The notes under the pieces were generated by a model. It did no database searches and was not told the DNA's origin. It saw only the letters and a list, made by a program, of their open reading frames with translations. Source: Opitutaceae bacterium (GTDB lineage Bacteria; Verrucomicrobiota; Verrucomicrobiia; Opitutales; Opitutaceae). From it: a stretch of DNA of 33,436 nucleotides. The position numbers were made by a program, and so were the translations under genes. The stretch is from the NCBI GenBank assembly GCA_003164715.1, contig PLTZ01000041.1, positions 1 through 33,436 on the forward strand. Direction: 5' to 3'. Positions 1 to 33,436 of the stretch are shown in pieces; within the stretch, counting starts at the first letter, position 1; the number at the start of each line of letters is the position of its first letter.

Positions 1-579
1 GGAAAGATCCTTTCGCACGCCAGGCTGCCCCCAACCGGCCTGCCCGACCGGCTGCAGACCGGGCTCTACCGGATACGCTGCGAGCTGCCGGTGCAGCTGC
101 CCAACATGAGCTTCCCGATCCTGTCGTCCGGCGCCACGGGCTCGGGCACGCTGGTCTACCTGGGCGTTCTGCCCGACAACCGTGTCCGCTTCGGCGCCGA
201 CGAATGGTCGATCGGGGGCGGCCTCTCGGAGGCCCTCACTCCCTCGTCCCAGCCGCAGCACGTCATCGAGCTCCTTCTTGGCCCCATGATTTCAGTCGCG
301 GCCGCGCAGGCGCAATGGGGCTTCTCCGCCGACGAAGTGCGGCAGCTCCGGCGGCGCCTAAACATATGGATGGATGGGCGCCTTGTCTGGACGACCGAGC
401 TGCGGCACCCACTCGATCCTCTGGACCCCTTCTTCGACCTGGGGACCAATCACCAGGGTTTCAGCACGGCCCAGCCCGAGTTTCCCGGGTTTTTCATGAT
501 CGCGCCGTTCGGCCCCGCGGAAGCGCAGGAATTCCTCAACCGCAACCTGGGCGGGCGCATCCATGCACCCCTGCAATGA
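1..579 (+). CDS. Hypothetical protein, C-terminal part (5' end outside window)
   Basis: The reading frame is open from the first base of the window to a TGA at 577-579, so this is the C-terminal ~192 residues of a longer protein. A GTG at position 91 could act as a start, but the frame upstream of it is uninterrupted and keeps similar composition, so a start outside the window is more likely. I do not recognise the family. The visible part has no obvious membrane span. It alternates Gly/Pro-rich turns with short beta-like stretches, which would fit a beta-sandwich domain, and it contains an aromatic segment around LNIWMDGRLVWTTEL. The glycosyltransferase begins 79 bp downstream on the same strand, so the two may share a transcript. 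Function unknown. Confidence 0.55.
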   Translation, partial: GKILSHARLPPTGLPDRLQTGLYRIRCELPVQLPNMSFPILSSGATGSGTLVYLGVLPDNRVRFGADEWSIGGGLSEALTPSSQPQHVIELLLGPMISVAAAQAQWGFSADEVRQLRRRLNIWMDGRLVWTTELRHPLDPLDPFFDLGTNHQGFSTAQPEFPGFFMIAPFGPAEAQEFLNRNLGGRIHAPLQ

Positions 580-658
580 GCCGCCGGGCAATCTGCGCAG
601 GGGTAATGATTTTTTCGTCGCGGCCTCGCGCCCGGACGGGATTTGATCAGGCCGGTAC

Positions 659-1825
659 GTGAACAACACCCCGCCCGAAGTCTCCGTCGTCATCCCCTGC
701 CTGAACGAGGCGCTCACGGTGGGCGCCTGCGTGCGGGAGGCCAGGGAGGCCCTTGAGCGCCACGGGATCGCCGGCGAGGTCATCCTTGCGGACAATGGCA
801 GCACGGACGGCTCGCCCGAGGAGGCGCAAAAGGCCGGGGCAAGGGTCGTCGCCGTGCCCCGCAAGGGCTACGGGCACGCGCTGGCGGGCGGCATAGCCGC
901 GGCACGCGCGCCCTTCATCATCATGGGCGACGCCGACGGCAGTTATGACTTCAGCCAGCTGGAGCCGTTCGTCCGCGAGTTGCGCGCCGGTTACGAGCTC
1001 GTGCAGGGCTGCCGGCTGCCGACCGGAGGAGGGCGCATCGAGGCCGGGGCGATGCCGTTCACGCATCGCTGGCTCGGCAATCCCGCGCTGACCCTTCTTG
1101 CCCGGCTCATGTTCGGCACCCGAATCCACGACGTCTACTGCGGCATGCGGGGGTTCACCCGGGCGTTCTATGATCGGGCCAACCTGCGGTGCACGGGGAT
1201 GGAGTTCGCAACCGAGATGATCATCAAGGCGGCCCAGATGGGCGCCCGGACGGCCGAGCTGCCCATCACGCTTCGCCGCGACGGCCGCAAGGGACGACCC
1301 TCCCACCTGCGGACCTTCCGCGACGGCTGGTTCACGCTGCGCCTGTTCCTGCTCTGCAGCCCGGACTGGCTCTTCCTCGTTCCCGGCATCGGCCTCGCAG
1401 CGGCCGGCGCCGCGGGGGGCTTCGCGAGCTTCTTTGCCGTTCATGTCGGGGCCGCGACGCTCGGCATACACACGATGCTCGTCTCATCGCTGCTCATGCT
1501 TGTCGGCACGCAGTGCTGCTTCCTCGGGATCTTCGCCCACACGTTCGCGCTGGTGAAGGGGCTTAAGCCCTTCGGGGCGTTCATCGCCGGCTTCTACCGC
1601 ATCTTCAACCTTGAGAAGGCGCTGATCGGCTCGGCAATCGTCGCGCTTACCGGCCTCTGCCTCATCGCCTCCGTTTTTCTCGACTGGCGGGCGCACGGAT
1701 ACGGCCCGCTGGCCTACGAGCATACGCTCCGGGTGGTCATTCCCGGGGTCACCCTTGTGGCGCTCGCCGCCCAGGTTTCCTTCAGCAGCTTCATGGTCAG
1801 CATCCTGAGCCTCGAATCAAAATGA
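659..1825 (+). CDS. Family 2 glycosyltransferase with C-terminal membrane spans
   Basis: This 388-residue protein resembles dolichyl/polyprenyl-phosphate glycosyltransferases of the GT2 (GT-A fold) family, which transfer a sugar from a nucleotide donor onto a lipid-phosphate carrier at the inner face of the membrane. The N-terminus has the family opening VSVVIPCLNE (8-17), the nucleotide-contacting DNGSTDG at 45-51 and the metal-binding DADGS at 91-95. A conserved CGMRGF segment follows at 161-166. The C-terminal third is hydrophobic, with probable spans near 236-262, 270-298, 323-341 and 358-382. This is longer than the soluble DPM1-type enzymes and fits the membrane-anchored GtrB-like subgroup. 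The start is GTG with weak ribosome-binding sequence upstream. Sugar and acceptor cannot be told from the sequence. Confidence 0.88.
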   Translation: MNNTPPEVSVVIPCLNEALTVGACVREAREALERHGIAGEVILADNGSTDGSPEEAQKAGARVVAVPRKGYGHALAGGIAAARAPFIIMGDADGSYDFSQLEPFVRELRAGYELVQGCRLPTGGGRIEAGAMPFTHRWLGNPALTLLARLMFGTRIHDVYCGMRGFTRAFYDRANLRCTGMEFATEMIIKAAQMGARTAELPITLRRDGRKGRPSHLRTFRDGWFTLRLFLLCSPDWLFLVPGIGLAAAGAAGGFASFFAVHVGAATLGIHTMLVSSLLMLVGTQCCFLGIFAHTFALVKGLKPFGAFIAGFYRIFNLEKALIGSAIVALTGLCLIASVFLDWRAHGYGPLAYEHTLRVVIPGVTLVALAAQVSFSSFMVSILSLESK

Positions 1826-1841
1826 GCCGGGCGGACGGACG

Positions 1842-1860
1842 CCCAGGGAAGCAGCCTGGG
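1842..1860. terminator. Hairpin between convergent genes
   Basis: A 6-bp perfect stem, CCCAGG (1842-1847) with CCTGGG (1855-1860), closes a 7-nt loop in the 51-bp gap between the converging glycosyltransferase and methyltransferase genes. Its location suits a bidirectional terminator, but there is no T-run on either side, so it may rely on Rho or may be incidental. Confidence 0.25.
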
Positions 1861-1876
1861 GGTTGATCGCGGCGGC

Positions 1877-2563
1877 CTAAGCTTGCGGTCGCTTCGTGCC
1901 GACCCAGTAGAATTTCCCCCAGGCAACCGCCTCCCGCGACGTGTCAAAGCCCCGCGAGAGCGCGGCCCGTATCTCGCCGGGACGGGCTAGCCACTGGAAA
2001 TAGGTCCGCTCTTCGCGCCTGATCATGCAGTCAAGGGCCTCGATCCTCGACGAAGCCCGGCGCGCGAGCGACTGCTTGCAAAGCTCGTGGACCGTCCGGA
2101 GGAACGGCGTCAGCCAGGGCTCGACGACCACGAATCGTCCGTTCGGCCTCAGGACGCGCCGGACCTCGCCGACCACGGCATCCAGGTCGTCCGGCAGCAA
2201 GGAAAGGTGGTGCAGGCCCCCCTGCACGCAGATCACGTCCCGCGACTCGTCGGCGAACGCCATCCTCCGGCAGTCGCCGACATAGAGCTGGGCGGGCCCC
2301 CGGTACCGGCTTAGGAGGCTCTCCGACAGGTCCACGCCTTCCAGGCGAGTGAAGCCAAGCGATTCCCACGCCATGAGTCCGCCGCCGCGGCCGCAGAAGA
2401 TGTCGACGACCTCGAGGTCCCGCGGCCATCGGTCCGCACCGAGTCTCCTGAGGCGCGCGAGGAACTTCTCGTGCTCCTGCGGGGGCGTCTCAAAACGTTC
2501 GTACGCGGCCTCCCATTCGGGATCGCAGCAGGGTTCGGGTTCATTCCAGCGACGCAGTTCCAT
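1877..2563 (-). CDS. Class I SAM-dependent methyltransferase
   Basis: A 228-residue protein of the Methyltransf_11/UbiE-like class I family. The SAM-binding Rossmann core is clear: motif I EVVDIFCGRGGG at 51-62, the acidic ribose-binding strand end EGVDLS at 75-80, a GDCRRMAF segment (96-103) typical of the adenine-contacting loop, then a GGLHHL post-motif near 115-120 and the RVLRPNGRFVVVEP strand. The substrate cannot be predicted. The N-terminal 45 residues are rich in Glu/Arg/Pro and probably form a cap over the active site. It is transcribed on the minus strand, convergent with the glycosyltransferase, and its start lies only 78 bp from the tRNA-derived repeat that bounds the small island to the right. 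Confidence 0.85.
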   Translation of the reverse strand: MELRRWNEPEPCCDPEWEAAYERFETPPQEHEKFLARLRRLGADRWPRDLEVVDIFCGRGGGLMAWESLGFTRLEGVDLSESLLSRYRGPAQLYVGDCRRMAFADESRDVICVQGGLHHLSLLPDDLDAVVGEVRRVLRPNGRFVVVEPWLTPFLRTVHELCKQSLARRASSRIEALDCMIRREERTYFQWLARPGEIRAALSRGFDTSREAVAWGKFYWVGTKRPQA

Positions 2564-2640
2564 GTCGGTTGTTGCCTGTCTGGCGGCTAACTCTGAACGA
2601 GACCACTCGCACTGGCGACCTGGAAAACCAGCAGACCCTG

Positions 2641-2662
2641 AAAGTGGCGCACCCGTAGGGAG
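2641..2662. repeat. Direct repeat of the tRNA-Arg 3' end (attL-like)
   Basis: These 22 bases match 3566-3587 at 21 of 22 positions, the only difference being T2656 versus A3581. The second copy is the 3' end of the tRNA-Arg gene (acceptor strand, discriminator and CCA) plus four flanking bases. This copy has no tRNA body next to it, so it is a displaced fragment. Such a layout is the usual footprint of site-specific integration at a tRNA 3' end, with the intact tRNA kept at one junction. Confidence 0.75.
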
Positions 2663-2753
2663 CGCGCCGTTTCCCTATGACGATGGCCGCCGGTTCGCGT
2701 TTGGTTCGTGTCTGCCGGGCGCAAAACTCGCCAGGAAGAATCTTGCGATTCCC

Positions 2754-2780
2754 TAATATGTGCGACATTTTTGTAGCACA
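2754..2780 (+). promoter_or_regulatory. Promoter/operator of the first Phd-PIN module
   Basis: A TAATAT hexamer (2754-2759) resembles a -10 box. It runs into an inverted repeat with arms TGTGCGACA (2759-2767) and TGTAGCACA (2772-2780) around a TTTT spacer; 8 of 9 positions pair. The palindrome ends on the base before the ATG at 2781, leaving no room for a Shine-Dalgarno sequence. Phd/YefM antitoxins commonly bind palindromes at their own promoter, so this is a likely autorepression site. A leaderless or very short-leader mRNA is inferred. Confidence 0.5.
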
Positions 2781-3026
2781 ATGAAAACAACGACCATCCG
2801 TGAATTCAGGAACAACTACTCACGAGTGCTCCGCTGGGTTTCGGCCGGTGAGGAAGTCCAGGTTACCAAGCGGGGCAAGGTCGTCGCAAAGGTCGTCCCA
2901 CCGCAACCGGCACCATCGGGCCGACTGGATTGGGCGGAAAGCGCAGCATTCAGAAGTTCCGATTGGTCGCGTACCCTAACTGCCGCCGAAAGTGCCGCCG
3001 TGCTCGCGGACAGCCAAGGAGTCTGA
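2781..3026 (+). CDS. Phd/YefM-family antitoxin
   Basis: An 81-residue antitoxin of the prevent-host-death (Phd/YefM) family. The N-terminal half (IREFRNNYSRVLRWV, then EVQVTKRGKVVAKVVP) is the DNA-binding domain that dimerises on the operator. The Ala/Ser/Arg-rich C-terminal tail is the kind of flexible region that wraps and inhibits the toxin. I chose the ATG at 2781, because the family begins at this Met; an in-frame GTG at 2760 would put the operator palindrome inside the coding sequence. The PIN toxin gene starts 1 bp after the stop (TGA 3024-3026, ATG 3028). GC content is visibly lower than in flanking genes, which suggests horizontal acquisition. Confidence 0.85.
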   Translation: MKTTTIREFRNNYSRVLRWVSAGEEVQVTKRGKVVAKVVPPQPAPSGRLDWAESAAFRSSDWSRTLTAAESAAVLADSQGV

Positions 3027-3027
3027 C

Positions 3028-3465
3028 ATGGCCGTTAGTTTCGCCGATACGAGTTTCTTGTTTTCCCTTTACGGAAATGATGCCCACACGGCATCGGCCA
3101 AGGCGTGGATGCGCCAGAGAACTCAGCCGATCACGATCACCACTCTGAATCGATATGAATTTGGAAACGCGATGCGATTTGCCGTGTTCCGCAGGTTCAT
3201 TCTCCAAACTGATGCCGAGTCTGCTCAGATCGCATTCGAAGCGGATATTCAATCCGGTTATCTTCAACTCACACCCTGCGATTACTCAGCCGTAATTGAG
3301 GATGCGAATCGCCTCTCGACGCGATACACGTCCGTCGGCGGGCATCGTTCGTTTGATGTACTTCGCGTGGCCACCGCACGAATCGTCAAATCGAGCGCCT
3401 TTCTCAGTTTTGATGCCAACCAGCGTAAACTGGCCAGCGCCGTCGGACTGGCTGTCGCACCTTGA
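3028..3465 (+). CDS. PIN-domain ribonuclease toxin (VapC-like)
   Basis: A 145-residue PIN-domain protein. VapC-type toxins are Mg2+-dependent RNases that cut tRNA or rRNA and stop translation until bound by antitoxin. All four acidic active-site positions are present: D7 (in FADTSF), E44 (RYEFGN), D110 (RSFDVL) and D129 (SFDANQ). An AAGGA ribosome-binding site at 3016-3020 sits 7 bases before this ATG and decides the start; the frame continues 36 bases further upstream inside the antitoxin gene, but without such a site. Translation is probably coupled to the antitoxin. The codons are AT-richer than in neighbouring housekeeping genes. The toxin lies between the two tRNA-end repeats, so it is the apparent cargo of the small island. 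Confidence 0.87.
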   Translation: MAVSFADTSFLFSLYGNDAHTASAKAWMRQRTQPITITTLNRYEFGNAMRFAVFRRFILQTDAESAQIAFEADIQSGYLQLTPCDYSAVIEDANRLSTRYTSVGGHRSFDVLRVATARIVKSSAFLSFDANQRKLASAVGLAVAP

Positions 3466-3565
3466 GGCCCGCTTTCTCGTGCGCCGTCCGATACGATCCA
3501 GCTCTTGGTTCGTGTTCGGTTCGCGTTTCGCGATTTCGCTATGTATTACTTATTAGTCTTTTAGA

Positions 3566-3587
3566 AAAGTGGCGCACCCGAAGGGAG
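3566..3587. repeat. Second copy of the tRNA-end direct repeat (attR-like)
   Basis: This is the copy embedded in the 3' end of the tRNA-Arg gene, partner of 2641-2662 (21/22 identical, start-to-start distance 925 bp). The segment between the copies carries only the Phd/PIN pair and no integrase, so if this was a mobile element it is now a remnant or was moved in trans. Confidence 0.72.
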
Positions 3588-3646
3588 TCGAACCCCTAAC
3601 CTTCTGATCCGTAGTCAGATGCTCTATCCAATTGAGCTACGGGTGC
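3570..3646 (-). tRNA. tRNA-Arg (anticodon ACG)
   Basis: Read on the minus strand, 77 nt fold into a standard cloverleaf: acceptor GCACCCG paired with CGGGTGC, D arm GCTC/GAGC, anticodon stem TCTGA/TCAGA around the loop CTACGGA (anticodon ACG, Arg, reading CGN codons after A34-to-inosine editing), variable region AGGTT, T stem AGGGG/CCCTT with loop TTCGACT, discriminator G and an encoded CCA. The 3' end serves as the boundary of the island to its left. No T-run terminator is obvious just downstream. Confidence 0.96.
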
Positions 3647-3942
3647 GTGACGGAACTGAAGAAAAAGCCCTCTAGAAGGCCGCAGCGCAAGCGCGAAGTG
3701 CGTTTCTGAGAAACACTCCTCCAGCCGACAAGCTCGATCTCAAGGATTGCCAGTCACCGAACAAGCTTTGGCTAGCTCCAATGCCCAGTCGAAGGCCATG
3801 CCGATCTCCGGAAGCCGGCAGGCTAAAAGCAAACGCCGGCCGCTGAGGCGACAGTTGCGGGAGTTCTCGCGGCAAGATTCGATCGAGGCCCGCGCGCCAA
3901 GAGGCTTGGCAAATCCGGAGCGGCCGACAACGCTTTACGGAG
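3647..3942. other. Gene-free spacer between tRNA-Arg and the SLOG gene
   Basis: This 296-bp stretch holds no convincing gene. A short open frame on the plus strand runs through its second half into the next gene, but its Ser/Arg/Ala-rich product has no recognisable feature. A small hairpin, GTTTC (3702-3706) with GAAAC (3710-3714), lies upstream of the tRNA. The promoters of the tRNA (leftward) and of the SLOG gene (rightward) must both be here, but I see no clear -35/-10 pair for either. Confidence 0.4.
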
Positions 3943-5424
3943 ATGTCCGCTAGTTTCGAACTCCCCCTTTTCCACGTCGTCGGATTCTCCGGACACCGGC
4001 AGCTGGACAATGCCGGTGTCATTGCCCCGGCAGTGACCAAGGCGCTGGAGTCGCTTCGACAGGAGACTAAGGGTGAATGGGTTGCGCTATCCTCGGTCGC
4101 GACGGGAGGCGACCAGCTGTTCATCGGGCAGGCCCGCGCGCTCGGGCTCTCCTGGTACGCCATCCTGCCCCTGCCGCGCGCGGAATTCGCCCGCGATTTC
4201 TCCCCATCGGAATGGCAGGTCGTCGAGGCGACCCTGGAGCAGGCCGAGAACGTGCGCGTCATCACCGAGAACGGCTCGCGCGAGGACGCCTACCTCGACT
4301 GCGGGATGGAGACGGTCAACGGTTCCGACGTGCTCCTCGCCGTATGGGACGGCGACCCGGCCCGCGGCAAAGGGGGCACCGCGGACGTGATCGATTACGC
4401 GAAGTCGATCGGCAAGCCGATCCTGATCGTCGACGCGGCGACCGGCAAGATGCGCAGGGAAAACTGGTCCCGCCTCGAGCGCGGCGACGAAGGCCTCGCC
4501 AACCTGAACCACCTGCCCGACGCGGCGGCCTCGGGCACCGGCAACCCCTTCATGGCGCCGGACACGATCTTCAACTTCCAGAAGAAGTGCGACCACGCCG
4601 CGAGCCGGGGCGCCCCGCAGTTTAGGAGGCTGATCGCGTCCACCGTGCTGCTGCACGTGGCGGCGACGATCATCGCGGCCGCGGCGCTGGCCTACGGGCT
4701 GCACTTCATGGCCATACCCTGGGCCAAGCTCGCCTGCCTCGCCGGGGCGCTCGGGGTCGCGATTGTCCTGCGCCGCCACGCCCATTCCCACGACAGCTGG
4801 GTGCGCTGCCGCCTCGCCGCGGAATTCTGCCGCTCGGCGCTCGCCACGTGGGGCCTGCCGCGCGCCGCGCCCCTTTTTGAGGAGCTGGACCTGCCCGGGG
4901 TCCGCTCGCTCACGCGCTCGCTGCACATCCTCCACAGCCGCTCGTCGGCGACCCGCCAGGTGCCGATGGACGAATTCAAGCGGGTCTACCTCGAGAAGCG
5001 GATCGACGACCAGCTTTCCTACTACCGCAGGCAGGAGGGCCGCGCGCTCCCCCAGTTCCGCCGCCTGAAGGTCGGCTTCTGGATCGCGACCATCGCCGCG
5101 CTCACCTGCACCGCGGCCTACGCCGTGGCGCACACGCTCCACGCCGAGGTGCCTGAATGGACCCGCCAAACCTTCTTCTATTTCATCCCGATCGCGCTGC
5201 CGGTCGTGGCGGCGTCCTTCATCTCGATGATTTCGATCAACGACCTGCAGCGGCGCGTCGCCCGCTACCGCGAGATGTGCGCCATGCTGGAGGACAGCCG
5301 CCGCCAGATCAGCTTCTGCCAGACATGGAACAGCCTCGAGCGCCTGGTGCTAAGGACCGAGCGGGCGCTCCTCCAGGAGGTGCTCGAGTGGCACTCGATT
5401 ACGAGCTTCTCCGAGTCACACTAG
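3943..5424 (+). CDS. SLOG-domain protein with four membrane spans; candidate defence effector
   Basis: This 493-residue protein joins a nucleotide-binding SLOG (DprA/LOG-like Rossmann) domain to membrane segments. In the first ~170 residues one sees the strand and loop GFSGHRQ (14-20), the glycine turn ATGGDQLF (53-60), AILPLP (73-78), the conserved acidic NGSDVLLAVWDG (126-137) and GKGGTADVI (142-150) followed by KPILIVD. These match SLOG proteins that bind nucleotide-derived ligands. Hydrophobic spans lie near 230-253 and 258-276, then 376-398 and 410-431, each pair followed by a charged helical stretch rich in Arg/Glu; this resembles two SLATT-like two-TM units. In the published SMODS/SLOG/SLATT systems such fusions are predicted to open or disrupt the membrane when a nucleotide signal is sensed. 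No cyclase or second component is next to it. The ATG used has little room for a ribosome-binding site. Confidence 0.75.
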   Translation: MSASFELPLFHVVGFSGHRQLDNAGVIAPAVTKALESLRQETKGEWVALSSVATGGDQLFIGQARALGLSWYAILPLPRAEFARDFSPSEWQVVEATLEQAENVRVITENGSREDAYLDCGMETVNGSDVLLAVWDGDPARGKGGTADVIDYAKSIGKPILIVDAATGKMRRENWSRLERGDEGLANLNHLPDAAASGTGNPFMAPDTIFNFQKKCDHAASRGAPQFRRLIASTVLLHVAATIIAAAALAYGLHFMAIPWAKLACLAGALGVAIVLRRHAHSHDSWVRCRLAAEFCRSALATWGLPRAAPLFEELDLPGVRSLTRSLHILHSRSSATRQVPMDEFKRVYLEKRIDDQLSYYRRQEGRALPQFRRLKVGFWIATIAALTCTAAYAVAHTLHAEVPEWTRQTFFYFIPIALPVVAASFISMISINDLQRRVARYREMCAMLEDSRRQISFCQTWNSLERLVLRTERALLQEVLEWHSITSFSESH

Positions 5425-5525
5425 GGCGGCCGTCGCCCGCCTCCGGCTAAAAGATCGGCTCGTTATTCTTCGGGTCGTCCAGGAGCGCCCCAAAGCCGGG
5501 CCCGGCGCAAGGCCCGAGGCACCGC

Positions 5526-7250
5526 CTACGACGCCTTGCGCCAGTCGACGAGCTCGATCTGCAGGAGCTTCCGATCGTTGAAGTAGTTCCAGTTGAGCTC
5601 GACGGCGAGGTCGAGCGGCACGCCCTGCGGCGGAACCCGGTCCGCCATCTTCCACGCGACGCCGCTTAGGACCCGGCAGCGCGAATCCTCGAGCCAGAAC
5701 CGGAAATGCCGCTGCTTGAAGACCTCCGGGCGCCTGCGGAAGGCCACGCTCCGCAGCCCGAAGACCGGCTCGGGGTTGCCCTGGCCGTAGGGGTGGAGCG
5801 TGTCCAGCTCGTCCATCAGGTGCTCCGTGATCTGGTCCGGCGTAAGCCATGCCGAGATCGTGAGCCTCGACTCCGCGATCTCGGCCCCGACGTGGTCCCT
5901 GACCGCGGCCGCAAACCGGCCCCGGAACCCCTCGAGCCCGCTCTTGGGGAGCGAGATGCCGACCGCCATGGGGTGGCCGCCCCAGCTCGTGAGCCCCTCC
6001 GGGCACGTGGCGAGGATCTCGACCAGGTTCACCCCGTCGACGCTTCTCCCGGAGCCCTTCGCCATGTCCCCCTCGTTCCCGAGGACGATGCATGGGCGGT
6101 TGTAGTGCCGGCTGACGCGCCCGGCCACGATCCCCACGACCCCCGGGTGCCACGCCTCGCTGAAGAGGACGATCCCCGCGTCGGCCCTGTAGCGCTCCTC
6201 GATCATCCGCTCCGCCTCCGAGGTGATCTTTCGCTCGATGTCCTGGCGCTCCCGGTTGAAGGCGTCCAGCTGCTGGGCGGTCTCCCGCGAAAACTTGACG
6301 TCCTCGGAGAGGAGGAGCTCCACCGAGAGCGCGGCGTCGGCGAGGCGGCCGGACGCGTTGATGCGCGGACCGAGCCGGAAGGAGATGTCGACCGGCTGGA
6401 GCATCTGCGCGCCCGAGATCCCCGAGACGTCCATGAGCGCCCGAAGCCCCGGCCGCGCCGTCTCCTGGAGGATCCTCAGGCCGTTCTTCGCCAGGATCCG
6501 GTTTTCGCCTACGAGCGGCACCAGGTCGGCGATCGTGCCCATGGCCACCAGGTCCAGGTGGTCCCGCAGCCTGATGCGCGCGGCGACCGGGTGGTTCTCG
6601 CTGCGCAGCTGCTTCAGGAGCCCGTGCATCAGCTTGAAGACGAGCCCCACCGTGCAGAGGTGCTGCCACGCCGGCTGCGCGGGCTCGCCCGCGATGCCCT
6701 GAACGTGCGGGTTGATGAGGAGGCCCCGCTCGAGCGTCCGGTCCTTGGACCGGTGGTGGTCGACCACGAGGACGTCGATCCCCTGCCCCATCAGGTAGTC
6801 CACCTCGTCGTGCGAGTTGGTCCCGCAGTCGAGCGCGATGAAGAGCCCGGGCTTGCCGGCCTCAAGCGCGCGGTCGATCGCGCTGCGGGACAGCCCGTAG
6901 CCGTCCTCGGAGCGGCGGGGGACGACGAACGCCGGGTCGAGGCCGAAGCGCCGAAGGACGAGGACAAGGAGCGCCGTGCTGCTCACCCCGTCGACGTCGT
7001 AGTCGCCAAGGACCGTGACCTTCTCCCGGGCTGCGATCGCGGCCTTGAGCCTTGCGACCGCCTGGACGACGTTGCCGACCAGAAACGGGTCCTCGAGCCC
7101 CGAGAGGTCCGCCCGCAGGAACTCCGCGGCGAGCGCCGGGTCCCGGTGGCCCACGCGCAGGAGCAGCTCCGCCAGCACGGGGCCGACGCCCGCGCGCTTG
7201 CTTAAGTCCTCGACCTCAGCGGCCGGGATCGGCGTGTGGATCCAGAGCAT
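5526..7250 (-). CDS. recJ: Single-stranded-DNA-specific exonuclease RecJ
   Basis: RecJ degrades single-stranded DNA 5' to 3' in recombinational and mismatch repair. The 574-residue product has the normal family length and shows the DHH-phosphoesterase motifs: GDYDVDG at 82-88 (motif I), DCG at 141-143 and VVDHH at 162-166, the signature triad that binds Mn2+. The DHHA1 substrate-binding part is recognisable in LGPRINASGRL and in GSGRSVDGVNLVEIL followed by SWGGHPMAVG. The C-terminal OB-like domain ends with VDWRKAS. The gene starts 15 bp downstream of secDF on the same strand, so the two are probably co-transcribed. Confidence 0.96.
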   Translation of the reverse strand: MLWIHTPIPAAEVEDLSKRAGVGPVLAELLLRVGHRDPALAAEFLRADLSGLEDPFLVGNVVQAVARLKAAIAAREKVTVLGDYDVDGVSSTALLVLVLRRFGLDPAFVVPRRSEDGYGLSRSAIDRALEAGKPGLFIALDCGTNSHDEVDYLMGQGIDVLVVDHHRSKDRTLERGLLINPHVQGIAGEPAQPAWQHLCTVGLVFKLMHGLLKQLRSENHPVAARIRLRDHLDLVAMGTIADLVPLVGENRILAKNGLRILQETARPGLRALMDVSGISGAQMLQPVDISFRLGPRINASGRLADAALSVELLLSEDVKFSRETAQQLDAFNRERQDIERKITSEAERMIEERYRADAGIVLFSEAWHPGVVGIVAGRVSRHYNRPCIVLGNEGDMAKGSGRSVDGVNLVEILATCPEGLTSWGGHPMAVGISLPKSGLEGFRGRFAAAVRDHVGAEIAESRLTISAWLTPDQITEHLMDELDTLHPYGQGNPEPVFGLRSVAFRRRPEVFKQRHFRFWLEDSRCRVLSGVAWKMADRVPPQGVPLDLAVELNWNYFNDRKLLQIELVDWRKAS

Positions 7251-7265
7251 CTGCCCGGATGCACA

Positions 7266-9827
7266 TTACCGCGACGCCTTGCTCGATCCCGTCCACTCGT
7301 ACTTCGGCGCCACATCGGAGTGCGCCTCCACGTGCTTGCGGTCGCCCTTGTGCCACCAGTAGAAGACCTGGGAGGCGACGAAGATGGCCGAGAACGTGCT
7401 CGTGACGATGCCGACCAAGAACGTGAACGAAATGTCGTGGAGCACGCCGCTTCCGAACAGGAAGAGGGACAGCGCGGCGAGGAAGGTCGTCGACGAGGTC
7501 ATGATCGTGCGGGCGAAGACCTTGTTGATCGCGGTGTTGACGATGTCGCGCAGCGACCCCGTCGGGTTGATCTTCAACTCCTCCCGGATGCGGTCGAACA
7601 CGACCACGGTCTCGTTGATCGAGTAGCCGGCGATGCACAGGATCGCCGCCACCATGGGCGCCGAGAACTTGTGGCCCGTCAGGACGAAGATGCCGATCGT
7701 CATCAGGATGTCGTGGAAGATGGACACCATCGCGCCGACGCCGAACCCGAACTCGAAGCGGAAGGCGATGTAGAGCAGGATGGTGAGCATCGACACCCCG
7801 ATCGCGAGCGCGGCGTTGAGCATGATCTCGCGGCCGATCGAGGCGCCGACGTGCTCCTCGCCGACCTTCACGTAGCCGGCGCCGGGATAGGTCTTCTGCA
7901 GGGCCTCGAGGAGGACTTGGGATTTGCCCTCGGGCGTCTCGACCTTGAGCTGCTCGCCGCCGCCGCCGAGCCCGCTCTCGTAGGCAATGTTCACCTCGCC
8001 GATCCGGGTCGTGTCGGCGACCTGGCGGATCTTGGCCACGTCGAGGCGCTCCTTGTACTGCATCGTGACCACATCGCCGCCCGAGAAGTCGATGCCGAAG
8101 ATGCGGTTCCCCTGGTAGAAGACGACGCCCAAGCCAAGGAGGACGATCGTCCACGAGCCGGCGAAGGCCGGGACGCCGAACTTAACGAAGTCCACGTGGA
8201 TCGCCTTGATCAGGTGGCGCATCGTGATCTTCTTCACCCAGCCCGAGTCGATCAAAAGCTCCATGATCAGGTGCGCCGTGATGAGCACCGAGAACATGGT
8301 CGAGAGGACGCCGATCGCCAGCGTCACGCCGAAGCCGCGGATGGGGCCGGTCCCCAGCCAGATCATGATCGCGCAGATGATCAGCTGCACGATGTGCGCG
8401 TCGATGATCGTCATCAGCGCCTTCATGTAGCCGGCCTGGTTCGAGTTGGAGAGGGACTTGCCGACGGCGATCTCCTCGCGCATGCGCTCGAAGATCAGGA
8501 TGTTCGCGTCGACCGCCATGCCCACCGTGAGCACGATGCCGGCCAGGCCCGGCAGCGTCATCGTGGCCCCGATGTTGGCCATGACCCCGAGGATGATGAC
8601 CAGGTTGACGGCCAGCGTCACGACGGCGACCACGCCGCCCGTCGTGTAGAAGGTGATCATGAACGCCGCGACGCAGATGAGCGCGATCACCGAGGCCTGG
8701 ATGCCCGAGGAGATGGCGTCCTCGGCGAGCGACGGGCCGACCTCGAACTGGGTCTTCACGATGAGCGGAAGGTCGAGCGGGTTGTTGAGCACGTTCGCCA
8801 GGTTGAAGGCCTCGCGCTCGGTGAAGTAGCCGGTGATTTCGGCGCTGTCGCTGTCGATCTCCTCCTTGACGGTCGCGACCGAGTAGACGGTCCCGTCGAG
8901 GACGACAGCGAGTTCGCCCAGGTGGCCGGACTTCTCGCCGCCGGCCGCGATGTCCCGGGTCACATCGGCGAAGCGCTTCCTGCCGGGGCCGGTGAAGCGC
9001 ATGGCGATCAAGGGCTTACCGTAGGAGTCGTGCTGCACGGTCGAGTACGAGATCATCTCGCCGGTCATCTCGGGGATGCGCTTGATGAAGTACTCCTCGG
9101 CCGTCTCGCTGCCGTCGGGATGCTCGTGGTCGTAGGTCTTGATCTCGTAGCCCGGGGGGATCTCGCCCTGGCGCGCCGTCTCGGGAGTCCCGTACGGGTA
9201 GACCATCCGGATGTCGAGGCGCGCCGGCTTCTTCACCTCGTCCAGGACGTCGGGGTTGTCCTTCGTGTTGATCCCCGGCAGCTGGACCTCGATCCGGTTG
9301 TTGCCGATCGCGCGGATCAAGGGCTCGGTGACGCCCATCGAGTTGATGCGGGCGCTGATGATCTCGATCGCCTTCGTCAGCTTCTCGCGGCGGGCCGTGT
9401 CCTCGTCATAGCCGGCGGTCTTCGTCCCCAGGTCGGCCTCGAGCGTGAAGCCGACGCCGCCCCGCAGGTCCAAGCCCATCTGGAGCCGGGCCTTCGAGCT
9501 GTCGAGGAGATACTTGAGCAGGATGTCGTTTCGCTTGGTGATGTTTTTCAGCGACTCCTCGAGGCGCACGTCCGGGAAGAACTGGCTCAGGTCGATCTTC
9601 TCGTCGCGCCCGATCCTTTTCAGGGCCACGAACTCGCTCGGGGCCGCGCCCGCCTTCCACGCCTTCTCGGCGCGGTCGAGAAGCTTGCCAAGCTCCTCGG
9701 TCTTGGCCGTGGCGTGGCTCTTGGCGTATTCGGGAAACGGGATGTCCTTGAGCGGCAGGAGCGCGAAAACGGCCCAGGCGAGGATCACTAGGCTTAGGCC
9801 TATTTTCCAGAGGTTGCGTTTAAACAT
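7266..9827 (-). CDS. secDF: Fused protein-export membrane protein SecDF
   Basis: An 853-residue fusion of SecD and SecF, RND-type proteins that use the proton gradient to pull preproteins out of the SecYEG channel on the periplasmic side. The SecD half begins with a membrane span (residues ~8-26), followed by the periplasmic P1 domain with the LRGGVGFTLE motif and a second strand motif (MRFTGPGRKRF), then the span cluster with VGMAVDANILIFERMREE, the classic SecD TM4 signature. The SecF half starts near residue 555 with its own first span, the IDFSGGDVV motif, and later GYSINETVVVFDRIREE, the SecF counterpart. Fused SecDF occurs in several bacterial groups, including Verrucomicrobia. It lies between yajC and recJ. 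Confidence 0.97.
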   Translation of the reverse strand: MFKRNLWKIGLSLVILAWAVFALLPLKDIPFPEYAKSHATAKTEELGKLLDRAEKAWKAGAAPSEFVALKRIGRDEKIDLSQFFPDVRLEESLKNITKRNDILLKYLLDSSKARLQMGLDLRGGVGFTLEADLGTKTAGYDEDTARREKLTKAIEIISARINSMGVTEPLIRAIGNNRIEVQLPGINTKDNPDVLDEVKKPARLDIRMVYPYGTPETARQGEIPPGYEIKTYDHEHPDGSETAEEYFIKRIPEMTGEMISYSTVQHDSYGKPLIAMRFTGPGRKRFADVTRDIAAGGEKSGHLGELAVVLDGTVYSVATVKEEIDSDSAEITGYFTEREAFNLANVLNNPLDLPLIVKTQFEVGPSLAEDAISSGIQASVIALICVAAFMITFYTTGGVVAVVTLAVNLVIILGVMANIGATMTLPGLAGIVLTVGMAVDANILIFERMREEIAVGKSLSNSNQAGYMKALMTIIDAHIVQLIICAIMIWLGTGPIRGFGVTLAIGVLSTMFSVLITAHLIMELLIDSGWVKKITMRHLIKAIHVDFVKFGVPAFAGSWTIVLLGLGVVFYQGNRIFGIDFSGGDVVTMQYKERLDVAKIRQVADTTRIGEVNIAYESGLGGGGEQLKVETPEGKSQVLLEALQKTYPGAGYVKVGEEHVGASIGREIMLNAALAIGVSMLTILLYIAFRFEFGFGVGAMVSIFHDILMTIGIFVLTGHKFSAPMVAAILCIAGYSINETVVVFDRIREELKINPTGSLRDIVNTAINKVFARTIMTSSTTFLAALSLFLFGSGVLHDISFTFLVGIVTSTFSAIFVASQVFYWWHKGDRKHVEAHSDVAPKYEWTGSSKASR

Positions 9828-9909
9828 GTCGGATGTGGGTTAAAGGGGTTTGCGGCCGCGCCCCGCCGCGGTCGCCTTCCGTCGGGCCGTTCCAAGGGGG
9901 CCCCAGGTG

Positions 9910-10236
9910 CTAGGACTTCTTCTCCTCGGCGCCCGTCTTCTTGGTGACCGCCTGGATGAAGCCCTTGCCGATCTCGATCTTCGTGTTGTCGGCGATGCGC
10001 ACGACGAAGCGGTCGTCCTTTACGTTCGTGATCACGCCGTAGATCCCGGCCGAGGTGATCACCTCGTCGCCTGATTGCAAAGTGCTGAGCAGCTTCTCAT
10101 GCTCCTTTTGCTTCTTCCGTTGCGGAGCGATCAGCAGAAAGTACAATCCACCGAACATCAGTCCCATCACCAGGAGTTGCGTCGGGAATCCACCGCCGGA
10201 GGCCGGCGCCGCTGTTTGGGCAATCATTGTAGTCAT
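9910..10236 (-). CDS. yajC: Preprotein translocase subunit YajC
   Basis: YajC is a small single-span inner-membrane protein that associates with SecDF in the holotranslocon. The 108-residue product has the family pattern: a short Ala/Gly-rich periplasmic N-terminus, one membrane helix (LLVMGLMFGGLYFLLIAP, ~21-38), then a basic QRKKQKEHEKLL stretch and a small cytosolic beta domain containing LQSGDEVITSAGIYGVI. The Lys/Glu-rich tail is typical. The gene precedes secDF by 82 bp on the minus strand and is divergent from speA, so the 92-bp gap between 10237 and 10328 should carry both promoters. Confidence 0.95.
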   Translation of the reverse strand: MTTMIAQTAAPASGGGFPTQLLVMGLMFGGLYFLLIAPQRKKQKEHEKLLSTLQSGDEVITSAGIYGVITNVKDDRFVVRIADNTKIEIGKGFIQAVTKKTGAEEKKS

Positions 10237-10328
10237 TTCGTATTGCGTTCTTGTGAAGAGAAAACACGCATCTAACTAAATCCCCTCTTCTGAAGGCAAG
10301 CCCTCAGTGGCCGGCCCTCCCCAAATAC

Positions 10329-12275
10329 TTGAAAAGCAAATCCGCATCCGCATGGTCGGCAGCCAAATCCGAGGAGCTCTACGGGTTCAAACGCTGGGGC
10401 TCCGGCCACCTCTCGGTCGACCCCGAGGGGTTCGTTAACGTCCAGCCGCTGACCGACGGGCGCAGCATCCGGGTGCTCGACGTCGTGAACGAGGCCCTGG
10501 GGATGGGGCTTAAGGCGCCCATGGTGATCCGCTTCCAGGACCTCCTGCGCCACCGGGTGATCCAGCTGAACGAGGTGTTCATCAAGGCCATCAAGGACGA
10601 GGGCTACAAGGGCGAGTACCGCGGGGTCTTCCCCATCAAGGTGAACCAGCTGCGCGAGGTGGTCGATGAGATCGTGGCGGCCGGCCGCGACTACCACTAC
10701 GGCCTCGAGGCGGGGTCCAAGCCCGAGCTCATGATCGCGCTGGCGATGAACGAGGGCCCGAACCGGCTGATCGTCTGCAACGGCTACAAGGACCACGACT
10801 ACATCCGGCTCGCCCTCCTCGGCCGCAAGCTCGGCAAGCGGGTCATCATCGTCATCGAGCAGCTCTCGGAGATCGACGACATCATCCGGATCTCGGCCGA
10901 GATGGGGGTCAAGCCGATGATCGGCTTCCGGGCGAAGCTCCAGACCCGCGGCGAGGGCCGGTGGGCGCTCTCGACCGGCGACAACGCGAAGTTCGGCCTC
11001 AACACGGCGGAGATCCTCTTCGCATGCGAGAAACTGAAGGCCGCGAAGCTCAAGGCCTCGCTGCGGCTCTTCCACTTCCACATCGGCTCGCAGGTGCCCA
11101 ACATCATCACGATCAAGAACGCGGTGATCGAGGCCACCCGGTTCTACTGCCAGCTGGCCAAGATGGGCTTCCCCATGGGCTACATCGACGTCGGGGGCGG
11201 CCTGGCGATCGACTACGACGGCTCGCGGTCGAACTTCGAGAGCTCGATGAACTACTCGATGGAGGAGTACGCGCGCGACGTCGTCTTCAATGTCCGGGAG
11301 ATCTGCCGGGACGCCGGGGTGCGGGAGCCCGACATCGTGAGCGAGTCGGGCCGCGCCGTCGTGGCGCCCCACTCCATGCTCGTGGTCGAGGTCTTCGAGC
11401 GCATCAACAAGCGCGAATCCCTCGGCAAGCAGCACCAGCCCAAGGAGAAGCAGAAGATCGTGGGCGACCTGGAGGTGCTCCTGAAGAACAAGGCGAAGCT
11501 CGGCCGCCTGGAGCGCTTCCACGACGCCCTGCAGAAGAAGGACGAGGCGTTCTCGCTCTTCAACCTGGGCTACTTGGACCTCGAGAACCGGGCGGCCGCC
11601 GAGCAGATCTTCTGGCAGATCTGCGAGCAGATCGCCAAGGAGGGGGAGAAGGCCGGCTACCAGCCCGAGGAGCTCCACGACCTCTCGACGCTCCTGGCCG
11701 ACCAGTACGTGTGCAATTTCTCGGTGTTCCAGTCGCTCCTCGACCACTGGGCGCTGAAGCAGCTCTTCCCCATCGCGCCGCTCCACCGCTTGAACGAGCG
11801 GCCGACCGTGAACGCCATCCTGGTCGACATCACGTGCGACTCGGACGGGAAGATCGGCAGCTTCATCGACCTGCAGGACGTGAAGGACTACGTGGCGCTC
11901 CATCCCCTCAACAAGAAGCCCTACTACCTCGGGATCTTCCTGACCGGGGCCTACCAGGACATCATGGGCGACCTCCACAACCTCTTCGGGCGGGTGAACG
12001 AGGTCCACGTCTTCCTCGAGAACGACGAGCCGAACGGGTTCTACATCGAGGAGGCCCTAAGCGGCAGCCGGATCGCCGATGTCATCGAGGGGGTCCAGTA
12101 CCAGCAGGAGGACCTCTGCCGCAGGATGAAGGCCCAGGTCGACGCCGCGACCCGCAAGGACATGGTGAAGCCCCGCGAGGGCGTGCGCCTCTTGGAGGCG
12201 TACGAAAGCCAGATGCTGACGAAGACCTACCTGAACATCGAGCGCTCCAAGCACCCCCAGAAGAACACCTCATGA
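10329..12275 (+). CDS. speA: Biosynthetic arginine decarboxylase
   Basis: SpeA converts arginine to agmatine, the first step of putrescine and spermidine synthesis, using pyridoxal phosphate. The 648-residue product has the usual length for the family and the opening ELYGFKRWGSGHLSVD. The PLP lysine is K104 in VFPIKVNQ; the fold-III decarboxylase features FHIGSQVPNI, DVGGGLAIDYDGS and VSESGRAVVAPHS are all present. The start used here is TTG at 10329, because no ATG or GTG precedes the conserved N-terminus in frame and the upstream sequence lacks a good ribosome-binding site; expression may therefore be weak or the start slightly different. Its stop overlaps the start of the GH3 gene by 4 bp. 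Confidence 0.95.
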   Translation: MKSKSASAWSAAKSEELYGFKRWGSGHLSVDPEGFVNVQPLTDGRSIRVLDVVNEALGMGLKAPMVIRFQDLLRHRVIQLNEVFIKAIKDEGYKGEYRGVFPIKVNQLREVVDEIVAAGRDYHYGLEAGSKPELMIALAMNEGPNRLIVCNGYKDHDYIRLALLGRKLGKRVIIVIEQLSEIDDIIRISAEMGVKPMIGFRAKLQTRGEGRWALSTGDNAKFGLNTAEILFACEKLKAAKLKASLRLFHFHIGSQVPNIITIKNAVIEATRFYCQLAKMGFPMGYIDVGGGLAIDYDGSRSNFESSMNYSMEEYARDVVFNVREICRDAGVREPDIVSESGRAVVAPHSMLVVEVFERINKRESLGKQHQPKEKQKIVGDLEVLLKNKAKLGRLERFHDALQKKDEAFSLFNLGYLDLENRAAAEQIFWQICEQIAKEGEKAGYQPEELHDLSTLLADQYVCNFSVFQSLLDHWALKQLFPIAPLHRLNERPTVNAILVDITCDSDGKIGSFIDLQDVKDYVALHPLNKKPYYLGIFLTGAYQDIMGDLHNLFGRVNEVHVFLENDEPNGFYIEEALSGSRIADVIEGVQYQQEDLCRRMKAQVDAATRKDMVKPREGVRLLEAYESQMLTKTYLNIERSKHPQKNTS

Positions 12276-14761
12276 GCCCCACCCCGCTGCGAGCCCTCCT
12301 TTCGGTGCTCGGCATGGCCGCCGCGCCCCTCGCGGCCCACGCCGACCCGCCCGCCGTCTACCGGGACAAGGCGGCGCCGGTCGAGGCCCGCGTGGGCGAC
12401 CTCATGGGGCGGCTGACCCAGGACGAGAAGCTCTCGCTCCTCGGGGGCGACAGGGACTTCTACATCAGGCCCGTCCCGCGGCTCGGGATCCCCGAGATCA
12501 AGATGGCGGACGGGCCCCTCGGCGTGCGCAACTACGGGCCCTCGACCGCCTACCCGGCGACGATCGGGCTCGCCGCCTCCTGGGACCCCGGCCTGGCGCG
12601 GGAGTTCGGGGCGGCCGTCGGCAGCGACGCCCGCGCCCGCGGCGTCCACATCATGCTCGGGCCCGCGGTCAACATCAACCGCGTGCCCCAGAACGGGCGC
12701 AACTTCGAGTACCTCTCGGAGGACCCCTACCTGGCGGGCTCGGTCGCCGCGCAGATCGTGACCGGCATCCAGAGCCAGGGCGTCGTGGCGACGGTGAAGC
12801 ATTTTGCGGCCAACAACCAGGAGACCGAGCGCGGCACGATCGACGCCCGGGTCAGCGAGCGGGCGCTCCGGGAGATCTACCTGCCGGCGTTCCGCTCGGC
12901 CGTGGAGCAGGGCCACGCCTGGGCGGTCATGTGCGCGTACAACCGCCTGAACGGGACCTACTGCAGCGCGAACGACTGGCTCAACGACCGGGTGCTGAAG
13001 GGCGACTGGGCCTTCAAGGGGGTCCTCATGTCGGACTGGGGCGCGGCCCACGACACGCTCGGCGTCGCCAACGGCGGCCTCGACCTCGAGATGCCCTCGG
13101 GCCGCTACATGAACCCCGAGGCGCTCCGGCCGCTGATCGCGTCGGGACGTGTCAGCCAGGCGACGATCGACGACAAGGTCCGCCGCATCCTCACGCTCGA
13201 GGTCGCCAACGGCTTCCTTGACCGCCCGCAGCTCCTCGCCTCCACGCCGAAGGACGACCCCAGGACCGCCGCCGTCGCGCTCAAGGTGGCACGGGAGGCG
13301 ATCGTGCTCCTCAAGAACGACCACGGGGCGCTCCCGATAACCGGCAAAAAACTGAAGCGGATCGTGGTCCTCGGCCCCAATGCGGCCGGCTTCCCCGCGG
13401 GCGGCGGCAGCGCCCACGTCGAGCCCTTCCACTACGTGAGCGTTGTCGAGGGCCTGCAGCAGGTCGTCGGCCGCAAGGTGAAAATCGACGTCATCCCGGG
13501 CCCCGGGCCCGAGCTCCTGAGGAGCCTATTGCCCTTAACCACCTTCGAGGGCCCCCTCAAGCTGGAGTTCATGACCTTCAACTGGGTCAACCGGAAGGAG
13601 ATCGCCACCCTGTCAGACACCAGGATCGACCACGACTGGGGCGCCGAGGCCCCGGCCCCCGGGGTGAACGCCGCAGACTACACGGCCAAGTGGACCGGGG
13701 CCATCCGGGCGCCCGCCTCCGGGAAGTTCATCTTCATGGTGCAGAACCACGGATTCGTGACCGTGAAGCTGGACGGCAAGGACTTGCTCTCGAGCTGGTC
13801 CAACCCGAACGACGCCCTGTTTGCGGAGACCCCGCTCGAGGCCGGCAGGACCTACGCGATCGAGGTCATGGCCCACCACGACAACCAGGGGCCGGCGGGC
13901 GTCCATTTCGCCTGGGGCGCCGCGCCCGCGGTCCTCACCGACGAGGAGGCCGCGCGCGTCCGGACGGCGGACGCGGTGGTCGTCTGCGTCGGGTACAACG
14001 TCATGCTCGAGGGCGAGGGCGCCGACCGGTCGTACGAGCTCCCGAACGACCAGCCCGAGCTCATCCGGAGGGCCGCCGCGCTCAACCCGCGCACGATCGT
14101 CGTCGTGAACTCCGGCGGCGTTGTCGCCACGGCCGACTGGATCGGGAAGGTCCCGGCGCTCCTGCAAGCCTGGTATCCGGGCCAAGAGGGCGGACGCGCG
14201 GTCGCCGACGTCCTCGTGGGGGCCGTCAACCCGAGCGGGAAACTCCCGATAAGCTACGAGAAGCGCCGGGAGGACTCCCCGTCCTACGGCCACTACCCGG
14301 GGTTCGGGGGGACGGTGGACTACGCCGAGGGCATCCTGGTCGGCTACCGCTGGTTCGACACCAAGGGCGTCGCGCCCCTCTACCCGTTCGGCTATGGGCT
14401 GAGCTACACGACCTTCCACTACGACAAGCTCCATATTGAGCCGATGCAGGACGGCCGCTGGACCGTGACCTTCGACGTGAGCAACAACGGCTCGCAGAAC
14501 GGCGACGAGGTGTCGGAGGTGTACGTGAGCCCGCCGGTGACCTCGAAGGCGGGGCGCCCGGTGCGCGAGCTGCGCGGCTTCAGTCGTGAGCACTTGGCGA
14601 CCGACCAGACGATGACGGTGACGGTCGTCCTGGACCGCCACGCATTCTCCTACTACGACGAGGCGAAGGGCGACTGGGCGGTCGAGCCCGGCTCGTACAC
14701 GGTCGAGGTGGGGTCGTCGTCGCGCAACATCCTTCTCACCGGGGCCGTGGACGTCGACTAA
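12272..14761 (+). CDS. Secreted family 3 glycoside hydrolase (beta-glucosidase-like) with PA14 insert
   Basis: An 829-residue GH3 enzyme that would remove terminal beta-linked sugars from oligosaccharides by a retaining mechanism. A signal peptide is visible (residues 1 to ~24, hydrophobic run LLSVLGMAAAPLAAHA). The N-terminal barrel contains MADGPLGVR, KHFAANNQET and LMSDWGAAHD, with D255 as the catalytic nucleophile. The second domain (REAIVLLKND, then GADRSYELP) is split by a PA14 carbohydrate-binding module at about 465-550 (YTAKWTGAIRAP, FMVQNHGFVTVKLDG). A fibronectin-III-like domain closes the protein (~700-829). The ATG at 12272 is chosen because the signal peptide begins there; it overlaps the speA stop (ATGA), so translation is probably coupled. 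Substrate preference is not readable from sequence. Confidence 0.93.
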   Translation: MSPTPLRALLSVLGMAAAPLAAHADPPAVYRDKAAPVEARVGDLMGRLTQDEKLSLLGGDRDFYIRPVPRLGIPEIKMADGPLGVRNYGPSTAYPATIGLAASWDPGLAREFGAAVGSDARARGVHIMLGPAVNINRVPQNGRNFEYLSEDPYLAGSVAAQIVTGIQSQGVVATVKHFAANNQETERGTIDARVSERALREIYLPAFRSAVEQGHAWAVMCAYNRLNGTYCSANDWLNDRVLKGDWAFKGVLMSDWGAAHDTLGVANGGLDLEMPSGRYMNPEALRPLIASGRVSQATIDDKVRRILTLEVANGFLDRPQLLASTPKDDPRTAAVALKVAREAIVLLKNDHGALPITGKKLKRIVVLGPNAAGFPAGGGSAHVEPFHYVSVVEGLQQVVGRKVKIDVIPGPGPELLRSLLPLTTFEGPLKLEFMTFNWVNRKEIATLSDTRIDHDWGAEAPAPGVNAADYTAKWTGAIRAPASGKFIFMVQNHGFVTVKLDGKDLLSSWSNPNDALFAETPLEAGRTYAIEVMAHHDNQGPAGVHFAWGAAPAVLTDEEAARVRTADAVVVCVGYNVMLEGEGADRSYELPNDQPELIRRAAALNPRTIVVVNSGGVVATADWIGKVPALLQAWYPGQEGGRAVADVLVGAVNPSGKLPISYEKRREDSPSYGHYPGFGGTVDYAEGILVGYRWFDTKGVAPLYPFGYGLSYTTFHYDKLHIEPMQDGRWTVTFDVSNNGSQNGDEVSEVYVSPPVTSKAGRPVRELRGFSREHLATDQTMTVTVVLDRHAFSYYDEAKGDWAVEPGSYTVEVGSSSRNILLTGAVDVD

Positions 14762-14777
14762 AGCCCGCCCCCCGGGG

Positions 14778-17321
14778 TCAGCGCCACTCGTGCCGCGGGT
14801 AGCGGCGCGAGAGCTCGGGCTTGAGCTTCGGGTAGATCTCCCGCCAGAAGCTCGACAGGTCGTCGGTGACCTGGATCGGCCGATGGTTGGGCGCCAGCAC
14901 CTCGATCTTGACCGGCACCCGGCCGCGCCCGAGCGAGAACCGGCCCTCGACCCCATAGAGCTCCTGGATCCGGGCGCTTAGGACCGGGGGCCCCTCCTTC
15001 GGGTAGGTGAGGCGCGAGCGCCGGCCGTTCGCCATGGTCAGGCGCTCCGGAAGCACGTCCTCCAAGGCCGCCAGCTGCTCGGCGGTGAGCCAGTCCCTAA
15101 GGACGGGCATCACCTCCCGGCCCTTGACGCCTCGCGCCGAGGTTTCGCCGTAGCACACCTGCTCCACGAGCGTCATCCGGTCCGCCGGGGTCACGGGGTT
15201 CACCTCGTACTCGGGGAACCACTCGCAGAGGCGGTTGACCCTCGTGATCCACTGCTCGACCGACTCGTCCCAGGCGTCGATCGTCAGGCGCCCGGCGACC
15301 ACCTCGCGCGCAAGGAGCGCCGCCGCCTGATCGGGCGGCACGTCGTCCGAGCCCGACTTTGACTCAAGGACAAGGTCTCTGAAGCGCCTCTCGCGCCGCG
15401 CCACGACGCGCTTGGCCTGCGGGTCGTAGGTGACCTCGCGCGTGTCCGTGAGCTCCCTGGGGAAGAGCTCCCTGAGCCAGGACTCCTCGACCGCGGTCGC
15501 GAGGTTAAGGATCACGCTCACCTCGCCCGCGCGTCCGCCGACCTCGGTGATCTCGGCGGCGACCAGGAGCGGCGCCTTGCTGATGGCGCTCTCCCGGGCC
15601 AGGAGCCCCCGCCTCCCGTGGATGAGGTCGCACCGCAGCGTGCTCGAGTCGAGGCGGCGGGCGAGGTGGTCGGGGAAGCCGGCGAGGACGCACTTGCGCA
15701 GCTCGGCCCCGTCCGCGCGGCGCTCCGCGGTGTCGAGCCCCTCGGACGCGGCGATCTCGACAAACTGCCCGAAGAGCGGGCCGACCTGGCGGGCCGCCTG
15801 GGCGTGGATCCCGAGCCTGCGGCAGGCGTCGAGGGAGTAGCCGCTGCGGTCGGCGTACCTCCACGCGCGCATGAGCAAGAGAAAGTCGCTTTCGTGCTCC
15901 TCCCCGAGCACCTCCTCGCGCGCGTCCGCGACCTCGCGGGACACGCCCCGAAGCAGGAAGTTTCGGCCCTGCGTGAGGGCGGCCATCATCGCGACCGGGC
16001 GCACGCAGCCGCGGCCCTGGGCCTCCAGGAACATGCGGGCGTAGCGCGGGTGGACGGGAAAGCGCAGCATGCGCCGGCCCACGTCGGTGATCGCGCCCCC
16101 GGGCCCCGCCAGGGCCCCCAGGTCCGCCAGGAGCGCCTCCGCCCGCTCGATCCCGCGGGGCTCCGGCTTCTCGAACCAGTCGAAGCCCAGCGTGTCGACG
16201 ATCCCCGCGACCTTGAGCGTCAGGACGACCTCGGAGAGGTCGAGGCGCTTCACCTCGGGCGTCTCGTGGGCCGGCCGCTGCCCGTGCTCGCGCTCGGTCC
16301 AGAGTCTCACGCAGACCCCGGGCGCCGTGCGCCCCGCCCGGCCGGCCCGCTGTTCGGCGCTCGCCGCGGAGATCTTCTCCACCAAGAGCGTGTTAATCCC
16401 CCGCTGCGGGTCGAAGCGCGCGGCCCTCGCGAGCCCGCTGTCCACCACCGCCGTCACCCCGTCGATCGTGAGCGAGGTCTCGGCGACGTTCGTCGACACG
16501 ATGATCTTGCGGCCCGCGGAGCGCGCCACCGCGCGGTCCTGGGCCTCCGCCGGGAGCTCGCCGTGGAGCGGCAGCGCCGCGAAGCCCCGCAGGGCGCGCG
16601 AGCCCTGGATCGCCTGGATCGTGCGCCCGATCTCGTAGGCCCCCGGCATGAAGACCAGCATGTCCCCAGCGGTCTCTCCGGCCACCCGCTCGCATTCGCG
16701 GGCCGCGACGTCCCACACGGGATCCGTCTCGAAATTCACGGGCTTGGCGAGGTACTCGACCCGCACCGGGTGGGTCCGCCCCTGCGACACGAGGACCTCG
16801 CAGGGCGCGAGGTACCGGCTCAAGGCGCCCGAGTCCAGCGTGGCCGACATGACGGCGAGCTTCAGGTCCGGGCGCCGGTGGCGCTGGATCTCGAGCGCCC
16901 GCGCCAGCGAGATGTCCCCGTAGAGGTGGCGCTCGTGGAACTCGTCGAAAAGGATCGCGCTGACCGAGGCGAGCCCGGGGTCGAACGTCATCTGCCTAAG
17001 CAGGATCCCCTCGGTCACGAAGCGGATCTTGGTGCGCTCGCTGACGCGCGACTCGAGCCGGATCTGGTAGCCGACCTGGTCGCCGAGCTCGGTGCCCACC
17101 TCCTCGGCCACCCGGCGGGCAAGCATCCTGGCGGCGAGCCGGCGCGGCTGCATCACGACCACCTGGCCCCGGTCAAGGAACCCGTGGCTCAGGAGCATCT
17201 GCGGGAGCTGCGTGGACTTGCCGGAGCCGGTCGGCGCCTGGACGATCACCCGACCGCTGGCGCGCAGCGACGCGACAATGGCAGACTCGAGTTCGTAGAC
17301 GGGGAGGTCGCGGTTGGGCAT
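14778..17321 (-). CDS. hrpB: ATP-dependent helicase HrpB
   Basis: HrpB is a DEAH-type superfamily 2 RNA helicase of bacteria whose cellular role is only partly known. The 847-residue product carries Walker A APTGSGKST (29-37), motif Ia QPRRLAA, the DEAH-box variant DEFH (126-129) that is usual in HrpB, motif III SAT (159-161), motif V STNVAETSLTIDGV and motif VI QRAGRAGR. The C-terminal HA2 and HrpB-specific domains end in WREIYPKLKPELSRRYPRHEW, the characteristic HrpB tail. It converges with the GH3 gene (16-bp gap). Its start lies beside a cluster of DnaA-box-like sequences. Confidence 0.95.
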   Translation of the reverse strand: MPNRDLPVYELESAIVASLRASGRVIVQAPTGSGKSTQLPQMLLSHGFLDRGQVVVMQPRRLAARMLARRVAEEVGTELGDQVGYQIRLESRVSERTKIRFVTEGILLRQMTFDPGLASVSAILFDEFHERHLYGDISLARALEIQRHRRPDLKLAVMSATLDSGALSRYLAPCEVLVSQGRTHPVRVEYLAKPVNFETDPVWDVAARECERVAGETAGDMLVFMPGAYEIGRTIQAIQGSRALRGFAALPLHGELPAEAQDRAVARSAGRKIIVSTNVAETSLTIDGVTAVVDSGLARAARFDPQRGINTLLVEKISAASAEQRAGRAGRTAPGVCVRLWTEREHGQRPAHETPEVKRLDLSEVVLTLKVAGIVDTLGFDWFEKPEPRGIERAEALLADLGALAGPGGAITDVGRRMLRFPVHPRYARMFLEAQGRGCVRPVAMMAALTQGRNFLLRGVSREVADAREEVLGEEHESDFLLLMRAWRYADRSGYSLDACRRLGIHAQAARQVGPLFGQFVEIAASEGLDTAERRADGAELRKCVLAGFPDHLARRLDSSTLRCDLIHGRRGLLARESAISKAPLLVAAEITEVGGRAGEVSVILNLATAVEESWLRELFPRELTDTREVTYDPQAKRVVARRERRFRDLVLESKSGSDDVPPDQAAALLAREVVAGRLTIDAWDESVEQWITRVNRLCEWFPEYEVNPVTPADRMTLVEQVCYGETSARGVKGREVMPVLRDWLTAEQLAALEDVLPERLTMANGRRSRLTYPKEGPPVLSARIQELYGVEGRFSLGRGRVPVKIEVLAPNHRPIQVTDDLSSFWREIYPKLKPELSRRYPRHEWR

Positions 17322-17330
17322 GCCGGGGAT

Positions 17331-17401
17331 TGTGAATAACCGGTGAGTTACGTTGCTCCCACGTTATTCACCGAAGCGCGCTGTGAGGGGAATGTGCATA
17401 A
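17331..17401. promoter_or_regulatory. Cluster of DnaA-box-like 9-mers with a hairpin
   Basis: Three 9-mers match the DnaA box TTATNCACA closely: TTATTCACA on the minus strand at 17331-17339 (exact), TTATTCACC on the plus strand at 17364-17372 (one mismatch) and TTATGCACA on the minus strand at 17393-17401 (exact). The first two belong to a perfect 9-bp inverted repeat (GTGAATAAC 17332-17340, GTTATTCAC 17363-17371). An overlapping hairpin pairs 17341-17353 with 17361-17373 at 11 of 13 positions. This is the 5' flank of hrpB and of the structured RNA. It could bind DnaA as a regulatory site; there is no AT-rich unwinding region or dnaA/dnaN gene to argue for a full origin. Confidence 0.35.
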
Positions 17402-17454
17402 GAAAAGCTTCACCCATTCGTAACCCGGCCGCAACCTCACCGCGTTCCTTGATA

Positions 17455-18307
17455 GAACAGTCGCAGCGCGGAGGCCTGAAAAACCCTTCGAAAGCACGGC
17501 TGGGATAATCCCGGGCGACCGGGGAAAGGAAGGTGGCAGCTGGTGCCGCCCTCCCCTCAGCGCAGCAATGTGCTTGTAGGCACTATCACCAGCTCCTCTG
17601 ACCGGTGTCATGACCGGTCAGTGACATGAACTCAGGAGCTGAGCGGCAAGGCGCGATTAGAAACCGCGTCCGAGCCGAGTCAGGCGCGCGGGAGGTTTCG
17701 AACCGCGCGCTGACGCAGTTACCCAGAGGGTATGGCTGCTACTGCGCAGACCAGAACGCAGTCGCGTTTCCCGGCGGGACGACCCCGCCAAAAGGCCTGA
17801 TCCGGTAAAAACGGGTGAGGCGCGCAAGGGAGACGGGGCCGCGGGGAGCGAGCGGGCCAGGCAAATCCCGCGAAAACTCCTCGATTGGGCGGTGTGTTAA
17901 ATCCACGTCACCCAACTGCAAAGCGAACGCAGCCTGAGAGTTAAGAGGTCAGACCCGTAACGCGGGGCAAACGATCGGCCAAAAGCCGATGCCGTCCCCG
18001 TGGCAACGGTGCCGACGCGAAAGATCCGCTACTTGTAGGCGTGTCTGCACCACGTCCGGCGTGCCGCCCCTGGCAGGGGGTGGCCGAACTGGGCGAAGAG
18101 GCCTCACTCGATAGACTCCAATCGGCAACGGTAGGAGCGATCCCGCCATGAGATCGAAAACTTCGCATGCCGCGAAGAGTGGCGTCGGGGAGCATACGGC
18201 CCGCGAAAGCGAGTGCGCCTAACGTATGTGATGGGAAAGAGCGCGTGGCGAGCGCCCACCCCCAAATTTGGCCCCGGAACCGAAAGGTTCCGGGGCCTTA
18301 TTTTTTT
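17455..18307 (+). ncRNA. Large structured non-coding RNA, class unknown
   Basis: About 850 nt without a plausible gene but packed with hairpins that I could pair by eye. Examples are 17510-17514/17519-17523 with a GCGA loop, 17532-17538/17544-17550, the 8-bp stem 17590-17597/17634-17641 enclosing the 9-bp stem 17598-17606/17613-17621, 17773-17778/17784-17789, the 12-position stem 17885-17896/17904-17915 (one mismatch), 17974-17979/17985-17990, 18063-18071/18075-18084, 18161-18166/18172-18177, and 18092-like stem 18192-18198/18223-18229 around a CGC-GAAA-GCG hairpin. It ends in a very strong intrinsic terminator, which fixes the strand and 3' end. The 5' end is uncertain: a possible long-range pairing (17378-17390 with 17553-17563) would extend it upstream. 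Signatures of RNase P RNA, tmRNA, SRP RNA and group II domain V are absent. It may belong to the GOLLD/ROOL/OLE type of large bacterial RNAs, or be new. Confidence 0.6.
18270..18307 (+). terminator. Strong intrinsic terminator with GAAA tetraloop
   Basis: A perfect 12-bp stem, GGCCCCGGAACC (18270-18281) with GGTTCCGGGGCC (18286-18297), capped by GAAA and followed by TTATTTTTTT (18298-18307). This is a textbook Rho-independent terminator on the plus strand. Nothing coding precedes it on that strand for over 2.5 kb, so it must end a non-coding transcript. It also insulates the downstream toxin-antitoxin promoter. Confidence 0.93.
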
Positions 18308-18342
18308 GCGGCGTACGCACTCGTCTCGAGATCGCAGATTTT

Positions 18343-18391
18343 GTGACACTGTTACACTTGACATTCACAATGGCAGGTGACACCGTGACAC
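18343..18391 (+). promoter_or_regulatory. Tandem GTGACAC operator-like repeats of the second Phd-PIN module
   Basis: Four copies of a 7-mer occur as two pairs, each pair with 8-bp spacing: GTGACAC 18343-18349, GTTACAC 18351-18357, GTGACAC 18377-18383 and GTGACAC 18385-18391. Three of the four fit GTG-N-CAC, a dyad around the central base. A TTGACA (18358-18363) between the pairs is a perfect -35 hexamer, though no good -10 follows before the ATG at 18393. The last repeat ends one base before the start codon. The arrangement suggests cooperative autorepression by the antitoxin. Confidence 0.5.
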
Positions 18392-18392
18392 C

Positions 18393-18641
18393 ATGCCTTC
18401 AAGTATAACTATTAAGGAACTTCACGCCACGACCGGCGATCATGTCCGGCGCGCGGGCTCGTCAAGGGCGCCAGTCGTGATCACCGACAGGGGCCAACCG
18501 GTGGCTGTCTTGGCCAATCCATCGCTGCTTACCCCCCGCGAGCGCAAGCGCACGCTCCTGCCGGAATATGAGGCGATGATGGCCGGCCCGGCGGGAAATG
18601 ACATACAGGCCGCTCTCGACGAAATCCGCGGGGATCGCTGA
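18393..18641 (+). CDS. Phd/YefM-family antitoxin (second module)
   Basis: An 82-residue antitoxin of the Phd/YefM family. The N-terminal DNA-binding half shows ITIKELHATTGDHVRRAG followed by PVVITDRGQPVAVLA, the typical helix and beta-hairpin order. The C-terminal half (RERKRTLLPEYEAMMAG, then DIQAALDEIRGDR) is charged and would bind the toxin. The ATG at 18393 directly follows the tandem repeats, so a ribosome-binding site is lacking and a leaderless transcript is possible, as in the first module of this window. The toxin start ATG is 3 bp after the TGA. It shares only the general family pattern with the first antitoxin, so the two modules are not recent copies. Confidence 0.83.
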   Translation: MPSSITIKELHATTGDHVRRAGSSRAPVVITDRGQPVAVLANPSLLTPRERKRTLLPEYEAMMAGPAGNDIQAALDEIRGDR

Positions 18642-18644
18642 CCT

Positions 18645-19079
18645 ATGATCTTTTGCGACACATCGGCGATCGCCAAGCTCTACGTCGTCGAGAAGGAATC
18701 ACCCGCGATGCGGGCGCGCCTGGAAGCGGAAGATCAGGTGTTCGCGTCAGAACTGGTCCGCACCGAACTCATGGGGGTCTTCCACCGGCAGTTGCGTGAG
18801 GGGATCTGGGGGCGGGACAAGTTCATGACCGCGATCCGGCAATTCACCCACGACGACATCGCCGGGTTTTGGACGTGGCTCCCCTTGGGCAGCGCGGTGA
18901 TCGAGGCCGCTGCGCAGGTTTATACGACGCTGCCGGAGTCGGTGTTCCTGCGCTCCGCTGACTGCCTGCACTTGGTGACGGCGCTGCGCCACAGTTTTGC
19001 TGAAATCTACACCTATGACATCCGCCAGTCTGACGCTGCGGGCGTCCTAGGGCTCAAACCCGTGGCCGTCGGCCGCTGA
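18645..19079 (+). CDS. PIN-domain ribonuclease toxin (second module)
   Basis: A 144-residue VapC-like PIN-domain RNase, partner of the antitoxin 3 bp upstream. The acidic metal-binding residues are D5 (FCDTSAIAKLY), E41 (RTELMG), D106 (RSADCLHL) and D125 (YTYDIRQ). Length and motif spacing are normal and there is no frameshift, so the toxin should be functional. The GC content is closer to that of the host genes than in the first module, suggesting longer residence. It lies between the terminator of the large RNA and typA. Confidence 0.88.
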   Translation: MIFCDTSAIAKLYVVEKESPAMRARLEAEDQVFASELVRTELMGVFHRQLREGIWGRDKFMTAIRQFTHDDIAGFWTWLPLGSAVIEAAAQVYTTLPESVFLRSADCLHLVTALRHSFAEIYTYDIRQSDAAGVLGLKPVAVGR

Positions 19080-19174
19080 CACGGCCATAGGAAGCGATTG
19101 TCTGCGATACTGGAGGCAGGTGCATGCCCCGTTGTTTTCCTTCGGATTTCCCTGAGGCCCAGACTCGGCGCTCC

Positions 19175-19209
19175 GGCCGTCCCCGATAGCCCTTGCCATC
19201 GGCACGGCC
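19175..19209 (+). other. Imperfect hairpin between toxin gene and typA
   Basis: GGCCGT (19175-19180) pairs with ACGGCC (19204-19209), and CCGAT (19183-19187) with ATCGG (19198-19202), with a 2x1 internal loop and a 10-nt apical loop. A T-rich stretch (CTTTTTC) follows about 20 nt later, too far for a classic terminator. It may end the toxin transcript or sit in the typA leader. Confidence 0.3.
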
Positions 19210-19256
19210 AGATGGCAGGTTTACGCTCTTTTTCAAAATTGCACGCACGCAGAGAA

Positions 19257-21074
19257 ATGAACCAGCACATACGTAACATCGCCATCATCGCGCACGTCGA
19301 CCACGGCAAAACCACCCTCGTCGACAAGCTGCTGAAGGAGGGCGGGGTCTACCGTGCGAACCAGCTGGTCGAGGAGCGGGCCATGGACTCCATGGACCTG
19401 GAGAAGGAGAAGGGCATCACGATCAAGGCGAAGAACACCTCCGTCCACTGGAAGAACAAGACCATCAACATCGTGGACACGCCCGGCCACGCGGACTTCG
19501 GAGGCGAGGTCGAGCGCGCGCTCCGGATGGTCGACGGGGTGCTGCTCCTCGTGGACGCCTACGACGGACCCCAGGCCCAGACGCGCTTCGTCCTGCGCAA
19601 GGCGCTGGCGCACGGCCTGAAGGTGGTGATCGTGATCAACAAGATCGACCGCGAGAACTCCGAGCCGAAGAAGATGTACGACAAGGTCCAGGAGCTCCTC
19701 CTCGAGCTCAACGCCACCGAGGAGCAGTTCGACGCCCCGGTCGTCTTCGGGTCAGGCCGCGACGGCTACATGATGTACCACCTGGGCGACGAGCGGAAGG
19801 ACATGTCCCCCCTCTTCCAGACGATCCTCGACCACGTCCCTCCCCCCTTCGCGAAGCCGAAGGAGCCGTTCCACATGCTCGTCTCCAACATCGACTGGAG
19901 CGACTACGTCGGAAGGATCGCCGTCGGCAAGATCCTCGGCGGGACGGCCCGCCTCGGCGACACGGTCTATGTCATCCGCCACTCCGACGGCTCGAAGACC
20001 CGGGCCAAGATCACCAAGGTGATCGAGTTCACGGGCCTCGGCACGGCCGAGGCGCAGTCAGGCACCGCCGGCAACATCGTCGGCCTCTCGGGCTTCGAGG
20101 ACATCGACATCGGCGACACGATCGCCGCGAGCGAGGACCAGCACGCCCTGCCCTTCACCCAGATCGACCCGCCGACCCTCGAGATGCAGTTCTGCGTCAA
20201 CGACGGGCCGCTCGTGGGCCGCGAGGGCAAGCTCGTCACCTCGCGCCAGCTGAGGGACCGCCTTTACCGGGAATTGAAGACCAACGTCTCCATCAAGGTC
20301 GAGGACACCGACTCGGCCGGCGTCTACAACGTGAAGGCCCGCGGGGCCATGCAGATCGCCGTCCTCGTTGAGACGATGAGGCGCGAGGGCTTCGAGCTCC
20401 TCGTCTCCCGGCCGACTGTGATCGAGAGGGTCGAGAACGGCCAGCGCCTGGAGCCCTACGAGACCGTCTGGATCGAGGTGCCCGACGAATGCGTCGGGGC
20501 GATCGTCCAGAACCTGGCCAACCGCAAGGGCCTGATGACCAACATGGAGAAGCTCTCCCACTCGACGATGATCGAGGCGACGATCACGACCCGGGGCCTC
20601 ATCGGCTTCGAGATCGACGTCGTGAACGCGACCAGCGGCCGCGGGGTCCTAAGCCACCTCTTCAAGGAGTACGCGCCCTACGCGGGCGAGGTGCTGACGC
20701 GGCTCACGGGCACAATCCTGGCCACGGAGGCCGGCGTCACCACCGCCTACGCCCTCGAGAGCGCGCAGGAGCGCGGCATGCTCTTCGTCAGCCCGGGCGA
20801 GGAGGTCTACGAGGGGATGATCGTCGGCGAGAACCCCCGCAACGAGGACGTGCCGGTCAACGCCGTGCGCGCCAAGCAGCTCACGAACTTCCGCTCGCAG
20901 GGCGAGGGCAAGGGCATCCAGCTGACGCCCGCCACCAAGCTCTCGCTCGAGCGCGCGATCGAGTACATCGCCGCGGACGAGTTCGTCGAGGTGACGCCGA
21001 AGAACCTGCGCTTAAGGAAGCGGATCCTGAGCGCCGTCGAGCGGCGCAAGCAGGACCGCAGGAGCGCGGGCTAG
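19257..21074 (+). CDS. typA: Ribosome-associated GTPase TypA/BipA
   Basis: TypA/BipA is a translational GTPase related to EF-G that binds the ribosome and helps 50S assembly and stress adaptation. The 605-residue product has the normal length. G motifs are complete: AHVDHGKTT (12-20), the switch region around [24 protein letters not shown] and INKIDRE. Domain V and the family-specific C-terminal domain follow ([40 protein letters not shown]). I use the ATG at 19257: the frame is open 53 codons further upstream, but the family starts at [17 protein letters not shown] and an AGAGAA stretch just precedes this codon. Confidence 0.96.
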
Positions 21075-21092
21075 GCCCCCTTCCGGGCGCCG

Positions 21093-21476
21093 CTACGCCG
21101 TCAGCGCCGTGTAGGCGGCGGCGTCCATGAGCGCCCCGGCCTCGGCGGGGTCCGAGGGCTTGAGCCGCAGGATCCAGCCCTCGCCGTACGGGTCCCGGTT
21201 GAGCGCCTCCGGCGCGCCGTCGAGGGCCGTGTTGACGGCCACCACCGTGCCGCCCACCGGGGCGTACACGTCGGACGCTGCCTTCACGGACTCGACGACG
21301 CCGAAGGGCGCCCCCTGGCGCAGGACCGCCCCGACCTTGGGGAGCTGGACGTAGGTGATGTCGCCGAGCGAGGCCTGCGCGTAGTCCGTAATGCCCACGG
21401 TCGCGGTGGCGTCGGCCTCGGGCCTGAGCCATTCATGGGATTTCGCGTAGCGAAGCGCGTCGGGGACGGTGCTCAT
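21093..21476 (-). CDS. gcvH: Glycine cleavage system H protein
   Basis: GcvH is the lipoyl carrier that shuttles the aminomethyl group of glycine between the P, T and L proteins. The 127-residue product is of normal length and has the lipoylation site K65 in VVESVKAASDVYAPV, with the conserved HEWLRPE start region and ITDYAQASLGDITYVQLP. Its ATG overlaps the stop of gcvT by 4 bp, so the two are translationally coupled. gcvP is not in the window to the left, where typA converges at an 18-bp gap. Confidence 0.96.
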   Translation of the reverse strand: MSTVPDALRYAKSHEWLRPEADATATVGITDYAQASLGDITYVQLPKVGAVLRQGAPFGVVESVKAASDVYAPVGGTVVAVNTALDGAPEALNRDPYGEGWILRLKPSDPAEAGALMDAAAYTALTA

Positions 21477-22576
21477 GGGAGTTTCTTTAACTCGACGAAC
21501 GGGGGTTTGACGAGGTGCAAGTGAACGGGGCTTCCGCGCACGTCGGCGCGGAGCTCGCCCGAGGCGGCCGGCGCGTCGACCAGGGCGGAGCCGATCGCGA
21601 CCGAGAGCATCGGGGAGAGCGTCCCGGATAGCACGCGGCCGACGGGCCCGCCGCCCGCCCCAAAGACCGGCGTCTCCGGGCGGATGATCCGGCGGTCCCC
21701 GGTCTTGAAGAACACGACCCTCCGGGGCGAGCCGCCCGCCTTCTCGGCCGCGAGCGCCGCCCGCCCCGAGAAGTCCCCCGGCTTGTCCAGCCTCACCGTC
21801 CAGCCGAGGCCGGCGGTGAGCGGGGAGATCTCGCGCGTGATCTCGTGCCCGTAGAGGGGGTACCCGGCCTCGAGCCTCAGGCTGTCGCGCGCCCCGAGCC
21901 CGCAGAGCTCAAGGCCGTGGGGCGCGCCCGCCGCGAGGAGCGCCTCCGCGAGCCGCACCGCGTCCCCCGCGCCGTGGTAGAGCTCGAAGCCGTCCTCCCC
22001 GGTGTACCCGGTGCGGCTGATGGTGCAGGGGACGCCGGCGACCTCGCCCTGCGTGAAATGGTAGTACTTCAGGGCCTCGAGTCGGGTCCCGGCGAGCGGC
22101 TGGACGATCGCGAGCGCCCGCGGGCCCTGGATGGCCAGGAGCGCGGTCGCCTCGGAGCGGTCGGTGACCCGGACGTCCTGGCCCGCGGCCCGGGCGCGGA
22201 TCCACTCGAGGTCTGGCGGGATGTTGCCCGCATTGATGCACAGGAAGTAGTCGCCCGGGCCCCGCATGTAGACCAGGAGGTCGTCGATCACCCCCGCGTC
22301 GGCGGCGCACATCGGCGAATACAGGACCCGGCCCGGGTACATCCTGCCGACGGCGTTGGTGACGAGGCTGTCGAGGAACGCACCGGCCCCGGGGCCCGCC
22401 ACGTCGACCTCGCCCATGTGGCTGACGTCGAAGAGGCCCGCGGCGCGCCGCACCGCCTTGTGCTCCTCGAGGATGCTGCGGTATTGCACCGGCATCTCCC
22501 AGCCGGCGAAGTCGACCAGGCGCGCCCCGTGCGCCGCGTGAAAGTCCCTGAGGGGGGTCCGCTTCAAGTCGCTCAT
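21473..22576 (-). CDS. gcvT: Aminomethyltransferase (glycine cleavage T protein)
   Basis: GcvT moves the methylene group from the aminomethyl-lipoyl arm of GcvH to tetrahydrofolate, releasing ammonia. The 367-residue product shows the family start RTPLRDFHAAHGARLVDFAGWEMPVQY, the folate-pocket region LFDVSHMGEVDVAGPGA, the loop RTGYTGEDGFELY and LRLEAGYPLYGHEI. Length is standard. It is the first gene of a gcvT-gcvH pair on the minus strand. No glycine riboswitch is apparent in the 216 bp upstream, so control may differ from that in many bacteria. Confidence 0.96.
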   Translation of the reverse strand: MSDLKRTPLRDFHAAHGARLVDFAGWEMPVQYRSILEEHKAVRRAAGLFDVSHMGEVDVAGPGAGAFLDSLVTNAVGRMYPGRVLYSPMCAADAGVIDDLLVYMRGPGDYFLCINAGNIPPDLEWIRARAAGQDVRVTDRSEATALLAIQGPRALAIVQPLAGTRLEALKYYHFTQGEVAGVPCTISRTGYTGEDGFELYHGAGDAVRLAEALLAAGAPHGLELCGLGARDSLRLEAGYPLYGHEITREISPLTAGLGWTVRLDKPGDFSGRAALAAEKAGGSPRRVVFFKTGDRRIIRPETPVFGAGGGPVGRVLSGTLSPMLSVAIGSALVDAPAASGELRADVRGSPVHLHLVKPPFVELKKLP

Positions 22577-22792
22577 GGCCCTATACGTAGCCGCGCAAAC
22601 GGCCCTTGCTGCAAGGCTCTTTTGCGGTCATGGCTGGATGCCCCTAAATGGCGCGGAATGACCGGCACGGCTCTTGCGCGCCACACTGAGCCTGAGCGGA
22701 TGGAGCGAATGGCCCGAAGCGTGCCGATCTGGAAGGTTGCGTGCCGTTCCTCCGCGTTGTGAAGTTGTCCAACCGCCAACGAACAGGAGCTC

Positions 22793-24202
22793 ATGAAAAT
22801 GCATCGAATAGCCGGCGTGTTGATTCTCAGCAGCTGCCTCTTGGCGCGGTCCCAGGTAACCGGTGAGATTCAACTGCTGATCTCGGCAGAGAGCACGACG
22901 AACATGCGGGACGGCACCCGGGGCCTGCAGGCCTATCTCACTCCCGTGGGTCTGCTAGAATCGCGGGTCAGGGCCGGCCGGGTGACCATTTCTCACGCGC
23001 TAGATGACACGGGCGCCTTGTTGACCCAGGCCACCACAAACAAGTTTTATTCCGTCTCGGTTGGGCGCATCGATGACTCCAAGGACCTCACCTCCAGGGA
23101 ACCCACGCCCTTCTCGCTTTGGGGCCTGGCGAAGGGATCAAAGGCCATCGAGTCGGTCTCGGGTGTCCTGGAACTCGTCATCCCCGACCTCGATCCCGGC
23201 TCGACCGTCGTCATCGAGAATATCCCCGCGAAGTACGGCTCCTCGATTGGGTCCGAGGCGCTGGCCAAGGCCGGCGTTACCCTGACCGTCTTCGACAAGA
23301 AGTCGGCCTACGCGGCAGCCGGGGCAAAGACACGAGGTGGACCGCAAGACTACGATTCGGGGACGATGTTCGGGACTTTCTTTCCGCTGCCCCCGGGGTT
23401 TCCAAGGCCAGGGATGGAAGGGGGCGACATAGCCGTAGCCATCGACGACCCGGATGAGCACCTTGTTGGCCTCGAAGTCCAAGCGGTGGACGGGAGCCCG
23501 CTGCGCTACAACCATAACGGCCAGTATCACTCGAGCAGCCTAGCGGGTAGCCCTGGGAGGCGTTTCGACACCTATCACCTGGCGACAGATCTTCCCAGTG
23601 ATGCGCGACTGGTCTGCTGGCTCATCACCTCAAAGTCACTCCTCAGGATTCCCTTCCACTTTGACAGGCTCCCCGTACCGGGAATGAGCGACGGCCGCTG
23701 CGACCTGGGAACGATGACAGTCCAGCTAGCGCCGGCGGCACTCAACACAAGAGAGACGCTCGATTATGAAAAGGGCCGATCCGATGCCAGGCTCACGCCA
23801 ATCGCGCCGCAAGGCATGGAGAAGATCGTCCAGCTCTGGTCCGACGTTCCCGACTACGTCGCGATCCTCAAGCGGGACATGCATTACAAGACGCTTCCCC
23901 AGCTGGTATTCGCTGTGCCCCCGGAATTCCCGGTCATCCCCCCTCCCCCGCTTCCCCCGAATACGACAATCAAGGTTCTGGTGTCATTCGCCGTCGACAA
24001 CAGGGGCAACGTGGAGGCCGCGCGGATTCTGCAGTCGGACGACGCAAGGTTCGACACGTCTGCGGCCGGGGCTGTCCTCAGGTGGAGGTTCCGGCCCGCC
24101 GAGACCGAAGATGGACCCGCCATGGCTTTCGTCACGGTTCCCGTCGTGTTCAAGGTGCCGATCCCGGAGCCGACAAGACCCGTTCCTGCGCCCTCCGGTT
24201 GA
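22793..24202 (+). CDS. Exported protein with TonB C-terminal-like domain
   Basis: A 469-residue exported protein of unknown role. It starts with a short signal sequence (MKMHRIAGVLILSSCLLARS); the LSSC at 12-15 fits a lipobox, so it may be a lipoprotein anchored at C15. The middle ~350 residues are not recognisable. After a proline-rich linker (IPPPPLPPN, ~381-389) comes a TonB_C-like fold: IKVLVSFAVDNRGNVEAARI, then FDTSAAGAVLRWRFRP, then AFVTVPVVFKV. Genuine TonB needs an N-terminal inner-membrane anchor and an ExbB/ExbD partner; neither is evident, so this belongs to the broad group of proteins that borrow the TonB_C fold, perhaps for contact with an outer-membrane protein. An AGGAG site lies 5-6 bases before the ATG at 22793. 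Codon use is less GC-extreme than in its neighbours. Confidence 0.6.
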   Translation: MKMHRIAGVLILSSCLLARSQVTGEIQLLISAESTTNMRDGTRGLQAYLTPVGLLESRVRAGRVTISHALDDTGALLTQATTNKFYSVSVGRIDDSKDLTSREPTPFSLWGLAKGSKAIESVSGVLELVIPDLDPGSTVVIENIPAKYGSSIGSEALAKAGVTLTVFDKKSAYAAAGAKTRGGPQDYDSGTMFGTFFPLPPGFPRPGMEGGDIAVAIDDPDEHLVGLEVQAVDGSPLRYNHNGQYHSSSLAGSPGRRFDTYHLATDLPSDARLVCWLITSKSLLRIPFHFDRLPVPGMSDGRCDLGTMTVQLAPAALNTRETLDYEKGRSDARLTPIAPQGMEKIVQLWSDVPDYVAILKRDMHYKTLPQLVFAVPPEFPVIPPPPLPPNTTIKVLVSFAVDNRGNVEAARILQSDDARFDTSAAGAVLRWRFRPAETEDGPAMAFVTVPVVFKVPIPEPTRPVPAPSG

Positions 24203-24226
24203 TTGCAAGCGCCGCTTGCGATCAAC
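24198..24226 (+). terminator. Long hairpin overlapping the stop codon of the TonB_C-like gene
   Basis: GTTGATTGCAAGC (24198-24210) pairs with GCTTGCGATCAAC (24214-24226) over 13 bp with one G-U pair, closing a GCC loop. The stem includes the TGA stop (24200-24202). Only TCTTT follows, so the U-run is weak, but the very stable stem at the gene end makes a terminator or a 3' mRNA-stabilising structure likely. Confidence 0.6.
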
Positions 24227-24284
24227 TCTTTGGGCACTCGTTTTTGTGTTCGGAAACGGCGCCCGGCCCCCCTAGCCTGCCTGG

Positions 24285-25328
24285 ATGCTCAGGTACGTCC
24301 TTCCGATCGCGGTCATCCTGACCATCGGCACGTCCTTCCTGTGCTCGCTCTTCGAGTCGATCGTGCTCTCGACAAGCATCGCCGAGATCGAATCCCTGAA
24401 GAAGACGCGCCCGAGGAGGGGCGCCCTCCTCGAGTTCCTGAAGCGCGAGATCGACGCCACGATCTCGGCCATCCTTACCCTCAACACGGTCGCCAACAGC
24501 CTCGGCTCGGTGGTCGTGGGCGCCCTGGCGGTCCACTTCTACAGCGGTGAGACCGTGGTCGCTATCTCGATCGCCTTCGGCGCCGTCCTGCTCGTCTTCT
24601 CCGAGGTGCTCCCGAAGAACATCGGCATCGCCCACCGGCGCGAGCTGCAGCCCTACGTCGTCTACCCCATCTTCTGGCTGCGGCGGGCCCTCTTCCCCGT
24701 CACCTGGCTGTGCGCGCTGGTGGTGCGGCCGTTCGTCGGGCCCCCGGCGCGGCTGCACGGCTCCGGCGAGGAGATCATCCTGCTGGCCGAGCGGGGGGCG
24801 CAGGAGGGCACCCTCTCGACCTCCGAGTCGAGCATCATCGCCAACGCGCTCACGCTCGGCAACGTGCGGGTGAGCGAGATCATGACCCCGAGGACCGTCG
24901 TCGCGGCGCTTTCCCGCTCGGCCTCGGTCGCCGAGGTTTTCGCGGAGAACCCCACCCTGGCCTTCGGGCGCCTGCCGGTCTACGGCAAGAACATGGACGA
25001 CATCGTGGGCGTCGTGCGCCGGCTCGACCTGCTCAAGGCCAAGGCCCACGACCAGGACGCCGGCTTGGTCGAGCAGTTCATGCAGGAGGCCAACTTCATC
25101 CCGGAGACGGCGACCGTCGGCAACGCCCTGCAGCTCTCGCTCAAGACGCACAGCAAGCTGCTCGTGGTGGTCGACGAGTTCGGGGCGAACGCGGGCGTCG
25201 TCACGATGGAGGACGTGATCGAGCACCTGCTCGGTCGCGAGATCTTCGACAAGGACGATGTCGCCGTGGACATGCGCGAACTGGCGCGCGCGAAGATCCA
25301 GAAGCAGGCCCGCGGTCGGCGCCTATGA
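24285..25328 (+). CDS. CNNM/HlyC-CorC-type membrane protein with CBS pair
   Basis: A 347-residue member of the CNNM family (DUF21 membrane domain plus CBS domains), relatives of which export Mg2+ or other divalent cations. The DUF21 part covers about residues 1-170 with hydrophobic spans near 5-27, 60-85, 90-112 and 135-155, and includes FSEVLPKNIG, the family's conserved motif. After SEIMTPRTVV come two CBS repeats (~198-320) that would sense adenine nucleotides; VVVDEFGANAGVVTMEDVIE is a typical second-CBS signature. The C-terminal CorC_HlyC domain found in many relatives is missing, since the protein ends about 30 residues after the CBS pair. Its stop overlaps the lgt start by 4 bp. Confidence 0.9.
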   Translation: MLRYVLPIAVILTIGTSFLCSLFESIVLSTSIAEIESLKKTRPRRGALLEFLKREIDATISAILTLNTVANSLGSVVVGALAVHFYSGETVVAISIAFGAVLLVFSEVLPKNIGIAHRRELQPYVVYPIFWLRRALFPVTWLCALVVRPFVGPPARLHGSGEEIILLAERGAQEGTLSTSESSIIANALTLGNVRVSEIMTPRTVVAALSRSASVAEVFAENPTLAFGRLPVYGKNMDDIVGVVRRLDLLKAKAHDQDAGLVEQFMQEANFIPETATVGNALQLSLKTHSKLLVVVDEFGANAGVVTMEDVIEHLLGREIFDKDDVAVDMRELARAKIQKQARGRRL

Positions 25329-26164
25329 CGGCCCCCCTCGCCTACTGGGTCGACCGGCTCGACCCCTTCCTCGTCCATTTCACCGGCCGGTTCGGGGTCC
25401 GGTACTACGGCCTCGCCTACGCGGCCGGGTTCGTGGCGGCGGCCTGGCTGCTCGGCGCCTACGCCCGTGCGGGCCGCTCGCTCCTGCCCAGGGGAAAGAT
25501 CGCCGACTTCATGGTGGCCGCCATGGTGGGCGTCGTTCTCGGCGGGAGGATCGGCTCCTACCTCCTCTACGACGGTTGGCGCGGCTTCGGGTTGGATCCC
25601 CTCGCGATCGTGCGGGTGTGGGACGGCGGCATGTCCTTCCACGGCGGCCTGGCCGGGGTCATCCTGGCCGTCTCGTGGTTCGCCCGCCGGGAGGGGATCC
25701 CGCTCCTGCACCTCTGGGACCTGGTGGCCTCGGCCACCCCCTGCGGGCTCCTCTTCGGCCGCGTGGCCAACTTCATCAATGGGGAGCTCTGGGGGAAGCC
25801 GACCGACGTCCCCTGGGCGGTCATCTTTCCGCGCAGCATGCCCGAGGGGACGCCGCTGCACCTGATCCTGCCCCGCCACCCGTCCCAGCTCTACGAGGCC
25901 GCGATGGAGGGGCTTCTCCTGCTCGGCTTCATGCAGTGGCGCCTGTGGAGGAGCGACGTGCTGCGGGCGCGCCCGGGGGCGCTCGCCGGGGAGTTCCTGA
26001 TCGGCTACGCCTGCCTGAGGATCGCGGGCGAGGCCTTCCGCGAGCCCGACGCCTCCCTGGTCCTTGGCCTCAGCCGGGGCACATTCTACTCATTGTTCAT
26101 GATAGCCTTCGGTGTTTTCCTGAGGCTGCGCCGGGGCCGTCCGCTGGCGTTCCCCGAGGCCTAG
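25325..26164 (+). CDS. lgt: Prolipoprotein diacylglyceryl transferase
   Basis: Lgt attaches diacylglycerol from phosphatidylglycerol to the lipobox cysteine of prolipoproteins, the first step of lipoprotein maturation in the inner membrane. The 279-residue product has the usual length and seven or so hydrophobic spans. Recognisable motifs are RYYGLAYAAGF, GGRIGSYLLY, GGMSFHGGLAG, FGRVANFINGELWG (the Lgt signature) and RHPSQLYEA. The ATG at 25325 overlaps the upstream stop (ATGA) and begins directly before the conserved N-terminus, so translation is coupled. The surrounding frame is open well upstream, but that part is only a shadow of the CNNM gene. Confidence 0.95.
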   Translation: MTAPLAYWVDRLDPFLVHFTGRFGVRYYGLAYAAGFVAAAWLLGAYARAGRSLLPRGKIADFMVAAMVGVVLGGRIGSYLLYDGWRGFGLDPLAIVRVWDGGMSFHGGLAGVILAVSWFARREGIPLLHLWDLVASATPCGLLFGRVANFINGELWGKPTDVPWAVIFPRSMPEGTPLHLILPRHPSQLYEAAMEGLLLLGFMQWRLWRSDVLRARPGALAGEFLIGYACLRIAGEAFREPDASLVLGLSRGTFYSLFMIAFGVFLRLRRGRPLAFPEA

Positions 26165-26180
26165 GCACCGGGACCCTGCC

Positions 26181-26963
26181 ATGCACCGACTGCTGAAGGA
26201 AACGGCGCACCGGCCCTGGCCGCTGCCAGCCCGACCCTGGCGGTGGCGGCAGTCCTGGCTCGACCTGGCGTTCATCCACTACAGGGCCGACTCGGCGCGG
26301 CTGCGCAGTCTGCTGCCCGACGGACTGCGCCTGCAGGAGTTCGACGGATCGGCCTGGGTGGCCCTGGTCCCCTTTCGCATGTCGGGCGTGATGCGCCGGC
26401 CGCTTCCCGACCTTCCCTTCCTCTCCGGCTTCCCGGAATTGAACCTGCGCACCTACGTGGAGGCGGACGGCAAGCCCGGCGTGTGGTTCCTCAGCCTAGA
26501 CGCCGACTCGTGGCCGGCGGTCTTGGGGGGCCGCCTCCTCTACGGCGTGCCCTACTTCCACGCGCGGATCAACCTGGGGCTGTCGGGCGGCTGGTACGAG
26601 TTCGCGTGCGCCCGCAGCAACGGGGCGGCCACGTTCCGCGGCCGGTACCGCCCGATCTCCGAACCGTTCTACCCCAGGCCCGGCTCCTTCGAGCATTGGG
26701 CGGCGGAGCGCTACTGCCTCTATTCGAACCCGGGCCGGCGCGGGATCGTCCGGATCGAGGTGCACCACGCCCCGTGGCCGCTGCACCAGGCCAAGGTCGA
26801 GATCCTCGAGTCGACTGTCATGGATGCGGCCGGCATCGCCCCCAGCGAGCCCGAGCCCCGATGCCATTTCTCGCCGGGGGTGGACGTCCTCGCCTATGCC
26901 AAGGAGGAGCTGGCAGACCCGCTCGCCGACGAGGAGATGGCGCCCTTCGCGCCCGCCTCGTGA
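26181..26963 (+). CDS. DUF2071 (YqjF-like) protein
   Basis: A 260-residue soluble protein of the DUF2071/YqjF family, whose fold is related to acetoacetate decarboxylase but whose reaction is not established. Family landmarks are WRQSWLDLAFIHYRADSARLRSLLPDGL near the start, WVALVPFRMSGVMRRPLP, FPELNLRTYVEADGKPGVWFLSLDAD and YGVPYFHA in the middle, and a C-terminal FSPGVDVLAYAKEE. It lies 16 bp after lgt on the same strand and probably belongs to the CNNM-lgt operon. The gene faces glgC, whose end is only 9 bp away. Confidence 0.85.
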   Translation: MHRLLKETAHRPWPLPARPWRWRQSWLDLAFIHYRADSARLRSLLPDGLRLQEFDGSAWVALVPFRMSGVMRRPLPDLPFLSGFPELNLRTYVEADGKPGVWFLSLDADSWPAVLGGRLLYGVPYFHARINLGLSGGWYEFACARSNGAATFRGRYRPISEPFYPRPGSFEHWAAERYCLYSNPGRRGIVRIEVHHAPWPLHQAKVEILESTVMDAAGIAPSEPEPRCHFSPGVDVLAYAKEELADPLADEEMAPFAPAS

Positions 26964-26972
26964 AGGAGGCCG

Positions 26973-28262
26973 CTAGACCACCGTCCCCGGCGGGATGAGG
27001 GCGCCCTTCGGCACGACCAGGACGCCGTCGCGCACCACGACCGCGCCGCCCACGTAGGGCCCGTCCGCCTTGCCGGCCGCAATCAGCCGCACACCGTCGC
27101 CGATCCGCGTGTTCTTGTCGATGATCGCGCCCCGGATGTAGCAGCCCTTGCCCACCCCGAGGTTCGGCTTCCTGCGGGCGGCGTTCGCGCTGATCTGCTC
27201 GGGCGTCTCGTAGTAGTCGGCGCCCATCATGATCACGTCCTCGAAGTCCGAGCCCTCGCCCACGAAGGAGCGTATGCCGAACACGCTGTGTTTTAGCCTC
27301 GAGTCGGTCAGGATGCAGCCGTCCGCCACGATCACGTTGTCGATCGCGCATTTGTTCAGCTTCGAGGCGGGGAGGAAGTCGTACATCGAGTAGACGGGCG
27401 TCGTCGCGTCGAAGAAGTTGAACGGCGGCAGCGGCTGGGCCAGGGCGAGGTTGGCCTCGAAGAAGGCCTTCACGGTGCCGATGTCCTCCCAGTACCCCTC
27501 GAAGATGTGGGCGAACATCCTCTTGCGCCCGAGCAGGCTCGGGATCACCTCGCGGCCGAAGTCCGTCATCGAGTTCTCGAGCGCCTCCGCCAGGACGCTC
27601 CGGTTGAAGACGTAGATGCCCATCGAGGCGAGGCAGTGCTTCTCGGAGGAGCGCTCGTGGAGGGTCGCCTCGAGGGCGGCGCTCAGGGCCAGGCTGTTGA
27701 TCACCGCCGGGTCCTTCGGCTTCTCGACGAACTGCTTGATGGAGAGGTCGTCGGCCACCTTCATGAGGCCGAGGCCCTCCACTTGCGACACCGGGTACGC
27801 CTTCGCGCAGATGGTAACGTCGGCCTTGGTGGCGAGGTGCTGGTCGATGATCGTCCTGAAGTCCATCCGGTAGAGCGCGTCCCCGGAGAGGATGAGGATC
27901 AGATCGTGGGGGTACTTGCGGAAATGGACGATGTTCCTGCGGACGGCGTCGGCCGTCCCCTGGTACCAGTCCAGGCTCTTCTCGGTCTGCTCCGCCGAGA
28001 GGATGTCGACAAAGCCCCCGCCAAACGGGTCGAACTGGTACGCGCCCTGGACGTGGCGGTGCAGCGACGCCGTGTTGAACTGCGTCAGGAGGAAGATCCG
28101 GTTGATTTCGGAGTTGATGCAGTTGCTGATGGGGATGTCCACAAGCCGGTATTTCCCGGCGAGGGGTACCGCGGGCTTGCAACGCTCGTTCGTCAAGGGC
28201 GCAAGCCGCGTCCCGCGGCCGCCGCCCATAATGACCGCGAGCACGCGTTTTTGGGTGGTCAT
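26973..28262 (-). CDS. glgC: Glucose-1-phosphate adenylyltransferase
   Basis: GlgC makes ADP-glucose from glucose-1-phosphate and ATP, the committed step of bacterial glycogen synthesis. The 429-residue product has the normal length. The nucleotide-binding loop is VIMGGGRGTRLAPLT (10-24), followed by KPAVPLAGKYRLVDIPISNC, the region of the allosteric and catalytic lysines, and LSGDALYRMDF, where the D contacts Mg2+. VEKPKDP holds the glucose-1-phosphate-binding lysine. The C-terminal left-handed beta-helix is visible as hexapeptide-like repeats (CAIDNVIVADGCILTDS; GKGCYIRGAIIDKNTRIGDGV). It is divergent from glmS, with both promoters expected in an 80-bp gap. Confidence 0.96.
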   Translation of the reverse strand: MTTQKRVLAVIMGGGRGTRLAPLTNERCKPAVPLAGKYRLVDIPISNCINSEINRIFLLTQFNTASLHRHVQGAYQFDPFGGGFVDILSAEQTEKSLDWYQGTADAVRRNIVHFRKYPHDLILILSGDALYRMDFRTIIDQHLATKADVTICAKAYPVSQVEGLGLMKVADDLSIKQFVEKPKDPAVINSLALSAALEATLHERSSEKHCLASMGIYVFNRSVLAEALENSMTDFGREVIPSLLGRKRMFAHIFEGYWEDIGTVKAFFEANLALAQPLPPFNFFDATTPVYSMYDFLPASKLNKCAIDNVIVADGCILTDSRLKHSVFGIRSFVGEGSDFEDVIMMGADYYETPEQISANAARRKPNLGVGKGCYIRGAIIDKNTRIGDGVRLIAAGKADGPYVGGAVVVRDGVLVVPKGALIPPGTVV

Positions 28263-28342
28263 GGCAATATCGTTTTCTATCGTGAACCGTTACTTCGCGA
28301 GCCAAAATCGTCGAGGTCACTAAATCCTAACCCAACCATCCC

Positions 28343-30196
28343 ATGTGCGGCATCGTCGGCTACGTCGGAACCCGCAAGGCAACGGCCATTATCCTTGAGG
28401 GCCTGAAGCGCCTGGAGTACCGCGGCTACGACTCCGCGGGGCTCGCCATCCTCCAGGACGGGGGTCTCGAGGTGACCCGCAGGGTCGGGCGCGTCGAGGA
28501 ACTCTCCAAGGCAGCCTCCAAGCTGCCGCTCCACGGCACCGTGGGCCTCGGGCACACCCGCTGGGCGACTCACGGCGGCGTGACCGAGGCCAATGCCCAC
28601 CCCCATGTGAGCAGCGACGGCAAATTCGCCCTCATCCATAACGGCGTCATCGAGAACTACAGCCAGATCAAGACCTTCCTCCTCGGCAAAGGCTACTCCT
28701 TCAAGTCCGAGACGGACACGGAGGTCCTCTGCAACCTGATCGCCTACCACTACGCGAAGCAGCCGCGCGGCGCGAACGGCGGGAGCCCGTTCCTTTCGAG
28801 CGTGCGCAAGGCGCTGCGCCACGTCGAGGGCACCTACGGGATCGCGGCCCTCTGCGTCGACTTCCCGACCGAGATCGTGGCGGCGCGCAAGGCCTCCCCG
28901 CTCATCCTCGGCGTGGGGGAGAACGAGTACCTGCTGGCGAGCGACGCGTCGGCCCTGGTCAGCCGGACCCAGAATGTCGTCTACCTGAAGGACGGCGAGC
29001 TCGTCCACATCACGAACCGGGATTTCGCGATCAGCACGCTCGACCAGGCGGACGTCTCCCCGGTCGTGGACCGCATCGACTGGACCGTCGAGGAGGCGGG
29101 CATGGATGGCCACGCCCACTTCATGGAGAAGGAGATCTTCGAGCAGCCCGTGGCCCTCGAGAATACCATGCGCGGGCGTTTCTCCGAGGACGGGAGCACG
29201 GCCCTCTTCGGTGGGCTGAACCTCACCCCAGCCGAGATGCGCCAGGTCGACCGATTCATGTTCTGCGCGTGCGGCACGGCGTGGCACGCCTGCCTCGTCG
29301 CCGAGCACCTGATCGAGCGCTTCGCCCGGGTGCCGGTCGAGGTCGACTACTCAAGCGAGTTCCGCTACCGCAACGCCCCGCTCGACCCGCAGACCCTCTT
29401 CTTCGTCATCAGCCAGTCCGGCGAGACGATCGACACGCTGGCCGCGCTGCGCGAGGCCAAGCGCAAGGGATACCGGGTGCTCGCGATCAACAACGTGGTC
29501 GGCTCCTCGATCGCCCGCGAGGCCGACGGCGGCATCTTCCAGCACGTCGGCCCCGAGATCGGCGTCGCCTCGACGAAGACCTTCACCTCGCAGCTGCTCC
29601 TGGGGGCGATGGTCGCCCTCTACGTGTCGCGGATGCGCGACATGAGCTTCAACGACGGCGTGGACTATGTGAAGGCCCTGCGGGGCGCGCCCGAGCTCGT
29701 CCGCAGGGCGCTGGCCCAGGCCCCCCACATCAAGGAGGTCGCCAAGCGCTACGCGCACTATACGGACTTCCTCTTCCTCGGGCGGCTGTCGCTCTTCCCA
29801 ATTGCGCTCGAGGGGGCCCTCAAGCTCAAGGAGATCTCGTACATCCACTCCGAGGGCTACCCCGCCGCGGAGATGAAGCACGGGCCGATCGCGCTCATCA
29901 GCGAGAAGTGCCCGAGCGTGTTCCTCGCCCCGAGGGGCGAGATCTTCAACAAGATCGTCTCCAGCATGCAGGAGATCAAGGCGCGCAAGGGCCCGGTGAT
30001 CGCGATCACGACCGAGAGCAGCGAGCTCCCGCCGGGCCTCGCCGACGAGGTAATCCTGATCCCGGACTGCCACGAGGCGGTGCTCCCGATCGTCGCCACG
30101 ATCCCCGTGCAGCTGCTCAGCTACTACATCGCCGTCGAGCGGGGCTGCGATGTGGACAAGCCGCGCAACCTGGCGAAATCCGTGACGGTGGAGTAA
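28343..30196 (+). CDS. glmS: Glutamine-fructose-6-phosphate aminotransferase (isomerizing)
   Basis: GlmS converts fructose-6-phosphate and glutamine to glucosamine-6-phosphate, the entry to peptidoglycan and LPS amino sugars. The 617-residue product is full length. The glutaminase domain starts with the Ntn nucleophile C2 in MCGIVGYVG and shows HTRWATHG and the NGVIENY loop. The isomerase half has two SIS domains with CGTAWHA, ISQSGETIDTLAAL and ASTKTFTSQLL, and the family-specific end KPRNLAKSVTVE. The 80-bp leader is too short to contain a glmS ribozyme, so control must be of another kind. Confidence 0.97.
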   Translation: MCGIVGYVGTRKATAIILEGLKRLEYRGYDSAGLAILQDGGLEVTRRVGRVEELSKAASKLPLHGTVGLGHTRWATHGGVTEANAHPHVSSDGKFALIHNGVIENYSQIKTFLLGKGYSFKSETDTEVLCNLIAYHYAKQPRGANGGSPFLSSVRKALRHVEGTYGIAALCVDFPTEIVAARKASPLILGVGENEYLLASDASALVSRTQNVVYLKDGELVHITNRDFAISTLDQADVSPVVDRIDWTVEEAGMDGHAHFMEKEIFEQPVALENTMRGRFSEDGSTALFGGLNLTPAEMRQVDRFMFCACGTAWHACLVAEHLIERFARVPVEVDYSSEFRYRNAPLDPQTLFFVISQSGETIDTLAALREAKRKGYRVLAINNVVGSSIAREADGGIFQHVGPEIGVASTKTFTSQLLLGAMVALYVSRMRDMSFNDGVDYVKALRGAPELVRRALAQAPHIKEVAKRYAHYTDFLFLGRLSLFPIALEGALKLKEISYIHSEGYPAAEMKHGPIALISEKCPSVFLAPRGEIFNKIVSSMQEIKARKGPVIAITTESSELPPGLADEVILIPDCHEAVLPIVATIPVQLLSYYIAVERGCDVDKPRNLAKSVTVE

Positions 30197-30224
30197 GTTT
30201 CCTATAACACATTCCGCTCGGGAT

Positions 30225-30539
30225 GTGGTCTGCCGGTTCACGGTCACGATTGAGACCGAAACCTTGGGATTGAGCTTCGTTCCTGAGAGCCATCAGGAAC
30301 GACACAAGATTATGCTATCCCTTGCATGGCATAGGCATACAGCCAAGGAGATTGCTGCGTACCTGACCAAGCTGGGGTACAAGACTCCACGCGGCAGGGA
30401 CTACTACGCGCAGTTGGTCGGTGCCACGCTATCCAAGCTACGGAGACGCAAGGCGCGAACTAGGAACACCCGGGTTTCGGTCTCGGAAGCCACATACGAA
30501 CTAAAACCTCTTAAGCCGGCAGCAATCGGGTTCGTCTAA
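30225..30539 (+). CDS. Small orphan protein with recombinase-like helix-turn-helix
   Basis: A frame of up to 104 residues just downstream of glmS. The central part, KEIAAYLTKLGYKTPRGRDYY followed by AQLVGATLSKLRRRK, resembles the helix-turn-helix seen in the recombinase domain of large serine recombinases (a pattern like IA-x-x-L-N-x-x-G-x-x-T-P-R-G). The resemblance is by eye only. The GTG at 30225 is the frame's first start; an ATG at 30312 is an alternative that would give about 75 residues. Codon use (ATT, GCT, CTA, CAT) is far less GC-rich than in glmS, pointing to foreign origin. It may be a remnant of a mobile element rather than a complete gene. Confidence 0.4.
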   Translation: MVCRFTVTIETETLGLSFVPESHQERHKIMLSLAWHRHTAKEIAAYLTKLGYKTPRGRDYYAQLVGATLSKLRRRKARTRNTRVSVSEATYELKPLKPAAIGFV

Positions 30540-30644
30540 ACCCAAGCGGGGCAATGAATGACCTCCAGTCGCCTGGACCAACTCTGGGATCGTTGAAATG
30601 AGCCGTACGAAGGAAGGCGAGGCTCGAGCCCCTCAGGATGCGTG

Positions 30645-30662
30645 TAAGACTAGGGCGTCTTA
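30645..30662. other. Small perfect hairpin in the accessory gap
   Basis: TAAGAC (30645-30650) pairs with GTCTTA (30657-30662) around a 6-nt loop. It lies just beyond the stop of the lipocalin-like remnant (transcribed leftward) and downstream of the small orphan gene, so it could serve as a weak terminator. No T-run follows on either strand. Apart from this, 30540-30690 shows nothing I can name. Confidence 0.25.
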
Positions 30663-30690
30663 TCTAGTGATAGGTTCGGCACGATGAAAA

Positions 30691-30945
30691 CTAACTGACT
30701 CGTGACCACATCAGCGTGCGGATTACCGCTTCACCCGCCGCGGAAGTTGTCTCTAACTTGACGGTCAGCGTGTCGCCCTCAACCAGCATCCTTCGAGTGA
30801 CCACCAAACCTACGTTCTCCTTTGAAAGAGCGCCCACAAACCGCTGGGTCACCGTTTTCTCCGTCTCGTCGATCGTGTAGGTGCCGAAATATGCGTCATA
30901 GCCACCATGCGAACGACTGTTGTTTGAGGCACTAGCGGCAACATC
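30691..30945 (-). pseudogene. C-terminal remnant of a lipocalin-like domain protein
   Basis: Reading the minus strand from about 30945 to a TAG at 30691-30693 gives an open stretch of about 84 codons without a start, containing YDAYFGTYTIDETEKTVTQ, then FVGALSKENVG, then LVEGDTLTVKLETTSAAG. This order (Y-x-A-Y-F-G-T-Y, a short spacer, then G-D-T-L-T-x-x) is that of the lipocalin-like Lipocalin_5 family of small secreted or cytosolic barrels. The 5' part is missing: an in-frame TGA at about 30946-30948 and the first IS-end repeats (from 30959) follow at once. The simplest reading is truncation by insertion of the IS21-type element. Its true 3' limit with the IS is uncertain and may lie as early as 30920. 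Confidence 0.65.
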
Positions 30946-31051
30946 TCAAGGGACACCCCAAAGGATACCAGCTGGGGACGGGGTCAAAGGATACCACCCG
31001 TAGCAGCGAGTTGATGGAAGGAGGGTCAGTTCGGCCTGAGCAAGGTAATTT

Positions 31052-31077
31052 CAAAGTATACCACCCTGTCCCCCGGC
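31052..31077. repeat. IS21 right-end inverted-repeat unit
   Basis: This 26-bp unit begins CAAAGTATACCACCC and ends with a C-rich run and GGC. Its reverse complement recurs at 33379-33404 (25/26) and 33289-33314 (25/26). It is followed toward istB by a short spacer with a strong hairpin. It probably is a binding site for the IstA transposase. Confidence 0.75.
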
Positions 31078-31091
31078 ATTTTTATGGGGGG

Positions 31092-31110
31092 CTGGGGGCG
31101 TAGCCCCCAG
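31092..31110 (-). terminator. GC-rich hairpin downstream of istB
   Basis: CTGGGGGC (31092-31099) and GCCCCCAG (31103-31110) form a perfect 8-bp stem with a 3-nt loop, 53 bp beyond the istB stop in the direction of transcription. There is no T-run on the minus strand after it, so termination would need Rho; the hairpin could also shield the transposase genes from outside transcription. Confidence 0.45.
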
Positions 31111-31162
31111 ATAGGCCGCAGGCCGTGGTTCGGGGATCGGCGTTTCTCTTTTCAGCATTCAG

Positions 31163-31933
31163 TCATTGGGACTTTGCCTTGGCCGGCGCGTCATCGGCCT
31201 CGGAGACGCCACCTGACCAGCGTTTGCTGCGCCCGACGAAGGTGACGACGTGACAGTGATGCAGCAGGCGATCGAGGATCGCCGTGGCGACGGGGACATC
31301 CTGGAAGAGCTTTCCCCAGTCTTCGAGAGGCCGGTTGGACGTGATCAGGATCGAGCGCTTCTCATAGCGGCGCATCACGATCTCCAGGAGGTATTCTCCG
31401 GAGCGCTGCGGCAGATGCTTGCCCGCAAAGTCCTCGATGATCAGGAGGTCGGGTTTCAAGTACTGGCGCAGCGCGAGCTCCTTTTCCTGCATCGCCTCCT
31501 CGGCGATCAAGTCCCGCACCAGGTCGAAGATCGATCGGCGCAGGACCCGGAAGCCCTGCTTAATGGCCTCGTGGCCGATGGCCTGGCTTAGGTGGGACTT
31601 TCCGAGCCCGGGTTGCCCTAGGAAGAGGGCGCAGCGGGCCTCGCGGATAAACTGGCAGGTGGCCAGTTCGTAGATCTCCTTTCGGGGGATCTTCGGATTG
31701 AAGCTCCAATCGAAGTTTTCCAGGGTCTTCGACTCGTGGAAGCCCGCGGCCCGGCTGCGGGTCGCCAGTTTGTTCTGCCTTCGGATGTTGAGTTCGTCCT
31801 GAAGGGCTAGCGTGAGGAACTCCTCGTGGGAGAGCCTGCTGGCTAAGGCCTCGCTTAGCCGGACATCGAGTGTCCGCGCCATGCCGAGGAGCCGCAGTTC
31901 ATTGAGGGTGGATTCGAGTTGGGTGTTGTTCAT
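31163..31933 (-). CDS. istB: IS21-family ATPase IstB
   Basis: IstB is the AAA+ ATPase that helps IstA choose target DNA and stimulates strand transfer. The 256-residue product is complete: an N-terminal helical domain (LESTLNELRLLGMARTLD), Walker A GQPGLGKSHL, Walker B LLIIEDFAG, a sensor-I-like ILITSNRP and a C-terminal lid (AILDRLLHHCHVVTF). The gene lies on the minus strand and its ATG overlaps the istA stop by 4 bp, the normal coupled arrangement. The last ~15 residues are a charged, Ala-rich extension. Confidence 0.95.
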   Translation of the reverse strand: MNNTQLESTLNELRLLGMARTLDVRLSEALASRLSHEEFLTLALQDELNIRRQNKLATRSRAAGFHESKTLENFDWSFNPKIPRKEIYELATCQFIREARCALFLGQPGLGKSHLSQAIGHEAIKQGFRVLRRSIFDLVRDLIAEEAMQEKELALRQYLKPDLLIIEDFAGKHLPQRSGEYLLEIVMRRYEKRSILITSNRPLEDWGKLFQDVPVATAILDRLLHHCHVVTFVGRSKRWSGGVSEADDAPAKAKSQ

Positions 31934-33436
31934 GGTGGTAAAGGGATCCGATAGGAGGCCATTTCGCGGATCAGCGGATGGGTTTCCAGGAAGTCGATCT
32001 GGACGACGTTCTCGGGCTCGGCCAGCGCGGCCCTGACGTCCGAGAGCCTCCAGCCCGCCCGCTCGAGCGCCTTGCCCGCGGCCACCTCCAGCCGGTCATG
32101 GGGATTGGCCCTGGCGAGCGACAGGAGTCCCTGAAGGACGCGCACGCCCTCGATGCCGCGGTGCTTGTGCATCGCGAGCGCCCAGGCTCCCGCGCACGGG
32201 CCGATCTCCTCGCAGCGACTGAGCATGTAGCTGACGCCGCGGTCGGCGATCCGGCGCTTCAGGGGATGGATGTGCGCGGCGTCGGTCGCGCTGCGCCCGG
32301 ACTCGGCCCGGGCATGCACCGTCACCGGCTCCATCTTGAGCGTGTAGATGCGCACCAGACGCGATTCGCCACGCACCCACAGCTCGCGGCCCAGGTACTC
32401 CGGTGGCACCGAGTAATACGACCGGTCAAATTCGACGTGGCCGTCCAGATGCACCTTGCGTTTGCCCTCGGTGAAGCTCGGAAAGAGGCTCGCCGGCAGA
32501 GGCCGCAGAGCGGCCCTCTCAACCTCCAGGAAGTGCTTTCCCACCTGCTGGCGGGTCGTCCCGTGGATTCGGGTGTCCGCCACGTTCCTCTCCCAGTCCA
32601 AGAGGAACATGTTCTCGGCCGCCAGGCTTTCGAAGGAGCGGCCCTTGAGCGCATTTTCCTGCACGAAGTCGACGCCGCGCTCCACCCGTCCCTTGTGGCG
32701 GGGAGTCGCCGGCTTTGTCGGCAGGATCACCGTCCCGTAGTGCTCCGCAAACGCGGCCAGCTTCGGGTTGAGTTCCGGATCAAACCAGTCCGGGTGAAGC
32801 ACCGCTGCCTTAAGGTTGTCCGGGCATACCGTGGCCGGGACCCCGCCCATGTAACGGAACGCATTCTCCAGGCACCGAAGGAACGTTTCCGTCTTCTGGT
32901 TCCAGACGACCTCGCTGTATCCCTTCCCCGAGAAGCACATCACTGCACGGAACACGTGCGGCCGGCGCCGGCGTTCGCCCTCCTGCTTGATCCAGGCCCC
33001 GAGCCCAAAATCCACCTGCATCTGCTCTCCCGGAGCAAATTCCATCCGCCGGTATGGCACCGGCGCCGCTCGCTCCAACTTGCGCACATAGCGCTTCACC
33101 GACTGGTACGCCCCGACGAAGCCGTGATCGCGCACAAGGTCCTGGTGGATCCGCTTCGCCGAGAGCTGCTGCTCCAACGCCGCCACGATCACGTCTTTCC
33201 ATGGCTCGCACAGGCTGATACTCGCCTTCGCCGCAGCCACCGCCGCGTTCACGATCGTTTCCGGCTCCGATGCCAGCGCACCAGCCGACCCGGGGGACAG
33301 GGTGGTATACTTTGACGGCTCAGGCGGCGTATTCTCGGGGCAATCGCTATGCGATTCCACGCCTTCGACGGCCTCAGAGCCGGGGGACGGGGTGGTATAC
33401 TTTGCGTACCGCCGAACCGTCTTTCGACTCAGCTTT
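31930..33436 (-). CDS. istA: IS21-family transposase IstA (N-terminus outside window)
   Basis: IstA is the DDE transposase of IS21 elements. The catalytic rve domain is complete: first D in MQVDFG (codon 33010-33012), second D in VCPDNLKA (32818-32820) and E in KGRVERG (32680-32682). The C-terminal beta-barrel and tail end at 31930. A GTG at 33360 could be taken as a start, but the frame stays open to the window edge and there encodes KLSRKTVRRYAK, the recognition helix of the N-terminal helix-turn-helix of IstA, so the gene is partial at its 5' end. Oddly, the linker after this helix contains two KYTT(P/L)SPGS repeats 30 codons apart, encoded by copies of the element's end repeat. Confidence 0.93.
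   Translation of the reverse strand, partial: KLSRKTVRRYAKYTTPSPGSEAVEGVESHSDCPENTPPEPSKYTTLSPGSAGALASEPETIVNAAVAAAKASISLCEPWKDVIVAALEQQLSAKRIHQDLVRDHGFVGAYQSVKRYVRKLERAAPVPYRRMEFAPGEQMQVDFGLGAWIKQEGERRRRPHVFRAVMCFSGKGYSEVVWNQKTETFLRCLENAFRYMGGVPATVCPDNLKAAVLHPDWFDPELNPKLAAFAEHYGTVILPTKPATPRHKGRVERGVDFVQENALKGRSFESLAAENMFLLDWERNVADTRIHGTTRQQVGKHFLEVERAALRPLPASLFPSFTEGKRKVHLDGHVEFDRSYYSVPPEYLGRELWVRGESRLVRIYTLKMEPVTVHARAESGRSATDAAHIHPLKRRIADRGVSYMLSRCEEIGPCAGAWALAMHKHRGIEGVRVLQGLLSLARANPHDRLEVAAGKALERAGWRLSDVRAALAEPENVVQIDFLETHPLIREMASYRIPLPP
33289..33314. repeat. IS end-repeat copy inside istA (inner)
   Basis: Inverted copy of the 31052-31077 unit with 25/26 identity (GGGTGGTATACTTTG end). 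It is in frame within istA and encodes KYTTLSPGS on the minus strand. Confidence 0.75.
33379..33404. repeat. IS end-repeat copy inside istA (outer)
   Basis: Inverted copy of the 31052-31077 unit with 25/26 identity, exactly 90 bp (30 codons) from the inner copy. It encodes KYTTPSPGS in istA. It follows directly on the helix-turn-helix codons, so it is not at the element's outer tip. Confidence 0.75.

Follow-up and report, generated by a model that had tools for sequence, protein, structure and literature searches.

A stretch of DNA from an Opitutaceae bacterium (GenBank assembly GCA_003164715.1, contig PLTZ01000041.1, positions 1-33,436 of the forward strand; the whole 33,436 nt is called the window below) carries a gene for MISL RNA, preceded by a cluster of sites that resemble DnaA boxes. 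That the feature at 17444-18307 is a MISL RNA gene, a member of the catalogued class RF03079, is as good as certain. It is an ordinary member of a known orphan RNA class; what is not ordinary is its wiring. The explanation that best accommodates the evidence as a whole, and which we regard as reasonably probable on comparative grounds, is that DnaA binds the boxes and sets MISL transcription, and that the RNA acts in trans.

The class assignment is based on a cmscan match to the Rfam MISL model (528 bits, E 1e-159), well above the curated (gathering) cut-off of 274.6 bits, which covers the model end to end. Laying the RF03079 consensus on the window gave 174 pairs in 30 uninterrupted helices, with 8 pairs non-canonical, such that the whole consensus structure is present. 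The match is full length with the same consensus structure, no tested feature sets the window's RNA apart from the class, and the genome itself holds one MISL copy. In a permissive cmscan of 17200-18500, no other Rfam family scored above its cut-off, and RNase P, tmRNA, SRP, group II intron, OLE, GOLLD, ROOL, and HEARO were absent from the seven matches at E ≤5, in agreement with an earlier note on this DNA that had seen no RNase P, tmRNA, SRP, or group II signature. That note had proposed a large structured RNA, either of a possible new class or an unrecognised member of a known one. The structured RNA is supported by the Rfam match, the fold energy, and covariation; the new class is not, given 528 bits versus 274.6; and the unrecognised member was the right choice, the class being one that the note did not list. 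The scan against all of Rfam that it called for did return a strong match, but to a class for which no function turned up rather than to a common RNA. OLE, GOLLD, ROOL, HEARO, and similar RNAs are like MISL in size class and elaborate fold, without a Rfam match in 17200-18500; OLE, GOLLD, and ROOL are described in a part of PMC12286853 as forming homo-oligomers. The literature searched held no functional lead for MISL, which is not to say that none is in print, and the single paper there that mentions both MISL and DnaA is, by its title, on another subject.

Conservation across relatives starts at about 17444, ∼60 nt 5′ of the Rfam start, and the conserved unit of ∼864 nt runs from there to 18307 on the plus strand (Table 1). 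The RNA is presumed to start near 17444, as suggested by this conservation, an outer stem, and a presumed promoter just before it. The promoter core has a weak likeness to the sigma-70 consensus, and a sigma-70 consensus scan listed no promoter at the expected place upstream of 17444. The unit folds with −412.7 kcal/mol (z −9.5 versus 20 dinucleotide shuffles), and overlapping ORFs are short: the longest that lies in it, in whole or in part, has 87 aa. The antisense ORFs of MISL loci cluster among relatives, which we read as a by-product of RNA conservation. At the 3′ end, the terminator is paired in 1212 of 1313 alignment cells with 245 both-side changes, and its stem (18270-18297) is the sole plus-strand terminator listed in 17300-18400, where the scan found three on both strands and shuffles average 1.7.

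Much of what the earlier note had read from this interval is retained. It described 17455-18307 as non-coding, densely folded, and terminator-ended, all of which stands, with a start that lies ∼11 nt too far 3′. The ORF lengths bear out its statement that no credible gene is present, and the 12-bp, GAAA-capped terminator with its T-run was confirmed. The nested pair that it saw at 17590-17641 is also present, as an 8-bp helix (17590-17597/17634-17641) and a 9-bp helix (17598-17606/17613-17621), the latter with the top covariation sum among the antiparallel runs scored. The covariation among homologues that it wished to see was found in the nested helix, the terminator, and five long-range helices.

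Table 1. Features of the MISL locus in the window; box positions are relative to the conserved 5′ end
Feature	Position	Strand	Remarks
hrpB (DEAH-box RNA helicase), divergent neighbour	14778..17321	-	context
DnaA-box-like site 1, TGTGAATAA (= TTATTCACA on minus strand)	17331..17339	-	−113, preferred position
DnaA-box-like site 2, TTATTCACC	17364..17372	+	−80; one mismatch to TTATNCACA
DnaA-box-like site 3, TGTGCATAA (= TTATGCACA)	17393..17401	-	−51
Presumed promoter core: CTTCAC 17408-17413, CAACCT 17432-17437	17408..17437	+	conserved columns of relatives; inferred
5′ hairpin GTTC-CTTGATA-GAAC	17444..17458	+	loop 17450-17453 can pair with 17585-17588
5′ domain, outside Rfam model	17459..17502	+	stem 17459-17463/17497-17501
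MISL RNA, RF03079	17503..18256	+	model 1-751 of 751, 528 bits
Pseudoknot 17540-17544 x 17750-17754	17540..17754	+	548/554 cells paired, 19 both-side changes
Pseudoknot 17609-17612 x 17625-17628	17609..17628	+	433/443 cells paired, 91 both-side changes
Pseudoknot 17734-17739 x 17929-17934	17734..17934	+	657/666 cells paired, 57 both-side changes
Pseudoknot 17916-17920 x 18034-18038	17916..18038	+	537/553 cells paired, 54 both-side changes
Pseudoknot 18144-18149 x 18179-18184	18144..18184	+	649/666 cells paired, 53 both-side changes
Intrinsic terminator, 12-bp stem, GAAA loop, T-run	18270..18307	+	covaries among relatives

Beyond the Rfam MISL model, the analysis adds a domain at the 5′ end and the boxes upstream of it; to the fold, it adds five long-range helices and a probable contact made by the loop of the 5′ hairpin. 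The structure set comprised 111 sequences, thinned from the 126 of 154 that passed end, motif, and length filters; it equals 41 effective sequences at 80% identity, and many members come from metagenome-assembled genomes. Runs of at least four pairs were scored for covariation sum and percentage paired. The covariation sum alone separates real from control runs poorly. With ≥95% paired and a sum ≥10, nine antiparallel runs pass and no parallel control does, as compared to 16 and three, respectively, at 90% paired and a sum of 5. Five of the nine passing runs lie outside the Rfam model line, and each crosses the nested fold. By covariation, MISL is shown to consist of a nested fold and five predicted long-range helices outside it. 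Since covariance models carry no pseudoknots, the original description by the MISL authors may already draw some of the five.

The ∼60 nt that relatives share 5′ of the Rfam start consist of a hairpin, GTTC-nTTGAnA-GAAC, followed by a stem-closed domain. The 5′ motif is present at 136 of the 138 loci with enough upstream sequence, and the two loci without it by the pattern used (L202 and L146) both have near-forms. The domain stem is paired in 490 of 553 cells, as compared to a shuffle average of 62%, and shows 117 both-side changes. The hairpin stem is paired in 432 of 444 cells with zero compensatory changes, and covariation is therefore uninformative on this stem. A contact of the hairpin loop with 17585-17588 is probable, resting on one covarying pair. 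Positions 17450-17452 pair with 17588-17586 without real variation, and no single pair outside the Rfam model covaries more strongly than 17453-17585 (TA 53, AT 34, TG 9, CG 5, GC 3, and an unpaired TC 5). The six-position run of the contact is paired in 533 of 666 cells (shuffles 72.6%) with a covariation sum of 17.5, where parallel control runs reach up to 24.7, and it fails the test of paired percentage and covariation that the five long-range helices pass. A construct that begins at the Rfam start would lack the conserved domain and a hairpin that probably touches the core.

A different reading of the GTTCnTTGAnA motif is that of a boxA like those of rRNA leaders, through which the transcript would be antiterminated. 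It resembles the own genome's 16S rRNA leader element GGCTCTTTGAAATT, in a comparison limited by 16S matches in only 4 of 23 genomes, and several distant MISL members have exact TCTTTGA. However, 110 of 135 sequences have C or A as the central base of the motif, and loop base 17453 varies together with 17585, a pairing that would explain the conservation. Because the 5′ loop covaries with an internal strand, we lowered the boxA reading to highly improbable. A LexA site at the 5′ hairpin, where GTTC/GAAC half-sites stand 7 apart, was considered and dropped; among the papers listed, none was by its title on a Verrucomicrobia motif.

One viral_contigs record from IMG/VR (L203) contains an exact MISL 24-mer, and its first 480 bases match positions 152-624 of our own 760-position alignment profile, in a fragment that scores below the Rfam cut-off. 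The same contig carries at 743-2347 genes typical of single-stranded RNA phages, for a maturation protein (PF03863, E 7e-28; labelled head maturation protease in PHROGs) and a head protein. As a DNA stage is absent from the life cycle of these phages, L203 is taken to derive from RNA, which suggests that a MISL transcript was present in the sample. The join between MISL and phage is probably an artefact of copying or assembly. A phage or plasmid origin of MISL was rejected: the MISL 24-mer was found in no phage or plasmid record, and the one viral_contigs match is chimera-like. A part of PMC10925082 indicates that windows of MISL RNA were chemically probed in the Ribonanza set.

MISL matches were found in 26 of 57 near relatives, in 130 of 252 family genomes (94 of 165 of good quality), in 24 of 288 phylum genomes (23 over the cut-off), where the class is thus patchy, and in none of 14 control genomes; these scans used strict filters on many draft genomes, and absences are partly technical. 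The 24-mer pattern, by which alone phyla beyond Verrucomicrobiota were searched, matched at least 118 stretches in genome_contigs, and the 80 titles listed among these matches bear names that we take to belong to Verrucomicrobiota. Some genomes have two copies, e.g., G201 and G366. Four genomes (G008, G461, G469, and G335) have matches cut at about model position 381/382 near contig ends; perhaps assemblies break inside MISL there, due to a second near-identical copy, although the model itself may set the precise point of the cut.

Divergent hrpB and typA/bipA are frequent neighbours of MISL in Opitutaceae, on either side of it: of 41 loci, 25 have a member of the HrpB cluster and 17 one of the typA/bipA cluster in the fetched flanks. 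The nearby genes at ten loci of other families differ as judged by eye, and no protein gene looks to be a conserved neighbour of MISL. The link to hrpB suggested in the earlier note is better seen as local synteny: HrpB-type matches occur in 268 of 288 phylum genomes at E 0.001 (235 over the family cut-off), and a gene so nearly universal in the phylum is uninformative as a partner. In addition, in the four distant genomes in which both could be placed (G055, G077, G209, and G323), hrpB is elsewhere than at MISL. Since neighbours differ between families and HrpB is near universal, MISL looks like a free-standing gene with its own predicted terminator. In the window, a pair consisting of a Phd/YefM-type antitoxin and a PIN-domain toxin (18393-19079) separates MISL from typA/bipA (19098-21074). 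In the other 11 of 12 relatives listed, typA is closer behind MISL, and the toxin-antitoxin pair may therefore be an insertion. An IS21-type element with an IstB-like ATPase (PF01695) and a transposase with an integrase core lies at 31163-33360 on the minus strand.

The region upstream of MISL was analyzed in 135 distinct sequences from 138 usable loci; L202 and L146 were left out for their 5′ motif and one more by a length/identity filter. A motif search of −140 to −38 with 80 random seeds and a capped number of sites gave as its best result [TG]GTG[AC]A[TC]AAC, the reverse complement of TTATNCACA, which we take to be the DnaA-box consensus. Sites with at most one mismatch occur at least once in 121 of the 135 regions, at least twice in 90, and at least three times in 52. 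The corresponding values are 1.4%, 0.035%, and 0 for 17,360 equally sized genomic windows, the background having been drawn from three genomes of Opitutaceae and one from elsewhere in the order. The question of composition is answered by dinucleotide shuffles: relaxed boxes number 1.61 per 92-nt region as compared to 0.015 in shuffles. Two or more relaxed boxes were found in 69 of 135 regions versus none of 25,980 overlapping genomic windows. The strict form TTATNCACA is present in the 320 nt before MISL at 45 of 135 loci (another selection than the 135 upstream regions, equal in size by chance), or 1.41 per kb, whereas the rest of the same loci has two sites in 737,145 bases. The sites are spread over the groups defined by the 5′ motif, with at least one in 73 of 80 sequences of group C, 25 of 30 of group A, and 23 of 25 of group T.

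The boxes also have preferred places. To within about one base, the relaxed form peaks at −80 on the plus strand and at −113, −62, and −51 on the minus strand, and the window has three of these four preferred places. A one-mismatch site at −80 to −82 in the orientation of site 2 occurs in families f1, f4, f9, f20, f21, f38, and f45, among which the genes next to MISL differ; in f22 and f23, the DnaA-like site is elsewhere. A facing pair, GTGAATAAC-N-GTTATTCAC, was found at one place each in four of ten genomes, at MISL in all four; the remaining six have no exact facing pair, and a reversed-pattern control gave 0. One-mismatch sites are lacking in 14 of 135 regions, nine of which are also without the relaxed form. 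Boxes are thus not needed for a MISL gene to exist, and a minority of MISL genes would be wired otherwise. Copies with neither form in the 92 nt upstream include L044, L136, L129, L103, L104, and L175. The genomes of L044 (the second copy of G201) and L136 also hold a box-bearing copy (L033 and L095, respectively), and the box-less copies are possibly a differently regulated paralogue.

The same 9-mer is found before dnaA itself. Of 13 genomes (L231-L243), 10 have TTATTCACA at a distance of 57-66 nt upstream of the dnaA match, and it is therefore probably the box used by these DnaA proteins. This distance is the place of classical autoregulation. Of the other three regions, one is limited to 49 nt of upstream sequence, the second has its box at a greater distance, and the third has a variant near −60 together with a box further up. 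In the ten genomes, the box before dnaA, TGTGAATAA, is often joined by a second at about −330 to −357. Two features expected of a DnaA target are seen at MISL, namely clustered 9-mers that match TTATNCACA and a motif shared with a classical DnaA target of these genomes. The two settings differ in that the dnaA regions, of up to 380 nt, hold one to three relaxed boxes whereas MISL has up to five in 92 nt, and in that the product of MISL is an RNA. Another protein with a DnaA-like preference could also read the 9-mer.

That the boxes serve divergent hrpB and not MISL was considered in view of their proximity, since the window's hrpB starts ten bases from box 1 and an HrpB cluster member is frequent in the flanks, as described above. 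However, a DnaA-like site is present at all 10 of the MISL loci inspected from other families, where the nearby genes differ (FolC-, RseP-, PfkB-, and CysS-like by eye, among others), and four genomes have hrpB elsewhere than at MISL. We hold this reading to be very unlikely.

The density of boxes upstream of MISL also raises the idea that this region is the chromosomal origin and MISL an origin transcript. We give this scarcely any credence and rejected oriC at MISL, as the origin-type (negative-to-positive) switch in GC skew is far from MISL in four of four genomes sampled: G320 (switch 1.26-1.89 Mb, a noisy trend with, e.g., the 1.68 Mb sample off it; MISL 3.14), G072 (from 4.05 Mb to 4.32, where the contig ends; MISL 2.45), G015 (0.9-1.2 Mb; MISL 4.39), and G055 (0.76-0.95 Mb; MISL 1.44). 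Skew was taken from 20-kb samples every 0.08-0.45 Mb, which local inversions could mislead. MISL is nearer the terminus-type switch in the three Opitutaceae (G320, G072, and G015), and a general terminus-side location was rejected because it fails in G055. In one-contig genomes, dnaA does not adjoin MISL, the nearest being about 75 kb away in G437.

In E. coli, datA and DARS are sites of DnaA titration and DnaA reactivation, respectively. The box cluster could likewise be a site for titrating or reactivating DnaA, with MISL transcription being incidental or serving to tune it. Such a site would fit the density of boxes far from the origin indicated by GC skew in four genomes and a facing pair that is unique genome-wide in four genomes, but the distances and orientations of the boxes relative to the RNA 5′ end are kept across families, which a titration site would not need. 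We consider this alternative unlikely, though less so than the others.

Our preferred model remains that DnaA would bind the predicted boxes upstream of the presumed promoter and so set MISL transcription. The preferred box places end just above the −35, more like an upstream activator site than a repressor lying over the promoter. The amount of MISL RNA would then follow the level or nucleotide state of DnaA, i.e., replication initiation, and the RNA would work in trans as a stable folded molecule, for which protein binding or ribozyme activity is the most likely mode. That MISL was not found in 122 of 252 family genomes, a number that drafts and strict filters explain in part, makes a core role in replication unlikely. 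By description, MISL may be likened to CcnA of Caulobacter, in another phylum, which a part of PMC8959179 presents as a non-coding RNA tied to cell-cycle regulators.

Large structured bacterial RNAs that lack an assigned function are promising sources of new RNA biochemistry. From these comparisons, we lean towards viewing MISL as a large pseudoknotted RNA under direct DnaA control, coupled to replication and kept together with its box array through several Verrucomicrobiota families. The conserved DnaA-box array is the first testable clue to the role of MISL, namely by what and when it is switched, and, if true, control by DnaA would give the first handle on the function of the class.
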